The position numbers and the translations under genes were made by a program. From Thermofilum uzonense (GTDB lineage Archaea; Thermoproteota; Thermoprotei; Thermofilales; Thermofilaceae), in assembly GCF_000993805.1 (NCBI RefSeq), contig NZ_CP009961.1, positions 86,001 through 150,000 of the forward strand: a stretch of 64,000 bases of DNA, given 5' to 3'. The notes below the pieces were generated by a model. That model was not told the origin of the DNA and made no database searches. It saw only the letters and a list, made by a program, of their open reading frames with translations. Positions 1-64,000 of the stretch are shown in pieces (position 1 is the stretch's first letter; every line of letters begins with the position of its first letter).

Positions 1-2
1 AC

Positions 3-629
3 GACTCCTCTATACGAAACCTCGAGCTACGCGATGAATTCCCCGAGAACGTAAGGGCGTGCGTCGGCCTACATCCCTGGAATGTGAAACAGGAAGCCGA
101 CGCTCTCAGACAACTAGAACAGATCAACGGGCTTCTCAAAGAAGCTGACTGCGTAGGCGAGGTAGGGCTAGACTTAAAGTTCACCCCAACCACATTCAAC
201 CTCCAAAAGCAGGTATTCCAAGCCCTACTCGACATGGCTGTAAGCCACTCCCTACCACTAAACCTGCACGCCGCCGGCGCTTGGAGCCAAGTCTTCGAGA
301 TGCTCGTCCAGAGAGGGGCCAAGAAGGCAATATTTCACTGGTACACGGGGCCGATTAGCTTACTACAGGAGATAACCGAGAAGGGCTTATACATAAGCAT
401 CAATGCCTCTGCAAGCATCCAAGAAAAGTCTAAAAACATAGCCCGCAACACACCACTACACCTACTCCTCACGGAAAGCGACGGTCCATACTCATACAGA
501 GGGCTCAACCTATCACCACTCCTAATACCAGGACTAGTAAAACTCATCTCAAACCTCAAGAGAATAGAGGAAGGAAAACTCACACAGGAAATCCACAAGA
601 ATATCACAACTCTATTCCAGAAACACTAA
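3..629 (+). CDS. TatD-family metal-dependent hydrolase, 5' end cut by window edge
   Basis: TatD proteins are TIM-barrel metallohydrolases that act as 3'-5' deoxyribonucleases or related hydrolases in the cytoplasm. The reading frame is open from base 3, with no start before the family motif VGLHPWN (around base 63-83), so the gene begins outside the window. An internal GTG at 84 would delete that motif and is not the start. Other family marks follow in order: GEVGLDLKF (metal-binding Glu), NLHAAGAW (His), FHWYTG (His) and LTESDGP near the C-terminus (equivalent to the usual ETD motif). About 208 residues are visible of roughly 250 expected. The family call is firm; the exact substrate is not known. 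It is followed by a 370-base spacer with two sRNA genes. Confidence 0.88.
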   Translation, partial: DSSIRNLELRDEFPENVRACVGLHPWNVKQEADALRQLEQINGLLKEADCVGEVGLDLKFTPTTFNLQKQVFQALLDMAVSHSLPLNLHAAGAWSQVFEMLVQRGAKKAIFHWYTGPISLLQEITEKGLYISINASASIQEKSKNIARNTPLHLLLTESDGPYSYRGLNLSPLLIPGLVKLISNLKRIEEGKLTQEIHKNITTLFQKH

Positions 630-818
630 ACCCTTTTCGTCAACACGTAACCAGCCCCCATCATTCCTTTAAACAGGCAAACTTCCCAAGCCTAACTTCA
701 TTCCTGGTTTTCAAGGCATTATAATAATAACGGGTAACGGTCATATGCTGTTCTAGTTTAACTATTGACGTTTTTCCGGCTAGAGGTTCTCATGTGATGT
801 GAAGATGGGAGCGTTAAG

Positions 819-827
819 GTTATATTA
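819..827 (+). promoter_or_regulatory. TATA-like box for the + strand C/D sRNA
   Basis: The sequence GTTATATTA lies about 26 bases before the expected 5' end of the C/D-box RNA that starts near 847. The spacing fits an archaeal TATA box. The spacer from 630 to 818 holds nothing else I can support. Confidence 0.4.
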
Positions 828-848
828 GGGGTCCGTCTTGCATGAGCG

Positions 849-897
849 TTGATGAGTGCTCCCGGCCCTGAGGGGTGAGGAAAACTTACCCTGCTGA
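849..897 (+). ncRNA. C/D-box methylation guide sRNA (candidate)
   Basis: Box order and spacing match archaeal C/D sRNAs, which guide 2'-O-methylation of rRNA or tRNA with L7Ae, Nop5 and fibrillarin. Box C is TTGATGA (849-855), then a 12-base guide (856-867, GTGCTCCCGGCC), box D' CTGA (868-871), a 3-base spacer, box C' GTGAGGA (875-881, one mismatch to RTGATGA), a 12-base guide (882-893, AAACTTACCCTG) and box D CTGA (894-897). The total is 49 bases. The same geometry occurs in the convergent gene on the other strand, which supports both. Box C starts with T rather than a purine. Targets were not identified. Confidence 0.6.
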
Positions 898-901
898 ATT
901 T

Positions 902-950
902 TCAGCCGGTTTGGTACTCATCACTTTTCAGAGTCGCAGATGCTCATCAA
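902..950 (-). ncRNA. C/D-box methylation guide sRNA, convergent with the previous one
   Basis: On the minus strand the order is box C TTGATGA (950-944), 12-base guide GCATCTGCGACT (943-932), box D' CTGA (931-928), 3-base spacer, perfect box C' GTGATGA (924-918), 12-base guide GTACCAAACCGG (917-906) and box D CTGA (905-902). The 49-base geometry is identical to the plus-strand gene at 849-897, and the two D boxes are only 4 bases apart. This is the stronger of the pair because C' is a perfect match. Expected role: guiding ribose methylation at two sites, each opposite the fifth guide base before the D or D' box. Targets were not identified. Confidence 0.75.
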
Positions 951-974
951 CTCTGTATGAGAGTCTGATGCTGG

Positions 975-984
975 TACTATATCT
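975..984 (-). promoter_or_regulatory. TATA-like box for the minus-strand C/D sRNA
   Basis: Read on the minus strand the sequence is AGATATAGTA, about 25-28 bases before the predicted 5' end of the sRNA near 953. It also sits just upstream of the plus-strand PAC2 gene. Confidence 0.45.
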
Positions 985-1002
985 CTTTCTGTTAGGGTAG
1001 CG

Positions 1003-1833
1003 GTGGGTGTTGAGGCTGGCAAGAAATTTAACCCGCGCTGGATTACAAGACTTGTGAAAACGTTAGAGTACGGGAGTTATAAGCTCTTCCTTTACAAGGA
1101 GTTTAAGACACGTGAGGGTATCCTCGTCCAGGGGCTACCAGGCATAGGGCTCGTGGGGAAGATAGCGGTGGACTACCTCGTGAGTACCCTTAAGCTTGAG
1201 AAGGTCGCCGAGCTTATAGGTCCGGGACTACTTCTACCTGTCGGTAACGCAGGGGTATTCGTAGACCAGACAGGTCAAATGCAGCTTCCATCCTATAAGT
1301 TTTACTTGTTCCAGGGAGCCTCTAGAGACATAGTCTTCCTGACGAGCGAGGTTCAGCCAGCAGTCTGGGCCCAGTATGAGGTCGCGGAGGTGGTTCTAGA
1401 GTTCTTTAGGTCAGTGGGAGGCTCGTCCGTGATCAGCTTATGTGGCACTAGCTCGGAGACCCCTGAGATAGAGGTGGTCTATGCTGTAGCCAAGTCCATG
1501 AGACTGGGCGAGCTTGAGTCGCTCGGGCTGAGGAGGAGCATTGGGGGTACAATAACCGGGGCTTGCGGTCTCCTCCCAACGCTGGCATCTCTCAACGGGC
1601 TTGAGGGCATCGTCATAATGGGGAGTACTACTACACCCGAGCCTAACTTTGAGTCTTCAAGAGAAGTAATAAGGATAGTCTCAAAGCTTCTTGGGATAGA
1701 GATCAGCCTTGAAAGCCTAGACAAGATGATAGAGGAGGAGCGGGCAAAGAGACGTGAACTTGAGAGAGAGCTTAGCGGCGTTGAGGAGAAAGTGAGGGAG
1801 AAGAGCGAGGGCCTGCCGAGCTGGTATGTTTAA
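1003..1833 (+). CDS. PAC2-family protein (proteasome-assembly-chaperone-like)
   Basis: The protein has the PAC2 signature GILVQGLPGIGLVGKIAVDY near residue 40, then the fold's glycine-rich strands (GGTITGACGLLPTLA near 185, GIVIMGSTTTPEPNF near 205) and a charged, probably coiled C-terminal helix (residues 240-270). In eukaryotes PAC2 helps assemble the proteasome alpha ring. Archaeal homologues are ATP-grasp-associated or stand-alone and their role is not settled. At 276 residues it has a usual family length. The start taken is GTG 1003. The first 30 residues are weakly family-like, so an internal start is possible. It ends 4 bases from the convergent gene at 1838. Confidence 0.8.
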   Translation: MGVEAGKKFNPRWITRLVKTLEYGSYKLFLYKEFKTREGILVQGLPGIGLVGKIAVDYLVSTLKLEKVAELIGPGLLLPVGNAGVFVDQTGQMQLPSYKFYLFQGASRDIVFLTSEVQPAVWAQYEVAEVVLEFFRSVGGSSVISLCGTSSETPEIEVVYAVAKSMRLGELESLGLRRSIGGTITGACGLLPTLASLNGLEGIVIMGSTTTPEPNFESSREVIRIVSKLLGIEISLESLDKMIEEERAKRRELERELSGVEEKVREKSEGLPSWYV

Positions 1834-1837
1834 GGCT

Positions 1838-2140
1838 TTACTCTAAGAGCTCCCAGTCCTCCTCGGAGACCTCGCCCTCTATAAGCCTTTCAAAGTTTTC
1901 CCATAGCTCCTCGAGCCTTGAATCGCTTGAGGTTTTCTCCATTAGGCGGCGCCAGCTGTCCCAGTCCTCGAAGAAGTATAGTTCCAGTATTTCTAAGTGA
2001 TCCTGGATTTCACGGATCAGAGTGTATTTTTGAAAGTCCTCTGAGAAGCTCCTCATCTGGGAGTCTATTCTTTTCGAGATCTCTATGACAGACGAGAGCT
2101 TGTCGGGTTTGAGCTTATAACGGAACGTTTTGCAGTACAC
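1838..2140 (-). CDS. Small protein, possible dimeric alpha/beta-barrel (ABM-like)
   Basis: This 100-residue protein is not a named family to me. It reads as a ferredoxin-like alpha/beta unit: strand FRYKLKPDK, helix, strand YTLIREIQD, strand ILELYFFEDWDSWRRL, and an acidic helical tail ending EEDWELLE. The pattern of a helix followed by a strand with an aromatic ..YFFEDWDSW.. segment resembles antibiotic-monooxygenase-type dimeric barrels, but this is a fold guess only. It is a single gene convergent with the PAC2 gene and divergent from the DUF4129 operon. Confidence 0.6.
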   Translation of the reverse strand: MYCKTFRYKLKPDKLSSVIEISKRIDSQMRSFSEDFQKYTLIREIQDHLEILELYFFEDWDSWRRLMEKTSSDSRLEELWENFERLIEGEVSEEDWELLE

Positions 2141-2244
2141 GTTTTATATTGATGGTCACTCGCGTTAAAAGCGTTGCCTCGCAATCTAAATCTACAGGAA
2201 AAGTATTTTTGCCCGTACAAGCAGACGTGAATTAGTGAAGTCAA

Positions 2245-3150
2245 TTGCGTCTTAGGCCTGAAATCCCCTTGATACCAATACTAACACTGGCCATCTTATT
2301 ATCGGCGTCTTCCTCTCCTAGAGAGCTCGTTCTCCCTGCGTTTGCTGGGGATGATTTTTTTGCAGTAATTTTCCTCTTGCTTGTGTCCTTTCTGGCCTTC
2401 AATATCATCATTATGAGACACGAGATAGTAGAGTTGATTAGGGAACTTCTAAGGAGAGATGAGAGAAAACTTCAAGGTCGTAGCAGGAACTTCCTATCCT
2501 CAATACTATTCAACCTTATCCTATTGTTGATTGTTTTCCTTATTTTCAACCGTGGCTCCAGTGGCGAGAATTCAAGGATTATGCTACGCGAAGGATCCAC
2601 TATGAATCAGTCTCCAGTGCTCCTTAATACTTCCATTACGTCTGTTTCGGTCGAGCAGACTGCGGGTCACATATCATCCACGCAAGGTACCCTCTACAAG
2701 TTTACACCGGCAATACTAGCTGCCATACTGGCTATAACAGTGATCACAGTGCTCCTCGCGTTCCGCGAGAAAGACGTGGAAAATGGTAAGGAAGAGGTTC
2801 GTGCTTTTCAAGCTCATATGCTTCGTGAGAGCAGGAACGCGCTTCTAAGCTTGAAGTCTAATAGGAATTTAAGGGAAATAATAGTGGAGTTGTACAACTC
2901 TCTTTGTCGAGAGCTGGAAAAAAGCAAGATTCCTATAAGCGGCGAAATGACTGCAAGGGAAATAATGAGGGAAACGATGAACCTGGCCCCCCATGTTCCA
3001 GTCGAGCCTCTTGTAGAGTTAACATATCTTTTTGAGAAAGCCCTCTACAGCAATCATGAGATGTTTGACGAGGACAAGGTGAGGGCTGAGAGGTCTCTCC
3101 TTCAGATCATTAGCTCACTTGAGAGCGGTGCGCGGTATGGTGCGAATTGA
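2245..3150 (+). CDS. Membrane protein with C-terminal DUF4129-like domain
   Basis: First gene of a five-gene operon (2245-6144). Hydrophobic segments lie near residues 8-25, 38-57, 86-103 and 155-173; the soluble C-terminal part (about 185-300) reads as a DUF4129 domain, with the pattern VELYNSLCRELEK, MTAREIMRE and VELTYLFEKALYS. This domain normally occurs in MoxR/DUF58 operons, fused to or beside transglutaminase-like proteins, and is thought to be cytoplasmic. Here the transglutaminase is not fused. The start taken is TTG at 2245. The gene overlaps the next one by 14 bases, so translation is probably coupled. The exact function is unknown. Confidence 0.7.
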   Translation: MRLRPEIPLIPILTLAILLSASSSPRELVLPAFAGDDFFAVIFLLLVSFLAFNIIIMRHEIVELIRELLRRDERKLQGRSRNFLSSILFNLILLLIVFLIFNRGSSGENSRIMLREGSTMNQSPVLLNTSITSVSVEQTAGHISSTQGTLYKFTPAILAAILAITVITVLLAFREKDVENGKEEVRAFQAHMLRESRNALLSLKSNRNLREIIVELYNSLCRELEKSKIPISGEMTAREIMRETMNLAPHVPVEPLVELTYLFEKALYSNHEMFDEDKVRAERSLLQIISSLESGARYGAN

Positions 3151-3451
3151 GAAAAATAAACTCCTGCGTTTAGGCCTCCTGGCCTTGGCAGGCTTATCAG
3201 CGCTGTTTCATGACACGTTCAACGTTTACTTTCTCTGGTCTCTATCATTAATTTTTCTCGTGATACTGGTGTCCATGACTCTACTGGAAGCAGTCTCTAA
3301 CGTGATAGGGAAAGGGAAGGCTCCCGCAGAAGAGGCGCCCGAGGAATCTTATGAGGGCTTACTTGAGGAGACTCGTAGACGTCTACGTAGAGGGGAAACC
3401 GTGAAGAGCGAGGAATTAGAGCGGAGGATTTTCTACTTTGCCACCAAATAA
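3137..3451 (+). CDS. Small two-helix membrane protein of the MoxR operon
   Basis: Translated from ATG 3137 (MVRIEKNKLL), inside the end of the DUF4129 gene. The frame stays open to 3119 but the ATG is the better start. The protein is about 104 residues: two hydrophobic helices (LGLLALAGLSALFHD and FLWSLSLIFLVILVSM), then an acidic linker and a charged cytoplasmic helix with EETRRRLRRGE. Proteins of this sort are common in archaeal MoxR-DUF58 operons but have no assigned role. The function is unknown; a structural partner of the DUF4129 or DUF58 protein is an inference from position. Confidence 0.65.
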   Translation: MVRIEKNKLLRLGLLALAGLSALFHDTFNVYFLWSLSLIFLVILVSMTLLEAVSNVIGKGKAPAEEAPEESYEGLLEETRRRLRRGETVKSEELERRIFYFATK

Positions 3452-3482
3452 ATATTAGCCTCGGGTTGTTTGCTAAACGGAT

Positions 3483-4430
3483 ATGAGCGAGGGGTCTCCC
3501 TTTGATGGGCTATTCGAGGAGCTGGCAAAAGCCATAGTCGGGAAAAAAGACGTGATCGAGAAGGTCCTGGTCTCGTTTCTAGCGCAGGGGCACCTTCTTA
3601 TCGAGGACTACCCTGGCATGGCTAAGACTCTATTAGCTTCTTCATTTGCGGCAGCTCTTGATCTCGAATTCAAGAGGATACAGTTCACGCCGGACTTGCT
3701 CCCTCAAGACATCACTGGAGGATACTATTGGGATGTGAAGAGCGGCGAGTTTAAGCTTAGAAAGGGGCCAATATTTACCAACATACTGCTGGCTGACGAG
3801 ATAAATAGGGCGCCCCCGAAGACTCAGAGCGCGCTCCTCGAGGCTATGCAGGAGCGGCAAGTTACGATCGAGGGAAACACGATACCCTTGAATGAGCCTT
3901 TCATGGTTATAGCGACCCTCAACCCTATCGAATACGAGGGAACTTATCCCCTGCCCGAGGCACAGCTCGACCGCTTCATCATCAAGACGCGGATGGGCTA
4001 CCCGGATCCTGCCGAAGAGAGGCTGATCCTTAGAAAAAGGATTGAAAGGAGATCCGATAAGCCCAAGATAAACAAGGTTCTGGGTCGGGACCAGATTCTT
4101 GCAATGCAAAGGAAGGTTGAAGATGTGTACGTTGACGACGCTATTCTCGATTATATCGTGAGGATAGCCTCGATGACTAGAGAGGCAAAGGAGGCGGAAG
4201 TAGGGGTAAGCCCGAGAGGCTCAGAGGCGTTACTAAAGGCTTCACGCGCACTTGCATTGATACGCGGCCGAGACTACGTTATACCTGACGATGTGAAAGA
4301 GCTCGCTATTCCAGTCTTGGCGCACCGGCTTGTTCTACGGGTTGAGAGTGTTGTGCGGGGCTCTACGGCTGAAGAAATCATAAGACATGTATTAGAGAAG
4401 GTAGAAGTGCCGCGTGGTTTTAGGGGTTAA
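3483..4430 (+). CDS. MoxR-family AAA+ ATPase
   Basis: MoxR ATPases act as chaperones that mature or activate partner proteins, often metalloproteins or VWA-domain proteins. The protein has a Walker A motif in the MoxR form EDYPGMAKT (residues 41-49), Walker B ILLADEINR (101-109), a sensor-1 region (MVIATLNPIEYEGTYPLPEAQLDRF) and the C-terminal lid domain with VGVSPRGSEALLKASRA. The length of 315 residues is typical. It is followed after 2 bases by a DUF58 gene, the standard pairing. Confidence 0.93.
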   Translation: MSEGSPFDGLFEELAKAIVGKKDVIEKVLVSFLAQGHLLIEDYPGMAKTLLASSFAAALDLEFKRIQFTPDLLPQDITGGYYWDVKSGEFKLRKGPIFTNILLADEINRAPPKTQSALLEAMQERQVTIEGNTIPLNEPFMVIATLNPIEYEGTYPLPEAQLDRFIIKTRMGYPDPAEERLILRKRIERRSDKPKINKVLGRDQILAMQRKVEDVYVDDAILDYIVRIASMTREAKEAEVGVSPRGSEALLKASRALALIRGRDYVIPDDVKELAIPVLAHRLVLRVESVVRGSTAEEIIRHVLEKVEVPRGFRG

Positions 4431-4432
4431 GA

Positions 4433-5650
4433 GTGCTTACAATGAAGGGATTGGTCACTGGTCTAACAGTTCTTGTTCTGTCACTTATAGCTGTGTTAAC
4501 GCAGACGTGGATTTTGCTTTTGTTAGAGCTGCCCTTGCTCTACCCGTTGCTGTTAAGCATGGCTTTTCCACTGTTGAGAGTATACGGGGTTAAGGTTAGG
4601 AGAGAAGTCTCGAGGAAAAGGGTCGTTGAAGGGGATACCGTTACGGTTACTCTATTGATCAAGAACGATAGTGGGAGGCTTTTGTTTTTAAGGATTCTGG
4701 AAGAAATCGAACCTCCTTTAGAAGTCATAGATGGAAGCTTAAGAGGCTTTTTCGTGCTTAAACAAGGAGAAGAAGGAAAACTCTCCTATAAGGTGTCGGC
4801 CAAGAGGAGAGGCCACTTTAATTTAGGCCCTACGAGAGTCGAAGCCTACGACCCTTTTCTACTCCGTCGAGAAGAGATATTCGCCCTGGAGCCAGACGAG
4901 ATAGCTGTTTTTCCACGCATCCTGAGAAAATATCGTATAGCTGTGACTTCTCGCTTTACGATGCCCCGTCCGGGAGAAATAGCTTCAAAACAAGCGGGCG
5001 ATGGTGGAGACTTCCTTGAAGTTCGGGAGGCCCAGGAGTACATACTTCGACGCGTAAATTGGAAAGCAACTGCGAGAACCCGACACTGGATGATCAACGC
5101 CTTCGAGGGTGAAAGGCTAACCAGTATACTGGTTATTCTCGATGTAAGTGGTAAAAGGCTTTTGGGAGAAGTTATAGATGATTTTATAGATGAGCTTGTG
5201 CGGATAGCCGCCTCGATAGTATACTCCTTTATAAGTGCGGGCAATAACGTGGCCTTACTCGTAGTTGGCAACTACAGAGACTGGATTAGGCCGGGTGCAG
5301 GTAAAAAACAGTTGTTTAGACTGTTGACATCTCTGGCGGATGTAAGATATCTATCCACGAAACAGATAATAGAATACGAGGAGGTCTTCAAGAGAATCTC
5401 TCTACTTATTAGTCCCCTTGGATCCTCTGTTGTAATCATATCTCCCTTCGCCGAGAAGGAAATCTACGATACTGTGTCCTTCGCTGAGAGCATGGGGTAC
5501 CCGGTAACCTGTGTCGCGGTGAATCCTTTTTCAATAAGATGGACACGAGACCAACAGCTTAACCAACTGTTAACGGAGTCCTGGAAGAAGGGAGTCTTGA
5601 AGCTGCTATCTGATAGGAGGAGGAAACTCGTCCTGGTGGAGTCCACGTGA
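4433..5650 (+). CDS. DUF58 protein (VWA-like), MoxR partner
   Basis: N-terminal membrane region with two helices (residues 1-50), a beta-rich domain (50-170), then the DUF58 core: GDGGDFLEVREAQ around 180, RRVNWKATART around 205, and a VWA-like MIDAS strand ILVILDVSG near 235. DUF58 proteins are the usual clients or partners of MoxR ATPases, and the VWA-like domain suggests metal-dependent protein binding at the membrane. The start is GTG 4433, or ATG 4442 in the same frame, 2 bases after moxR. The stop overlaps the next gene's GTG. The family is certain, the cellular role is not. Confidence 0.88.
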   Translation: MLTMKGLVTGLTVLVLSLIAVLTQTWILLLLELPLLYPLLLSMAFPLLRVYGVKVRREVSRKRVVEGDTVTVTLLIKNDSGRLLFLRILEEIEPPLEVIDGSLRGFFVLKQGEEGKLSYKVSAKRRGHFNLGPTRVEAYDPFLLRREEIFALEPDEIAVFPRILRKYRIAVTSRFTMPRPGEIASKQAGDGGDFLEVREAQEYILRRVNWKATARTRHWMINAFEGERLTSILVILDVSGKRLLGEVIDDFIDELVRIAASIVYSFISAGNNVALLVVGNYRDWIRPGAGKKQLFRLLTSLADVRYLSTKQIIEYEEVFKRISLLISPLGSSVVIISPFAEKEIYDTVSFAESMGYPVTCVAVNPFSIRWTRDQQLNQLLTESWKKGVLKLLSDRRRKLVLVEST

Positions 5651-6144
5651 TAAATGAGAGAATCATGGGAATAACTCTTATACTTTTCAACTGCGTCTCT
5701 TATCTGGCAGCCAGCATACCCATTTTTTCAAAGGCTGTTATTCTATTACTTAACCTTGTCATGGCCATGGGTTTTCTTTATCTGCGAGATGTTTTGATTG
5801 AGTCGGCCTTCGTGGCAATCTACTTTTTATCTGCAGTTCTCGTCGTGTCTGACCGTGACCTGCTGCCAACTATTCTACTATTAAACGCGTACCTCCTAGT
5901 GACGCGTGACGCACTGCACGTACTCAAGGACGGCAAGCTTTCAGGAACATGGTACGTGATGAACTGGTATATACCGTTATATGTAGCTTCTCTATTGATA
6001 TCTTTTCTGGGACTCTACATGCAACGAGCTCTGTCTAACTATGTGTCGGATCTTCTACCGGCAACTTTGATAACTGTAACTATAGCAGGCATCCTCTACG
6101 TGGTTACACGCTTTCTCAACCTCTCGTCTAGAAATACTTCTTGA
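5647..6144 (+). CDS. Polytopic membrane protein, last gene of the MoxR operon
   Basis: A 165-residue hydrophobic protein with about five predicted helices (8-25, 30-48, 55-72, 110-128, 138-157). It starts at GTG 5647, overlapping the DUF58 stop (GTGA), which indicates translational coupling. No recognised domain. Its 3' end overlaps the convergent adenylate kinase gene by 17 bases. Position suggests a membrane component acting with MoxR and DUF58. Confidence 0.65.
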   Translation: MINERIMGITLILFNCVSYLAASIPIFSKAVILLLNLVMAMGFLYLRDVLIESAFVAIYFLSAVLVVSDRDLLPTILLLNAYLLVTRDALHVLKDGKLSGTWYVMNWYIPLYVASLLISFLGLYMQRALSNYVSDLLPATLITVTIAGILYVVTRFLNLSSRNTS

Positions 6145-6763
6145 GGATTTCGAGGATCCTCGGGATCACGACATCGGCCTGCTCATTCGCCTCGATGGTG
6201 ACCAGCCTCCCTTTCTCAGAGTAGAAGCGTATGATGGGCGTGAACTGCTCCTCAAATATCTTTAACCTCTCCCTAACAACCTCTGGTTTATCGTCCCTGC
6301 GCTGTATTAGTGGTCCACCGCACTTGTCGCATACACCTGGTACCTTTGGTGGCATATACTTTACGTGGTATATAGCGCCGCAAACGGAGCAGACTCGTCT
6401 ACCGCTTACTCTCTCTATAATTACCTCAGGCTTCGCTACAAAATTAATTACCAAGTCCGGCGGCGCGAACTTTTCAAGTGCCACTGCCTGGACTACCGTT
6501 CTTGGAAAGCCGTCCAATATAAAACCCTTCCTACAATCTTCCTCTTGAAGCCTCTTCTTCACAACCTCGATCACCAGGTCATCCGGAACAAGGAGACCCT
6601 TATCGAGATATTCCTTGACTTTAAGACCCAGCTCAGAGCCCTTCTTCACCTCCTCTCGAAATATATCGCCGGTTGAAATATGTGGTATTCCATACTTCTC
6701 ACGAACAGCATTTGCGTATGTTCCTTTGCCGACACCCGGAGGCCCTATGAATACGAGTTTCAT
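6128..6763 (-). CDS. adk: Adenylate kinase, zinc-binding lid type
   Basis: Catalyses ATP + AMP to 2 ADP. P-loop GPPGVGKGT (7-15), AMP-site HISTGDIFRE (28-37), GFPRT (85-89) and a LID domain carrying a Cys4 zinc site (C125, C128, C145, C148). At 211 residues this is the long bacterial-type kinase with a structural zinc finger, not the short trimeric archaeal AdkA. The gene is alone on its strand and divergent from tldD across a 75-base AT-rich spacer that must hold both promoters. The start ATG 6763 is the only sensible one. Confidence 0.96.
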   Translation of the reverse strand: MKLVFIGPPGVGKGTYANAVREKYGIPHISTGDIFREEVKKGSELGLKVKEYLDKGLLVPDDLVIEVVKKRLQEEDCRKGFILDGFPRTVVQAVALEKFAPPDLVINFVAKPEVIIERVSGRRVCSVCGAIYHVKYMPPKVPGVCDKCGGPLIQRRDDKPEVVRERLKIFEEQFTPIIRFYSEKGRLVTIEANEQADVVIPRILEILKKYF

Positions 6764-6796
6764 CTAGACCACGTTGTCGATTAAAGAGCTTTAAAG

Positions 6797-6813
6797 AGTT
6801 AAAAATTTATTGA
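6797..6813 (+). promoter_or_regulatory. AT-rich promoter region of tldD
   Basis: The run GTTAAAAATTTATTGAA lies 26-42 bases before the tldD ATG at 6839, right for a leaderless or nearly leaderless archaeal promoter. On the other strand, TTTAAAG near 6789-6795 is placed to serve adk. Confidence 0.4.
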
Positions 6814-6838
6814 AGAAGGGCTTATTAACGCGACACGA

Positions 6839-8284
6839 ATGACGTGGAAGTACGAGGATCTCGTTCTCTTGGCTGTTGAAAAAGGCTCTTCTCTAGGCGC
6901 TCAATACGTTGAGGCGCGGTATCACAAGCATTCACGAAGCAGCCTTGCCGCGAGAAACGGAGAGATAATAGGCGCGGAATCCTCGGTCAGTGAGGGAGTA
7001 GCCGTACGTGTAATTGCGGGGGGCGCGCTGGGCTTTGCCTCTACAAACGTGCTTACCAGGGAGGGGGTTCAAGATGCCGTGCAAAAAGCTGTACGGAAGG
7101 CCCAGGCACACTCCAAGCTTATGAAGAACCCTGTTGAGTATTCTCACGAGAGGCTTGGACGAGCCACTTATGAGGTAAATGAGCTTGTGCCCTTCGAGAA
7201 CACCTCTGTCGAAGAAAAAGTATCCTATATTAAAGACCTATGGAAACAAGTGAGCTCATCTATCTCTACTGCGCGTGTTGCAACTCTAACTACATGGATT
7301 GGCGAAAGCCTGGAGGAGAAAGTTATAGCAAATAGCGACGGTGCTTTTATAAGGAGCAGGATTCCCCGACTGTCACTCGGTTACAATATTGTTGTCACTC
7401 TACCCTCGAAGGGCACTATTCAAAGGTTTTTCTCCCATGCTGGCTCAGGGGGATACGAGCTTCTCAAGAAGTGGAACGTGATAGGATATCTACCAGAAGA
7501 TACAAGGAAGTTTGAGCAGATAATCTTGGAGGCTAAGTCTCCTCCAACAGATAAACCTGTCGACGTGGTGGTGGGGAGCGAGATCGTAGGCCTCATGGTC
7601 CACGAGAGCTCCGGGCACCCAAGCGAGGCTGACAGGATCCTGGGTAGGGAGGCTGCACAGGCGGGTAAGAGCTTCATAAAGCCGAACATGATAGGTGAGA
7701 GAATAGGGAGCGAGTATGCTACTGTGATAGACGACCCTACAATACCGGGTAGCAATGGATTCTACCTGTATGACGATGAAGGTGTTCCCGCCAGACCACG
7801 TTATCTTTACAAGGAGGGAAAGATAAACGAATTTCTCCACAACAGGTGGACAGCCAAGGTTTTCGGAGTTAGTAGTAATGCCGCCGCAAGGGCGATGAAC
7901 TATGAGAGCGAACCTATCATAAGAATGGCCAATACTTACTTTAAGCCGGGAGACCACACGTTTGAGGAGCTCGTGGAGGGGGTGAAGTTTGGCGTTTACA
8001 TAAAGAGCTACATGGAGTGGAACATCGATGACGAGAGGTGGAGCCAAAGGTATGGCGGCCTTGAAGCCTACCTCATCGAGAACGGTGAGTTGAGGCACCT
8101 AGTTAAGAATCCTGTTCTCGAGTTGACGACAAAAACCTTTTACAGCAGTGTAGACGCTGCGGACAAGAACCTAGAGTTCTACGCCGGCACATGTGGGAAG
8201 GGAGAGCCCATGCAGGGCGTACCAGTTTGGTTTGGAGGACCGAATGTTAGAATTAGGAATGTCTTGTTAAGGGTGATAGCCTGA
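6839..8284 (+). CDS. tldD: TldD metalloprotease subunit
   Basis: Zinc protease subunit of the TldD/TldE pair, which degrades unfolded or small peptides and in bacteria processes microcins and antitoxins. The metal motif is H255-E256-S-S-G-H260 with E263, in the expected GLMVHESSGHPSEADR context. Downstream family blocks include FYLYDDEGVPARP and the conserved C-terminal GTCGKGEPMQGVPVWFGGP. At 481 residues it has family length. Its TGA overlaps the ATG of the next gene by one base, so the two subunits are coupled. Confidence 0.95.
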   Translation: MTWKYEDLVLLAVEKGSSLGAQYVEARYHKHSRSSLAARNGEIIGAESSVSEGVAVRVIAGGALGFASTNVLTREGVQDAVQKAVRKAQAHSKLMKNPVEYSHERLGRATYEVNELVPFENTSVEEKVSYIKDLWKQVSSSISTARVATLTTWIGESLEEKVIANSDGAFIRSRIPRLSLGYNIVVTLPSKGTIQRFFSHAGSGGYELLKKWNVIGYLPEDTRKFEQIILEAKSPPTDKPVDVVVGSEIVGLMVHESSGHPSEADRILGREAAQAGKSFIKPNMIGERIGSEYATVIDDPTIPGSNGFYLYDDEGVPARPRYLYKEGKINEFLHNRWTAKVFGVSSNAAARAMNYESEPIIRMANTYFKPGDHTFEELVEGVKFGVYIKSYMEWNIDDERWSQRYGGLEAYLIENGELRHLVKNPVLELTTKTFYSSVDAADKNLEFYAGTCGKGEPMQGVPVWFGGPNVRIRNVLLRVIA

Positions 8285-9621
8285 TGAAAGAACAGCTGTT
8301 AGAGATAGGGAAAAAAGTTGTTGAGAAAGCTTTGTCAATGGGATTTGATGAAGCAGCCGTTGACGTAAGGTCTACAGACAGCCTAATGGTTAAATTCGCT
8401 AATAGTGAGCCGAGTGTAATCCAGAATTGGGGCTCCACGGAGATAGGGGTTTATGTAACAAAGAATCAGAGAATCCTAGGGACGAGTGCACCCGTAAGCT
8501 CCCTCGACGACGCATACAAGATACTCTCGAATCTTTACACTATGCATACACAGTTGCCGCAAAGCATGCTGTATGCACCTCTACCCGAGCCCAAGAAGCC
8601 TGATCCTCTTCCAGGTCTTGTAGATAAGCACTTGATAGACGCCATAAATGAGCCTTCAAATGTCTCAGAAGCTATTGTGGAGGCCGTAAATAGATACAAG
8701 ATCGACAGCTTTGCAGGCATGTTTCAGGCTACCCACGAAAGGAGGGCACTTGTGAATAGCAAGGGCGCAGAGCTCTTCGAGGAGGGAACATTCATGAAAA
8801 TGTACATCCGGGCATTTGCGGGTGAGGGCTCAGGTCAATGGTCTCTCGGCTCGCGGAAGCTGAAGATAAAGGAAGTCGAGCACGTCGCAGAAACCGCTGC
8901 AGACTTTGCGTTCCGGTCACGAGTTCAGGAGGAGGTCCCACCAGGAAGATATAACATCCTCCTTTCGCCCATGGTGGCTGGAAATTTCTTCAACTACATA
9001 GCTGACATGGCTCTAGCTCACAGTGTGTTGATGGGAAGTTCTATCTTCATGAACTCCAAGCCTGGAGACAAAGTAGCAGCTGAGAAACTGACCATCGAGG
9101 ATACTCCACGGAATGCCGAGCTTCCTGGGTCTACCTCGTTTGACGATGAGGGTATACCCACCTATGATAAGCCAATAATCGAGAAGGGTGTTCTGAAGAC
9201 ACTCTTACATAATACGAAGACTGCCGCGAAGTTCGGGTCTCAGACCACTGGGAACGCTGGTTTAATATTCCCGCGTCTATGGTCGCTTACAGTTCACAGG
9301 GGCGATTACAAGTTCGAGGAGCTTCTCAGTGAGATGAAGAACGGTCTAATAGTTACGAACAACTGGTATACGCGATTACAGAATTATGTTGAAGGAATCT
9401 TTTCTACCATAACCCGGGACGCCATATTCATAGTCAAAAATGGAGAAATAGTGGGAGCAGCCAAGAAGATGAGGATAGCTGACTCGTTCCCGCGGTTACT
9501 TCAAAACATTATTGCTCTCGGGGACACCCAGTACGACATGTACTGGTGGGAGGTCGATACCCCAACTAGAACTCCCTATATCCTTGTAAAGGATCTCGGG
9601 ACAAGCAAGCATACAGCGTAA
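8284..9621 (+). CDS. pmbA: TldE/PmbA subunit (non-catalytic partner of TldD)
   Basis: Homologous to TldD but with no HExxxH metal motif, as expected for the PmbA/TldE partner. It has the family blocks SSDDAYKI-like SSLDDAYKI, SFDDEGIPTYDKPIIEKGVLKTLLHN and TGNAGL. The two subunits form one heterodimeric protease. The ATG at 8284 overlaps the tldD stop. A T-rich tract follows the stop. Confidence 0.93.
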   Translation: MKEQLLEIGKKVVEKALSMGFDEAAVDVRSTDSLMVKFANSEPSVIQNWGSTEIGVYVTKNQRILGTSAPVSSLDDAYKILSNLYTMHTQLPQSMLYAPLPEPKKPDPLPGLVDKHLIDAINEPSNVSEAIVEAVNRYKIDSFAGMFQATHERRALVNSKGAELFEEGTFMKMYIRAFAGEGSGQWSLGSRKLKIKEVEHVAETAADFAFRSRVQEEVPPGRYNILLSPMVAGNFFNYIADMALAHSVLMGSSIFMNSKPGDKVAAEKLTIEDTPRNAELPGSTSFDDEGIPTYDKPIIEKGVLKTLLHNTKTAAKFGSQTTGNAGLIFPRLWSLTVHRGDYKFEELLSEMKNGLIVTNNWYTRLQNYVEGIFSTITRDAIFIVKNGEIVGAAKKMRIADSFPRLLQNIIALGDTQYDMYWWEVDTPTRTPYILVKDLGTSKHTA

Positions 9622-9648
9622 ATCTTTTCCTTTAAATTTTTTATTTTT
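9622..9648 (+). terminator. T-rich terminator after the tldD-pmbA pair
   Basis: The stretch ATCTTTTCCTTTAAATTTTTTATTTTTTG has repeated runs of 4-6 T immediately after the pmbA stop, the usual archaeal termination signal. It runs into the last codons of the convergent gene. Confidence 0.55.
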
Positions 9649-10699
9649 TGATGCCTCTTCTCGCAAGCCATATCGCGAAAACTGTGAAAATAACAATAGC
9701 TATTATCGTTATGTACACTCCATTCACATTAGGATACTTGCGTAACGCTGGAAGAGAGGGCTCAGCTGCAGCCTCAACGATCCTATTTTCAAGTAGTTTA
9801 TCTCCCGAATAAAGGAGTACCGTAACGTTTCTATCCGTCACATATGGGAATACAACCTCCTTTACCTCTCGACTAAAGAGATAGACCTTTCTTGCCTGAG
9901 TATTAGTACCTTTAACCACAATGTACACGTAACCGCTGGGAGATTCAAGGTTTTGGACTGTGACGCGTAGCTGGGTTCCCTCAAGAACAACCTCTTTTAT
10001 TGTAGCTTTGACCTCTGGGGGTTCACCAACAAGCTTGAGGCCGGGCATTTTAACCTCGAAAATATACATGTCCGGTGCTTCCTGCTCGTTATAGTTGATC
10101 CATAAAAGGCTTTTTAGACTTCTCGACGTAGGTCCCTGAGCAAACTTTGGCTCCCAGTCTAGCCCCAAGAGATCACTCCCATTAAAAGTGAACTCTATGA
10201 CGTCTATCCAGCTTCTAGGATCTGTACTTGTAAAACTGTCCCTAACCTTAACTAGGTAAACAGAGTCATTGATAAGGCTGACATAATTGCTAGTGTTAAG
10301 GTAAACCATAACAGAGTAAACATAAGCCCCGTCAAATTTTGTCATCTTACCCGTGCCAGCCACGTCGCACAAAACGCTTTCTCCATATCTCTTCTCCATA
10401 TCTGCGAGAACCCTGAAACTGAGAAGGCGAGGGTTATCCGAGAACATTAAGAGTATGTATCCTAGAGTCTGCGCCGACTCGTTTTTTATCCTGCTCTCAA
10501 CACTCTTGTCTCCGAAGAGGCTTTTACCTTCGACAGTAAATGGGTGTAGCTTTGCCTCAACGACTACAGTGCCATCTCCATTAAAAGTCACTTTGAAGTT
10601 GAGGGCTATCCAGTAGGATGGCTGTCCATTGCTATAGTTTCCGTGCAGGGCTAGCAACGATACAAGTATCAATAATATAAACGCAAATGTATTCCTCAT
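9641..10699 (-). CDS. Secreted, C-terminally membrane-anchored protein, partner of transglutaminase
   Basis: 352 residues: N-terminal signal peptide (RNTFAFILLILVSLLALHG), a beta-rich extracytoplasmic part with several N-x-S/T sites, and a C-terminal helix (GVYITIIAIVIFTVFAIWLA) followed by RRGIKK as stop-transfer. No family recognised. Its ATG overlaps the stop of the transglutaminase-like gene by 4 bases (ATGA), so the two are co-expressed and likely act together on the outer face of the membrane. Confidence 0.7.
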   Translation of the reverse strand: MRNTFAFILLILVSLLALHGNYSNGQPSYWIALNFKVTFNGDGTVVVEAKLHPFTVEGKSLFGDKSVESRIKNESAQTLGYILLMFSDNPRLLSFRVLADMEKRYGESVLCDVAGTGKMTKFDGAYVYSVMVYLNTSNYVSLINDSVYLVKVRDSFTSTDPRSWIDVIEFTFNGSDLLGLDWEPKFAQGPTSRSLKSLLWINYNEQEAPDMYIFEVKMPGLKLVGEPPEVKATIKEVVLEGTQLRVTVQNLESPSGYVYIVVKGTNTQARKVYLFSREVKEVVFPYVTDRNVTVLLYSGDKLLENRIVEAAAEPSLPALRKYPNVNGVYITIIAIVIFTVFAIWLARRGIKK

Positions 10700-11697
10700 C
10701 CTAGCTCACCATCGAATACATAATCGATATACTCCAAGCTCATATAGCTCGGTATACAGCTACTCGTCAGCGTAGCGCCATAGTATTTAGTTTCCTCGAA
10801 GCCGAAGATTACGTGTCTTGCACTGAACAACCCCACGTTTGTAGTCATTCCGTCAAGCATATCCACATCTATCCATCCATAAGGTTCCACGTAGACCTCG
10901 GGCCACATGTGACCACCCCAATGGTTTAGAATAGCGTCTCCCTCCTCAGCAACTGTACTCATGTTGAGCCACATGTGCTCCTTGTAGCTTGTTAGCAGGA
11001 AGCCGTAGGCGCCCCTAGCGGGAATTCCCAGTGATCTAGCCATGGTAATGAAGACGTCGGCAACCTCTACACAGTCGCCCTGAATCCTGTAACCTCTCGG
11101 CGTGTAAATTAATGCGTGGTCGCTGCCACTCCTTCCAAGGTTCACCTGATAGTTAACTCTACTCACAACCCAGCTTGCAAGCCTCTGGACTGTTTTTAGG
11201 GGGGTGTCACTATAAGCCGCGTCGTAAGCTAACTTTACAATTGTCGTGTTGTAGATGTCCCAGTATCTGGTGGACCTTGTATACCTTTTAAGAATATTAA
11301 AGTTCGGCCATACACCCCTGCTTGCTGAGGGGTCTATTGAGTAACCAGTGACTGTGACCCTGTACGTCACGTTTATCCATATTTTTTCCCCTGGCTTGGC
11401 TACTATATAGGTTACAGCGAAAACGTTCCCATCCTCATCTACCTGGAATCTGATGGGCTTGGGTTCAATGTTCATTACAAAGCTTCTCTGAAACGTGGTA
11501 TTCTGTGGTAGGGAGATGTAAACATAATCGTTAACGGATACATTGTTATTGTTCATGAGTAGGAATCGTCCCGTGATAGTATAAGTTACTTTAGAAGACT
11601 CCTTTAATCCAGTTTCACTGATCCCAACTTCAAGCCTAGGTATTACTAGTACTAATAGAAGTATCAGCAAGCAAACTTTCCTGAACAAAACACGCAC
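10696..11697 (-). CDS. Secreted transglutaminase-like protein
   Basis: Signal peptide (residues 6-20), a beta-rich domain (35-120), then a transglutaminase-like core with the catalytic triad C209 (IQGDCVEVAD), H263 (GGHMWPEVYV) and D278 (GWIDVDM). In archaea such proteins are thought to be proteases or to crosslink surface proteins. A single family member cannot be assigned a substrate. There is no visible C-terminal anchor; the overlapping downstream gene provides a membrane-anchored partner. This may be the transglutaminase normally found in MoxR-DUF58-DUF4129 operons, here about 4.5 kb away. Confidence 0.85.
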   Translation of the reverse strand: MRVLFRKVCLLILLLVLVIPRLEVGISETGLKESSKVTYTITGRFLLMNNNNVSVNDYVYISLPQNTTFQRSFVMNIEPKPIRFQVDEDGNVFAVTYIVAKPGEKIWINVTYRVTVTGYSIDPSASRGVWPNFNILKRYTRSTRYWDIYNTTIVKLAYDAAYSDTPLKTVQRLASWVVSRVNYQVNLGRSGSDHALIYTPRGYRIQGDCVEVADVFITMARSLGIPARGAYGFLLTSYKEHMWLNMSTVAEEGDAILNHWGGHMWPEVYVEPYGWIDVDMLDGMTTNVGLFSARHVIFGFEETKYYGATLTSSCIPSYMSLEYIDYVFDGELG

Positions 11698-11827
11698 CTG
11701 GGAACAAAACTGCGGGGGTTAATATTAATGCTATCGCGCCCCGAGTTTTAGCTTCAAGTCCCTCTATATGAGCATCAGAGTAAAGGATTCCCGCAGCTTT
11801 TCAATATACGTGATAAGTAATAGCCTC

Positions 11828-12766
11828 CTAGGGTTTAAATATAGTTCCTGACACGCCACGTATAATCTCTTCCAACTTGTCAAGATGGCCTATAATCGCT
11901 TTTCTCCCCGTAGCCCTGACAAACTCGATTACAGCCTCCACCTTGGGCCCCATGCTTCCCGGAGGAAAGTATCCTTTTTCTAGCAGCTCCTGTGCCTCCC
12001 GCAATCTGATCTCCCGGATGAGCTGCTGCTTCTCCGAACCATAGTCCAGATAGACGCCTTCAACATCTGTTAGAATCAGGAAGGACTCCGCATTAAGGGA
12101 GACCGCTAGCACTGAAGATGCAAGATCCTTATCGATAACCGCGTCCACTCCCACCAAGGAGCCATTTTGTTTTACAACCGGTACCCCACCGCCGCCCACG
12201 GCCACCGTAACTTCAAACCTCTCGACCGACGTCCGTATCTGCTCAAGTTCCACGATCTCCCGGGGTTTGGGAGAAGGCACTACGCGCCTCCACCCTCTTC
12301 CGGGAACCATAACAAGGCTCCATCCCTTCTTTTTCAAGTCTTCCACCTGTGCCCCATCATAGTAAGGACCAATAGGTTTCGTAGGGTTCAAAAAAGCGAG
12401 GTCACCCGGGTCGACAATCACTCGAGTTGGCACAACATTGACTCTGAGCTCGGGGCAGCATTTGCTAAAAGCCGTCTGTATCATGTAACCGATGAGGCTC
12501 TGCGTCATGGCGACACATGCATGTAAAGGCATTGGTGGCACGTCTCTGGTATGTTCCTGTTGAAGGTAAAGGTTTCCCACCTGGGGACCGTTGCCGTGAG
12601 TAAGTACAATCCTGTAGCTACGCGATGCTCGCGCTATTTCAGGAGTAATACGTATAAGGTTTTCAACCTGCTCTTGGAAAGTTCCGCGCTGCCCTTTTCT
12701 TATGAGAGCGTTACCACCTAAAGCTATAACTATGACTTTTTCCACATATATTCCTTTTGAAGCCAT
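11828..12766 (-). CDS. arcC: Carbamate kinase
   Basis: Amino-acid-kinase fold enzyme interconverting carbamoyl phosphate + ADP with carbamate + ATP. Family blocks: VIVIALGGNALIRKGQ, VLTHGNGPQVGN, AVGGGGVPVV, DKDLASSVLA and GSMGPKVEAVIEF. The frame is open for 28 more codons upstream to 12850, giving a false hydrophobic N-terminus. ATG 12766 is preferred because it gives the family N-terminus and has a TATA box about 20-26 bases upstream. A GTG at 12745 is another possible start. No arginine deiminase or ornithine transcarbamylase lies nearby. Confidence 0.93.
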   Translation of the reverse strand: MASKGIYVEKVIVIALGGNALIRKGQRGTFQEQVENLIRITPEIARASRSYRIVLTHGNGPQVGNLYLQQEHTRDVPPMPLHACVAMTQSLIGYMIQTAFSKCCPELRVNVVPTRVIVDPGDLAFLNPTKPIGPYYDGAQVEDLKKKGWSLVMVPGRGWRRVVPSPKPREIVELEQIRTSVERFEVTVAVGGGGVPVVKQNGSLVGVDAVIDKDLASSVLAVSLNAESFLILTDVEGVYLDYGSEKQQLIREIRLREAQELLEKGYFPPGSMGPKVEAVIEFVRATGRKAIIGHLDKLEEIIRGVSGTIFKP

Positions 12767-12781
12767 TATATATATAGAGAC

Positions 12782-12792
12782 TATAAATAATA
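12782..12792 (-). promoter_or_regulatory. TATA box of carbamate kinase
   Basis: On the minus strand this reads TATTATTTATA, 16-26 bases before the chosen ATG at 12766. It decides the start, because the longer open frame runs through this promoter. Confidence 0.5.
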
Positions 12793-12934
12793 ATCGGGAA
12801 AATACACACAGCATAAAAAGAATACCAAGGAATAAAAAACGGTATATCATGGTTTCATTTAAAATATTCGATCTATAATCAAACTTTTTTTAGGACAGTT
12901 GTCCTCGACCCCCCGCAATGTTACTATTGAATCC

Positions 12935-13207
12935 TTACCCGCCCGCTATTGGTGGAAATATTGCTATAATGTCCCCGTCCTTCAACTGCACTTCTCCTAG
13001 GAATTGAATATGCCTTCCATTAACAAGTATTAGCCTATCTGATCTGTAACTACTGTTTTCGAAGAACTCGTCTATAAATTCACGTCCAAGCTGTTTTGAA
13101 GCGTTTTCCACCGCGTTGCGTAGACTGCCATCTGTGTCGACTTCAATCTCTTTTACGCCGTACTTATCGCGTAGAGAGGCGAAAAGTAAAATCTTAACCC
13201 GTGGCAT
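12935..13207 (-). CDS. moaD: MoaD/ThiS-family sulfur carrier
   Basis: A 90-residue ubiquitin-like protein ending in the Gly-Gly needed for adenylation and thiocarboxylation (..DIIAIFPPIAGG). The N-terminal VKILLFASLRDKYG and the central LKDGD.IAIFPP match MoaD. It probably donates sulfur for pterin dithiolene synthesis. It lies 47 bases downstream of the tungsten oxidoreductase gene on the same strand, a known pairing, so both likely share an operon. A SAMP-like protein modifier role is also possible. Confidence 0.9.
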   Translation of the reverse strand: MPRVKILLFASLRDKYGVKEIEVDTDGSLRNAVENASKQLGREFIDEFFENSSYRSDRLILVNGRHIQFLGEVQLKDGDIIAIFPPIAGG

Positions 13208-13253
13208 AAAACATCAAGATAAACTACTGGGTAAAAAAGTTATAATTTTTCTT

Positions 13254-15113
13254 TTAAGGTTCGATACCAAGCTGTTTTAATTTCTCCTTGGTGGGGACGC
13301 CGTCAACCCATCCGCGTAGCTTGTAGTACTCGGCGAGCATCTTGTCTAGCTCAACGACTTGTCCTTTCACCGGACCCTCGGGCATCGGCTCATGAGTCAG
13401 GCGTTTAGGCAGAGTATCATCTTTGGCTGAGAACCCGTAATAGGACATTATGTAACGCTCTAGGTTGTATATCCTTTCCCCAATAGTCATAACATCATCT
13501 GTTGTAAAGTTGAAGCCGGCCACCGTGTTGAAGAGGTCGGCGTAGTCTTGAGCCCCCAGAGCGAATGTTACAAACAAACAGTTGACGGCGCTGTTAACAA
13601 CGTCTGTAAGATCCTGGAATATCTTTACCCATTGCGCCTTACCCTCCGGAGTTAATGGGTCGATTTTCTGCGGCAAGCCGAGTATCTCGGGGGATATCGT
13701 GTATCCCGTGACGTGGCAGCCACCCCTATTGGCAGTTGCATAATTCAGACCTATACCCTTAGCACCACGAGGATCATAGGCAGGCATTTCAAGTCCCTTT
13801 ACGCTCATTGATAGCTCGGGAGCACCATACATCTCGGCTAGTCTCTTGCTTCCGAGTGCTAGCTTCGCCCCGAAGCCGGACTTATAAGCCGTTCTCCATA
13901 TAGATTCCACTAAGGCTGCAGCATTCCCGAACCTTAGATCAATGCCTTGCAGGTCTTCTTCAGGGATATAGCCCTTCTCACGTAACTCCATTGCACAGGC
14001 TATCGTTGAGCCAAGCGATATAGGATCCATTCCCAGCTCGTCGCAGAGGTGGTTCGCCTTGATGACAGCAGCCAAGTCCATTACACCTGTAGTGTTGCCG
14101 AGAGCCCAGATGGATTCGTATTCAGGTCCTTCACTGTAGAGAATCTGGTAGGGGCCGCTCTCGACCTTAACCACTCGGCCGCATCCTATCTGGCATCCCC
14201 AGCATGGACGCCTTTTTATGAGAAAGGTTTTCGCAAGTGTTTCACCGCTTATCTTGTCTGCCTCAGGGTTGTAGCCGAACTGCCAGTTCTTATACGGGAG
14301 CATTCCAGCCTGGTTTATGATATTCACCAGCACGGCTGTACCATAAGTGGGTAGTCCCTCACCCGTCACGGGATTCTTTTTCATTCGTTCTATCAGATTC
14401 CTTGATAGCTCTCTAAACTCATCCGGCTTAGCAACCTGGGGTTTCTCCTCACCAGCGACGACGATTGCCTTTAATTTCTTGCTCCCCATAACAGCTCCAA
14501 GACCCGTTCTACCGGCCGCCCTATGATCATCGTTCATTATATTAGCCATCAAAACGAGGTTTTCTCCAGCGGGACCTATGCAAGCAACGCTGACATTCTT
14601 AGCTTTCACCCTGTTCTTCAAGACACGTGTCGTATCAAAGACATTTCTACCCCAGATATCTGAGGCATCTTTGATCTCTGCATGTCCGTTGACGACCTCT
14701 AAGTATACTGGTTTCTCTGAGGCTCCCTCGACCACTATCATGTCGTAACCTGCGAACTTCATGTAGGGTCCGAACTCGCCTCCACTATTAGCACTTCCTA
14801 CAGATCCGGTTAATGGGGATCTGAGAGCCATGACGTGGTATCTTCCAGGTGAAGGTACTCCGGCAACCCCGGTGATAGGTCCCGTGGCGAAGATAAGTAC
14901 GTTTTCTGGCCCTAAGGGATTGACGTCCTTTGGGGACATGCCTTTTGCCATGTATTCCTTCAGGTACCTGTAGTAGAGAAGATAGAGCGCGTATCCCTTA
15001 CCTCCTATGTATTTCTCAGCCACCTGGGGGTCGATGGGTTCTGTTCGAATTGTTTTATCCGTTAAGTTTACAAAAAGAATTTTGCCTATGTATCCTCCTT
15101 TCATCTTAGTCAT
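13254..15113 (-). CDS. aor: Aldehyde:ferredoxin oxidoreductase (tungsten type)
   Basis: Oxidises aldehydes to acids with ferredoxin as acceptor, using a tungsto-bispterin and one [4Fe-4S] cluster. At 619 residues it has full family length. The N-terminal domain YIGKILFVNLTDKTIRTEP and pterin-binding blocks are present. Cluster cysteines: C304, C307, C311 (RRPCWGCQIGCGR) and C512 (SAVNCLF). Start ATG 15113 (MTKMKGG); ATG 15104 is an equal alternative. moaD follows in the same direction. The specific substrate (AOR, FOR, GOR or WOR type) cannot be fixed from the sequence alone. Confidence 0.94.
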   Translation of the reverse strand: MTKMKGGYIGKILFVNLTDKTIRTEPIDPQVAEKYIGGKGYALYLLYYRYLKEYMAKGMSPKDVNPLGPENVLIFATGPITGVAGVPSPGRYHVMALRSPLTGSVGSANSGGEFGPYMKFAGYDMIVVEGASEKPVYLEVVNGHAEIKDASDIWGRNVFDTTRVLKNRVKAKNVSVACIGPAGENLVLMANIMNDDHRAAGRTGLGAVMGSKKLKAIVVAGEEKPQVAKPDEFRELSRNLIERMKKNPVTGEGLPTYGTAVLVNIINQAGMLPYKNWQFGYNPEADKISGETLAKTFLIKRRPCWGCQIGCGRVVKVESGPYQILYSEGPEYESIWALGNTTGVMDLAAVIKANHLCDELGMDPISLGSTIACAMELREKGYIPEEDLQGIDLRFGNAAALVESIWRTAYKSGFGAKLALGSKRLAEMYGAPELSMSVKGLEMPAYDPRGAKGIGLNYATANRGGCHVTGYTISPEILGLPQKIDPLTPEGKAQWVKIFQDLTDVVNSAVNCLFVTFALGAQDYADLFNTVAGFNFTTDDVMTIGERIYNLERYIMSYYGFSAKDDTLPKRLTHEPMPEGPVKGQVVELDKMLAEYYKLRGWVDGVPTKEKLKQLGIEP

Positions 15114-15248
15114 TACTATTTTTACAAATGTACAATAAATACTTTACGATATTTTTAAATAAAAATATCGAATAAAAATTATATATTTCTAAAGTCATAG
15201 TTTCCACAAAATACTTAACCCTGGTATGGTATTCTAAACGGATCGCAT

Positions 15249-16274
15249 ATGCTTGACTCAGGACTTCTCGCAGAGCTTGTGAACGCGCCCTCACCCTCAG
15301 GCTTTGAAGAGAGGGTACGCTCGTTGATTGTGAAGCGTCTACGCTCACTAGGGCTAGAACCCCTGATTGACAATATCGGGAACGTATATGTTATTCTTGG
15401 TGAAGACAAACCCTCCCTAATCCTGGCAGCCCACATGGACGAAGTAGGTGTCATGGTACGCTACATAGACGATAATGGTTTCATCAGATTCACAGCTCTC
15501 GGAGGCCTAAACCCGCTTTCAATAATAGGCCATGAAGTGATCCTCCTGGCTGGAGAAGACATGATTCCAGGAGTGATAGGATCCAACCCACCACATATAC
15601 AGGGGCAGCAGGCTCCTACCGCTCCCACAATAGAGGATCTGTTCATCGATATCGGAGCGTCCTCGCGTCAAGAGGTTTTGGACTACGGGATATCACCCGG
15701 TACACCCGGAACATTCCCCGGGAACTTCAAAGAAACAAAGAAACACGTCTTTGGTAAAGCGCTTGATGATAGAGTGGGTTGCTATGCCATGCTTAAAGCT
15801 GTCGAAGCTGTCTCACCGCCAGACCATGGTTCAGTAGTAGTGGCGTTTACAGTACAGGAGGAAGTTGGGTTGCGTGGGGCATCTGTCCTGGCAAAAAATC
15901 TTGAGCCAAACTTCGCAATAGCCGTTGAGGGAACGATTGCCAATGACGTGCCGTTATCCTCGCCAGACAAAGTGGTGACAAGACTGGGAGCAGGCCCTGC
16001 TATAAGGGTCATGGACAGAAGCATCATAGGTTCCCAAAGGCTTCTCAATCACATCAAGAAGCTTTTAGCAAAGAAGGATATTCCTTTCCAACTACAACTT
16101 TCACCCTACAGTGCCACGGACAGCGGTAGTTTCCTCCTTTGGGGGGCAGAGGTAACTGCTGTTTCTGTTCCAGTTAGATACATACATGCCCCCGTCTCTA
16201 TGGCCCTTAAATCCGATATAGATTTCACGGTTCAGGCTTTAAAAGAGATTATTAGTGATCCTTTCCCTGTGTGA
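15249..16274 (+). CDS. M42-family aminopeptidase (TET-like)
   Basis: Co-catalytic metallo-aminopeptidase, typically a dodecameric tetrahedral particle that trims peptides. Metal ligands visible: H62 and D64 (AAHMDEVG), D173 (GKALDDRVG), E204/E205 (TVQEEVGLRG), E227 (VEGTIAND) and H313 (YIHAPVS). At 341 residues it has family length. It starts at ATG 15249 and is divergent from the oxidoreductase. It is followed after 4 bases by a JAMM protease gene, suggesting a small peptide/protein-turnover operon. Confidence 0.95.
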   Translation: MLDSGLLAELVNAPSPSGFEERVRSLIVKRLRSLGLEPLIDNIGNVYVILGEDKPSLILAAHMDEVGVMVRYIDDNGFIRFTALGGLNPLSIIGHEVILLAGEDMIPGVIGSNPPHIQGQQAPTAPTIEDLFIDIGASSRQEVLDYGISPGTPGTFPGNFKETKKHVFGKALDDRVGCYAMLKAVEAVSPPDHGSVVVAFTVQEEVGLRGASVLAKNLEPNFAIAVEGTIANDVPLSSPDKVVTRLGAGPAIRVMDRSIIGSQRLLNHIKKLLAKKDIPFQLQLSPYSATDSGSFLLWGAEVTAVSVPVRYIHAPVSMALKSDIDFTVQALKEIISDPFPV

Positions 16275-16278
16275 AACG

Positions 16279-16701
16279 ATGCATACATCCTCCAGCATTA
16301 TAGGTCCAGAGTCCCCGATACGTAGGGTTGTGATTTCCTCCCATATACTCAAGAGTTTCCAGGTAATAGAGGAAGAGAGGCTTGCTGTTCTAGGAGGAGA
16401 TATCAAGGATGAAGAGACGCTAGTTAATGAGGTTAAAGAGATTAAGGGAATCTATTCAGCTGGTACTTTTCGAATAGATTTTCGGGAATGGTATGAAGCT
16501 GTACAAAGCTTCAAGATTAGAGGATTGAAATACATTGGAATTCTGCATAGTCATAGCTATGGTCGTCCCATACCCTCGCCACTAGACACCTTGAGGATGT
16601 CTGAGTGTCCCGGAGAGGTCTGGATCATAGTTTCCCCAAAAGGCATCAGGGCGTGGACTTATGACTTGCAGCTGCGGGAAATAGACCTAGTAATAGTCTA
16701 G
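16279..16701 (+). CDS. JAMM/MPN+ metalloprotease
   Basis: The motif HSHSYGRPIPSPLD (H90, H92, S100, D103) is an exact HxHx7Sx2D JAMM zinc site, with upstream glutamates at E31-E33. Enzymes of this family remove ubiquitin-like proteins from conjugates; in Haloferax HvJAMM1 cleaves SAMP conjugates (established knowledge). At 140 residues it is a minimal single-domain form. ATG 16279 is preferred over the earlier GTG 16255, which overlaps the M42 gene. It lies 4 bases after the M42 stop, so it is co-transcribed. The 3' end overlaps convergent mobA by 15 bases. Confidence 0.85.
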   Translation: MHTSSSIIGPESPIRRVVISSHILKSFQVIEEERLAVLGGDIKDEETLVNEVKEIKGIYSAGTFRIDFREWYEAVQSFKIRGLKYIGILHSHSYGRPIPSPLDTLRMSECPGEVWIIVSPKGIRAWTYDLQLREIDLVIV

Positions 16702-17334
16702 TCTTCTACAAATTTCTTCTGCCTTGGCAAGATCCTCAGGAGTATTAAGGTTAAAGAACTCCAAATTAGGGTGTGGAGTTAAAGCGTTGATATCCACATA
16801 TTTTGTCCTGATTTTGGCTAGGAGCCAGGTGACGCTCTTCCCATAATTGTCAAGCCCGTTCAACGCTCGTATTAGAGCTTCACGCCTGTAAGACGCTATT
16901 AGAGGTTCCAGGTATCCGTTAGGCCATTTAGGTACGACAGCATCATAAAATGTCTCGAGATGTTTTAGAATATTTAAAATTGTTTCTGCTTTTAAGAACG
17001 GAGCATCCGCGGGGAGAACGGCAAACGCGCTGGTAGTGGAGTTTCTCGCAGCAGTGTACAAGCCCACAATGGGGGCGGTCTCCCTTATTTCATCCACTGC
17101 TATAATAATCTCCCCCGGGATATTTGCCAACGCCGAGGAAACAAGTTCTTCCTGCTCCTTTGTGTGTACAACGACGATGATTTTCTCGAAGGCTGAGCTG
17201 AGACGCATGGCTAATGCTGCGAGAACAGGTTTATCGCAAATTCGTATCAATGGCTTATACATGCCTCCCAGTCTTTTCGCGAAGCCGCCTGCAAGTAGAG
17301 CAACCTCCACCCAAGGCACCTTTCTGCATGACAA
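16687..17334 (-). CDS. mobA: MobA-like nucleotidyltransferase
   Basis: Rossmann-like NTP-transferase with the MobA signature LLAGGFAKRLGGMYKPL (residues 13-29), AVDEIRETAPIVGLYTA around 80-95 and AVLPADAPFL (metal-binding Asp) near 107. Likely transfers GMP to molybdo- or tungstopterin, which fits the tungsten oxidoreductase and MoaD encoded 2-4 kb away. At 215 residues it is slightly longer than E. coli MobA. Related sugar-1-phosphate nucleotidyltransferases cannot be wholly excluded. Confidence 0.8.
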   Translation of the reverse strand: MSCRKVPWVEVALLAGGFAKRLGGMYKPLIRICDKPVLAALAMRLSSAFEKIIVVVHTKEQEELVSSALANIPGEIIIAVDEIRETAPIVGLYTAARNSTTSAFAVLPADAPFLKAETILNILKHLETFYDAVVPKWPNGYLEPLIASYRREALIRALNGLDNYGKSVTWLLAKIRTKYVDINALTPHPNLEFFNLNTPEDLAKAEEICRRLDYY

Positions 17335-17376
17335 ATAAACAGTTATATTTAAAATATCACAATACCGACAAAAAGT

Positions 17377-17802
17377 GTGGAGCGATACGTAGAGAAGGCA
17401 GCTGGAGGCCTTATAGTTATCCTGGAGGTCTTTATTGCGCTTCTCTTAGCCTTAGCCGTTATTTTATCGCTGACAAAGCTTATCGGCGAGGCCGCCAAGC
17501 TGGCCACGGAGGCAGTCTTCGATAGACAGCACTTCGTGACTTTTCTCGATGAATCCCTGCTAATGATAGTAGCGGTAGATCTAATGCGTACACTGGTTGG
17601 AGGCATCATCGAGAAGAAAATCTCTGTGATTGTCGTACTTGAGGCGGCCCTAATATTCATTATTAGAGAGATAATTACGATGGAGCTAAAAATGGTCTCG
17701 GATATCAGGCTTATACTCTATATAGCAGTCTTTGCCTCATTGTTCGCGGCATGGGTCATTGCGCGGAGAGTGCAGGCTTCGACTCAAGGAGATGAAGTTT
17801 AA
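17377..17802 (+). CDS. PsiE-like membrane protein
   Basis: A 141-residue protein with four hydrophobic helices (8-30, 55-75, 80-96, 108-127) and the family-like segments ILSLTKLIGEAAKLA, DESLLMIVAVDLMRTLVG and VLEAALIFIIREIITMEL, which resemble the phosphate-starvation-inducible PsiE family. The role is unknown. Start GTG 17377. The last 4 bases overlap the convergent macrodomain gene. Confidence 0.7.
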   Translation: MERYVEKAAGGLIVILEVFIALLLALAVILSLTKLIGEAAKLATEAVFDRQHFVTFLDESLLMIVAVDLMRTLVGGIIEKKISVIVVLEAALIFIIREIITMELKMVSDIRLILYIAVFASLFAAWVIARRVQASTQGDEV

Positions 17803-18350
17803 TGCCCTAACTCCTTTTGGAATACCTCTTGAAAAGTTGTATAGGCCTCGGAACCATACAGACAAAAGATTATTCTCTTCACGTTCTTAAGCGAGGTATA
17901 CATTTCCTTGAGTGTCTTAACAGCTATCATGGCACACTTCTCATAGGGATACCCGTAAATACCAGTTGAAATTGCAGGGAAAGCTATACTTTGCAGCCGG
18001 AGTTCTTCGGCTTTGAGCAAGGCATTTCTAAATGCGGATGCTAGCTTTGCGTCCCCATTTTCCTCTCCGAACCTCGGGCCCACAGCGTGTATTACGAATC
18101 TAGCCTTTAGCTTTCCGGCCCCCGTGACTGCAACCTGACCTGTCGGCACTGGACCATGTCTTTTCACGTACTCGTCACTCTCACGTTGTATCTCCTCACC
18201 CCCTTTTCTCACTATTGCGAGTGCCACGCCGCCTCCATGCTTCAAGAAGCTATTAGCGGCGTTTACGATGGCGTCAGCCACGACCTCAGTAAGGTCGCCC
18301 TCACATAATTCTACCGTGATTCCGTTAATATGGAAGACCCTTTGCGGCAT
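17799..18350 (-). CDS. Macrodomain protein (ADP-ribose-related hydrolase)
   Basis: 183-residue stand-alone macrodomain. It has DAIVNAANSFLKHGGGVALAIVRKGG (binding loop 1, residues 26-52), VIHAVGP and the phosphate loop FPAISTGIYGYP near 122-133. Such proteins remove ADP-ribose or deacetylate O-acetyl-ADP-ribose. Partner and substrate are not predictable. Divergent from the Clp1-type kinase. Confidence 0.92.
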   Translation of the reverse strand: MPQRVFHINGITVELCEGDLTEVVADAIVNAANSFLKHGGGVALAIVRKGGEEIQRESDEYVKRHGPVPTGQVAVTGAGKLKARFVIHAVGPRFGEENGDAKLASAFRNALLKAEELRLQSIAFPAISTGIYGYPYEKCAMIAVKTLKEMYTSLKNVKRIIFCLYGSEAYTTFQEVFQKELGH

Positions 18351-18382
18351 ACAGTATTATTTAATTTTTAGAGGTTAAAAAC

Positions 18383-19666
18383 ATGGGGTTGGGCTTGCCA
18401 GAGATTAAAATACCTGAGGGTTACACCCTGATAGTCTATGGTCCTGCCAAACTTAAGGTGCTCGAAGGAGTACTAAGGGTTTTCGGGGCAGAGTTTAGCG
18501 ATGGACAAGAGTTTAACGTGGAACCCACCAGAGCCCTTCCCCTCTACGCGCATCAAAATGCTGTTATCAACGTTGAGTATGGTAGCTTCACCTTTCATAT
18601 TGGAGATACCACTCCTGGGGAGTGGTACGAGCTCGCCGAGAAGCTTGCCAGCAGCAATATAAGGCGTGTTCTCGTAATCGGAGACGTCGATAGCGGGAAA
18701 ACGTCCCTTGTGACTCTACTAGTGAACGTGCTTGCAAACAGGGGGAATAAAGTCGCAGTCATCGACGCGGATGTTGGCCAAAAAAGCATAGGTCCTCCAG
18801 GAACAATTGGTCTAGGTGTCACCGAGAAAAGCGTGTACTCTCTCTCTAGTATCCCGCTTTACGACGCATTCTTTACCGGCTCCAACTCTCCAGCATCGGT
18901 TATTCACAGGAGTATAGTTGGAGCCGCTCTTCTCGCTAGAAAAGCTGAAAAGTTGGTGGACAGGCTAATAATAGACTCTACGGGGTGGGTGACTGAAGGA
19001 GAAGGTCGAGAGCTCAAGTTCTTCAAGACCCTTATAACGGAACCCGATCTCGTAGTTCTTGTAGGAGCCCCCTCTCAACTCGTACAGATAGAACGTGAGC
19101 TGGAGGCTCTAGTCGAGATTGTTAGAGTACCTAAGCCTGCCTTTATAGCTAGCAGGGATAAACAGGATAGGAAGGAGTACCGACGATACATGTATAGCCG
19201 CTATTTTACAGGTGCCAGTGTTAAAAGTATCAGCTTGAACAATATAAGGACCGCTTATTCATATTTCCTTAGCGGGAGGCCTCTAGATTCTGAGGAAACC
19301 TTCAAGCTCCAGAGTATTTTGGGCGTAGAAGTACTATATGCTGAAAAAGCGGATGACTACCTAGGCGCCATTGTAGGGTCTTCTCCGATACCACAGGCCC
19401 TTGACTTTGCAAAAAACGCATTCTCTGTAAGGCATTTTAGGCTCCTTCAGGGATATGAGCTGTTACACAGCGTCGTGGGTTTCATGAGTAAAGAGCGGTA
19501 CTGTGAAGGCATAGGAATAATAACAGGGTTCAACGCGCGGGAAAAGCGAGTCAGTGTCTTAACACCCGTAGAGAGAATCGATAACAGACTGTGGCTAATA
19601 GGCAGCCAGAAAGTGAACCCATTGTCCTTTGAGGAGGAGGCTGGGCTCGAAAAGTGGAGCTTATAA
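18383..19666 (+). CDS. Clp1/Grc3-type polynucleotide 5'-hydroxyl kinase
   Basis: Walker A GDVDSGKTS (residues 100-108) follows a beta-rich N-terminal domain (10-85), with the characteristic VIDADVGQKSIGPPGTIGLG stretch (Clp1 motif) at about 126-145. A C-terminal beta-domain follows. The archaeal enzyme phosphorylates 5'-OH ends of RNA or DNA and is linked to tRNA and RNA processing. At 427 residues the length is typical. It is a single gene with its own short upstream spacer (33 bases). Confidence 0.87.
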   Translation: MGLGLPEIKIPEGYTLIVYGPAKLKVLEGVLRVFGAEFSDGQEFNVEPTRALPLYAHQNAVINVEYGSFTFHIGDTTPGEWYELAEKLASSNIRRVLVIGDVDSGKTSLVTLLVNVLANRGNKVAVIDADVGQKSIGPPGTIGLGVTEKSVYSLSSIPLYDAFFTGSNSPASVIHRSIVGAALLARKAEKLVDRLIIDSTGWVTEGEGRELKFFKTLITEPDLVVLVGAPSQLVQIERELEALVEIVRVPKPAFIASRDKQDRKEYRRYMYSRYFTGASVKSISLNNIRTAYSYFLSGRPLDSEETFKLQSILGVEVLYAEKADDYLGAIVGSSPIPQALDFAKNAFSVRHFRLLQGYELLHSVVGFMSKERYCEGIGIITGFNAREKRVSVLTPVERIDNRLWLIGSQKVNPLSFEEEAGLEKWSL

Positions 19667-19703
19667 GTTACTTTATGCAGCGATAGGTATTCTTCAAGAC
19701 CTT

Positions 19704-20804
19704 CTACTCCGCTGGCACGAATCTATCTTGCAGTTTTTTCAATACTTGTGGAAGGGTTGTGTATTCCATTTCCTCTGGCCCAAGCCTGTGTGGCATGAAT
19801 GGACCATGTCTTCTCATATACTCTGCAATTTCAGTGGCCAACCTCCTTGTGTGCTCAAAGGCTGGATCATCGAATAAATCAACAGGGCCCTCTAGGTAAC
19901 CATCATGAAGCTGAAAACCTAACCCAACCAACCTGGGAGGACCGTCGAAGCGTGTACACTTGGCATCGCGAAGACTCACAGGCATCAAGGGTCCTGTATG
20001 CGATCCCCTCATCCACCCTGATACGAGATGAGGAAAAGCAAAAGCCTCGAGGACCTCGCCTGTAGCTGGGAACCCATGTTGTGCCCTTACTACCAGGACG
20101 GGGTCATCCTTTCCCACATATCTTCCAGCAATTAGCGATAATCTAGTAACACTAGCTGTGGCAGCCACCTCGTTATCGCTTTTCCGCCATATCCTCCTAA
20201 TAACATACCTACCTGGTGTACCGATGAGTGCCAAGAGATCATAGAGTTCCTCTGGGGCTTTCAGCTTGACGGCTTTGTGTTCAATAAGATCCAGGACTTC
20301 AAAGATGAAACCTTCATGCATCGTTGGGTCGATAACCAAACCCGCCGTATTGAAGGGATCAGCAAAGATTTTATACAGCTTGAGGTTCCAGGCCCCCGGC
20401 TCCGTCTTGTCAGCCGCAAACACTAGTAACGGCTCGCTTCTCCTTTCCTCAAATTCCATCTCAGCGACGCCGGGTCCAAGCCCACGCACGTTGCCCGAGA
20501 ACGTATCACTGAGAAGATCCTGTCCAGCCCCGTAGAGCTTAAGTGGCTTGCTAATTTTCTCAGTAGCTTCTACAAAAACGTCCCAAGCAAGCTTGTGTAT
20601 CTCAGGATTATTCTCACCCCTAGTATGAGTCATTAAAAGCTGAAGGTCGTCTCCTACGTGAAAGACATAGAAATCCCGTATTAACCCGGTTTCTTTTGCT
20701 TCGGCGAGCTTCTTCTTTGCTAGTTCTTCGTGTCCAGGATGTACAGTTATGTGTCCTGCCATGCCGCCGATATCCGCCTTTATAAGGGATACAGTAATTT
20801 TCAT
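19704..20804 (-). CDS. fbp: Bifunctional fructose-1,6-bisphosphate aldolase/phosphatase
   Basis: Archaeal gluconeogenic enzyme that both condenses triose phosphates and dephosphorylates FBP. The 366-residue sequence has the metal-binding N-terminus KADIGGMAGH, and Y229 and K232 (GRYVGKDD), which coincide in number with the catalytic tyrosine and Schiff-base lysine of characterised enzymes (established knowledge). The aspartate/glutamine metal blocks ADIGG, DPFNTAGLVIDP and GLGFQLHDGYLEGPVDLFDDP are present. A TATA-like TTTTTATAAG lies about 30 bases upstream. It strongly marks an archaeon or deep-branching thermophile. Confidence 0.97.
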   Translation of the reverse strand: MKITVSLIKADIGGMAGHITVHPGHEELAKKKLAEAKETGLIRDFYVFHVGDDLQLLMTHTRGENNPEIHKLAWDVFVEATEKISKPLKLYGAGQDLLSDTFSGNVRGLGPGVAEMEFEERRSEPLLVFAADKTEPGAWNLKLYKIFADPFNTAGLVIDPTMHEGFIFEVLDLIEHKAVKLKAPEELYDLLALIGTPGRYVIRRIWRKSDNEVAATASVTRLSLIAGRYVGKDDPVLVVRAQHGFPATGEVLEAFAFPHLVSGWMRGSHTGPLMPVSLRDAKCTRFDGPPRLVGLGFQLHDGYLEGPVDLFDDPAFEHTRRLATEIAEYMRRHGPFMPHRLGPEEMEYTTLPQVLKKLQDRFVPAE

Positions 20805-20830
20805 ACTTAGTATTATTACTGAATAGGATA

Positions 20831-20840
20831 CTTATAAAAA
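20831..20840 (-). promoter_or_regulatory. TATA box of fbp
   Basis: On the minus strand this reads TTTTTATAAG, 27-36 bases before the ATG at 20804. The rest of the 136-base spacer is AT-rich with no other feature I can support. Confidence 0.45.
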
Positions 20841-20940
20841 TTCCTTACAATAAACTTCAAGAAAGAAACTATTCTAATATATTTTCTTCAAAATTCTCAG
20901 AATAGATTGCGAGATTTGTTTTAGGCGAAGCCGATAAATT

Positions 20941-23631
20941 TCACGGATATTGTCTTTTTTCCAAAATCCTAATAATTGCCTTGGAAGTCTCCACGGTGAC
21001 AAATATTAAAGCTAAGACAATTAGGGCTTTTTCAAAGTCATCAATTGAGATCTTCGAGATGTTTAAGGCTGCTTGTACAATAGGAATGCTGAGCATCCCG
21101 AGTTGTATAACGAAGGACAGTATCAAGACTAAGATTAGAGTCTTATTGCGGAGCGGCGAGAGCTCATATATTGGTCTACGCAGGGATCTTAAGAGATAAG
21201 CTAGCAATAACTCTGTTAGGATCATGGTTGTGAAGAGCGTTGTGCGGGCCTCTACTTCGGGGATACCAAGATCTATGAGGTTCTTGAACAACAATGTCAG
21301 ACTGATGGTTAGAATCAACGGTGTGGTTACCAGAAAACCGATGATTTCTTCTCGCGTAAAGATAGGAGAGTTGGGCTTACGGGGCTTTCTCTCTAATAAG
21401 TCGGGCTCGCCCGGCTCGAGGCTTAACGCTATTGCGGGTGCGCCATCTGTAATCAAATTAATCCAGAGCAGTTGTGTCGCTGTGAAGGGTATGGGGAGAC
21501 CTAGGAAAGTTGCAAATAATGGTGTCAGCAACTCGGCTATGTTAGCGGATAATAAGTATATTAGATATTTTCTTATGTTCTCGAATATCTCGCGTCCTAG
21601 CTTAATAGCCTCTACAATTGTTGCAAAATTATCATCGGCTAAGACCATAGCTGCTGCCTCCTTCGCAACCTCACTGCCTGTGATACCCATAGCGATTCCT
21701 ACATCGGCAGCCTTTAAAGCGGGGGCGTCGTTCACACCGTCACCCGTCATGGCTACAACGTGATTCTTTTTCTTCAGTGCTCTAACTATCCTTAATTTAT
21801 GCTCGGGGGAAACTCGGGCAAACACCCTTATCTTCTCAACCATGTTCTCAAGATCATTGTCGTTGAGTTTCTCGAGTTCAGTTCCAGTAATCACCACATC
21901 GCCCTCATCGAGCAAACCAAGCTGCTTCGCGACGGTGACGGCTGTGAGCTTATGATCACCGGTTATCATAGCTACTTTGATACCGGCTCTTCGGCACGTT
22001 TCAAGAGCCGGATAGACTTCGGGGCGTGGAGGATCAATAAGGGCGGCAATACCTAAAAATATGAGATCCCCTTCATCCTCCTCCTTTATCACATTCTTCT
22101 CGGATGGGAAGAACTTCACGGCAAAAGCAATGTTTCTTAATCCTTGCCTTGCAAAATCATCGTTTACCTTCATTATCCTCTCACGAATATCCTCATTGAT
22201 GTCAAAGAGCTTACCACTTGGCAACATTATTTTTGATGAGAGCTGAAGTATAATTTCAGTCGCACCCTTGACAAACATCACGTTGAACTCTCTCCATGGA
22301 TGTAGGGTGCTCATTCTCTTTCTCTCAGACGAGAAGGGGATCTCGCCTATACGTTCAAGGCTCTGGTTAATGCCAGCCTTAAGAGCAAAAACCTTCAGAG
22401 CGCCTTCCGTAGTATCCCCCCTTAATGTCCACTTGGAGTCTTCCTGGACTAGCTGTGCATCATTATTGTTAAATGCATTAAGTAGGAGAAGCTCCAAAGC
22501 CTTGTTTTCTGAAATGTTAACGGGCTCTTTGTTGCTCAAGAGTTTGCCAACAGGCTGGTATCCCGTACCGGTAACCTCGATTTCCTGATCGAATATCCAG
22601 GCTTTAACAACGGTCATTTCTCCCTTCGTCATTGTGCCGGTTTTGTCGCTGCAAATGTAGGTTGTTGAGCCTAGTGTTTCGACTGCCGGGAGCTTGCGTA
22701 CTATGGCTTTCCTCTTAGCCATCTTGTAAACTCCAATGGCTAGAGAACCTGTCACGATTACGGGTAAGGCCTCTGGGACAGCGGCCACAGCTAGGCTTAC
22801 AGCCCAGAGAATTAAGTCTATGAGTCTCATTTTCCAGTAAAACATCCCCACGAGTGATACTATGGTTGCGACGATCACCATTAATATCAGGAGGACTTTA
22901 CCAAGCATGTCAAGCTGTTTTTCTAGAGGGGTTTTCTCAGTTTTTACTTCTTGAAGAGACTCAGCTATCTTCCCTAGCTCAGTGTTTGTGCCTGTTGCTA
23001 CAACAACACCCTTCCCCTTCCCGTAGACGACAGCCGTCCCTGCGAAAACCATGTTAGTCCTTTCAGCTAGAGGAGTATCAACCTCCAAGATCCCAGTTTC
23101 CTTGTCGACAGGAGCAGACTCGCCGGTCAGAATTGCCTCATCCACGCGTAGATCCACAGTTTCTATTAGCCTTGCATCCGCTGCTATCTTGTCTCCAGCG
23201 CTTAAAACTATGATGTCTCCGGGGACAACTTCCTCGGAGCTAACCACCTTGATCACGCCATCTCTTATTACTGTTGCCTGGGGGGAAGACATCTTTTTCA
23301 ACGCTTCCAGGGCTCTTTCCGCCCTATATTCCTGGTAAAACCCTAATAGCGCCCCGGCAAGCACTAGGACAATTATGACCACGGCGTCAAGCGTCTCCCC
23401 TATAAGGAGGGATAGAATTGTAGCAAAAAGTAATAGAGCCGTGAGAGGATTCTTAAATTGCTCAATGAATAGCTTTAAAGGGCTTACCTTTTTCTCCTCC
23501 TCGAGCCTGTTATAACCGTAAACTTCCAGCCTTCTGCGGGCCTCTTCCTGTGAAAGTCCACTAGGAGAAGTATCTAGCATCTTGAAGACTTCTTCAACTG
23601 GCATCGAGTGCCAATTTTTTTCACTGGACAT
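20941..23631 (-). CDS. P-type cation ATPase, P2A (calcium-pump-like)
   Basis: Ion-pumping ATPase of the membrane. From ATG 23631 (896 residues): actuator TGES (169-172), helix M4 PEALP (286-290), phosphorylation site CSDKTGTMTKGE with D329, hinge TGDGVNDAPAL, M5 NIAELLTP and M6 NLITDGAPAIALSLEPGEPD. The M5/M6 signature fits Ca2+ pumps of the P2A type; Mn2+ or other cations are possible. The open frame extends to 23694, but TATA box sequence at 23657-23668 places the start at 23631. The cation assignment is an inference. Confidence 0.92.
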   Translation of the reverse strand: MSSEKNWHSMPVEEVFKMLDTSPSGLSQEEARRRLEVYGYNRLEEEKKVSPLKLFIEQFKNPLTALLLFATILSLLIGETLDAVVIIVLVLAGALLGFYQEYRAERALEALKKMSSPQATVIRDGVIKVVSSEEVVPGDIIVLSAGDKIAADARLIETVDLRVDEAILTGESAPVDKETGILEVDTPLAERTNMVFAGTAVVYGKGKGVVVATGTNTELGKIAESLQEVKTEKTPLEKQLDMLGKVLLILMVIVATIVSLVGMFYWKMRLIDLILWAVSLAVAAVPEALPVIVTGSLAIGVYKMAKRKAIVRKLPAVETLGSTTYICSDKTGTMTKGEMTVVKAWIFDQEIEVTGTGYQPVGKLLSNKEPVNISENKALELLLLNAFNNNDAQLVQEDSKWTLRGDTTEGALKVFALKAGINQSLERIGEIPFSSERKRMSTLHPWREFNVMFVKGATEIILQLSSKIMLPSGKLFDINEDIRERIMKVNDDFARQGLRNIAFAVKFFPSEKNVIKEEDEGDLIFLGIAALIDPPRPEVYPALETCRRAGIKVAMITGDHKLTAVTVAKQLGLLDEGDVVITGTELEKLNDNDLENMVEKIRVFARVSPEHKLRIVRALKKKNHVVAMTGDGVNDAPALKAADVGIAMGITGSEVAKEAAAMVLADDNFATIVEAIKLGREIFENIRKYLIYLLSANIAELLTPLFATFLGLPIPFTATQLLWINLITDGAPAIALSLEPGEPDLLERKPRKPNSPIFTREEIIGFLVTTPLILTISLTLLFKNLIDLGIPEVEARTTLFTTMILTELLLAYLLRSLRRPIYELSPLRNKTLILVLILSFVIQLGMLSIPIVQAALNISKISIDDFEKALIVLALIFVTVETSKAIIRILEKRQYP

Positions 23632-23656
23632 TGGGGTACGACAAGAAGGTGAAGGG

Positions 23657-23668
23657 TATAGATATAAG
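23657..23668 (-). promoter_or_regulatory. TATA box of the P-type ATPase
   Basis: On the minus strand this reads TTATATCTATAC, 26-37 bases before ATG 23631. It lies inside the longer open frame and so argues for the shorter protein. Confidence 0.5.
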
Positions 23669-23786
23669 GGTGACTCTAAGCCTAACAGTTTCAATTTTGT
23701 ACGCGCAACGGATATCCCTAGTAAAGGTTAGGATTCTGTTCGACTATCTGGGTGGAGTAGCGGCTATTCTAGGGGTTAAAAACTAT

Positions 23787-24674
23787 TCAAGAAAATAGGA
23801 CCAACTCTTGGAGCATATTCCAGACTTCGGGAGAGAATAGTTGGCTCAATGCGTCTAGCCCTAGAGGTGAGGAATCCCTTTGAGGTATTGTGATCAAGCC
23901 CAATTTACTTTTGAACTCTTCCTCAAAGCTTAGAAGGATGTCCTTGTTTTGATTGCTCACCATGTTTACTATGAGCGCCTTTAAAGGAATTCCTGTGTCT
24001 TTAAGCTCAGCATATATCTTCCTTGCTACGTTTAAATCTATACGTAAGGGTCTTGAGACGAGGACAGCCCTATGTTCCTTGCTGCGAAGGAAGCTAAAAA
24101 CGTCTTCGGCAAGCCTCCTCCAGGACTCAATGAGTACGAGAGGCTCGCTTTCCCCCCTCCTTATCTTGTCTAATACACCCTTTACTTTCAGGTATAGCTT
24201 AGCAGCCTCGCCAAGATGGTCATAGAATTCTTTCTCGATTCTGAGCATTCTGATACCACCCCCTGTTGCCATCGTATCCCAGACTACAACATCGACGTTC
24301 ATCGTTGAGAATCTATGCCATACATAGTACAGGGTGAACTCTTCAACTATTCCTGGCGCCCTAGCAACGTAATCAATTATTTCGCGATCCACAGGGAATA
24401 TGCTGGAGGCAACCCTGTATACCTCTTCTCCGAACCTTTCCTTCCATAGTTCAACAATTTTTTCCTCTGTTAGCTGTTCAACTATAAGTCCCCTGGAAAC
24501 CTCCTTTGGGCCATCTGAGAGATCCACGTCCAGTACATCTGATAACGAGGGTACAAAGTCTGTCGAAATGAGATAAACTCTGAAGCCCTTTTGTGCCAGT
24601 CTTAATGCGAAAGCCGACGAGATGGTTGTTTTCCCTACGCCCCCCTTCCCCCAAAAGCTAACCAGGACAGGCAC
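23787..24674 (-). CDS. ArsA/Get3-family ATPase
   Basis: Deviant Walker A WGKGGVGKTT (residues 8-17), switch I STDFVPSLSDVLD near 37-49, and the ArsA-type switch II DTMATGGGIRMLR (residues 134-146), in place of the usual DTAPTGHTLRLL. Single domain, 295 residues. No cysteine pair for zinc is visible, so this is not a typical eukaryotic Get3. It may handle membrane or tail-anchored proteins, or be a general ArsA-like ATPase. Divergent from the HD nucleotidase gene. Confidence 0.82.
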   Translation of the reverse strand: MPVLVSFWGKGGVGKTTISSAFALRLAQKGFRVYLISTDFVPSLSDVLDVDLSDGPKEVSRGLIVEQLTEEKIVELWKERFGEEVYRVASSIFPVDREIIDYVARAPGIVEEFTLYYVWHRFSTMNVDVVVWDTMATGGGIRMLRIEKEFYDHLGEAAKLYLKVKGVLDKIRRGESEPLVLIESWRRLAEDVFSFLRSKEHRAVLVSRPLRIDLNVARKIYAELKDTGIPLKALIVNMVSNQNKDILLSFEEEFKSKLGLITIPQRDSSPLGLDALSQLFSPEVWNMLQELVLFS

Positions 24675-24694
24675 ACGGAAAGAATGATATAGAA

Positions 24695-24703
24695 AACTAT
24701 ATG
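24695..24703 (+). promoter_or_regulatory. TATA box of the HD nucleotidase
   Basis: AACTATATG lies 22-30 bases before ATG 24725 and overlaps the alternative ATG at 24701, so the internal ATG is the better start. Confidence 0.45.
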
Positions 24704-24724
24704 TTTTTTCTTTTATACAGCCTC

Positions 24725-25312
24725 ATGCTTAAATATCCATATGAGTCCTTTTACCCCGTGAGCTTGTGGGATACACTGGAGGCTGCTAAATGGTTAACGC
24801 GTACAGGTTGGATGATGCGCGGTATTCCCGGCTCAGACGCTGAAACAGTCTCACAACACTCGTGGGAGGCTGCTGTTATCGCATTCCTCATAGCCTCTAG
24901 GACGAAAAGTAGAGGAGTGGAAGTAAACCCTTACAGAGCTGCCACCATAGCGCTTTTTCATGACCTCCTTGAAGGTATTATAGGGGATATACCAAGATAC
25001 GTAGGAAGCCTTCTAGGAGAAGTCAAAAACGATCTCGAGAGGAAGGCGCTCAGGGAACTACAGGTGGATTTAGAAGTTAAAGAGATTATTGAGGAGTGGT
25101 TGAGTAAAAGATCAATCGAGTCTAGAATCGCACATGTGGCAGACGCGGTTGCCACTTATCTTCAAGCTCTTAGGTACATGCGTAACAGTTATCCACGTGT
25201 CGAGGAAATAGCACAATCAATGCGTAGCAAGGCAATAGAGGAGGCTAAAGGTTCAGTATTTGAAGACATAACAATGGGTTTGATTTTAGAAATTGAAAAG
25301 GCTGTACCATAG
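24725..25312 (+). CDS. HD-domain hydrolase, YfbR-like 5'-deoxynucleotidase
   Basis: HD metal motif: H45 (SQHSW), H79-D80 (LFHDLLEG), followed by E83 and D88 (EGIIGDIPR), the YfbR/HDDC2 arrangement, with a late Asp in HVADAVATYLQALRYM. Such enzymes remove phosphate from 5'-deoxynucleotides. The protein is 195 residues from ATG 24725; the upstream ATG 24701 adds a hydrophobic octapeptide and conflicts with the TATA box. It is a single gene ahead of the Lrp regulator. Confidence 0.87.
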   Translation: MLKYPYESFYPVSLWDTLEAAKWLTRTGWMMRGIPGSDAETVSQHSWEAAVIAFLIASRTKSRGVEVNPYRAATIALFHDLLEGIIGDIPRYVGSLLGEVKNDLERKALRELQVDLEVKEIIEEWLSKRSIESRIAHVADAVATYLQALRYMRNSYPRVEEIAQSMRSKAIEEAKGSVFEDITMGLILEIEKAVP

Positions 25313-25358
25313 AAAATTTTCTTAAAAAGTTTACCTTAAATTTTACAAGTTGAATTCT

Positions 25359-25384
25359 AAAGCATCTTTATAAAGCAATGCTTT
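25359..25384 (+). promoter_or_regulatory. Palindromic operator around the TATA box of the Lrp gene
   Basis: Perfect 7-base arms AAAGCAT (25359-25365) and ATGCTTT (25378-25384) enclose CTTTATAAAG (25366-25375), which is itself a palindrome and contains the TATA box. Binding of a dimeric regulator here would block TBP. Autoregulation by the Lrp protein encoded just downstream is an inference. Confidence 0.55.
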
Positions 25385-25399
25385 TATTCTATTTCTTGT

Positions 25400-25406
25400 A
25401 GGAGGT
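25400..25406 (+). promoter_or_regulatory. Strong Shine-Dalgarno of the Lrp gene
   Basis: AGGAGGT sits 11 bases before ATG 25418. This is a leadered transcript, in contrast to the mostly leaderless single genes around it. Confidence 0.6.
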
Positions 25407-25417
25407 AGAGGTTTAAA

Positions 25418-25837
25418 ATGGACGAAAAGGACATCACAATATTACGCCTGCTAATCGAGAATGCGAGATTGCCTTTAACCAAGATAGCCGAGAAAGTAGG
25501 CATAACAGATGTAGCGGTGAAAAAGAGAATAAAGAAGCTTGAAAAAGACGGAATAATCAAAAAATACACGATAGTAGTCGAGCCAAAGAAGGTGGGCTAC
25601 AACGGTGTTGCTCTTGTAGGCGTAGACACCGAGCCGGACAAGGTTCTCTCGACAGCTAATGAGCTTTCAAAGAAGGAATACACAACGTCAGTCTTCATCA
25701 CTACTGGGGACCACATGATTATGGTGGAGATCTGGGCCAAATCCGCAGAAGAATTGATGAATATCATTGAAGACATTGGAAAAATGGAGGGGGTCAAGAA
25801 GGTATGTCCTGCTATAGTCCTCGACAGGGTAAAGTAG
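25418..25837 (+). CDS. Lrp/AsnC-family transcriptional regulator
   Basis: 139 residues: N-terminal winged helix-turn-helix (DITILRLLIENARLPLTKIAEKVG, then VKKRIKKLEKDGIIKKYTI), then a RAM (ActR-like) ligand/oligomer domain with VALVGVDTEP, TGDHMIMVEIWAKS and the C-terminal MEGVKKVCPAIVLDRVK. Feast/famine regulators respond to amino acids. The gene carries its own strong SD and palindromic promoter. The regulon is not visible; the two peptide ABC operons are possible targets only by analogy. Confidence 0.94.
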   Translation: MDEKDITILRLLIENARLPLTKIAEKVGITDVAVKKRIKKLEKDGIIKKYTIVVEPKKVGYNGVALVGVDTEPDKVLSTANELSKKEYTTSVFITTGDHMIMVEIWAKSAEELMNIIEDIGKMEGVKKVCPAIVLDRVK

Positions 25838-25845
25838 CCGCCTCT

Positions 25846-26478
25846 TCAATGCTCGAAAGCTTTCCTCAAGAGTAAAACAAGCCTGGCTTGTACCCTTAGA
25901 CGTGTAAAGGAGGAGTCACTTACCAGTACTCCTTTCTCCCTTAGACGGCCAAGTACTGTTGAGAATTCTTCTAGGCTCATCCCCAGAGCTCGGCAAGCCT
26001 CCTCCGGATTCTTGCTTGTGGCAAGTGAACGTATAACCCCTAATTCCTTTTCACTCAAATCCTTAAAGTTGACGTCTAGAAGTTTATCGAGTGAGTTAAG
26101 TATAGCTTCCTCCATTACAGCCATTAACTCCTCGGTTGAGATAAAGTGTAAATAATCCGGGATAAGAATGACTTCTACCTTTAACTCGTTCGCGTATGCC
26201 TCCGCGCTCTTATCCGCGAAGCCCCGAGCAACTACCAAGGGCTTAGCGCCTATAAGCTGTGCATTAGCAAAGGCCTGTCTTATATCGGTGGTTGATATTC
26301 TTCCCGATTTGACCTCAACTGCATACAAATCGTTGTTTTTCCTTGCTAAAGCGTCTATTTCCGCAACTTCTACACCCGAACGGGTTATTCTGTGTCTATA
26401 TTCTTGTATCTCGAAGCCCAAACTTTCCAGTATGTGAAACGCGAGCAACTCCGTCCAGAATCCTCTCCTCGAACTCAT
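25846..26478 (-). CDS. PD-(D/E)XK nuclease-like protein with C-terminal wHTH (RecB-like)
   Basis: From ATG 26478 (210 residues): E10, then AEIDALARKNNDLYAVEVKSGR with D42, E55 and K57, a complete PD-(D/E)XK core of the archaeal RecB-like/Holliday-resolvase type, followed by the Q-containing ADIRQA-like DIRQAFANAQ. The C-terminal third (about 130-205) looks like a winged helix (SEKELGVIRSLATSKNPEEACRALG pattern). It could be a DNA nuclease. The ATG overlaps the stop of the PP-loop gene (ATGA), so the two are coupled. Activity is unproven. Confidence 0.78.
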   Translation of the reverse strand: MSSRRGFWTELLAFHILESLGFEIQEYRHRITRSGVEVAEIDALARKNNDLYAVEVKSGRISTTDIRQAFANAQLIGAKPLVVARGFADKSAEAYANELKVEVILIPDYLHFISTEELMAVMEEAILNSLDKLLDVNFKDLSEKELGVIRSLATSKNPEEACRALGMSLEEFSTVLGRLREKGVLVSDSSFTRLRVQARLVLLLRKAFEH

Positions 26479-27533
26479 AGAACCTCCCACATACTAGCTA
26501 ACATCCTCCTAACATCCGTGATGGACACAAACTCACCATAATCAACGTTTCTCATTTCTTGAAGCCTTAAACGTGCGAGACTTGGTTGGAACCTCCATAA
26601 GGATAGCTCCCAAAAAATGTCCCATGGAACAATCATAGAGTAGTATCTTCTGAAATGAGTTCTGGCAGAGTCCTCGAGGAATCCTTCGTCTTCAACCTCT
26701 TGATTCTTAGATGCTTGGATCTCGTACAGTCCTCTATACGGGCAAAACCTGCACGAGACGCGGGGTATTCCTTGTAGATAGTGAGGATGTACAAGATGAT
26801 GCTCCTTCACTATCTTTGCCGTCTCGGCAGCTGAGAAATCATAAATGAGATTCAATGTCTTTCCATGTATGAAACTCGTTTTAATGGCCATGTTTTTCAA
26901 TTTTTTCATTCTCTTACCCGATTCAAGCATTCGATCACCCTTAGCCTCGAAGTCAGCTTTAAGCTCTTTACGGGCCTCTCGGAGCGCTTTTGACTTCAAG
27001 TAGGTACACCACCGGTCTCCCCTCTTTGGAAGACTATCACGTTGTAGAAAGTACCTGATCATTCCTCGATCCGCCTCCTTGTAATAGAAAGGCACCCCGA
27101 TCCTCTCGGCTACTCTCTCCGCGAAGGATATGTTTTCCAGGGGCTCTAGATAAGGCATATGAACGTAAACGGCAATTAAATTGAACCTTATCTTTTCTCT
27201 TAGTCTGTCTAGAAGAATGAGTTGGGCGGTGCTGTCCTTACCTCCGCTCAGGTCGGCCATAACTGTTTTTCCCTCCAATACTCTTCCGAGTTGCTCTTGT
27301 GCCTTAACTAGACGTTTTTCTAGGAAATTTTCTCGTAACTCTAAGTGCAGTGGCATGGGGTCTTCATAAACCGCTTTAAGGAAATTGCTGTTACCTAAGG
27401 TTCTGAATCCTAGCTCGCCACTCCACAGGTAATGAGTTACCTTATTGTCCCAAAGAAGCTCTACATAGTCTCCAAAGGTTCTAATGTAATGAGTCCTGCG
27501 TAAACCCTGAAAAACCGGGTAGGCCTCCATCAT
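26475..27533 (-). CDS. PP-loop ATP pyrophosphatase, PAPS-reductase-like
   Basis: Adenylating PP-loop SGGKDST (residues 96-102) inside a PAPS-reductase-like domain, with C175 (DRWCTYLKS) and C260, C263 (SCRFCPYRG), plus an added N-terminal part of 90 residues and a 85-residue C-terminal helical part. Homologues include sulfate reduction enzymes, tRNA thiolases and DndC of DNA phosphorothioation. The cysteine pair resembles a cluster or zinc site. Coupled with a nuclease-like gene downstream, so DNA modification or RNA sulfuration are both possible. No sulfate-assimilation genes are nearby. Confidence 0.8.
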   Translation of the reverse strand: MMEAYPVFQGLRRTHYIRTFGDYVELLWDNKVTHYLWSGELGFRTLGNSNFLKAVYEDPMPLHLELRENFLEKRLVKAQEQLGRVLEGKTVMADLSGGKDSTAQLILLDRLREKIRFNLIAVYVHMPYLEPLENISFAERVAERIGVPFYYKEADRGMIRYFLQRDSLPKRGDRWCTYLKSKALREARKELKADFEAKGDRMLESGKRMKKLKNMAIKTSFIHGKTLNLIYDFSAAETAKIVKEHHLVHPHYLQGIPRVSCRFCPYRGLYEIQASKNQEVEDEGFLEDSARTHFRRYYSMIVPWDIFWELSLWRFQPSLARLRLQEMRNVDYGEFVSITDVRRMLASMWEVL

Positions 27534-27629
27534 GATTTGCTCTTAAAAAATCATGGCACTTTGCACAAAAACCTGTCTACGGCTTTCTTAAAGTTAAAGT
27601 CATAAAAACTGTTGAAAATAGAAAAATAG

Positions 27630-28274
27630 CTAAATTATTTCTACTCTTACCTTTCCTTCAAGCTTTTTCTTAAACATCTCTGCGTCCGCAGTAGAGCCAA
27701 CTATTACGCCATAGTGCATTGGTACTGCAATCTTCGGCTCAATGTCCAGCGCAGCTTTTACTGCTTCCTCAGCTGTCATGACATAGGTACCGCTCACCGG
27801 AAGCAATGCGATGTCAACCTTTCCCTTCAGATCCTTCATCTCCGGAATATAATCTGTGTCTCCTGCATGGTATATGCGAATACCACCAATGCCTATAATG
27901 ACTCCTATACCTTTGTAGTCCCTAGGATGAAAGCGTTTCCCGATATTATAGGCAGGGACAGCTTCAATAGTGACACCTTTAACCTCGATCTTATTTCCAG
28001 GTTCCAGCAGGTGATGAGTAAAGCCAAGCTTCTCTATTTTTGATTTGCAGTTAACGCTCGCGACTATAACTCCTTCCCGTTTAGAGACCTTATGCACGTC
28101 TTCGGGGCTACAATGATCATAGTGGTCATGAGTACAGATGATAATATCACCATCTCTGGATTCCTTTTCTATCTCGAATGGGTCAACATATATTGTAATT
28201 CCACTTCCCGAGATCTTAAACGCCGCATGGGATAGATGCTCTATAAGAACACCTTGAAATTCCAGTTGGCCCAT
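27630..28274 (-). CDS. Metallo-beta-lactamase-fold hydrolase (UPF0173)
   Basis: MBL motif THDHYDH (HxHxDH) near residue 48-54, then HAGDTDY (Asp ligand) near 139 and a final PMHYG. The 214-residue length and the IEHLSHAAFKI N-terminus match the UPF0173/YtkL group of putative hydrolases. The substrate is unknown. Single gene, not in an obvious operon. Confidence 0.88.
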   Translation of the reverse strand: MGQLEFQGVLIEHLSHAAFKISGSGITIYVDPFEIEKESRDGDIIICTHDHYDHCSPEDVHKVSKREGVIVASVNCKSKIEKLGFTHHLLEPGNKIEVKGVTIEAVPAYNIGKRFHPRDYKGIGVIIGIGGIRIYHAGDTDYIPEMKDLKGKVDIALLPVSGTYVMTAEEAVKAALDIEPKIAVPMHYGVIVGSTADAEMFKKKLEGKVRVEII

Positions 28275-28349
28275 ATAATTCTAATACTTTGCAAGGTTAT
28301 TTTAAGCTTGTTCTCTCAAGGACTTGTTATCTGGTATCCGCGGGCCTAG

Positions 28350-28442
28350 CTAGAAGTTTCCCAGTAAACCTCGTAATGTCTCCTGACCCTTAGCAGTTAT
28401 CTTCATTAGTTGGGTTTCAGGGTGCTTTGAAAAACTAGCGTA
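28350..28442 (-). pseudogene. Possible remnant of a winged-helix regulator
   Basis: In the spacer between the MBL gene and the biotin carrier gene, the minus strand encodes about 30 residues in one frame (CYASFSKHPETQLMKITAK..., ending TLRGLLGNF and a TAG at 28352-28350), with an in-frame TGA just before. The part LMKITAKGQETLRGLL looks like the C-terminal wing of MarR/PadR-type regulators. No start codon or intact protein. It may be chance. Nothing else is seen in the spacer 28275-28479. Confidence 0.25.
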
Positions 28443-28479
28443 GCATCAAAGAATCTATTGAGGATTAGGCCTAAGCTTG

Positions 28480-28836
28480 TTACTCGACCTTGAAAAGGGG
28501 TTCTCCCTGCTTAACGACGTCTCCTTCCCTGGCATATATCTCTACAACCATGCCCTCGTTATTTGACTTTACTTCTACGAGTGTCTTCATGGCCTCAATC
28601 ACGGCGAGGACATCTCCTGGACCCACATGATCACCTTTACTCACCGTTATTCGCGCAACTTTTCCAGTAATGGGAGACGAGATAACGCCCTTACCTAGGG
28701 GTGGTGACTCGACTTTCTTGACTACTCCTGTCTGGAGCACTGAGAGGAGTGTTTCCAAAGAGCCTTTACCCTCCTCAACCTCAACTTCAACCTCAAAGGC
28801 TTCGCCGTCAAGTATTACTAGAAATTTTTTCTTCAT
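28480..28836 (-). CDS. Biotin carboxyl carrier protein
   Basis: 118 residues from ATG 28836 (MKKKFLVILDG). Family layout: acidic N-terminal region, GVISSPITGKVARITVSKGDHVGPGDVLAVIEAMKTL (residues 50-86), then a second half-barrel ending GDVVKQGEPLFKVE. The expected biotinylated lysine is K84 in EAMKT; the common sequence is EAMKM. An earlier ATG (28854) is less likely, because a GGGTGA-type SD lies just before 28836. Last gene of the carboxyltransferase operon. Confidence 0.9.
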   Translation of the reverse strand: MKKKFLVILDGEAFEVEVEVEEGKGSLETLLSVLQTGVVKKVESPPLGKGVISSPITGKVARITVSKGDHVGPGDVLAVIEAMKTLVEVKSNNEGMVVEIYAREGDVVKQGEPLFKVE

Positions 28837-28841
28837 AGTGG

Positions 28842-29012
28842 TCACCCGAAACAAGTAACATCGTTTTCAAACAAGTCTAACTTCCTGGAAAGTCTCCACG
28901 CGCTGATTGGACGGCTCTCCTCAATAATTATTGTCTTCTCTTTTGATTTTTCTTTAATTCGCAGAAACGCCAGTACCGCGGCTAAGATCACAGCACGCTT
29001 AGAGGACTCCAT
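28842..29012 (-). CDS. 56-residue small subunit of the biotin-dependent carboxyltransferase complex
   Basis: ATG 29012 lies 3 bases after the carboxyltransferase stop and the TGA (28844-28842) is 5 bases before the biotin carrier start, so it fits exactly in the operon. The protein has one hydrophobic helix (AVILAAVLAFL, residues 7-17), then a charged linker and an amphipathic tail containing AWRLSRKLDLFEN. Small anchors of this layout (helix, linker, W..R motif) occur with oxaloacetate/methylmalonyl-CoA decarboxylase-type and acyl-CoA carboxylase carboxyltransferases. Too short for common ORF length cutoffs. Confidence 0.7.
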   Translation of the reverse strand: MESSKRAVILAAVLAFLRIKEKSKEKTIIIEESRPISAWRLSRKLDLFENDVTCFG

Positions 29013-29015
29013 GCG

Positions 29016-30560
29016 CTACACCGGCGGGACTCCATGCTTGCGCGGCGGCCTCGGCTGTTTTTCCCTTTTATCCATAAGGAATGTTAGAAGCTTGTAAAGG
29101 TAGGCACGCGTTTCTCGAGGGATAATAACGTCGTCAACATATCCTCTGCTGGCGGGCACATATGGATTAGCGATCTCGTTACGGTATTTTTCAACGAATG
29201 TTTTTGCGAGCTCCTCGGGGTTCTCGGCGCTCTCTAGCTCTTTCTTGTATATTATCTCTATGGCGCCCTCAGGGCCCATCACTGCTATCTCGGCTGTTGG
29301 CCAAGCTAAAACGAAGTCCGCACCTAGATGCTTGCTTCCCATAGCAATGTATGCTCCTCCGTAAGCCTTCCTGAGTATAACTGTTATTTTAGGTACCGTA
29401 GCATCCGCATATGCATAGATGATTTTTGCACCATGCCTTATCACGCCGTGATGTTCCTGAAAGCTTCCGGGCAAAAACCCAGGAACATCAACAAAGGTGA
29501 TGATCGGGAAATTAAAAGAGTCGCAAAATGTAACGAATCTGCTGATCTTATCGGAGGAGTCTATATCAAGGCTGCCGGCCATAACTGCAGGCTGGTTCGC
29601 TACGACGCACACCCCATGCCCTCCAAGCCGGGCGAAGCCCACAACAGCGTTTTGAGCAAAGTTCGCGTGCACCTCCAGGAAGCTTTCATAATCGAAAACT
29701 CTACCGATAATCTCTCTAACATCATAGGGCTTTGCTGGGTCCTCTGGAACAATTGAATCGAGCGTAGGATCCTCCCTGTAAGGAGAGTCTTTAGTCTCGA
29801 GAAAAGGAGGATCTTCAGCGTTATTACTTGGAAGGTAGCTGATGAGTTTCTTGATTAGATTTACAGCCTCTCTGTCGTCTTCAACTACGAAGTGTGCAAC
29901 CCCACTCTTTGAAGCATGAACCTCAGCTCCCCCAAGCTCTTCCGTCGAGATATCCTCACCAATCGAGGCTTTCACAACTTTCGGTCCCGTTATGAACATG
30001 TAGCTTTTCCTCGTCATGATGATGAAATCCGCTAAAGCTGGACTGTAAACTGCTCCTCCAGCACAAGGACCCAGTATTGCGACTATCTGCGGAACAACAC
30101 CGCTGGCCATAACGTTCCTATAGAAGATATCTCCGTAGCCTTTAAGGGAATCAACACCCTCCTGTATGCGCGCGCCGCCCGAATCGTTAAGTCCTATTAC
30201 CGGGATGCCCAGCTTCACGGCTGTCTCAATTGTTCTGGCTATCTTGTAGGCATGCATCTCTCCTACGCTTCCACCCATAAAGGTGAAGTCCTGAGCATAC
30301 ACTGCCACACGTCTACCATTAACGGATCCCAGCCCAGCAATTACACCGTCGCCATAAGCTTTCCTTAACTCCATTCCGAAACCAGTTGCTCTATGGAGAA
30401 CATACCTCCCGATAGGGATGAGTGAGTCAGGATCGAGTAGCAAGTTTAGCCTTTCTATAACTGTAAGCTTTCCCTGCTCGTGCAACGTCCTCGCTCGCTC
30501 CTCGCTCACGCGTTGAGTCTCACTTCTTCTTCTAAGAAGATCCTCTATTCTACTTGGCAT
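29016..30560 (-). CDS. mmdA: Biotin-dependent carboxyltransferase subunit (MmdA/PccB family)
   Basis: 514 residues with two crotonase-like carboxyltransferase domains. Family landmarks: GDGVIAGLGSVNGRRVAVYAQDFTFMGGSVGEMHA, then LNDSGGARIQEGVDSL and, in the C-half, DVPGFLPGSFQEHHGVIRHGAKI and TVILRKAYGGAYIAMGSKHLGAD. These match methylmalonyl-CoA decarboxylase alpha and propionyl-/acetyl-CoA carboxylase beta. Which acyl-CoA is used, and whether decarboxylation pumps Na+, cannot be told. No biotin carboxylase and no membrane beta-subunit gene is in this window, so the other components are elsewhere. Confidence 0.94.
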   Translation of the reverse strand: MPSRIEDLLRRRSETQRVSEERARTLHEQGKLTVIERLNLLLDPDSLIPIGRYVLHRATGFGMELRKAYGDGVIAGLGSVNGRRVAVYAQDFTFMGGSVGEMHAYKIARTIETAVKLGIPVIGLNDSGGARIQEGVDSLKGYGDIFYRNVMASGVVPQIVAILGPCAGGAVYSPALADFIIMTRKSYMFITGPKVVKASIGEDISTEELGGAEVHASKSGVAHFVVEDDREAVNLIKKLISYLPSNNAEDPPFLETKDSPYREDPTLDSIVPEDPAKPYDVREIIGRVFDYESFLEVHANFAQNAVVGFARLGGHGVCVVANQPAVMAGSLDIDSSDKISRFVTFCDSFNFPIITFVDVPGFLPGSFQEHHGVIRHGAKIIYAYADATVPKITVILRKAYGGAYIAMGSKHLGADFVLAWPTAEIAVMGPEGAIEIIYKKELESAENPEELAKTFVEKYRNEIANPYVPASRGYVDDVIIPRETRAYLYKLLTFLMDKREKQPRPPRKHGVPPV

Positions 30561-30578
30561 GAAAACACCTGGAAGGCT

Positions 30579-31145
30579 CTAGGAAAGCTCTAAGACCCAC
30601 ACCTCAAACTCTCCGCCACCAACGCGAACCTTTACTTGTTCAGCGCCCTTCCTAACCGCCTCCAAAACCATTCCCAGGTGTCTTTGAATCCTAGCGACTG
30701 CCTCGAGCCAGTCTCCATTAGCAAAGCGAAGCGTGGATGGAACCCTTAGCGCTCTTAGATCGCTTTCATTAATGCCGTTCAACTGTTCTAGGGGGTAAGC
30801 TTCTCCGCTTTTCAAAACCTGTTTTCTTCTAATGCTTCCCCTTAACCCGCGAACCGAGATATATGCCCTTCCCGTAGTTTTCAAAGTTACCCTCTCTTTA
30901 GCAAAGTAGGCTGCCCAGGGCTCGACTCTCCTACCGTCGACATATACCTCTGAATCCCCCGCGAAAGCGACGAGCGTTTTAGAGTCAAACTCTAGTTCAA
31001 GCTCCCCAGTTTTTACCTCGAAGGCGGGTCCCGTTAAACTGTTAAGGGCAAGTGCATTGGAAACCGCATGTGCAAATTTGTCATGGGAAGCCAAGGGATT
31101 CGGTGAAATGAATGCACCCAGGGCTCTCTGTACTACGATCATCAT
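30579..31145 (-). CDS. Half-length PxpC/KipA-like protein
   Basis: 188 residues aligning by eye with the N-terminal half of PxpC (KipA, AHS2; 5-oxoprolinase subunit C): FAHAVSNALALNSLTGPAFEVKTGELELEF corresponds to the usual ALRIANLLVGN...ALEITLG segment, followed by VAFAGDSEVYVDGRRVEPW and RAYISVRGLRG. Full family members have about 300 residues; the second half is replaced by about 70 unrelated residues. First gene of the operon, 18 bases before the carboxyltransferase gene. It may be a scaffold or regulatory partner of that enzyme. Function unknown. Confidence 0.65.
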   Translation of the reverse strand: MMIVVQRALGAFISPNPLASHDKFAHAVSNALALNSLTGPAFEVKTGELELEFDSKTLVAFAGDSEVYVDGRRVEPWAAYFAKERVTLKTTGRAYISVRGLRGSIRRKQVLKSGEAYPLEQLNGINESDLRALRVPSTLRFANGDWLEAVARIQRHLGMVLEAVRKGAEQVKVRVGGGEFEVWVLELS

Positions 31146-31234
31146 ACAATCTCACACCGCTTGGTCTTTGCTACATATTGTACGGTATTTAAGCTTTGCC
31201 GATTAGGCATTCAACAATCGACGAAGTTTCCTTT

Positions 31235-32449
31235 TTAGACTACCCAGTCCTGCAGGTCTTTTCGGCCCAGGACAACGACCCTTATAAGGCCTGCTAGAAG
31301 AATGGTAAACCATAGAGGTTGGTAAACAAGAAAGTAGACTGGATAAAGGTATACATAGGACTTCATGCCGACGTATTTGGATGCTATGTAATGCCACAGC
31401 GTGAAGAAGCCTAGTGTTACCATGAGAGGAATAAGATACACGACCTGTAAGTTCACCGAAATCAGGGTTGCAAAGGGTATTACTTGGCTAACAAGTGATG
31501 ACATGTAGAGCAGGAGAAGGTAGAACCCCTTCAGGATGGTATAATTATAAAGGAAGAAGGGAAGTACACTAGAGACGATCGATGGCAGGGAAAGTATGAG
31601 TCCAGGAATTATCACGTGAGGCATTTTAACTAACGCCTCAAAACCCACCTTATAGTATTTCTCTAGCCAATCCGCTACGCCCACAGCCCACCTCTTCCGC
31701 TGTTTGAACCATTTCCTAAGAGATTCCGGAGGGTAATTTAAAACATATGTTGTCTCGATGTATCCGTATCTATGCCCCCTAAGAAAGCTCCTAATGGCAA
31801 GGTCAAAATCTTCCGAGATAATGGGTCTAAAAAGACCTAACTCCTCAAGCGCTTTGCGTTTGATGGCAAAGGCAGCCCCATTAACAGCAACTGTTCTCTG
31901 AGCAAGACGTGCCATAAGCTTACTAGCAAAATTCACTGCAGTATACTCGATGTAAATCATCTTACCTAGTAGGTTCTCTGCAACAATTACCTTCCTTATA
32001 TCAGCGATATCATAGTTCCTCATCTCTTCCACGACTCTCTCAACAAAGAAGGGGTCGGCGATCTCAACATCATCGTCTAAAAATATGAGAATTTCGCCAG
32101 CAGACACTTTGATAGCCTTGTTTAATGCGTTAACCTTTCCCATTCTTTCTGAGTTTAAAATAAATTTAACATTTGAACTCTTTAACCGAGACACTTCTTT
32201 AACTATACTCTCTGAAGGTTCATCTATCGCAACAACTACCTCGAGTCTGGGATAATTATTGCTAAGCAAGTCCCTAACAAGTTTTACGAGCCTATCGCTT
32301 CCCCGAAACGAAGGTATTATTACACTTACGGGAAGAATCTCCTTAAAAACAGACTCCTCGACCACGACCTCCCTAGCAGACACATCCAATCCAAACTTAC
32401 CCTCAATAAATCCTTTTTTATGTGGCTCTTGAGCAATGATCGATAGCAC
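31235..32449 (-). CDS. Membrane glycosyltransferase, GT2 family
   Basis: N-terminal GT-A domain: VSVIIPSFRGSDRL (41-54), AIDEP (nucleotide-binding Asp, about 76), ILIFLDDDVEI (D125-D127, metal) and the processive-enzyme QRKRW motif near residue 255. A C-terminal membrane part with four to five helices starts about 275. Chain-forming or lipid-linked sugar transfer at the cytoplasmic face of the membrane is likely. Divergent from the small helix-turn-helix gene. The product polysaccharide is not predictable. Confidence 0.88.
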   Translation of the reverse strand: MLSIIAQEPHKKGFIEGKFGLDVSAREVVVEESVFKEILPVSVIIPSFRGSDRLVKLVRDLLSNNYPRLEVVVAIDEPSESIVKEVSRLKSSNVKFILNSERMGKVNALNKAIKVSAGEILIFLDDDVEIADPFFVERVVEEMRNYDIADIRKVIVAENLLGKMIYIEYTAVNFASKLMARLAQRTVAVNGAAFAIKRKALEELGLFRPIISEDFDLAIRSFLRGHRYGYIETTYVLNYPPESLRKWFKQRKRWAVGVADWLEKYYKVGFEALVKMPHVIIPGLILSLPSIVSSVLPFFLYNYTILKGFYLLLLYMSSLVSQVIPFATLISVNLQVVYLIPLMVTLGFFTLWHYIASKYVGMKSYVYLYPVYFLVYQPLWFTILLAGLIRVVVLGRKDLQDWVV

Positions 32450-32511
32450 ACCCTACTTATGATGTTAGTTATTTAAGACGACTATCACTACAATCTGGGC
32501 ATGCATCCCCG

Positions 32512-32742
32512 ATGACTAACCCCTTTAATCTAGAAATACTTTCCAGGTTAATCCTAGATTTAGCTAGAAGGGATATATACAATAATGTTGGACGCGTCTT
32601 CATAAAAGATCTCCTCGATCAAGGATATACACGTGAAGAAATAACCGCAGCTATAACCAAGCTCAAGTCTCAGTATAAAATCGTCGTTATAGGAGAGTTA
32701 ATAAAGGTGTATTTCTCCAGAGACAGCAATGTTCGAGTATAA
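32512..32742 (+). CDS. Small winged-helix-like protein coupled to ogt
   Basis: 76 residues: helices LEILSRLILDLARRD and the recognition-type IKDLLDQGYTREEITAAITKLKSQYKI, then a short beta hairpin (YKIVVIGELIKVYFS). This is a winged helix in outline. Its stop overlaps ogt by 14 bases, so the two are co-translated; a regulator or partner of ogt is a guess. Confidence 0.6.
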   Translation: MTNPFNLEILSRLILDLARRDIYNNVGRVFIKDLLDQGYTREEITAAITKLKSQYKIVVIGELIKVYFSRDSNVRV

Positions 32743-33184
32743 GTGCATGCAGACCCCCATTGGCGAGCTCTGCTTCTTGTTAAAAGGCCACATGGTTCAT
32801 GCTCTTCACAAGAGTGGAGTAGTTAATCCCCCGAAGAACGCTGAAGCAGGCACACATGCCTCACTCCTCGAAGAGGAGCTCCACGAATACTTCCAGGGTA
32901 TAAGAAGATCGTTCAGTTTCAAACCAGTTGTTACGGGGTCCACGGTCAGGATTAGAGTGCTGCAAGAAGTAATGAGAATTCCCTATGGAAGGTTAACCAC
33001 GTACAAGGCTATTGCTGAAAAAGCTTCAACGACTCCCAGGGTTGTTGCTAGCGTTCTCAGAAGTAATCATGTATTGCTACTTATACCTTGCCACAGGGTA
33101 ATATCTTCCACAGGAGACATTGGCGGCTACGTACTTGGAAGAGAAACGAAGAAATACCTCTTAATGCTCGAGAAAGCTCTATAA
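32729..33184 (+). CDS. ogt: Methylated-DNA-protein-cysteine methyltransferase
   Basis: Suicidal repair protein that removes alkyl groups from O6-guanine. Active site PCHRV with C121, preceded by the helix-turn-helix IPYGRLTTYKAIAEKA and RVVASVLRSN, and followed by GGYVLGRETKKYLLMLE. At 151 residues it is a normal archaeal length. It lies in the overlap with the preceding small gene. Confidence 0.94.
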   Translation: MFEYKCMQTPIGELCFLLKGHMVHALHKSGVVNPPKNAEAGTHASLLEEELHEYFQGIRRSFSFKPVVTGSTVRIRVLQEVMRIPYGRLTTYKAIAEKASTTPRVVASVLRSNHVLLLIPCHRVISSTGDIGGYVLGRETKKYLLMLEKAL

Positions 33185-33297
33185 GTGAGTTTCTGTATTT
33201 ATGCCATTCTATCAACTTTACATCCGTCAAAAATCTTTTTCAACTATTTCTCAAGACATGTCATAAATTCATTATTTCTAAGTAAAACTTTATATAT

Positions 33298-35463
33298 TTG
33301 CTTTCAGCTTGGCCCTCTGTGTCTGAGAATAAAACAGCGAAGAAGGCACGCCTTGTTCTTGCAATCGTTGTAGCGTTTCTTGTGGTCGCATCATTAATTT
33401 TCTACCTCTCAACGCAAAAGCAAGCTCCTACAGGTGCAGTGACAACGGCTAAGCCTTTCCACAAACAGATTCTCTACATAATTGTGAACGATGAAGGAAC
33501 AAGGATAAACATGTATAAGACAGGCGTTTTCGATATAGCAGTCGTAACCCCCTCACGATGGCCAGACGTTAACAATACCAAGGTTGGCTCCTTCTACCTA
33601 CATCTAGTTCGACGTCCAGACAAACCTCAACTGACAATACAATACATAGGGCTCAATCCAATGAAAGAACCACTCAATATCCCTGAAGTTCGACAGGCTT
33701 TGGCCTATGCAACACCTTACGATGTTATTTTAAAACAAGTTTTCGGTGGTCTGTACACAAGACTTTATACCATCATCCCTAAGGGGATGTTAGGTTACAC
33801 GGAGTTCGGTATAAACAAATATGAATATGACATGAACAAGGCTCAGCAGATAATAAGCAGCTTGAAAGCTAAAGGCTTTGATCCCTCAAAATATGTTATA
33901 ACGATAACTTACAACGAAGGTAACACCGCCCGCCAGCAAATTGCAACTCTACTCCAACAATCGTGGAGCCAGCTAGGCTTCAAGGTTACTGTAGAAAGCT
34001 ATTCATGGCCTAAGTACCTGGACTTAACTGATCATTTTGAACATCAGGTAATGCTTCTAGGATGGATTCCCGATTACATGGATCCAGACGATTATTTGAT
34101 GCCTTTCGTATGGGGAGGAGCAGAGTTCAAGGATCTAGAATATCACGCCAATGTCCCTCCTGCAAATGTGGGTAATTACTTATCCTCGGTAAATATGACG
34201 ATTGAAACCGAGAAATACATTGTAGTGGTAGGAGAGAAGGGAACCGGAGCCAAGTACACTGGTCCAACAAATAAGCCTATAATAACTGTGGGATATGTAG
34301 TCGACTGGGATACCACAAACTCTAACTGGCAAAACCCTGTTAATATGGTCACTCTGGGAACAGGTGGCCTTAAAGACGTGGCTCTTAGCGCATTATGCAA
34401 AGTGGCACAAAGGATACTTGAGGAAAATGTCAGAGAGGCTGTAATACAGGCTGCTGTAATCTACTTTAACAGGCAATCCACACTCCTTATCATAGGTCAG
34501 CAGATCACCGGGGAAAACTATGGCTCTTGGGTTCACGACATGTATTATCCTTTAGCCACATTCGCCCGATACGACTTAGTTTGGGAGGATCCTAATGCTC
34601 CTGTCGCTGATACAGGTGTTCAGAACATACAAAACAATCCTGAGACAATGGTCATCGGCGACATTGGCTGGCCTGACACCTTTGACCCAGCTAAATCCTA
34701 TGAAAGCTTCGGCTGGGAGATCTTCTGGCAAGTCTATGGGAAGCTAGTTACAACATGGAAAGAGGATACAGAACCGATACCAGAGTTATCAGTGGCTTGG
34801 GCTTTCAGCAAGGATCTAACTGATCTATACTTCGTCGTTAGGGGTAACGTTAAAGCTTATGATCCCTGGAATAACAAAACTTATCCAATATCGGCGGTGG
34901 ACGCCTTATTCAGTGCCTGGAGGGCTGTTAGGCTCAACTTACCAGGTGGACCACAATGGATGATCGACAGCTACATAGATGTTAATGCCTCATCAGTCCT
35001 CACGGAGAACGAGCTAGATAGTATAGCTAAAAGCCAAGGATTAGTAACAATGTATAAGGGTAAATCAGCGGAAATTCATAGCTTAAATGAGCTTCTAAGC
35101 TTCTTCGGCTACACAGGTCCAACCTCTGGAGTCGTTAAATTCAAATTGAGGGCCCCCTATGTACCTATACTTCAGATTTTCGTCACAGGTGTAGGGTCTG
35201 TCATACCAATGCAATACGCGCTAGGAAATCAGTATCAGGCAGCTTTAGCCGACTCCAACAATGGACGGAACCCTTCCGCTTGGGCTAAGTACGTTGGTGT
35301 CGGTGAAAACGACGCTACCTTTAAGCTTCTTTCTACGAAACCCGTATCCACAGGTCCCTATTACGTGGCAGACTATAAAGAGGATAGTTACATCCTTCTC
35401 AAATATAATCCGTACTATTGGAACACTACACTCTGGCAACAGTTATACGGTTTCAAGCCGTAA
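33298..35463 (+). CDS. Peptide/oligosaccharide ABC-transporter binding protein, circularly permuted family 5
   Basis: N-terminal membrane helix (residues 18-37) as signal anchor, then a linker. The domain order is inverted: the middle/C-terminal part of an SBP family-5 protein comes first (KTGVFDIA 74-81, YIGLNPMKEPLNIPEVRQALAYATPYD 116-142, lobe II), then the usual N-terminal part (MVIGDIGWPDTFDPA 451-465, PELSVAWAFS, and TGPYYVADYK..LKYNPYYW near the C-terminus). Ends without a C-terminal anchor. TTG 33298 start; GTG 33319 possible. First gene of the ABC operon 33298-39643. Confidence 0.85.
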   Translation: MLSAWPSVSENKTAKKARLVLAIVVAFLVVASLIFYLSTQKQAPTGAVTTAKPFHKQILYIIVNDEGTRINMYKTGVFDIAVVTPSRWPDVNNTKVGSFYLHLVRRPDKPQLTIQYIGLNPMKEPLNIPEVRQALAYATPYDVILKQVFGGLYTRLYTIIPKGMLGYTEFGINKYEYDMNKAQQIISSLKAKGFDPSKYVITITYNEGNTARQQIATLLQQSWSQLGFKVTVESYSWPKYLDLTDHFEHQVMLLGWIPDYMDPDDYLMPFVWGGAEFKDLEYHANVPPANVGNYLSSVNMTIETEKYIVVVGEKGTGAKYTGPTNKPIITVGYVVDWDTTNSNWQNPVNMVTLGTGGLKDVALSALCKVAQRILEENVREAVIQAAVIYFNRQSTLLIIGQQITGENYGSWVHDMYYPLATFARYDLVWEDPNAPVADTGVQNIQNNPETMVIGDIGWPDTFDPAKSYESFGWEIFWQVYGKLVTTWKEDTEPIPELSVAWAFSKDLTDLYFVVRGNVKAYDPWNNKTYPISAVDALFSAWRAVRLNLPGGPQWMIDSYIDVNASSVLTENELDSIAKSQGLVTMYKGKSAEIHSLNELLSFFGYTGPTSGVVKFKLRAPYVPILQIFVTGVGSVIPMQYALGNQYQAALADSNNGRNPSAWAKYVGVGENDATFKLLSTKPVSTGPYYVADYKEDSYILLKYNPYYWNTTLWQQLYGFKP

Positions 35464-35473
35464 AAAAGAAAAA

Positions 35474-35482
35474 TATTTTTTT
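35474..35482 (+). terminator. T-run after the first binding-protein gene
   Basis: ATATTTTTTTCC begins 11 bases after the stop. It could terminate part of the transcripts so that the binding protein is made in excess over the permeases. Confidence 0.35.
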
Positions 35483-35497
35483 CCTGGTGTATACGGG

Positions 35498-36556
35498 ATG
35501 GGCTTAGGCACTTATCTGGTCAGAAGGTTAATAACGTTTCTTCCCAGCGTAATAGGTGCTCTCCTCATAACATACCTCATAGCATACGTTATTCCAACGG
35601 ATCCTGTCAGAGCATGGGTAGGTGAAAAACTAATGGATCCATCAACTCTCGAAAAGCTCAAAAAAGATTACAAGTTTGATGCCCCATGGTATGAACAGTT
35701 TGCCTTCTTGGTTGAAAAACTACTAACAGGGTCTTTAATTGACCCTGTACGAGGTACTCCTGTAGTCTTGCAAGTAGCTCAGAGGTTTCCCATCACAGTT
35801 GAACTAGCAATATTCGGAATGTTTTTCACAGTACTCATCGGTATTCCTCTCGGCATAATAGCGGCCGCGAAGAAAGACAGCTTCATCGACTTCTTCGTAC
35901 GAATATTTGCTCTGCTAGGAAGCTCCATTCCAGCCTTTGTTCTCTACTATTTCTTAATTCTCGTATTTTATGTGTATATTAGGGCGTCCCTCCTAGCAGG
36001 CGTCCCTACTCTCTCACCTGGATGCGTAGCTACACTTGAAAATATCAGAAATACTATTCCAATCCTCGGATACTTGATATGGGCAGTGGGGCAAGTTCCT
36101 CTATTCGGAGGAATCATATGCCTCGATTTTAGTGTAGTCGCCAATACAGTTTCCAGGATGTGGTTACCTGGCTTAGCCTTAGGGTTGCTCTCAGGAGGAT
36201 TCATAGCAAGAATAGTCAGGAATAGCTTGCTCGATGCGTTAGCCTCAGAGACCATACTCTTCGCAAAGGCTAGAGGTTTAACAAGTAACCGTATATGGCG
36301 TCACGCCTTAAAGAACGCTTTTGCTCCCATAGTTACTATTCTTGGACTGGACTTTGCAGGGCTTTTAACGGGAGCTATTATTGCTGAAACCGTTTTTAAC
36401 ATTCCGGGAATGGGTCTCTACATGTATCAGGGTATAACAAGGTTGAATTTTCCAATAATAATTGCTGGTACATTCATGTTCTCAATTATCTATATAGTAA
36501 TGAATTTCCTGGTTGACTTGATTTATGCACTGATAGACCCAAGAGTTAGATACTGA
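35498..36556 (+). CDS. dppB: ABC permease, DppB type
   Basis: Start ATG 35498 (MGLGTYLVRRL), 352 residues; the longer open frame to 35261 overlaps the preceding gene in an unrelated frame. N-terminal DppB signature (RRLITFLPSVIGALLITYL, AYVIPTDPVRAWVG), six helices, and the EAA loop with ETILFAKARGLTSNRIWRHALKNAFAP. Membrane subunit of the first importer, pairing with DppC. Confidence 0.93.
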   Translation: MGLGTYLVRRLITFLPSVIGALLITYLIAYVIPTDPVRAWVGEKLMDPSTLEKLKKDYKFDAPWYEQFAFLVEKLLTGSLIDPVRGTPVVLQVAQRFPITVELAIFGMFFTVLIGIPLGIIAAAKKDSFIDFFVRIFALLGSSIPAFVLYYFLILVFYVYIRASLLAGVPTLSPGCVATLENIRNTIPILGYLIWAVGQVPLFGGIICLDFSVVANTVSRMWLPGLALGLLSGGFIARIVRNSLLDALASETILFAKARGLTSNRIWRHALKNAFAPIVTILGLDFAGLLTGAIIAETVFNIPGMGLYMYQGITRLNFPIIIAGTFMFSIIYIVMNFLVDLIYALIDPRVRY

Positions 36557-36560
36557 TAGG

Positions 36561-37676
36561 GTGGTGAATGTGAATATTTTTTACAGGCTTGGAAGCTGGA
36601 TTGTGGATACGTATGCTGAATTAAGAGATAAGCTTGAACCGGGTTGGCTTGCTAAGAATAAATCTAAGCTTGTCGAGACAAAGCTCTCCATATACGTTTT
36701 TACTTCCTCGAAAATCGGTCTAACTGGTCTTATCCTAGTAATGGTTACGCTATTCCTAGCCATCTTCGGTCCCTTTATTGCTTGGGAGCCTTACAACGTC
36801 TACCCTATACTTCTAAGGCCCGATCTAGCTGGAAAACTACCCCATCCACCCTGCTGGAGTAACTGTGAGGGGCTTCCCTGGGCTGGAACAGACCACTATG
36901 GACGTGACATTTTAAGCCTTGTAATAAGGGGTTTCAGAATATCACTCGTAATGAGTATTATAATTGTCTTCACAAGCGCGATTATAGGGATACTATTAGG
37001 TCTTCTTTCCGGCTACTCGGGCGGGATTGTAGATGAGGTAATAATGAGGTTTACTGACATGATGCTTGCATTTCCAGGCTTGATTCTAGCTATTGCCTTC
37101 AGCTTAACGCTTAGATTATCCCTTAGAGATTTCATGATGTCGAATCCATCTTTTACACAAATAGTAGCCTCTATTTTTGCTCTGGATCCCACGGATGCGC
37201 CTAATCTAGCGAATCTACTCTCGGTTTTTCTAGCTCTCATACTCGTCTGGTGGCCGCCCTACGCTAGAGTGGTGAGAGGATCCGTACTAACGATAAAGGA
37301 GCAAGGTTTCATAGAAGCGGCCAAAGCTTTGGGCCTCTCGACAAGGAAGATCCTCTTCCGTCACTTGCTCCCAAATATAATGTCTCCCCTGTTAGTGATG
37401 ATAACCTTTGACTTTGCGACCGCTACGTTAAGCTCTGCAGCCTTATCTTTCCTTGGATTAGGTCCCCAACCACCTGTACCCGATTTAGGTCTAATAATTT
37501 CCCAGGCAGGGCAATACTTTCCCGAACGCAGTTGGTGGATCGTCGTAGAGGCTGGAACAGCACTGCTTTTAATATCACTAGGCTGGAACCTTGTTGGCGA
37601 TGCTCTTCGAGATGTTTTCGATCCTAAGACTAGACGTTCTATAGAATTGAAATCCAAGATAGTGGTGAGAGAATGA
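36561..37676 (+). CDS. dppC: ABC permease, DppC type
   Basis: 371 residues. Canonical DppC block WAGTDHYGRDILS near 110, five to six helices, and EAA loop IEAAKALGLSTRKILFRHLLPNIMSPL near 250. Start GTG 36561 in a run GTGGTGAATGTG; GTG at 36564 or 36570 are equally possible. Ends at 37676 overlapping the DppD ATG. Confidence 0.93.
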   Translation: MVNVNIFYRLGSWIVDTYAELRDKLEPGWLAKNKSKLVETKLSIYVFTSSKIGLTGLILVMVTLFLAIFGPFIAWEPYNVYPILLRPDLAGKLPHPPCWSNCEGLPWAGTDHYGRDILSLVIRGFRISLVMSIIIVFTSAIIGILLGLLSGYSGGIVDEVIMRFTDMMLAFPGLILAIAFSLTLRLSLRDFMMSNPSFTQIVASIFALDPTDAPNLANLLSVFLALILVWWPPYARVVRGSVLTIKEQGFIEAAKALGLSTRKILFRHLLPNIMSPLLVMITFDFATATLSSAALSFLGLGPQPPVPDLGLIISQAGQYFPERSWWIVVEAGTALLLISLGWNLVGDALRDVFDPKTRRSIELKSKIVVRE

Positions 37677-38674
37677 GCTTGGAGCTAAAGGAGAATCAGA
37701 TACTAGCAGCTCGCGACGTCAACGTCAGATTTTATACATATGCAGGTGTAGTTCATGCAGTATCCGACGCCTATTTAGACATTTTTGAAAGGGAAACCGT
37801 TGCTCTCGTGGGAGAAACTGGGAGCGGCAAGACAGTATTTACTCGGGCACTAACTCGTCTCATCGAGCCTCCTGGGAGGATTGAGTCCGGAAGAATATAC
37901 TTCAGAAGAAGGAATGGGAGCGTAGTCGAACTATTGAAACTAACCGAGAGCGAGTTACGTGACGTTAGGGGAAACGAAATCTCGTACGTTTTCCAGGATC
38001 CCTCGAGTGCGCTTGACCCCCTCTACACAGCTGGTGAACACATAGTCGAAACAATCCTTGAACATAGGGCTGTTTCAAAGGATGAAGCTTGGAATGAAGC
38101 TATTCAGCTCTTACAGGATGTTATGATTCCAAATCCAGAGGTTCGTGTTAAAAGTTACCCGCATGAGCTCAGTGGGGGTCTAAGACAAAGGGTTGTAATA
38201 GCCACCGCAATTTCCAACAAGCCAAGACTACTAATTGCTGACGAACCAACGACAAATCTCGACGTGACAGTGCAGGCCCAGATTCTAGATCTCCTAAGAG
38301 AACTTAGAAACAAATATGGGATGAGTCTCCTGCTTATCACACATAACCTGGGCATTGTTGCTGAAATAGCTGATAGAGTCTATGTAATGTATGGGGGCAG
38401 AATCGCTGAGACAGCTGACGTATATACTTTATTCGAGTCACCCCAACATCCATACACACAGCTTCTCTTAAAATGTGTCCCTAACCCGTTAAAGAAAGTT
38501 GAAAAGCTTGAGTCGATTCCAGGAACAGTTCCAAATCTCATAGATGTGAAACCTGGCTGTCCCTTTGCGCCTAGATGCCCTTTCGCAATGGAAATCTGCC
38601 GTACTCAGAACCCCCCCAAAGTAGAACTGGGAAAAGGACACTTTGTCCACTGCTGGTTATACTCGAAGAGGTGA
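37673..38674 (+). CDS. dppD: ABC ATPase, DppD type
   Basis: Walker A GETGSGKT (47-54), LSGGLRQRV signature, Walker B LLIADEPTTNLD, and the oligopeptide-transport C-terminal extension with a Cys motif (GCPFAPRCPFAMEIC and HFVHCW). Four such cysteines hold a [4Fe-4S] cluster in a characterised DppD (established knowledge). ATG overlaps the dppC stop. One of two ATPase subunits of the first importer. Confidence 0.94.
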   Translation: MSLELKENQILAARDVNVRFYTYAGVVHAVSDAYLDIFERETVALVGETGSGKTVFTRALTRLIEPPGRIESGRIYFRRRNGSVVELLKLTESELRDVRGNEISYVFQDPSSALDPLYTAGEHIVETILEHRAVSKDEAWNEAIQLLQDVMIPNPEVRVKSYPHELSGGLRQRVVIATAISNKPRLLIADEPTTNLDVTVQAQILDLLRELRNKYGMSLLLITHNLGIVAEIADRVYVMYGGRIAETADVYTLFESPQHPYTQLLLKCVPNPLKKVEKLESIPGTVPNLIDVKPGCPFAPRCPFAMEICRTQNPPKVELGKGHFVHCWLYSKR

Positions 38675-38680
38675 AAAAGC

Positions 38681-39643
38681 ATGACGGACTTAATAAAAGT
38701 GGAAAACGTTAAGAAATACTTCCGCGTGAGAGGCTCACTTTTTAAGACACTCAAAGCGGTAGATGATGTTAGTTTCTCAATAAAGGAAGGAGAGACACTA
38801 GGCTTGGTTGGCGAAAGTGGCTGTGGCAAATCAACACTCGGAAGAGTAATAATAAGACTCATCGAGCCTACCAGCGGTCATATATTTTTCAGGAGCAAAG
38901 ACATAACTTCTCTGAAAGGTGAAGAGCTTAAAAGATTCAGAAAAGAAGCCCAAATAGTCTTCCAAGATCCCAATACCTCTCTTAATCCCAGACTAACAAT
39001 ACTGGAGACTCTTACCGAACCTCTATACGAACACGGTATACATTTATCTGACCCTGAAGAATTTATAACGCAGCGACTTAACGAGGTCGGTCTAGGAAGA
39101 GAACACTTGTACCGCTATCCCCACGAGCTTAGCGGTGGCCAAAGACAGCGAGTAGCTATTCTTAGGGCACTTCTCCTAGATCCATCTTTTGTTGTTTTAG
39201 ACGAGCCTACATCCTCCCTTGATGTCTCTGTTCAAGCTCAGATCCTCAATATACTGAAGGGTATACAAGCCGAGAAGAAGATAACTTATCTTTTCATCTC
39301 TCACGACATGGGAGTTATTAAGTATATGAGCCATAGAATAGCGGTAATGTATTTAGGAAACATCGTAGAAGTAGCTTCCTCCGAGGAACTCTTCGAGCAA
39401 CCTCTTCACCCATATACGAAATACCTTTTAAGTGCCATCCCAATCCCTGATCCAAAATATACCCGTCTCAGAAAACGTCTAGAGATCGGTGGCGAGCCAC
39501 CATCTCCGATAGACCTGCCATCTGGATGCAGGTTCCACACAAGATGTCCGTTTAGTATGGAGAAGTGCAAAAAGGTTTCTCCACCGTTAATAGAGGTCGA
39601 GCCAGGTCATTACGTTAAATGTTGGCTTTACGTGAAGAGCTAA
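38681..39643 (+). CDS. dppF: ABC ATPase, DppF type
   Basis: Walker A GESGCGKST near residue 45-53, signature LSGGQRQRV, Walker B FVVLDEPTSSLD, and the C-terminal cysteine segment GCRFHTRCPFSMEKC plus HYVKCW. 320 residues. Six bases after dppD; last gene of the first importer operon. Confidence 0.94.
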   Translation: MTDLIKVENVKKYFRVRGSLFKTLKAVDDVSFSIKEGETLGLVGESGCGKSTLGRVIIRLIEPTSGHIFFRSKDITSLKGEELKRFRKEAQIVFQDPNTSLNPRLTILETLTEPLYEHGIHLSDPEEFITQRLNEVGLGREHLYRYPHELSGGQRQRVAILRALLLDPSFVVLDEPTSSLDVSVQAQILNILKGIQAEKKITYLFISHDMGVIKYMSHRIAVMYLGNIVEVASSEELFEQPLHPYTKYLLSAIPIPDPKYTRLRKRLEIGGEPPSPIDLPSGCRFHTRCPFSMEKCKKVSPPLIEVEPGHYVKCWLYVKS

Positions 39644-39705
39644 TGAGCTTAGCACTCGTTAATTTTTCAGTGTTATAAGATAGCTACATGGGGTGTAAAT
39701 GGAAA

Positions 39706-40341
39706 ATGAAATACATTTATTGTTCGGAAAAAGCATTACGCAAGCTTCACGATAAGATTTTTCTCTGGTATCCATATGCTTCCTTCCAGGGAAAGAACAC
39801 TTCATTTTACCTTCTCGTGGACTGTGTGATATCTAGCCTTCTTGAAGATAGAAACCTTCGGATACTCCTCTCAAGAGTTGTATCAGCCAGTATAATCTCC
39901 GATGCGAATCAACTCCCAATCCCGGCCGGAAAAATAGATCACCCAAACTGTACACAGGAAATCATAAATAGTTTTATTCGAGAAAAAGATATATCATCGG
40001 GGGAAATGCCTCCGGTAAGCTTTGATTTAACGGATTATCTTGCAGCAAGGGCTCTAGGAGTACCTTCAGCTCTCAGAAAAATCGATGAAACTTTTAGAGC
40101 CTATGCGTCCAAAACTCTTAATCTCATAGGGCTTTTAGAAAATCTCAAATTTCAAGAGCTCGAGTTCAAGGGCAAGCTTCACCAGCTTCTAGCCCTCGGA
40201 AAAAAAGGTAGTGAGGCATATCTTGTTGAAGGAGAAAAAATTACAAGGTATAGGCTTCTCGAGAAAGCACTAAAGGAGAATAAACATATTTCTCAACTCA
40301 TATTCACGAAAGCCCAACCTCTCAATCACGCTTTAAAATAG
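39706..40341 (+). CDS. Hypothetical protein between the two ABC operons
   Basis: About 211 residues from ATG 39706 (MKYIYC); ATG 39688 is in the same frame, but a TATA-like GTTATAAGA at 39672-39680 fits the later start. No family recognised. Mixed alpha/beta, soluble, no signal. A separate short promoter suggests it is not part of the importer operon. Its 3' end overlaps the convergent beta-propeller gene by 20 bases. Confidence 0.6.
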   Translation: MKYIYCSEKALRKLHDKIFLWYPYASFQGKNTSFYLLVDCVISSLLEDRNLRILLSRVVSASIISDANQLPIPAGKIDHPNCTQEIINSFIREKDISSGEMPPVSFDLTDYLAARALGVPSALRKIDETFRAYASKTLNLIGLLENLKFQELEFKGKLHQLLALGKKGSEAYLVEGEKITRYRLLEKALKENKHISQLIFTKAQPLNHALK

Positions 40342-41764
40342 AACCTCGCAAGGCATAATAGATTACTAGCAAGAAGACAATAAACACAGGCAACAACAGT
40401 ACGAGAGGCACATTTCTCTCTAGTATTCTTCGAAGAGCAAGTCCAGGATCAAATTCTCTTTTAAAAGCTTTCCTCTCTATTTTAACCGTAGAAGTACTAA
40501 CTGACACCTGTGAAACTTTAGGGTCGGTCTCTACCACCTGTATTTTGGGACAGGGCCGCTCCTTAACTACGCCTCTAAGCAATCTCCACCCATAGATGGA
40601 TTTTGAGTAATAGCTAAGCTCACTTGTATCATCCAAGAATAACGTCGAGTTGATACTGGGACCGCTGAGCTGATAGTTTACTGCAACGTCTCCCTTAAGG
40701 CTCCCAGCTATTATACCGCCCGGGTAGTATAAAAAGAAATGCTTTCCTCCTATGTCTCCCGTCAAGTCGAGACTTGGCTCACTGCGCACTATTTCAAGCC
40801 TGCTCTCGTTGAAGATCCAGCCCTCGATCTCGTCTTCGACAAGCAGGAATGGATCTTTCCTCCCTTCCTCAAAAACACCTGAACCAACAATATACACTCG
40901 ACCAGTATCAGGATCCACATATACCCTTTTAAGGTAAGTCTCTCCCAGGCTTAAATAGCCTCTCAACCACAAAATACCGCCAATACGCGACACTCTAAGC
41001 AGGAAGCCCTGGGTTCCCTCACCCCCCATGGTATAGCCTACGATTACGTAATCCCCGTTACGTGTGACTCCAACATCCTCTCCGCTGTCTATCCCGGCCC
41101 CTCCAATACTCCAGCTATCAACTAAAGTCAAGTCGTCCCTTACTTTTAAGAGAAGAACGTCGCCCTGAGAAACATTATAAGCCCACGTCTCCCCTAAAAC
41201 CATAATATTCTCGCCGTCGAATATCAACCGCTTCGCAATGTCCGGATAATCAACACTACCATAGCATCTCAACCCCAGGAGCCTTCCTTCCAGGTTAAAG
41301 CGTGCTACAAGTACATCTAGATCCCCTCTCGGAGTCTGTGCAAAATATCCTGCAACCATAATAGCCCCATCATGATATGTGGCGTCAGATAGGAAAATAT
41401 CAGTAGAACCTTTCAGACGAAAACTTTTGGTTTTGTCCTTGTCGTGATATAAGACAAGCCCCTCTACACCTTCACCAGGGCTCCCACCATACCCGCTTAG
41501 TATAAAGCTTCCATTAATTTCTCTTGAAGATAGAATCATACCTCTAGAAACCCACTGGTAAAGAAGCCCTCCTTCCGGGGAAAGAAGTAAAACGCTCGGA
41601 AGAGGGCTCAAAGCCGAACCCGTAAAACCTCCAACGGCGATATACTGGCCCGATATAGCTCCGCTCAAACTATTAAAAGGTGAAGGACTGTTTGTATAGA
41701 TGGTGCTTAGGGAAAAAAAGATCCAGACCACTGCAAAAAGCGTTATTAATGTAATTACTCTCAT
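40322..41764 (-). CDS. Membrane-anchored beta-propeller-like surface protein
   Basis: 480 residues: signal peptide (4-20), repeated blades of about 45-50 residues with the pattern VVGYTMGGEGTQGFLLRVSRIGGILW and MVAGYFAQTPRGDLDVLVARFNLEGRLLGLRCYG (SBBP-like propeller), then a C-terminal helix (VPLVLLLPVFIVFLLVIYYAL) with RGSILKRD as the cytoplasmic tip. Outer-face location is inferred from the signal and the tail. Substrate or ligand unknown. Lies between, and opposite to, the two ABC operons. Confidence 0.72.
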   Translation of the reverse strand: MRVITLITLFAVVWIFFSLSTIYTNSPSPFNSLSGAISGQYIAVGGFTGSALSPLPSVLLLSPEGGLLYQWVSRGMILSSREINGSFILSGYGGSPGEGVEGLVLYHDKDKTKSFRLKGSTDIFLSDATYHDGAIMVAGYFAQTPRGDLDVLVARFNLEGRLLGLRCYGSVDYPDIAKRLIFDGENIMVLGETWAYNVSQGDVLLLKVRDDLTLVDSWSIGGAGIDSGEDVGVTRNGDYVIVGYTMGGEGTQGFLLRVSRIGGILWLRGYLSLGETYLKRVYVDPDTGRVYIVGSGVFEEGRKDPFLLVEDEIEGWIFNESRLEIVRSEPSLDLTGDIGGKHFFLYYPGGIIAGSLKGDVAVNYQLSGPSINSTLFLDDTSELSYYSKSIYGWRLLRGVVKERPCPKIQVVETDPKVSQVSVSTSTVKIERKAFKREFDPGLALRRILERNVPLVLLLPVFIVFLLVIYYALRGSILKRD

Positions 41765-41892
41765 TACAAGCTCTACCTTACTTCTACGTTAAAGACAAAT
41801 ATATGTTATCATGTTAAATATTTTTTACTCAATCTTTTACATTGGAAAGCGCAGTGAAAATAACAAATGTCTCTTAATAGGAGCGAAAAATT

Positions 41893-41907
41893 AAAATATT
41901 TTATCAT
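41893..41907 (+). promoter_or_regulatory. Promoter of the second ABC operon
   Basis: AAAATATTTTATCAT lies 22-36 bases before ATG 41929, right for an archaeal TATA box of a leaderless transcript. The upstream 130 bases are AT-rich with no other supported feature. Confidence 0.45.
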
Positions 41908-41928
41908 TACACTGTATTAACGACACCC

Positions 41929-44631
41929 ATGAAAAACAAGGTAGCACTTGTTATTGTCCTCCTATTAGCCTTATCAATACTGCTACCACTGCTCAGAGCC
42001 CAACCCCAGGGTCCATGGGTAGATGAGGTCGACTTCTTCGCCGAGAAAGACCCAGCCAAAGTCATCGACATGCTCAGCAAGGGAGACATGCAGATCTACT
42101 TCTCCGACATACGCGCCGACCCAGCTCTTATGCAGAAAATTAAGAGCGACCCCAACCTAAAGTACACGTACTCTTACGGTCTCTACTTTGATTTGACTTT
42201 TAACCCTGTGGGCCCCGAGTTCCCAGCTACTGGAAAGCTCAACCCCTTCTCAGATCCAAGGATACGCGAGGCCATGAACTGGCTCATCGACAGAAACTAC
42301 ATAGCTAACGAGATAATGGGTGGCTTAGCTGTACCCAAATGGCTACCCATCGTCAACGTCTTCCCAGACTACGCTAGGATAGCTGACACAGCCAAGTCCC
42401 TTGAAGCAAAGTATAGCTACGACTTCGACAAGGCCAAGGCCGTAATCTTCGAGGAGATGTCCAAGCTTGGCGCCACATTTAAAGATGGAAAGTGGTACTA
42501 CAAGGGAAGCCCCGTCGAGATAACGATCCTTATACGCACCGAAGACCAGAGGAAGCAGATCGGCGACTATGTAGCGGATCAGTTGCAAAAGCTAGGCTTC
42601 ACAGTCATAAGGAGGTACGGAACCAGCCGAGACCTTGCTCCGCTGTGGATACGCGGAAACCCCGCTGATGGGAAATGGAATATTTATACTGGTGGATGGA
42701 TTACGACCGCCGTCGAGCGTGACTCTGCCAGCAACTTTGGCTTCTTCTATACTCCTCTAGCCAGCTATATGGGGCCACTCTGGCAAGCCTATAAGCCGGA
42801 CCCCATCTTCTACGAGGTGGCAACTAAGCTCTGGAACGGCCAGTTTACCTCAATGGAGGAGAGAACCCAACTAATAGCTAAGGCAGCTGAGCTCGCCCTT
42901 AAAGACTCTGTACGCATATGGCTTGTAGACCAAATAGTCCCGTGGGTTTACCGCAAGGAGGTTCAGTGCGCCTCTGACTTCTCAGCAGGCTTCGACAACA
43001 ACCTATGGCCCATGACCCTTCGCTACGTTGGCAAGGAGGGAGGAACCATAAAGGCTGGGATGCGTGAGGTTTTAGTTGATCCCTGGAACCCTGTCGCCGG
43101 CACCAACTGGGTCTACGACTCGGTGCTCTTAATGGCAGTGGACGACTACGCCTACAGGACAAACCCCTACACAGGCCTCCAAATGGCTAACAGGCTTGTT
43201 AAGGCTGAAGTGTACGCGCTGAAGGGTATAGTGACTCAGTCCAGCAGTGACTGGCTCAAACTCACCTTTGTTGACAAGGTCGAAGTCCCAGCGGATGCGT
43301 GGTATGCTTACGACGTTAAAACTGGGAAAGTCATCACTTCAGGAGAAGCTGGAGTGAAGTACGCCCAGGTAAAGATTGTCGCAAACTATGGTGACGTTCT
43401 AGGCAAGATTAAATATCACGACGGAACAACCATGACTCTCGCCGACTGGCTGATAGGCTGGCCTCTTACCTTCGCACGTGTAGACCCCTCCAGCCCACTT
43501 TACGACAAGTCTGCGATAGCCTCATTCCAGCAATGGAGGGATATGATGCGAGGTTGGAGAATCGTCAGCACCAGTCCTCTAGTCATAGAGTACTACGTGA
43601 ACTATACAGCGCTAGACGCGGAAGCCATAGTCTTCAGCTTCGCGGGCTGGCCATCCAACCCATGGCACATGCTTGCTATTGGAATAAGGGCGGAGGAGAA
43701 GGGCCTCCTCGCGTTCAGTGCAGATAAAGCTGGCGAAATGAACGTTGAGTGGATGAACTATATCGGCGGGCCAAGCCTCGATATACTCTCAAAGATGTTA
43801 AGCGAGGCCCAGAGTGAGGGATACATACCATTTAAAGCCTTCATGTCTAACTACGTTAAGCCAGACGAAGTCAACGCAAGGTACACGGCTTTAAAGAACT
43901 GGTACCAGGCCCACGGCCACTTCTATGTCAGTGCTGGTCCCTTCTACCTTGACAAGGTAGACTACAACGCTCACATAGCTGTGCTGAAGGCTAACAGAAA
44001 CTTCCCCGACAAGGCGGATCGATGGTCCTTCCTTGCCACTCCACCGATACCAGAAGTCAGTGTAAAGGTTCCCGATATAGTGGTGCCAGGCGCCGAGGCT
44101 ACATTTACTCTCAACATTAACGTCGGTGGTAAGCCCTACCCGACCGGGCGCATAGACTTCGTCAAGTACATGGTGCTAGACGCGCAGGGTAACGTATATG
44201 CCAAGGGTGTTGCAACCCCACAAGCCGACGGCGTTTGGATTGTGAAACTATCTGGCGAAGATACTGGAAAACTGACCCCTGGAAGCTACAGGATACTTAC
44301 AATTACCCTGAGCAAGGATGTCGCGACACCAGTACTTGTCGAGAAACCATTCACGGTGACTTCACAGATAGCCTACTTCCAGACGCTCCTCACTCAGGTA
44401 CAAAGCTCGCTTGAATCCAAGTTAGGCTCGCTTCAAGCAGGAATAACCGACGTCAACAACAAGGTCAACAACCTTAGCAGCCGCGTAAGCGGAATCGAGT
44501 CCACACTGAACATGGCTCTAGCCCTTAGCGTCGTCAGCCTCCTCCTCGCGATCGTGGCACTCGCTATGGGTCTTAGAAAGCCAAAAACCGTTGAAAAAAC
44601 TTCACAGGAGGCAACTCAAGTCAAATCGTGA
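41929..44631 (+). CDS. Second peptide/oligosaccharide ABC binding protein, permuted, with Ig-like and coiled-coil tail
   Basis: Signal peptide (1-25). Domain order is permuted as in the first operon: FSDPRIREAMNWLIDRNYI (107-125) comes first, and the usual N-terminal lobe (GGTIKAGMREVLVDPWNPV, 371-389) follows, ending SAGPFYLDKVDY...LKANRNF (about 664-692). Then an Ig-like domain (about 704-815), a coiled coil (820-860) and a C-terminal helix (862-883) as membrane anchor. First gene of the second importer operon. Substrate unknown; not identical to the first protein. Confidence 0.85.
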   Translation: MKNKVALVIVLLLALSILLPLLRAQPQGPWVDEVDFFAEKDPAKVIDMLSKGDMQIYFSDIRADPALMQKIKSDPNLKYTYSYGLYFDLTFNPVGPEFPATGKLNPFSDPRIREAMNWLIDRNYIANEIMGGLAVPKWLPIVNVFPDYARIADTAKSLEAKYSYDFDKAKAVIFEEMSKLGATFKDGKWYYKGSPVEITILIRTEDQRKQIGDYVADQLQKLGFTVIRRYGTSRDLAPLWIRGNPADGKWNIYTGGWITTAVERDSASNFGFFYTPLASYMGPLWQAYKPDPIFYEVATKLWNGQFTSMEERTQLIAKAAELALKDSVRIWLVDQIVPWVYRKEVQCASDFSAGFDNNLWPMTLRYVGKEGGTIKAGMREVLVDPWNPVAGTNWVYDSVLLMAVDDYAYRTNPYTGLQMANRLVKAEVYALKGIVTQSSSDWLKLTFVDKVEVPADAWYAYDVKTGKVITSGEAGVKYAQVKIVANYGDVLGKIKYHDGTTMTLADWLIGWPLTFARVDPSSPLYDKSAIASFQQWRDMMRGWRIVSTSPLVIEYYVNYTALDAEAIVFSFAGWPSNPWHMLAIGIRAEEKGLLAFSADKAGEMNVEWMNYIGGPSLDILSKMLSEAQSEGYIPFKAFMSNYVKPDEVNARYTALKNWYQAHGHFYVSAGPFYLDKVDYNAHIAVLKANRNFPDKADRWSFLATPPIPEVSVKVPDIVVPGAEATFTLNINVGGKPYPTGRIDFVKYMVLDAQGNVYAKGVATPQADGVWIVKLSGEDTGKLTPGSYRILTITLSKDVATPVLVEKPFTVTSQIAYFQTLLTQVQSSLESKLGSLQAGITDVNNKVNNLSSRVSGIESTLNMALALSVVSLLLAIVALAMGLRKPKTVEKTSQEATQVKS

Positions 44632-44633
44632 AA

Positions 44634-44662
44634 TATATTTTTTTCTGATTTTTTATTTAGCT
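44634..44662 (+). terminator. T-rich terminator after the second binding-protein gene
   Basis: AATATATTTTTTTCTGATTTTTTATTTAG lies directly after the stop, with runs of 7 and 6 T. A following 80-base AT-rich stretch ends at the permease start. Probably partial termination between binding protein and permeases. Confidence 0.5.
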
Positions 44663-44742
44663 TTGGCTTGTAATCTATATATTTTTCTTTAAAGTAAAAT
44701 TTTTTAAGAGTATCCGTCTAAAATGTTTAAAGCGTGAAGTAG

Positions 44743-45807
44743 ATGATCCCATGGGGCTTCCTTAAATACATAGTCAAGCGCGCCGTGGTCCTATACTTGA
44801 CAGTGGTCATTGCAATATATGCAACCATTCTCATCGCGAACATGGGTGGTAAAGTAGATGAGATTGTCATAGGTGACATACGGATGTCTATAGGTCAAGC
44901 CATAAGTCAGAATCCACAATACCGTAATCTCCCAGGTGAGGAGAGGGCAAAGCTGATTGAGCAGTTAGTTCAACAAGAGATTCACCGGCGAGGCCTTGAT
45001 ACGCCTTTCTTTGTAAGGAGCCTGATATACTTGAGGGATGCGCTAACATTGGATCTGGGCAAAGCCCTAACCATGCGAAGCGACACGGGCTCAATGTTGG
45101 TGAGAAACATTATTCTCGAGAGGCTACCTAACACTGTGCTTCTCTTCACCACAGTGACTGTAATCAACTTCTTTTTACATCTGTTTGTCGGATTGTATCT
45201 TTCGCGTCATTATGGAAGCCTTTTAGACAAGGCAACAGTGGCTTTATCTCCTACTTCCGTAATCCCGGGATGGTTTTACGGTATATTCTTAATCTTAATA
45301 TTTTATTCCTGGCTGCATGTACTGCCCCCCGGGGGGCTAGTGGATGTTCCACCGCCTGAGAATCCAGTGGACTATGCTTTAAGCGTGCTCAAACACATGA
45401 TACTTCCAATGCTCTCATGGATTATTTCCGGGCTCTTCCTAGGTATTTATGGCAACCGTACATTTTTCCTTATATTCTCTACGGAGGACTATGTTGAGGC
45501 GGCCAAGGCCAAGGGGCTTCCGCCTCGCCTTATCGAAACAAGATACATTTTAAGGCCTACGCTTCCACCCATAATCACTAGTTTTGCCTTGTCTCTTATA
45601 GGGTCGTGGGGCGGTGCAATTATTACCGAGACAGTGTTTAACTGGCCTGGTTTAGGTCTAGTGACATACAACGCTATATCTTCTTTTGACACTCCTGTTA
45701 TAGTTGGAATAACCGTAATCTATGCTTACTTGTTAATGATTACTGTACTGATATTGGATGTGATTTACGGGTGGCTTGATCCTAGGATAAAGGTTCAATA
45801 TAGGTGA
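44743..45807 (+). CDS. dppB: ABC permease, DppB type, second operon
   Basis: 354 residues. KYIVKRAVVLYLTVVIAIYATILIANMG is the first helix; a hydrophilic insertion of about 70 residues (45-115) separates it from the second. EAA loop: YVEAAKAKGLPPRLIETRYILRPTLPP. ATG 44743. Six bases before dppC. Confidence 0.9.
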   Translation: MIPWGFLKYIVKRAVVLYLTVVIAIYATILIANMGGKVDEIVIGDIRMSIGQAISQNPQYRNLPGEERAKLIEQLVQQEIHRRGLDTPFFVRSLIYLRDALTLDLGKALTMRSDTGSMLVRNIILERLPNTVLLFTTVTVINFFLHLFVGLYLSRHYGSLLDKATVALSPTSVIPGWFYGIFLILIFYSWLHVLPPGGLVDVPPPENPVDYALSVLKHMILPMLSWIISGLFLGIYGNRTFFLIFSTEDYVEAAKAKGLPPRLIETRYILRPTLPPIITSFALSLIGSWGGAIITETVFNWPGLGLVTYNAISSFDTPVIVGITVIYAYLLMITVLILDVIYGWLDPRIKVQYR

Positions 45808-45813
45808 AAGGTT

Positions 45814-47244
45814 ATGAGTTCAAGTAGAGGGTTTGCAAAATCGATAATCAATACTCTGAGAGAGCTGGTGAGCTATAAATCAGGGGTTCTTGGCCTTATA
45901 ATGCTCCTTTTACTTGTTGTGTTTTCAATATATACTATCGTGACTATACCCATGGATAGGGCAATAGCAATGTGGCGTGGAGAGGGCGATATGTGGATAG
46001 AAAACCCACGTTTAGCCCCGCCTGAATGGATACAGTTTTTTGTTGGGAAAAACCTTCCCAAGACGATGAAGTTTGATTCACGCGAGATCAGTTTAAACGT
46101 TGCTAAGTCATCAGCTCCTGTTGTCGGCACAAATATGAGAAAGGTTCACATAGAGTTCACCTTCAACTACGAGTATGATGATTTCCCCTCCGAACTCAAT
46201 ATGTTCTTTTCGAGCAACTTTTCCAAAACCACCGGAGCTCCAATCATTACAATCACCTGGGTTAAGCCTAGTGGTGATAGAATAAATCTTGGCGATTACT
46301 ACATGACAGACAACAAGTACAGTCTCTATTTTGTAATTGATCCTATCACGCGTGCCCTCGTCTCGTATGTTCGCCAGAACTACGGTGTCGAGCCCAGTGA
46401 TCTAATAACTAACATACAGTTTCTCTTCGGTAAGTTTACAAAGGAGGCTTTACAGAAGGGGAACTTAGAGGTTGAGAAGGGAACGTATAAAGTTATCATT
46501 GACGCCACCGTCTTTGGTAATGCAGATCTTGACTGCAGGATGATTGTTTATGGTGATGTTTATGGAATTGCCGGAACAGATCACTTACGTAGACCGCTAG
46601 AAATTGCGCTAATGTGGGGCGCTCCTGTAGCGCTTGCTTTCGGTTTGACAGCATCGCTCGTAACAACCTTTGTCGAGATGATAATTGCTACTCTCAGTGG
46701 CTATTTTGGAGGTCTTCTAGATAATTTGATTCAGCGCGTAACGGAAGTATACATGGTGCTCCCCTTCCTCCCCTTCTTGATATTAATTTCAGTCTTTTAT
46801 GGCTTAAACATATGGACTCTCCTCGTGGTCGTAATTATTCTAAGCATATTTGGACCGGGAATTAAGTCTACTAGAGCATTGGTGATGCAGATAAAGGAAT
46901 ATCCATACATTGAGGCCGCGAAAGCATATGGCGCGTCCGACCTTAGGATAATATTTCTATATATTATTCCAAAGATACTACCACCAATAGTCCCTGGCCT
47001 CATCTCGGCTGTACCTGGATACGTTTTTCTAGAGGCGGCCTTGGCTTTACTCGGACTAGGAGATCCATCCTTACCCACTTGGGGGAAGGTAATAAACAAT
47101 GCCTACGAGCAAGGAGCACTTTATAAGGGTTATTACTACTGGGTTCTAGAGCCGTCAGCCTTCCTCATATTCACTGGTCTTTCGTTCGCCCTACTCGGTT
47201 TCGCGCTAGACCGGATCGTTAATCCAAGACTCCGAGAAATGTAG
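45814..47244 (+). CDS. dppC: ABC permease, DppC type, with large extracytoplasmic insertion
   Basis: 476 residues, about 170 longer than usual. Helix 1 is 23-42. Residues 45-250 form a beta-rich insertion outside the membrane, then GTDHLRRPLEIALMWGAPVAL (254-274) replaces the usual GTDxxGRD motif. EAA loop IEAAKAYGASDLRIIFLYIIPKILPP near 370. The insertion may contact the permuted binding protein. ATG 45814. Confidence 0.9.
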   Translation: MSSSRGFAKSIINTLRELVSYKSGVLGLIMLLLLVVFSIYTIVTIPMDRAIAMWRGEGDMWIENPRLAPPEWIQFFVGKNLPKTMKFDSREISLNVAKSSAPVVGTNMRKVHIEFTFNYEYDDFPSELNMFFSSNFSKTTGAPIITITWVKPSGDRINLGDYYMTDNKYSLYFVIDPITRALVSYVRQNYGVEPSDLITNIQFLFGKFTKEALQKGNLEVEKGTYKVIIDATVFGNADLDCRMIVYGDVYGIAGTDHLRRPLEIALMWGAPVALAFGLTASLVTTFVEMIIATLSGYFGGLLDNLIQRVTEVYMVLPFLPFLILISVFYGLNIWTLLVVVIILSIFGPGIKSTRALVMQIKEYPYIEAAKAYGASDLRIIFLYIIPKILPPIVPGLISAVPGYVFLEAALALLGLGDPSLPTWGKVINNAYEQGALYKGYYYWVLEPSAFLIFTGLSFALLGFALDRIVNPRLREM

Positions 47245-47257
47245 AGGTGAAAATGTG

Positions 47258-48229
47258 ATGGCTAATATTGTTTTATCCGTTCGGGATCTATATTTATACT
47301 ATCGAACGAGGAAGGGTGTGGTAAAAGCTGTAGACAAGGTAAGCTTCGACTTAAAGCGCGGTGAAACAATCGCTATTGTTGGCGAGTCTGGATGTGGAAA
47401 AACCTCACTTGCAAGGGCCATAATACGGCTCTTGCCGAGAAATGTCGAGAAGTTTGATGGCGTAATAAGCCTTAATGGAACCGATGTAATGAAGATGGAT
47501 GAGGAGGAGTTCAGGAAACGCGTAAGGTGGCAGAAGATATCTTATGTGTTCCAAGGGTCACAGAACGCTTTGAACCCTGTAATAAAGGTAGGTTTCCAGA
47601 TTGCCGAACCACTTATGATCCACAAAGGTATGGGTAAGGAAGAAGCCCTCGCTGAAGCTAAAAAGTATTTGAGATTAGTCGGAATCCACGAGAGTTTCCT
47701 TGACAGGTATCCCTTCGAGTTAAGCGGTGGAATGAGGCAGAGAGCCGTCATAGCGATGGCCTTGGTGACAAACCCCGACGTAGTCATACTTGATGAGCCT
47801 ACCTCGGCGCTCGACGTTATAACACAAGCTAACATTATAAACCTCTTAAAAAGGATAAAACAAGAGATGAATATTAGCTATATTTTTATTACACATGACG
47901 TCCCACTAACAAGCGAACTCGCAGACAGGGTCGCTGTGATGTACGCTGGACAAATAGTAGAGCTATCAGATGCCGACGAATTCTATGTATCACCCAAACA
48001 CCCCTATTCTGAGAAGCTTATGGCCAGCGTCCCCACTCTACGAACAGACAAAAAACTCGAGTACATCCCAGGGACTCCGCCAAGCCTCATCAATCCACCC
48101 TCTGGCTGTCGCTTCCATCCCCGGTGCCCATTTGCATATGAACGGTGTATTAAGGAAGAACCCCCACTGGCTGAGACAAGCAAGGGATCCCTTGTAAAAT
48201 GTTGGCTTGTTCATGAAGGAAAGAGGTGA
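47258..48229 (+). CDS. dppD: ABC ATPase, DppD type, second operon
   Basis: Walker A GESGCGKTS near residue 45, LSGGMRQRA signature, Walker B VVILDEPTSALD, and C-terminal cysteines in GCRFHPRCPFAYERC and LVKCW. Start ATG 47258; GTG 47255 in the same frame is possible. The segment IPGTPPSLINPPSGC is shared with the family. Part of the second importer. Confidence 0.93.
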   Translation: MANIVLSVRDLYLYYRTRKGVVKAVDKVSFDLKRGETIAIVGESGCGKTSLARAIIRLLPRNVEKFDGVISLNGTDVMKMDEEEFRKRVRWQKISYVFQGSQNALNPVIKVGFQIAEPLMIHKGMGKEEALAEAKKYLRLVGIHESFLDRYPFELSGGMRQRAVIAMALVTNPDVVILDEPTSALDVITQANIINLLKRIKQEMNISYIFITHDVPLTSELADRVAVMYAGQIVELSDADEFYVSPKHPYSEKLMASVPTLRTDKKLEYIPGTPPSLINPPSGCRFHPRCPFAYERCIKEEPPLAETSKGSLVKCWLVHEGKR

Positions 48230-48235
48230 TAGGTT

Positions 48236-49225
48236 ATGAGCGAGGATAAGGTTCTTTTAAAAGCGGAGGACCTCAAGATGTGGTTTGAGGTTAGAAGAGG
48301 CCTCTTCGCCGAACCAATACCTCTACGCGCTGTGGACGGTGTCTCCTTCGACCTGGGTGTGGCTGAGGCTGTCTCTGTGGTCGGAGAGTCGGGGAGCGGT
48401 AAGACAACTCTTGGAAAAACTATTTTGAGGCTATACAAACCCACAGGCGGTAAACTAATCTTTAAGGGTAGAGACATAACCACCTTAGATGAAAAAGACC
48501 TAATGTGGTATAAGAAGGAGACCGGCCTCGTACAACAGGATCCTTACGGCGCCATGCCCTCGTTCATGACGATTTACCGTATCCTGGAAGAACCTCTAAT
48601 TATCCACAAGATAGGTAGTAAGGAGGAGAGAGAGGAGATGGTATTTAAAGCCTTAGAGGAGGTTAGACTAACCCCTGTAGAAGACTTCGCCTTTAAATAC
48701 CCGCACATGCTTAGCGGGGGTCAGTTGCAAAGGGTTGCTATTGCCAGGGCCTTAATACTTAGACCCAGTTTAGTTGTAGCAGACGAACCCGTCTCCATGC
48801 TCGATGCCTCAGTAAGGGTCGAGATTCTCACCCTCATGAGGGAGCTTCAAGAGAAACGAAACATCAGCTTCATCTACATAACACACGACCTGTCAACCAC
48901 GAGGTACTTCAGCGAGAAGATATTCATAATGTATGCTGGACATTTAATTGAGCGTGGACCTACAAAATCTGTTCTACGCAATCCGCTCCACCCATACACG
49001 CGTGCACTGCTCTCCGCGATTCCTGACCCAGACCCTGAGAACAGGAAACGTTTCCGAGATGTTCCACCAGGTGAGCCTCCAAGCCTTATAAATCCCCCAC
49101 CCGGATGCCGTTTTGCGCCCCGATGCCCGTTTGCAACTGACAAATGTAAGCGGGAAGAGCCGCCAGAAATAGAGGTCGAGAAAGATCATTTTGTCAAGTG
49201 CTGGCTTTACGCCTTCTGGTCCTAG
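48236..49225 (+). CDS. dppF: ABC ATPase, DppF type, second operon
   Basis: Walker A GESGSGKTT near residue 50, LSGGQLQRV signature, Walker B LVVADEPVSMLD, and the C-terminal cysteine segment GCRFAPRCPFATDKC. 329 residues. 6 bases after dppD. Its stop overlaps the convergent DUF72 gene by 4 bases; last gene of the second importer. Confidence 0.93.
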   Translation: MSEDKVLLKAEDLKMWFEVRRGLFAEPIPLRAVDGVSFDLGVAEAVSVVGESGSGKTTLGKTILRLYKPTGGKLIFKGRDITTLDEKDLMWYKKETGLVQQDPYGAMPSFMTIYRILEEPLIIHKIGSKEEREEMVFKALEEVRLTPVEDFAFKYPHMLSGGQLQRVAIARALILRPSLVVADEPVSMLDASVRVEILTLMRELQEKRNISFIYITHDLSTTRYFSEKIFIMYAGHLIERGPTKSVLRNPLHPYTRALLSAIPDPDPENRKRFRDVPPGEPPSLINPPPGCRFAPRCPFATDKCKREEPPEIEVEKDHFVKCWLYAFWS

Positions 49226-49944
49226 GCAAGCCCCGTACCATATTTTTCCTGAAAGATTTCTATTAGCCTCCTACCATCACCCAGCATGTCGTGGTTATTA
49301 TTGAAGAAAACATAGGCTTTGACAGGCTTGGCTTCGACTATCCTATCAGCAACCTCGTAAAGTTCTTCATCCATGTATCCATAATTATACCATGTAAGCC
49401 TTCCATGCATTCGTACGTACACGATGCCTTTAATGTTTATAACGCCCATACTGGGCAGCCCCTCGAATAGCGGCGAATCCGGTGTGACGACATAAACGCC
49501 CTTATCCTTAAGTATGTTAAGAGCTTCCATGGTGAACCAAGAAAGATGTCTTGGCTCTATCGCAATCTTCTCACATGTTGCACTGAATAGCTCGATTCTC
49601 TTCACGACTTTTTCATTAAAGGTAAGGCTAGGTGGTAACTGGAAAAGGTAGAAATCAATACTTTCTTCAAGGTCCTTAAACCTTTCAAGAAATCTTTTCC
49701 AGGTTGGAAGAGCTTTTTCGTTAAGCTTTCTAATGTGAGTGATACTCCTGTGAACCTTGACGGACCAACGCAGCTCATGAGCTTTTTTTGACCATTCTTC
49801 GACATTTTCCTCTCTTGGAAAACTGTAAAAGCTCATATTGAGCTCTATGGCATTAAAACCAGACTCGCGTACATACCATTCTATTCCGTCAGGGTTCCAG
49901 TCATAGACCCAGCCGGAAGTTCCCACGAAGAGTTTCATTTTCAT
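49222..49944 (-). CDS. DUF72 protein
   Basis: 240 residues of the DUF72/COG1801 TIM-barrel family: KLFVGTSGWVYDWNPDG at the N-terminus, FNAIELNMSFYSFP, SVKVHRSITHIRKL, YLFQLPPSL, IEPRHLSW and VRMHGRLTWYNYGY. It has no extra domain. The role is unknown. A second DUF72 protein with an extra domain is at 57150. Confidence 0.92.
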   Translation of the reverse strand: MKMKLFVGTSGWVYDWNPDGIEWYVRESGFNAIELNMSFYSFPREENVEEWSKKAHELRWSVKVHRSITHIRKLNEKALPTWKRFLERFKDLEESIDFYLFQLPPSLTFNEKVVKRIELFSATCEKIAIEPRHLSWFTMEALNILKDKGVYVVTPDSPLFEGLPSMGVINIKGIVYVRMHGRLTWYNYGYMDEELYEVADRIVEAKPVKAYVFFNNNHDMLGDGRRLIEIFQEKYGTGLA

Positions 49945-50039
49945 TAACTGTTAAACTGCCACGCTATAAAAATACACCTCGGCTCGACCTACACAATAGA
50001 TAATTAAGTGAGAAAAACAAAACCGTAGTAGGTGGGTCT

Positions 50040-51755
50040 ATGCGGATTAAATCACTTGGAGGGCTACTGGTAATAGTTGTCATGCTTGTAGTTATACCGC
50101 CTAGCTACAGCCAGACACTATACTTCTATGGACGTGTGACTGATCTTCAGTTGAATCCTATAGCTGGTGCACAAGTCTCTGTCTACAGCAACAACCTCCT
50201 AGTAACCTCAACACTCACAGATAAAGACGGAACATTCAATCTACGTTTGCCACCTGGAACCTATGTACTTCGCGCCTATCTTAAAGGCTATGCACCTAGA
50301 GAAATAATGTTAGTTGCTACGCAAGAGAAAGCGGGCAGTCTAGGAACGATTACCCTAGAACAAGCAATAAGTGTCTACACCGAGACAACTCAGCTCACTG
50401 TCCTACAGGGTGACATTCTAAACCTTACAATCAAGCTAGAAAATAAAGGGCTAGACCCTTTGACGGTTAACTTCAAAATAGAAGCTCCTACATCCTGGGT
50501 AGGCTATCTCACCCTTCCTGGAGGATTACGCGTAGACAATATCATGATAGAACCTGGGAGGGAGAAAACTGTTTTCCTAAACCTCCAAGTACCTATGGAT
50601 GCCTTCGGCAAAAATTTTGTAAGGGTTCGCCTTTCCTGGGAAAACCTCACAGCAACAATCGACTATGTTTTTGAAGTACAGCCTAAAAAATGGAATCTTA
50701 TCGAGTTGCCTGCAAGCAGTATAAAGGCATATCCCGGAGCCCAGTTAAAAATACCCTTCACACTCAGAAACCCGTTTACCCTCGATGCTGAAATGGCACT
50801 AACAGTAGAACCTCCTCAAGGCTGGGTTGCGTCTATAGTTGACGCTAACAGCATAACTGTCTCAGGGTTAACTCTGGCTCCAAAAGCTACTAGGCAGCTT
50901 TTTCTCATCCTTTACATTCCTCCCTCAGCTAAACTTGGCCTATACGCAGTGTCAATATATACTGATGTTTCGGGTAGCCGTTTCATAACAAAACTTGATG
51001 TGAGCGTGGAAAGCCGCTATGATCTACTCAACTTGACAGTGGGGGTTTCGAGGCTTAACATTACCGGGGGCTCTTCAACAGTAATACCTCTGATTATACG
51101 TAACGACGGCAATATGGCAACCGTGACTGTTCTAAAAGCTTCATCAAATAATGAGGGAATAAGACCGATTCTAACAGTTTCAGGTCAGGCGGCCTCAACC
51201 TTGTACCTCTTACCGGGAGAATCAAGACAGGTAAACCTCCTGGTTAACGCTTCATCACAAACAGCTCCCGGTCTATACGAGCTTATCGTTCAAGCCAACG
51301 GGACTACAAGTTATACAGCTAAAAAGATCCTTGTCAACGTAGTGGGATCTTACAGCTTTAGAATACTCAACCAGGACTTCCTCATAATCACAGTTCCGGG
51401 CGGCACCGTTACTTATAAAGTAAATGTTGTTAACTCGGGCACGTATCCCTTGCAATCTTTAAATTTATACACGTCCTTTAATCCCGAGAAGCTCCAGGTA
51501 ACAGTCCAACCTGAAAGGCTCTCATTGCTGCCTGGAGAGACAGGTAGTTTTTCGCTTCAGATCAATGTTCCCCCTGATGTACGAGAAGGAGTTTACAATA
51601 TTGTATTCACTGTTGAATCAGGAAGCATAAGAGATACTAGAGTCCTACTTGTATGGGTTCGTCCAGAGGCCAGTTTTAGCTTTACCCTTATCATGGCGGT
51701 TCTAGTGGCCGTTAGCTTTTTCCTCGTATACTATGGAAGGCGAAAGTACGCTTAG
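50040..51755 (+). CDS. Secreted NEW3/CarboxypepD_reg-type surface protein, membrane-anchored
   Basis: Signal peptide (residues 5-24), an N-terminal carboxypeptidase-regulatory-like domain (GRVTDLQLNPIAGAQVSVYSN, TLTDKDGTFNLRLPPGTYVLRAY), then about four NPCBM/NEW3 repeats, each with LPPGtyxL-like or SVxPxxT sequences, and a C-terminal helix (FSFTLIMAVLVAVSFFLVYYG) with RRKYA. 571 residues. It is 8 bases before ccdA and so likely co-transcribed. An extracellular scaffold role is likely. Confidence 0.82.
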   Translation: MRIKSLGGLLVIVVMLVVIPPSYSQTLYFYGRVTDLQLNPIAGAQVSVYSNNLLVTSTLTDKDGTFNLRLPPGTYVLRAYLKGYAPREIMLVATQEKAGSLGTITLEQAISVYTETTQLTVLQGDILNLTIKLENKGLDPLTVNFKIEAPTSWVGYLTLPGGLRVDNIMIEPGREKTVFLNLQVPMDAFGKNFVRVRLSWENLTATIDYVFEVQPKKWNLIELPASSIKAYPGAQLKIPFTLRNPFTLDAEMALTVEPPQGWVASIVDANSITVSGLTLAPKATRQLFLILYIPPSAKLGLYAVSIYTDVSGSRFITKLDVSVESRYDLLNLTVGVSRLNITGGSSTVIPLIIRNDGNMATVTVLKASSNNEGIRPILTVSGQAASTLYLLPGESRQVNLLVNASSQTAPGLYELIVQANGTTSYTAKKILVNVVGSYSFRILNQDFLIITVPGGTVTYKVNVVNSGTYPLQSLNLYTSFNPEKLQVTVQPERLSLLPGETGSFSLQINVPPDVREGVYNIVFTVESGSIRDTRVLLVWVRPEASFSFTLIMAVLVAVSFFLVYYGRRKYA

Positions 51756-51763
51756 GGATCCAG

Positions 51764-52999
51764 ATGGAGCCCTCTTTTTTAGCACTACTTTACATCCTTG
51801 GAGTTGAAACAGCCTTCACCCCCTGTTTTCTACCTATCATACCAGTGTTCTTAAGTGTGGTCGCTAAGTCAGGAAGTAAACGTGTACTGCTCACTACACT
51901 AGCGTTTATCGCGGGAATCACGGCTAGTTTTTTGATTTACGGTATCCTAGCCTCGTACAGCGGTAACCTTTTACAAGGCCTGCTAACGGGTAATCTACCT
52001 ACATTGGCTGTCGGAATGGGCTTAACACTAGTCAGTTTAGGTGTCCTCATGATGTCTCCGTTGCGAGTGTTATTTGCCTGGATTCCTTCAATACAGCCTA
52101 GATTTCAGAAGGTGTCCATTCTAAACTCTCTCTTACTCGGCTTCCTATTCTCACTTGTAGCTGCACCCTGCGCCGCAACAATCCTGGTCGCTGCGTTTTC
52201 CATGGTTTGGCTTGGCTCACTACAAGAACCAGGAGACTCTATAATAACCGTACTAGTCTACTCGGCGGGGGTTACAACCCCCTTCTTTATTATGGGTCTA
52301 CTGACAGAGTTTCTAGGTAAAAGCATAGGAACCAAGATTTCACGAAGTTTTCTTGTGAGACACAACGAGACTATTTCCGGAATCACTATTATCGTCCTTG
52401 GAATACTTACTATTCTAAGCGTGGAGGGACATGACATAATCCTAGTACAGCTTTCAGCTAGACTACTCCCATATCTAGGTTTCATATCACTACTAGCAGC
52501 TGTGCTTTACTCTTTACGCGCTTACCAGCTGGGTATTATGATGAGAGGAGGACTTCTCATTATCCTCGGAACAAGTATCTTCATATATGGACTCATCGAT
52601 GTCCTTCAATTTCTCCCCCCGCAACTCCAAAACGAAGGGATTCGTATGCTACTTTTCCTGATTGGCAGAACCCTTATAATGGTTAACAGTCTTCTACTCG
52701 CTAAGCCTTATGTCTTTTCGCTTCCTTTACTTATCCTGAATAGCCCCCCACTAATGGACTCGATAACTCTTATTGCCTGGACTCTTGGTCCTGGTCGTAG
52801 AGATCGTGAACACCTTTTTGCATCCCTATATATTCTAGCACACATAGCCATGGACTTAGTTACTTCCAAAGCCACAAATCTATTATGGTTGGCTCCCTAT
52901 CTACTCCCAGTACTCCCAGTAGCATATTTAAGCCCGTTACTCCCAGCTCTAAAATTATCAAAAATAATTACAGGATTAAAGCTCCTTGAAGAAATTTAA
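51764..52999 (+). CDS. ccdA: CcdA/DsbD-type membrane electron-transfer protein
   Basis: Moves reducing power across the membrane to reduce disulfides, in bacteria for cytochrome c maturation. Key cysteines: C21 (FTPCFLPIIPVF) and C136 (VAAPCAATILV), the two conserved redox cysteines of the family. Six helices form the core, and an extra C-terminal region (about 240-411) adds more helices. 411 residues, longer than most CcdA. No thioredoxin-like partner is beside it. The preceding NEW3-type gene ends 8 bases earlier. Confidence 0.88.
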   Translation: MEPSFLALLYILGVETAFTPCFLPIIPVFLSVVAKSGSKRVLLTTLAFIAGITASFLIYGILASYSGNLLQGLLTGNLPTLAVGMGLTLVSLGVLMMSPLRVLFAWIPSIQPRFQKVSILNSLLLGFLFSLVAAPCAATILVAAFSMVWLGSLQEPGDSIITVLVYSAGVTTPFFIMGLLTEFLGKSIGTKISRSFLVRHNETISGITIIVLGILTILSVEGHDIILVQLSARLLPYLGFISLLAAVLYSLRAYQLGIMMRGGLLIILGTSIFIYGLIDVLQFLPPQLQNEGIRMLLFLIGRTLIMVNSLLLAKPYVFSLPLLILNSPPLMDSITLIAWTLGPGRRDREHLFASLYILAHIAMDLVTSKATNLLWLAPYLLPVLPVAYLSPLLPALKLSKIITGLKLLEEI

Positions 53000-53293
53000 G
53001 AGCTTTTTCACAGCGTGATTCTCCGTATTGAGCCCATAGTACGAGATGCCATTGTAGTCAAAGACCAGGAGGAATCCTTTGCGAACCAGTCGCTCCAAAA
53101 TTGGGCGTGCTCTTGAGATACCTAGAACTTCCTTCTCTACAGTATAAGCGCTGAAAATTTGTGAGGGGTCCTCTAAATACTTCTGGATGAAAAATAGGAG
53201 CACTTTCAAATAGCCTTGACATCTTCTAGGAAAAATAGATGTGAGATCTTCTGATAGTGAATTAGAATCCAAATAGGCTTTTTCTTCTTTCAT
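52976..53293 (-). CDS. Small wHTH-like protein downstream of the GH57 gene
   Basis: From ATG 53293, about 105 residues. A winged-helix profile: GYLKVLLFFIQKYLEDPSQIFSAYTVEKEVLGISRARPILERLVRKGFLLVFDYNGISYYGL, the last part being the wing. It overlaps the amylase end by 32 bases, so it may be coupled to it. An earlier ATG (53326) would overlap further. Regulatory role is possible. Its 3' end overlaps convergent ccdA by 24 bases. Confidence 0.7.
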   Translation of the reverse strand: MKEEKAYLDSNSLSEDLTSIFPRRCQGYLKVLLFFIQKYLEDPSQIFSAYTVEKEVLGISRARPILERLVRKGFLLVFDYNGISYYGLNTENHAVKKLLNFFKEL

Positions 53294-54803
53294 ATAGAAT
53301 CTCCAAAATTCTACCTTTGGGATCATCCTCCTTATCTATCTTAACCTTTTCTAGTTTCTCACCGAGGTTTTTTTCCCCAACGCTAAAGCTAAGCCAGCGG
53401 CTAAAGTCACCACGGGTCTGGTGGAAAACCACGCTTTCAAGAGGAGCCCTCTCAAGCGCATCTATAAACGAAAAAACATTCCATGCAACGAGGTTTAGTG
53501 GCTTACCAACATCAAGGTAGAACATGAACTCCTTTCCTGCATCTACACGCTTCATCCAAACCCACCTGTAACGAGAGTCTTCGTCCTGCTCCAGTCTTTG
53601 AAGAGTTCTATACTCTAGGTCAGCCAACACGTCTGAGTAAATCATGTAAGCTTGAAACGGAGACTTGTAAGGGCTGAAATAGGAGTGAACATCGCCGGGT
53701 CCTCCTCCTTTTGTTGACATGTAGTAGAAGTGGTCACTTATGGAGAGCAATCTCCAGAGACGTAGTAAATTCTCGTCGCGCGTCGCTTTGACTTGAAGCC
53801 ATAAATCTCTAAGCCTATCGAGAGCATAGTCTTGCATAAAGTTACCCGTCCAAGCTGTTAAATCCCTCTCTAGGTCTGCCCATGAAATTGTGTCACTCTC
53901 AGGAACATCTATTTCGTCCCGTGGAGGCACCCTCTCTACGACTTCACTGGGGGTAGAGGTCGTTAGGTGCTCCCATTTAAGGATCTCGCCGGGTAGCCAA
54001 CGAAGGAATTCGAATATTCCTGTCTCAGCTGGAAAATGCTCTCCAAAAGTCTCGTAATCTATTGCAATTAATATTACATCTCCTGGCGTTGCGGCGAGCC
54101 AGGCGGAGTACTTGTCGGCTGTCAGTGGATATTCACTCCACCACCTAGAAGCAAATCTAAATCCAATGTCGTCAGATAATCGGTAATTTCTCATCAATAC
54201 CCGTAGGTTTAGTCCCTTAGCCTTATAGACGTAGTTCGGGCTTCGCCACATGAGAATCTTCTCAACTCCCTCTGTGAGTACCACTTTGTAGCCGAGCTTA
54301 TCGAATATTTTCGCGATGTAATTATTATAGATGAATTCAGTGTTCTCGACGCTAATCGGGCTAACACCTAGATAAGATTTCAATAATTCACGATGCATTC
54401 TAATTTGATCGATGAACTCCTCCTCAGCTATCAGGAAGCTTAGACTGTGAAAATAAGTCTGGTCTAAAAACTCGACCATTCCCGTGCTTGCGAGTTGTCT
54501 AAAGCTTTCAAGAAGGCTTGGCATCCAGCGCTCAGCCTGCTCTAGCAAAACCCCGGAAACACTATATGATACCTTAAAGTTTTTTCCTTGATTCTTAAAG
54601 AAGTCGATCTGTTGAAGGATAATTGCGTTTGCTGGCAGATAGCATCTCCGGGCTACTCTCTCGAAAACTTCTCGATTTAGAGTCTGGTCAAAATAAATTT
54701 CCTCGAGATCCGCGTGATCAACTTTACCCTTTAAGGCCACCTTCTCGGCCAGGCGACGGGTAATTCTTCTTGCAAGCCTGTAGGGTTGATGAACCTCAAA
54801 CAT
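53262..54803 (-). CDS. Glycoside hydrolase family 57 amylase-like enzyme
   Basis: Alpha-glucan hydrolase or transferase. FEVHQPYRL (residues 2-10) is the first conserved block; E156 (ISVENTEF) is the predicted nucleophile and D249 (IAIDYETFGEHF) the acid/base. 513 residues. There is no signal peptide, so it is cytoplasmic as seen. The N-terminus starts right at the first conserved strand: the frame is open further upstream (RHIVFMFEV) but without ATG, GTG or TTG, so an unusual start or a short strand is implied. Confidence 0.88.
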   Translation of the reverse strand: MFEVHQPYRLARRITRRLAEKVALKGKVDHADLEEIYFDQTLNREVFERVARRCYLPANAIILQQIDFFKNQGKNFKVSYSVSGVLLEQAERWMPSLLESFRQLASTGMVEFLDQTYFHSLSFLIAEEEFIDQIRMHRELLKSYLGVSPISVENTEFIYNNYIAKIFDKLGYKVVLTEGVEKILMWRSPNYVYKAKGLNLRVLMRNYRLSDDIGFRFASRWWSEYPLTADKYSAWLAATPGDVILIAIDYETFGEHFPAETGIFEFLRWLPGEILKWEHLTTSTPSEVVERVPPRDEIDVPESDTISWADLERDLTAWTGNFMQDYALDRLRDLWLQVKATRDENLLRLWRLLSISDHFYYMSTKGGGPGDVHSYFSPYKSPFQAYMIYSDVLADLEYRTLQRLEQDEDSRYRWVWMKRVDAGKEFMFYLDVGKPLNLVAWNVFSFIDALERAPLESVVFHQTRGDFSRWLSFSVGEKNLGEKLEKVKIDKEDDPKGRILEILYERRKSLFGF

Positions 54804-54891
54804 AAAGACTATGTGCCTGATGAGTATACACCTAATATTCTTTAAAAAGAAGAAGATTAAAAACTTAAGCTTAAATTTTTAGATTGAGTTC

Positions 54892-55416
54892 TTAATGCTT
54901 ATTTTTAAACCTCTCCATAGCCTTTCTTATCGAGTCCATGGCTTTATCCTTGCCTTGCCATGCCTTGACCTTTACCCATTTGCCCGGCTCTAACTCCTTA
55001 TAATGCTCAAAGAAGTGGCGGATTTTATTCTTCACGCTGTCATCAACGTCGTTGATATCCTTGATTTTTCCGAAACGAGCATCTATTTTTTCGTGGGGCA
55101 CAGCTATAACTTTGCTGTCCGGTCCTGACTCGTCCTCCATCTCTAAAAGACCTACAGGTCTGGCACGTACGACGCTGCCTGGCGCAAAGGAATCATAGCT
55201 GAGAAGCACGACGTCTACAGGGTCACCGTCCTCTTCAAGTGTAGATGGGATGAAACCATAATTGAAGGGGAAAACCATTGAGGTAAAGAGAACCCTGTCT
55301 ACAAATAGCACACCGCTCTCCTTGTCGAGCTCGTACTTGACATTGCTACCCATGGGAATCTCGATGACCACGAATATATCCTCTGGGGGATTTTTCCCTG
55401 ACGATAAGTGCTTCAT
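54892..55416 (-). CDS. ppa: Inorganic pyrophosphatase
   Basis: Family I soluble enzyme that hydrolyses PPi. Signature [45 protein letters not shown] contains the K/E/R metal and phosphate ligands (DGDPVDV). 174 residues. Start ATG 55416. Single gene, upstream of a 47-base spacer to the GTPase gene. Confidence 0.96.
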
Positions 55417-55463
55417 ACAGGGAAAATTATGTGTAGGGGATATAAAAGGATTTACAGGTACTC

Positions 55464-57029
55464 CTACTCGACCTTGTAAACTGTGCCTATGGCTCTAGTT
55501 CTCGAATCTCGCAGAATAAACTGCTCCCCCTCCTCTACGTACCAGTATCCCTTCAAGAAGGTAAGGCGTACCAGGCCCGTGTCACCCGTTCGCATGGGCT
55601 CTTTCTCCATCCAGGTAAACTCGACCGGTGCTCTTATCGAATGAATGTGAAGAACTGTTTGATACCCAGTTTTAATAGTTGTTGGGTGCTTTAGGACGAG
55701 AATCTCGCTGACGAGGCTTACGGCTGGATGAAGCGGGGTCTCTGTCAAGACTTGTCCTTTCTCGACCTCTTCTCGATCGATGTCCGTTATGGCTAGAGTG
55801 GCCTCTTCACCAGCTCTGGCCTTTGAAGCGGGGACGCGGTTTACATGTATTGATTTAACGCGAGTTTTACGCCAAGTGCCATCATGTAATGGGCCTATGA
55901 AATAATTAGAGTTCTCGTATACCGTTCCTCTTTCTACTGTAACAGCAATCACGGTGCCAACTCCTCTTACCTCAAAAATATCGGTTACATAGGCAAGAAG
56001 GGGCTTTTTAACAAGTTCACTCCACCTCTTACGCGGAGGCAACAAGTTCAAGAACTCAGTTAGAAGATCAAGTCCAACGCCTGTTGTATTCGAAAGCTTA
56101 AAGATGGGAACTACACGCCCAGAGGTCATGAGAGGAGCAACATAGTACACATCACTCAATCTTCTAATCAGCATGGGTTTCTTGTCAAGTCTTCTGAGTA
56201 TATTAAGAGTCTCATCAAGGTATGAGTCACCGATTTCAGGGCTGACCAGGTCTACCTTGGTAAATACGATAAAGACAGGTATCTTAAGGGCCACGCAAAC
56301 TCCAAGGTGCTCTCGCCCCATTACTTGTAGTCCCGTGTTCGCAGCAACAACGAGCATTGCATAATCAGGGAACTTTGACAGTAATCCTCTCAGAGCCGTA
56401 CGAAGATATCTCTCATGACCTCCAACATCAACGAGAGAAACAATCTTTTTTGAGGAAAGATATATTTGTGCCTCATCAAGTGGGTTGGGAAGGCTCCAGT
56501 TGACAGGTCTATTGTTGAGATCAAACCCTAGCAATCTTATGACCACAGAGGATGTCCTCCCTGTTAATATTTCATGGGCATACCTGGCTACCTTTCTCAT
56601 GTTACTTCCTCTACCGTCGTCTAGAGACCCATAACAGAGCGTACCAACAGTCGTGCTCTTGCCAGCGTCGACGTTCCCGACAACTATAATGTTCACTTGA
56701 GAAGGAGGATTTTCCTCGCGTGAAATCCTCACGAGTACACGAGTAACAATTCTGCCACCATGTTCCCTTCTTTCAAGTATTCTCGTACTTGCACCGACCT
56801 TATTTGCAACCTTCTCTAATATCTCTAGGGATGCTCTCTCCTCCTCAGGGGTAAGACCCCGTACAGTGCCGTCGTCATTTATGCCTAAAACATATATGGC
56901 TTCTCCACCGCCTTCAAACAGCCTGTACTTCATCTGTGAAGCAAGCTTCTCGACCCTATCATCTCCCAAATCAACTAAGATCGATTTGTACTCAACTGGC
57001 CCGCTGTCCTCCTCAGCAGGGTAGCTCAA
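55464..57029 (-). CDS. GTPBP1-like translational GTPase
   Basis: Elongation-factor-like GTPase: G1 GNVDAGKST (118-126), G3 [10 protein letters not shown]4 FTKVDLV, and an N-terminal domain (1-110) before the G domain. GTPBP1-type proteins act on non-canonical translation or mRNA decay (established knowledge for eukaryotic GTPBP1; archaeal role not settled). 521 residues. An alternative of a minor elongation factor or selenocysteine-like factor is unlikely. Start ATG 57029. Confidence 0.88.
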
Positions 57030-57057
57030 TTTCCGTCAACATTCCTAGGATTCAAGA

Positions 57058-57073
57058 CAGACTATTAAGTCTG
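57058..57073. promoter_or_regulatory. Short palindrome in the divergent spacer
   Basis: CAGACTATTAAGTCTG has perfect 6-base arms and a 4-base loop. It is 29-44 bases before the GTPase start and is a possible operator or promoter element. The 120-base spacer 57030-57149 also carries CTATACAT near 57127, a possible TATA box for the plus-strand gene. Confidence 0.3.
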
Positions 57074-57149
57074 CCTCTCGCTAGATGTAGAACGAAAGTG
57101 ATGGTAATGATGGCCGCTACAGATTTAGCTATACATCGACGATAAGTAA

Positions 57150-58328
57150 ATGGATATGTTGTTTGGGCGGATCCTCATAGGAACATCGGGATGGGACTAT
57201 GATGACTGGATAGGACCTTTTTATAAAACAGAGAGGGGTCTTTTCAGCCAGTATACACGTGTATTCAATACTGTTGAAATAAATTCCACCTTTTACTCGT
57301 TACCAGGGAAGGGCTTCATCGAAGGATTGCTGCGCAGTGCGCCTAGAGGATTCGTTTTTTCCCTAAAGATGTATCGTGGGATAACACATAAAAAGCTCTT
57401 AAACCCGAAACTAATCACAGAAGAATTAGACTTGTTTTTCAAGCTTATAAACCAGCTGGGCGGCAGCGGAAAGCTGGGAGCTATTCTCATACAACTTCCA
57501 CCCAGACCTAAAAATGATGTTCCCTGGTTCAAGGATTTCCTTGAAATGCTTCCCAGAGAATACCGCTTCGCGGTCGAGTTCAGGCATCCGAGCTGGCTCA
57601 ACGACGGGACATTTAAACTATTACGAGAGCATAACGTCGCCTACGTGATAGTTGACGAGCCACTCCTACCCCCAGAGGCCGTTGTGACTGCAGACTTCAC
57701 CTACATTAGATGGCATGGGCGAGGAGAAAGACCCTGGTATTATTATCACTACACCGAGCAAGAGCTCAAGGAGTGGGCTCTAAGAATAAACCAGCTGATA
57801 GGAAACGTGTCTCTTCTGTTAGGGTACTTCAACAACCATTTCAGGGGGTTTGCGCCGCATAACGCTCTGCAGATGTTATCCCTCCTAGGTATGCTTGATC
57901 GCGAGAGGCGGCAACTGTTAAAGGAAATGGACGAATACTTCCAGAAGCTCCCAGAAAAGTCGGCTAGTAAGGCTAGAACGGCTGCTTTAGAGGGGAATGT
58001 AGACGAGGTTCTCAAGGCGTTGGCTGGTGATAAAAGGTACGAGAGGGGGCTTGAGATCAAGGATGAGGCTGTCACATACACGGTGGCTGGAGACCGGGTT
58101 ATCGGTAAGGTTAAGGAATACGATGTATACATAGACTTAGACTCATGCATAATTAGGCATAACTGCGAGGATTGGCGAAAATCTCTAGAGGGCAAACGTT
58201 TCTGTAAACACATGGTCAAGTTCTTTCTAGTTATTCCTCGAGACCTTGCCCTGAAAATTTTAGAAGACATTATAACCAATATGGATGATTGGGAGTTCGT
58301 GGCAGACAAATCGGAACAGGGAGAATAA
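57150..58328 (+). CDS. DUF72 protein fused to a SWIM-like zinc finger
   Basis: N-terminal 250 residues: DUF72 TIM barrel (LIGTSGWDYDDWIGPFY, FNTVEINSTFYSLP, SLKMYRGITHKK, VEFRHPSWLN, IRWHGRGERPWYYYHY). A linker, then a SWIM-like domain near the C-terminus: R-H337-N-C339-E-D-W ... F-C352-K-H354-M, that is H-x-C...C-x-H in place of the usual C-x-C...C-x-H, with another cysteine at C333. Length 392. SWIM fingers bind DNA or proteins. Overlaps convergent DUF429 by 59 bases. Confidence 0.85.
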   Translation: MDMLFGRILIGTSGWDYDDWIGPFYKTERGLFSQYTRVFNTVEINSTFYSLPGKGFIEGLLRSAPRGFVFSLKMYRGITHKKLLNPKLITEELDLFFKLINQLGGSGKLGAILIQLPPRPKNDVPWFKDFLEMLPREYRFAVEFRHPSWLNDGTFKLLREHNVAYVIVDEPLLPPEAVVTADFTYIRWHGRGERPWYYYHYTEQELKEWALRINQLIGNVSLLLGYFNNHFRGFAPHNALQMLSLLGMLDRERRQLLKEMDEYFQKLPEKSASKARTAALEGNVDEVLKALAGDKRYERGLEIKDEAVTYTVAGDRVIGKVKEYDVYIDLDSCIIRHNCEDWRKSLEGKRFCKHMVKFFLVIPRDLALKILEDIITNMDDWEFVADKSEQGE

Positions 58329-58863
58329 GTTCACAGTCTTCCGATATCAGTCTAAGGTAGTCTCCCCTTGCGAAGACGTACACAGTGTAGGCAGCGGTTA
58401 CCGCGTCCAGCACATCTCCATCCTTTTCTTGATCCTTAATATGCAGTCCAAGCTTTTCCAACCCCTTCCTCAACTCGTCTAGTGATCTTCTTTTCCTGGG
58501 CAGACAAAGAACATCTTGAGTTCCACCCGGATATACTTCAAGAACTTTTATACCCCTTCGAGACAACGCCTCAGCGAGTCTTGACCCCCTGTACATCAAC
58601 TTCTTCATGGCCGGCAAGCTAGGTGGAAAAAACTTTATTCCAAGCTCTCTCATAATCCTCTCGCAACCTCTAAGTCTACCTTGTTTAGGATAAGTCAAAG
58701 GAGAATCTATGCCGACTATGTCGGGCTCTAGGCTAAACATTATATGGAGTATCTCAAGGTCATCAAAGGCTCTGCATACTCTAACGTTTTTCTCATTGTC
58801 TAAAAATGCTATACAGGATGGTCTTGATTTTGATGCAGTAAGGTCTATTCCTGCATACAGCAT
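58270..58863 (-). CDS. DUF429 protein (predicted RNase H-like fold)
   Basis: 197 residues. N-terminal AGIDLTASKSRPSCIAFLD (acidic residue D7) and DIVGIDSPLTYP near 50 (a second conserved acidic position), then EVYPGGTQDVL and DVLDAVTAAYTVYVFA near 155. These match the DUF429 predicted nuclease-like group. ATG 58863, 2 bases after the dcd stop, so likely co-transcribed with dcd. Its 3' end overlaps the convergent gene by 59 bases, the longest overlap in the window. Confidence 0.8.
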   Translation of the reverse strand: MLYAGIDLTASKSRPSCIAFLDNEKNVRVCRAFDDLEILHIMFSLEPDIVGIDSPLTYPKQGRLRGCERIMRELGIKFFPPSLPAMKKLMYRGSRLAEALSRRGIKVLEVYPGGTQDVLCLPRKRRSLDELRKGLEKLGLHIKDQEKDGDVLDAVTAAYTVYVFARGDYLRLISEDCELILPVPICLPRTPNHPYWL

Positions 58864-58865
58864 GG

Positions 58866-59381
58866 CTAGCGCGGCAAGGTGACACCACGTTGTCCCTGGT
58901 ATTTACCCTTATAGGTTATCACGTCGCCCTGGATTCTATAAAAAGCTACGTGGGCAAACCGCATACCCTTCCGCAGAATGATTGGAAAGGCTCCACCGTG
59001 GATTTCTATTGTTATCTCGCCCTCAAATCCTGCATCGATTAAGGTGGGAGGTATTGATACGCCCAGACGGGCAAAAGTGCTTCTAACTCCTATTAGACCA
59101 GCCACATCGGGAGGCATTTTTATATATTCTAATGTTGTCACCAATACCTTCATGTATGGTTGAAGTACAAAGCTGTCAGTCTTGAAAACCTTGTAGTAAT
59201 CGCTTAGCTTTATTTCTTTAAGCTTGTCAGGATCTAATGGTTCAGGGTTATTGAGGAGAACGGCTACTTCCTCACCTATTCTCAGATCTATTCCATTTTC
59301 CCTTATTATCTCCTCTGAGAAAGGCTCGATGACGAGTTTTCCCTCCTTTACTAGTCGAAGTAATTCAGCACCTGACAGCAT
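58866..59381 (-). CDS. dcd: dCTP deaminase
   Basis: Makes dUTP from dCTP, the first step to dTTP. 171 residues. RSTFARLGVSIPPTLIDAGFEGEITIEI contains the nucleotide-binding Arg-Ser and the catalytic Glu (GFEGE); the C-terminal YKGKYQGQRGVTLPR is the usual closing segment. Some archaeal members are also dUTPases; this cannot be told. First gene of the dcd-DUF429 pair. Confidence 0.93.
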   Translation of the reverse strand: MLSGAELLRLVKEGKLVIEPFSEEIIRENGIDLRIGEEVAVLLNNPEPLDPDKLKEIKLSDYYKVFKTDSFVLQPYMKVLVTTLEYIKMPPDVAGLIGVRSTFARLGVSIPPTLIDAGFEGEITIEIHGGAFPIILRKGMRFAHVAFYRIQGDVITYKGKYQGQRGVTLPR

Positions 59382-59412
59382 AAATTAGGTAAGATCTCAG
59401 GGGTTAATGGGT

Positions 59413-60102
59413 TTAATGTTTAGCTTTAAGCGAATTATAATATTCACAGATATCCTTTAGCGGGCACTCGAGACATGCAGGTCTTTTAGCTTTGCAGATA
59501 TTTCTACCTAAAAGTATAAGGAGCAAATGGGCAGTGAGCCTCTTCTCTGGGCGAAAAACTTTCTCGAGATCTTCTCGAATTGCCATATATGTTTTTGCAT
59601 GCGTTAATCCGAGCCTTCTAGCAACTCGCCTGACATGGGTATCTATTGCAACGATCGGGTAACCATAATTTGCAAGGAGAACATCAATAGTTTTGTCCCC
59701 TATACCCCTGATCTTCCCAAGTTCCTCTCTAACTCTCTTTTCCCCCTTTTTTAAAAGATTTGTTATATCTCCGTCGTATCTCTCAACTATAAGCTTTGCA
59801 GCCTCTTTTATAGCCTTAGACTTAGTCGACTGAAGACCTGCAGGCGAGATGGCTTCTTCAAGATAATTTTCATCAACGCTGGCTAGTAAATGGGGCTTTA
59901 TCCCAATGCTTTCCTCTAGTTTCTTAATTGCCTTAAAGGTATTTTTTTCGTTTGTGTTTTGTGACAGGATGGTAGCTATGAGTACCTTAAAATAGTCTCT
60001 GCCAAGGGCCGCTTTTAAAGCAGCAAAATCGTCGGGACTTATCTGGAAGGTCCTGCTCAGTTTATCCAATATCACGTCTCCAAGCTCGTAACGAGAACTC
60101 AC
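59413..60102 (-). CDS. nth: Endonuclease III
   Basis: Base-excision DNA glycosylase/AP lyase for oxidised pyrimidines. Helix-hairpin-helix IRGIGDKTIDVLLANYG with lysine K137, catalytic D154 (AIDTHVRR), and the [4Fe-4S] cluster C203-x6-C210-x2-C213-x5-C219. 229 residues. Start GTG 60102. Divergent from surE across a 50-base spacer. Confidence 0.94.
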   Translation of the reverse strand: MSSRYELGDVILDKLSRTFQISPDDFAALKAALGRDYFKVLIATILSQNTNEKNTFKAIKKLEESIGIKPHLLASVDENYLEEAISPAGLQSTKSKAIKEAAKLIVERYDGDITNLLKKGEKRVREELGKIRGIGDKTIDVLLANYGYPIVAIDTHVRRVARRLGLTHAKTYMAIREDLEKVFRPEKRLTAHLLLILLGRNICKAKRPACLECPLKDICEYYNSLKAKH

Positions 60103-60152
60103 AAGACTACGCTTGTGGAAAACATTAAATTATTTTACCGCAGAAAGAGGCT

Positions 60153-60911
60153 GTGAAGAAACTCAGGATACTTGTGACTAACGATGATGGAGTCAGTGTG
60201 GGTCTACAGGCACTCGCCGATGCCGTCTCCAATCAGGGCCATGAGGTTTTCATAGCAACTACAGCTAATCATTCAAGTGGAAGTAGCAAATCTATCTCCT
60301 TCAGAACCAAATACAAGTTAGTCGAACTCTTCGGCAGATACAGTGCTGTAATAGTAGACTCGACGCCTGCTACAGCTGTAGGAGTTGTACTCGACTCATT
60401 TGATAAATCATTCGACTTCATACTAAGCGGGGTGAACAGCGGCCCAAACCTAGGACTATGGGATGTTTTATCCTCTGGAACAGTGGGAGCAGTTTTAGAG
60501 GCGGCTATCAGAGGGTTTAAAGGAATAGCTGTCTCCTTAGTTGCACGTGCTTGGTCAGACTATAAAAACTTTGATTATGATGTTTACTATAGAGCTGCTA
60601 GAGTAGCTGTCGGTATACTCGAGAAGCTTTCGGAGGCTAAGTGGGAAGCCCCCCTCCTCAACGTCAATGTTCCCGCCTGGACCCTTAGGGGGGTAGCTGT
60701 TGCGATTTTAGAGCAGGGAATGCACACAGAAGTATACACTTGTCACCAAGACGAATGCGACATGAGTCGATGGACTTTAGAGCAGGCATATTCTTGTGTA
60801 ACGCCAGGGAGTGATGTCTGCCTCGTAAAGGAGGGGTACGCTACGGTAACACCCTTGAGTTTCATTTCGACAGTAAAAACGGAATGGTTAACCAAAATTT
60901 TAATAGGCTAA
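60153..60911 (+). CDS. surE: SurE 5'/3'-nucleotidase
   Basis: Metal-dependent survival protein that removes phosphate from nucleoside monophosphates. RILVTNDDGVSVGLQAL at the N-terminus contains the metal-binding ND-D, and LSGVNSGPNLGLWDVLSSGTVGAVLEA is the second family block. 252 residues. Start GTG 60153. Confidence 0.95.
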   Translation: MKKLRILVTNDDGVSVGLQALADAVSNQGHEVFIATTANHSSGSSKSISFRTKYKLVELFGRYSAVIVDSTPATAVGVVLDSFDKSFDFILSGVNSGPNLGLWDVLSSGTVGAVLEAAIRGFKGIAVSLVARAWSDYKNFDYDVYYRAARVAVGILEKLSEAKWEAPLLNVNVPAWTLRGVAVAILEQGMHTEVYTCHQDECDMSRWTLEQAYSCVTPGSDVCLVKEGYATVTPLSFISTVKTEWLTKILIG

Positions 60912-60945
60912 GAGAAGAATGACAACGGTATACAGAGGGATATGT

Positions 60946-62295
60946 ATGGGCGACAAGGCTAACGTTGTCGTAATAGGTGGAGGACCTGCCGGCATGACTG
61001 CTGCTTCCAGGATAAAGAGAATACACCCTGAGTGGAGGGTCATGGTGTTTGAGAGGAGCAAGTACGTGAGCTACGCTCCATGCGGCATACCTTACTTTCT
61101 AGGAGGCTATGCTAAAGACATCGAGGAACTGGTTCATTATCCCCTCAGAGTATTCAAGGAGGAGAGAGGAATAGAGGTATATACAGAGACAGAGGTCGTG
61201 GAAGCTGGCAATGGTTTCATTCGCGCGAGGTTCCATGATGGATCGGAGAACACCTTCAGTTGGGAAAAGCTTCTAATAGCAACAGGAGCCCGGCCTAGAA
61301 TCCCTCCCATTCCTGGAGTCGAATTAAGCGGGGTTCTTACAATACGTACTCTTGAGAGTGGCGAAGAGGCACGCAGAGCTGTAGATGAAGCTAAAAGAAT
61401 TGCTATCATTGGAGGCGGCTACATAGGTCTCGAGCTGGCTGATAACCTAAGACGTATAGGTAAGTCCGTGATGCTTTTTGAAATGCTGCCACACGTTATG
61501 CCGACGCTTGACGCCGATATCGCGCAGCTAATTGAAGCAGAACTTATCAGAAATGGTGTAGATCTGCATCTCGGCGAAGCTCTGCAAGCACTAGAAGGCC
61601 ATAAGAAGGTCGAAAAGATAGTAACGGACAAAGGTGAATACAAGGTTGATTTGGTTTTCCTTGCTACTGGCGTAACGCCGGAAACGCATATAGCCGAGAT
61701 GCTCGGGGTACGAAAAGGAAATACAGGAGCCATAAGCACGGATCCCTCTATGCGAACAAATCTTGAAAACGTGTATGCTGCGGGAGACAACGCTGAGGCA
61801 ATAAACCTTGTGACTGGGAAGCCTGACTGGTTCCCTCTTGCACCTGTAGCCAACAAGATGGGTTATGTTGCCGGAGCCTCGATATCAGGAATAGAAGCAA
61901 CTTTTCCCGGTGCTCTTGGAACAGCAATAACTAAAGTGTTTGATCTTGAAGTGGCAAGAACCGGCTTAACTGAGGAGAGAGCTATAAAAGAGGGATTTAA
62001 CCCAGCCTCTGTCGTTATAAAGGCAAACTCTCGGGCTAGTTACTACCCGGGTGGCTCACCCATGACTGTTAAGCTGATAGCTGATAGGAACACGGGAAGA
62101 CTTCTAGGAGCCCAAATTGTTGGTGGCGATGGAGTTCTAGCCCGAATAGACGCCTTGGCCGCTTTAATCGGTAAAGGAGGAAATGTTCGAGACCTCTTCT
62201 TCAGCGACTTAGCTTACGCTCCTCCATTTGCTCCCGTCTGGGACCCCGTTATTGTTGCTGCTCGGGTTCTTCTTGGAAAAATTGAGAAGGAGTAG
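60946..62295 (+). CDS. CoA-disulfide reductase/NADH oxidase-type flavoprotein
   Basis: FAD and NAD(P)H-binding enzyme of the pyridine-nucleotide disulfide family. Start taken at ATG 60946 (MGDKANVVVIGGGPAGMTAA) with a GAGG SD 6 bases before; ATG 60919 in the same frame is an alternative. Redox cysteine C46 in SYAPCGIPYFLGG, the single-Cys active site of CoA-disulfide reductase. NAD site AIIGGGYIGLELADNLR near 155, FAD C-terminal block VYAAGDNAEAIN. 449 residues from this start. Probable role: CoA-SSCoA reduction or peroxide/sulfur reduction. Confidence 0.9.
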   Translation: MGDKANVVVIGGGPAGMTAASRIKRIHPEWRVMVFERSKYVSYAPCGIPYFLGGYAKDIEELVHYPLRVFKEERGIEVYTETEVVEAGNGFIRARFHDGSENTFSWEKLLIATGARPRIPPIPGVELSGVLTIRTLESGEEARRAVDEAKRIAIIGGGYIGLELADNLRRIGKSVMLFEMLPHVMPTLDADIAQLIEAELIRNGVDLHLGEALQALEGHKKVEKIVTDKGEYKVDLVFLATGVTPETHIAEMLGVRKGNTGAISTDPSMRTNLENVYAAGDNAEAINLVTGKPDWFPLAPVANKMGYVAGASISGIEATFPGALGTAITKVFDLEVARTGLTEERAIKEGFNPASVVIKANSRASYYPGGSPMTVKLIADRNTGRLLGAQIVGGDGVLARIDALAALIGKGGNVRDLFFSDLAYAPPFAPVWDPVIVAARVLLGKIEKE

Positions 62296-62821
62296 TCTCA
62301 TCTCGATTTTTATATGCCACGTAGAGATAGCCGCCGAATAATAGAGAGACACCTCCAATTAGTGAAAGAAATGCTGAAATAATGCTTTCTAGGAGAACAA
62401 GTTCCTCATTGTATTTCGCAAAATAAAAAGTTAAGAATACTGTAGAGCTACAGCTACTGCAGCTTCGATTAACTAGCAAGGCGGCCGGCTTATCTTCGAA
62501 ATAAATAAATCCTGAAGTATTTTTCTGGGCATCTCTTATTATCAGCCTGCCAACCTCTGTGGAGTTAGAGTTCAAGAAGACTAGGCTGAGGTTCACATAG
62601 CGATCACCATCATATGTAAGGTTATAGTAAGTCTTTAAGGAAAGACTCGAGGGGAGCTCAATTCTTGTTGAGTTTTTCAGTGGAAGCCTTATCATAACAG
62701 GGATTTTCTCATGCATTGCAAGATGATAATTAACACTCCACGCCAAGGAAGAACCTATAGCCAGTAGGACAAAACCTAGGATTATCAACTTTATGGGAAA
62801 ATCTTTTCTCTTCTCCTCCAA
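62249..62821 (-). CDS. Small membrane protein
   Basis: 190 residues: helix at 11-28 (LIILGFVLLAIGSSLAWS), a central extracytoplasmic region with several N-x-S/T sites and a C-S-S-C pair (RSCSSCSS), and a second helix at about 143-168 (ISAFLSLIGGVSLLFGGYLYVAY), then a Gln/Glu-rich tail. No family recognised. Its 3' end overlaps the flavoprotein gene by 47 bases. It starts ahead of a 40-base spacer to ileS. Confidence 0.65.
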   Translation of the reverse strand: MEEKRKDFPIKLIILGFVLLAIGSSLAWSVNYHLAMHEKIPVMIRLPLKNSTRIELPSSLSLKTYYNLTYDGDRYVNLSLVFLNSNSTEVGRLIIRDAQKNTSGFIYFEDKPAALLVNRSCSSCSSTVFLTFYFAKYNEELVLLESIISAFLSLIGGVSLLFGGYLYVAYKNRDETTPSQFFQEEPEQQQ

Positions 62822-62862
62822 GGCTTGGTCGACGTGTTATAAGAGAAATTTACTGATAAATC

Positions 62863-64000
62863 TTACTGGTTCTTGAATCGTCTTATCCCAATCTTAATCT
62901 TTATATCGCCTATCTCCCAATCAGCGACAAGATCCCCTTTGACGTCTTCTTCATGTGAAACCAGGAAGAGAGCCTTGGATCTGCTTTCAGTTCTCAAGTA
63001 ATCTTCATAGCCTTTAACGAGTTCAATGAACTCGCCAGGTATGTAGATTGTTGTCTCAATATACTCATCTATGGAAAGGCTGAGCTGCTTTCTCATGAAC
63101 TGTATTCTCCTGAGAGTATCTCGGGCGAGCCCCTCGGCAAGTTCTTTCTCGCTAATGTTGGTGTCAAGCACTATAGTCCCCCATGTAGTCGTATCTCCAT
63201 CGTAATGTTCCCTCCAAGACTCCAGGATCTCGAACATACTCTTCTCTAGGTGGAAGACTCTTCCCGCCACCTCTAGGTCGATTGAGCCTTTCTCAGCTAA
63301 ACTTCTTGCAACTTCCTCTTTTTTCTTATTTACCTCCTCGATGACCAGGCTAGTATACTCTCTCAACGTAGGTCCCAGGAGACGATAAACTGGTTCAACC
63401 TTGACTGATTTGTAGGATACGAGTTCCTCGGCTGGACGAACTTCAACCTTCTTTACGTTGACTTGTGAAGCTATTATACGATCCATCATCCGTACGCTCT
63501 CAGTTATCTTTGGATCACTTGTGAAAATATACAGAGCTGGGAGAGGCTGCCTTATCTTGATTCCATTTTTCATTCTTAATGCTAAGGCTTTTTCAACAAT
63601 CTCCCTGGCAAGGCTCATCTTCTTTTCTAACTCAGGGTCTAAGAAGTCGTCACGAGGCTCAGGCCAGGATAACATGTGGATGCTAGGAGGCGCTTCCTCA
63701 TACCTGAAGGATTCAAGATAGATTCGCTCTGTTGTAAAGGGTATTATAGGAGATGCTATCACGAGTAAGCGTTTCAAAACATAGCTTAACGTAGCGTATG
63801 CAGCTATTTTTTCATACGATGCTTCTTCGATCCAAACTCTGGGTCTTATAAGCCTGATGTACCAATGGCTAAGATCTTCAACCACGAAATCTCTTATGAG
63901 TTTTACAGCACGATGTATGTTCAATGTGTCAAATGCGTTTTTAACTTCACGAGCAACAGTCTCAAATCTGGACAATAACCACTTATCCTCTATTGACAGT
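62863..64000 (-). CDS. ileS: Isoleucyl-tRNA synthetase, C-terminal part (runs off the right edge)
   Basis: Charges tRNA-Ile. The visible frame has no stop up to the window edge: translated from 63999 it begins LSIEDKWLLSRFE, a typical class I anticodon-binding domain start. This continues with VEDLSHWYIRLIRPRVW, IIPFTTERIYLESF and a C-terminal region (about 100 residues) to IRRFKNQ. The TTG at 63975 is not the start. Only about 379 residues of the roughly 1,050 are present. Confidence 0.9.
   Translation of the reverse strand, partial: LSIEDKWLLSRFETVAREVKNAFDTLNIHRAVKLIRDFVVEDLSHWYIRLIRPRVWIEEASYEKIAAYATLSYVLKRLLVIASPIIPFTTERIYLESFRYEEAPPSIHMLSWPEPRDDFLDPELEKKMSLAREIVEKALALRMKNGIKIRQPLPALYIFTSDPKITESVRMMDRIIASQVNVKKVEVRPAEELVSYKSVKVEPVYRLLGPTLREYTSLVIEEVNKKKEEVARSLAEKGSIDLEVAGRVFHLEKSMFEILESWREHYDGDTTTWGTIVLDTNISEKELAEGLARDTLRRIQFMRKQLSLSIDEYIETTIYIPGEFIELVKGYEDYLRTESRSKALFLVSHEEDVKGDLVADWEIGDIKIKIGIRRFKNQ

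Follow-up and report, generated by a model that had tools for sequence, protein, structure and literature searches.

The 714-aa protein encoded at 33319-35463 of the window, a stretch of 64,000 nucleotides from the heat-loving archaeon Thermofilum uzonense (contig NZ_CP009961.1, positions 86,001 to 150,000), is very probably a circular permutant of the family-5 (Dpp/Opp-type) solute-binding proteins, which capture nutrients for uptake pumps. Canonical members have the order A-B-C, in which A is the N-terminal part from FDP to NPYYW, B the part with DIA, RQALAYA and DPDDY and C the C-terminal remainder, and both termini of their fold lie in one lobe. The T. uzonense protein has the order leader-B-C-A, the old termini being linked and the new ends lying between A and B.

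Gene and segment order of the binding protein

The open reading frame at 33298-35463 was confirmed, and its 725-aa frame carries both of the profile matches given below. The sequence-only reading had started the gene at TTG 33298. Since this codon sits within the single TATA-like box and the orthologues begin near GTG 33319, the GTG is the better start and is used for all residue numbers given here unless stated otherwise. Segment borders were taken from per-segment HMMs. The features are:

33287..33300, + strand: TATA-like box ACTTTATATATTTG, seen in the sequence ~25 bases upstream of GTG 33319; putative promoter element
33319..35463, + strand: family-5 solute-binding protein, 714 aa, permuted order B-C-A
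33334..33408, + strand: N-terminal signal anchor or membrane helix, residues 6-30, from the sequence and the AlphaFold2 secondary structure
33451..34173, + strand: segment B, the canonical middle, residues 45-285 (approximate), with FDIAVV, RQALAYA and GWIPDYMDPDDY
34174..34269, + strand: B-C linker, residues 286-317, in which IVVVGEKGTG is the first strand of a likely beta-hairpin
34270..34602, + strand: segment C, the canonical C-terminal part, residues 318-428
34603..34635, + strand: C-A linker, residues 429-439, joining the old C- and N-termini
34636..35430, + strand: segment A, the canonical N-terminal part, residues 440-704, with FDP, TGPYY and NPYYW
35431..35460, + strand: C-terminal tail LWQQLYGFKP, the new C-terminus at the A/B cut

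The protein scored 177.5 bits with SBP_bac_5 (PF00496; cut-off 32.4), matched in two stretches but not in the canonical linear order: in a search of the T. uzonense genome, PF00496 positions 146-361 matched first (E 1.5e-42) and positions 2-141 downstream in the same frame (E 5e-10). Therefore, the protein is filed as a permuted relative and not as an ordinary member of SBP_bac_5. The third family-5 protein of the genome (C1:509647-510750) matched PF00496 1-367 in canonical order. With phmmer, query positions 108-269 aligned to 286-446 of DppA from E. coli, 449-542 to 29-124 and 674-711 to 199-236, the last two pieces being weak when taken singly. A profile of the C-A half, built from eleven relatives, matched the N-terminal region of DppA-type structures with E 7.7e-21, and its C part matched the C-terminal region of YliB. 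The segment HMMs found A, B and C exactly once each, cyclically rotated.

The circular permutation had been proposed in the sequence-only reading and is borne out by the permuted profile matches, by more than 20 collinear orthologues, by a phylogeny of reassembled segments and by a confident single-domain model. The order given there, with the middle and C-terminal part first (74-430) and the N-lobe after it (451-715), stands, but the first part begins near residue 45 (GTG numbering) and not at 74. Residues 451-715 did not match an unrelated family, the outcome named there as counter-evidence; the profile in this region fits DppA-type N-termini. The only membrane helix is indeed the N-terminal one, but its use as a feature fitting the altered order was dropped, since C-A-B and canonical relatives are N-terminally anchored too.

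Structure model

AlphaFold2, run with an alignment of 36 sequences, gave one compact fold (pLDDT 92, pTM 0.87). The best PDB matches of the model in Foldseek were dipeptide-binding (DppA-type) proteins, aligned over ~375 of ~507 DppA residues (TMt 0.50), a partial coverage that is expected because the sequential aligner meets a rotated chain. For L112, a C-A-B relative, the same kind of sequential alignment of its model spanned ~500 columns (TMt 0.57-0.66). A profile search against structures found none that was solved for a close relative. The window protein would take the ordinary three-lobed clam-shell fold. Between B and C it has an extra stretch with two strands that is not seen in canonical relatives, IVVVGEKG in the linker and IITVGYVV (about residues 321-328) at the start of segment C; the DSSP strands at 301-307 and 321-328 of the model suggest that they likely form a beta-hairpin. 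Within this B-C linker region lie the sites at which the C-A-B relatives described below are cut.

Operon and second binding protein

A complete importer operon of five genes begins with this gene, and a second complete importer operon follows downstream. The other four genes of the first operon and the second binding protein are:

35498..36556, + strand: permease 1, BPD_transp_1, start taken at ATG 35498
36561..37676, + strand: permease 2, BPD_transp_1 and OppC_N
37673..38674, + strand: ATPase 1, ABC_tran and oligo_HPY
38681..39643, + strand: ATPase 2, ABC_tran and oligo_HPY
41929..44631, + strand: second binding protein, 900 aa, order B-C-A, followed by an Ig-like region, a SlaB-like coiled coil and a C-terminal membrane helix

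With its listed start at ATG 35261, the permease ORF (35261-36556) overlaps the gene of the binding protein, and the likely start is ATG 35498. Between the operons lie two proteins without a Pfam match, at 40325-41764 (- strand) and 39688-40338 (+ strand); the 480-aa protein of this pair has a signal at the N-terminus and a membrane helix at the C-terminus.

Both ATPases carry oligo_HPY, the oligopeptide/dipeptide C-terminal domain, and family and operon together mark the window protein as the receptor of a Dpp/Opp-type importer. It shares with DppA/OppA all three segments, the motifs FDP, TGPY, NPYYW and RQALAYA and an operon that also encodes two permeases and two ATPases with oligo_HPY, but differs in its B-C-A instead of A-B-C order, in the extra B-C hairpin and in an archaeal N-terminal anchor that is not cleaved. 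It is most likely a working receptor whose chain ends have moved neutrally. Tethered by its N-terminal helix, it would bind a peptide or an oligosaccharide outside the cell and would pass the ligand on to the two permeases encoded beside it. As a clue to the substrate, ten proteins flanking the orthologues were searched with Pfam, which returned unrelated genes; a GH57 gene and a glycosyltransferase/phosphorylase-like gene lie beside one orthologue and, by reading of the sequence, a GH3-like sequence lies upstream of another (L007). The literature search returned nothing specific on an experimentally studied member of the family.

The rotation extends beyond the one gene to which it had been ascribed: the neighbouring binding protein at 41929-44631 is permuted as well. 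Its profile matched the archaeal structure 7fi3 in reversed order, with positions 454-684 aligned to residues 68-294 (E 5e-9) and positions 88-273 to residues 374-577 (E 3e-27). Orthologues of this 900-aa protein are found across Thermofilales. At the C-terminus it is similar to SlaB, a stalk protein of the S-layer, and it ends as if anchored like an S-layer stalk.

Segment orders among relatives

Close relatives (E<=1e-25) were found in 42 of the 398 Thermoproteota genomes. Many are collinear with the window protein over residues ~35-714 and thus B-C-A; in others residues 293-708 were matched first and 45-280 after, giving C-A-B. The B-C-A orthologues are from Thermofilaceae including Thermofilum, where the same order had been proposed to be sought and is indeed found across the family, and from Pyrobaculum and Desulfurococcaceae; C-A-B orthologues are from Staphylothermus, Pyrodictium, Acidilobaceae, Aeropyrum, Thermococcus MAGs and most Thermococcales. 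The segment HMMs gave the orders B-C-A, C-A-B and B2-C-A-B1, so that close relatives have at least two rotations besides that of the window protein. Among the C-A-B proteins the chain is cut at one of two places, on either side of the first B-C hairpin strand. The third order is that of L113:1957-4401, on a Guaymas MAG contig labelled Thermoplasmata, which is cut inside B, has its own lipobox leader and carries B split at both ends, not duplicated.

The L027 type, a subfamily of more distantly related proteins with the order B-C-A, is widespread in Thermoproteota. In one of its members, L214 (G243:C4:89600-92700, minus strand), Pfam positions 1-288 lie at residues 307-600, and by reading of the sequence the protein is probably cut within domain III, starting with the second half of that domain and ending with the first. 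Downstream of the first half, L214 has an MG2-like domain and then a membrane helix. Two divergent B-C-A proteins of one archaeal genome (L215 and L216 of G178) carry dockerin-like repeats at the C-terminus. The chain ends of the family-5 binding protein therefore seem to change repeatedly in evolution.

Rotation at one locus in Thermococcales

The gene is present in 64 of the 94 Thermococcales genomes, with the order B-C-A in three and C-A-B in nearly all others. The B-C-A protein L125 is 81-87% identical to the C-A-B proteins L112 or L115 in each of A, B and C and has the same lipobox leader of a lipoprotein; between L125 and L112 the genes on both sides are conserved, with full synteny. Segment identity, shared locus and shared leader together indicate a rotation in place.

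Thermococcales proteins with the order B-C-A (L125, L176 and L177) have the B-C linker DATADDISSMMSKAEVIET, which resembles SPADVGKYLSSAKVIDT of the crenarchaeal B-C-A proteins. An ancestral B-C-A order, or a duplicated intermediate that persisted for long, would fit this likeness better than a reinvention. In the tree, the Thermococcales B-C-A proteins are nested among C-A-B proteins without that linker (L112, L179). Very large open frames at some B matches were considered as fusion proteins and rejected; they seem to run on into the permease gene, given that this gene is in the same frame in L112.

Origin of the rotation

The chain ends were probably moved by tandem duplication and trimming. 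In a first step the mature part would be duplicated in frame and in tandem behind the retained leader; in a second, redundant 5' and 3' pieces would be lost, in frame and with an early stop. With fold and pocket unchanged, such a rotation would be nearly neutral to selection. A duplicated intermediate, for example B-C-A-B, was found in none of the 398 Thermoproteota and 94 Thermococcales genomes. The wider proposal, that family-5 genes of hyperthermophilic archaea are effectively circular, rotating recurrently in place behind a fixed leader, with at least 4-5 cut points, independently in several subfamilies and by a local DNA process that is still active, is put forward tentatively, as a possibility that falls somewhat short of probable.

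The leader and the tether are conserved while the body rotates, and the second permuted protein bears a SlaB-like S-layer stalk. Both would also suit an adaptive rotation, in which the binding protein is turned with respect to the membrane, the S-layer or the permease by a shift of its tether. However, different rotations occur in close species with the same operon and have no visible correlate, and we regard adaptation as unlikely. Rather less likely is fission and fusion, by which A and B-C would have existed as separate genes or subunits and would have been fused in different orders: in its favour, the cuts lie near domain boundaries and the A/B cut recurs, but cuts are also found inside B (L113) and probably inside domain III (L214), and in the loci examined neither A-only nor B-C-only split genes were found beside the permeases.

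The number of changes was judged from a tree for which the segments had been put back into canonical order. In it, the permuted sequences all formed one clade against the canonical ones with 98-100% support, and B-C-A is stable over many genera, which would be expected if the protein had been rotated once in an ancient ancestor and then inherited, the window protein being a member of a stable permuted subfamily. Within the clade, however, C-A-B proteins of the second cut type are basal, and B-C-A and C-A-B proteins of the first cut type are intermixed. Monophyly of all B-C-A proteins was rejected (AU p=1.5e-34), whereas monophyly of the Thermococcales C-A-B proteins was only marginally rejected (AU p=0.029, SH p=0.13), and Fitch parsimony gave six order changes, a rough minimum with several weak inner nodes. 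A single ancient permutation was thus discarded on tree and AU test and is very improbable. Misassembly, a frameshift or chance similarity of residues 451-715 is dismissed, with hardly any probability left to it, by the orthologues (more than 20 collinear ones in independent assemblies), the single-contig genome with its open frame and the strong match of the A part (E 7.7e-21).

Discussion

Both circular permutation and family-5 binding proteins are already known, and in nature the former is mostly inferred from comparisons of distant homologues. To our knowledge, recurrent rotation between orthologues of more than 80% identity is unusual. A literature search, with most subscription journals outside its scope, returned no naturally permuted binding proteins, only engineered sensors and general papers on permutation. 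Circular permutations are described for DNA methyltransferases (Jeltsch 1999; Bujnicki 2002, both as cited in PMC3320104), in which, following this secondary account, several cyclic orders of one fold are likewise found in one superfamily; here, the orders differ between >80% identical orthologues, at one syntenic locus and in a large secreted protein. Saposin/swaposin and transhydrogenase are textbook cases of circular permutation in nature, arising through duplication or through fission and fusion (PMC3320104). The binding proteins differ from these in their much larger chain, their many cut points and their recurrence in narrow taxa, and no intermediate or split form was seen for them. In Pyrococcus furiosus, the 23S rRNA is circularly permuted through RNA processing and not in the gene (PMC7758197); the hyperthermophilic archaea concerned overlap, with no evidence of a link.

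The rotation explains why profile searches report such proteins as fragments or double matches, and it is a warning that the domain order of archaeal binding proteins is not to be assumed. Sensors based on binding proteins could start from the rotated versions, which naturally have their ends at other positions. Since orthologues of the same operon, more than 80% identical, differ by a rotation, they provide a natural system for asking how circular permutations arise and whether they are neutral.
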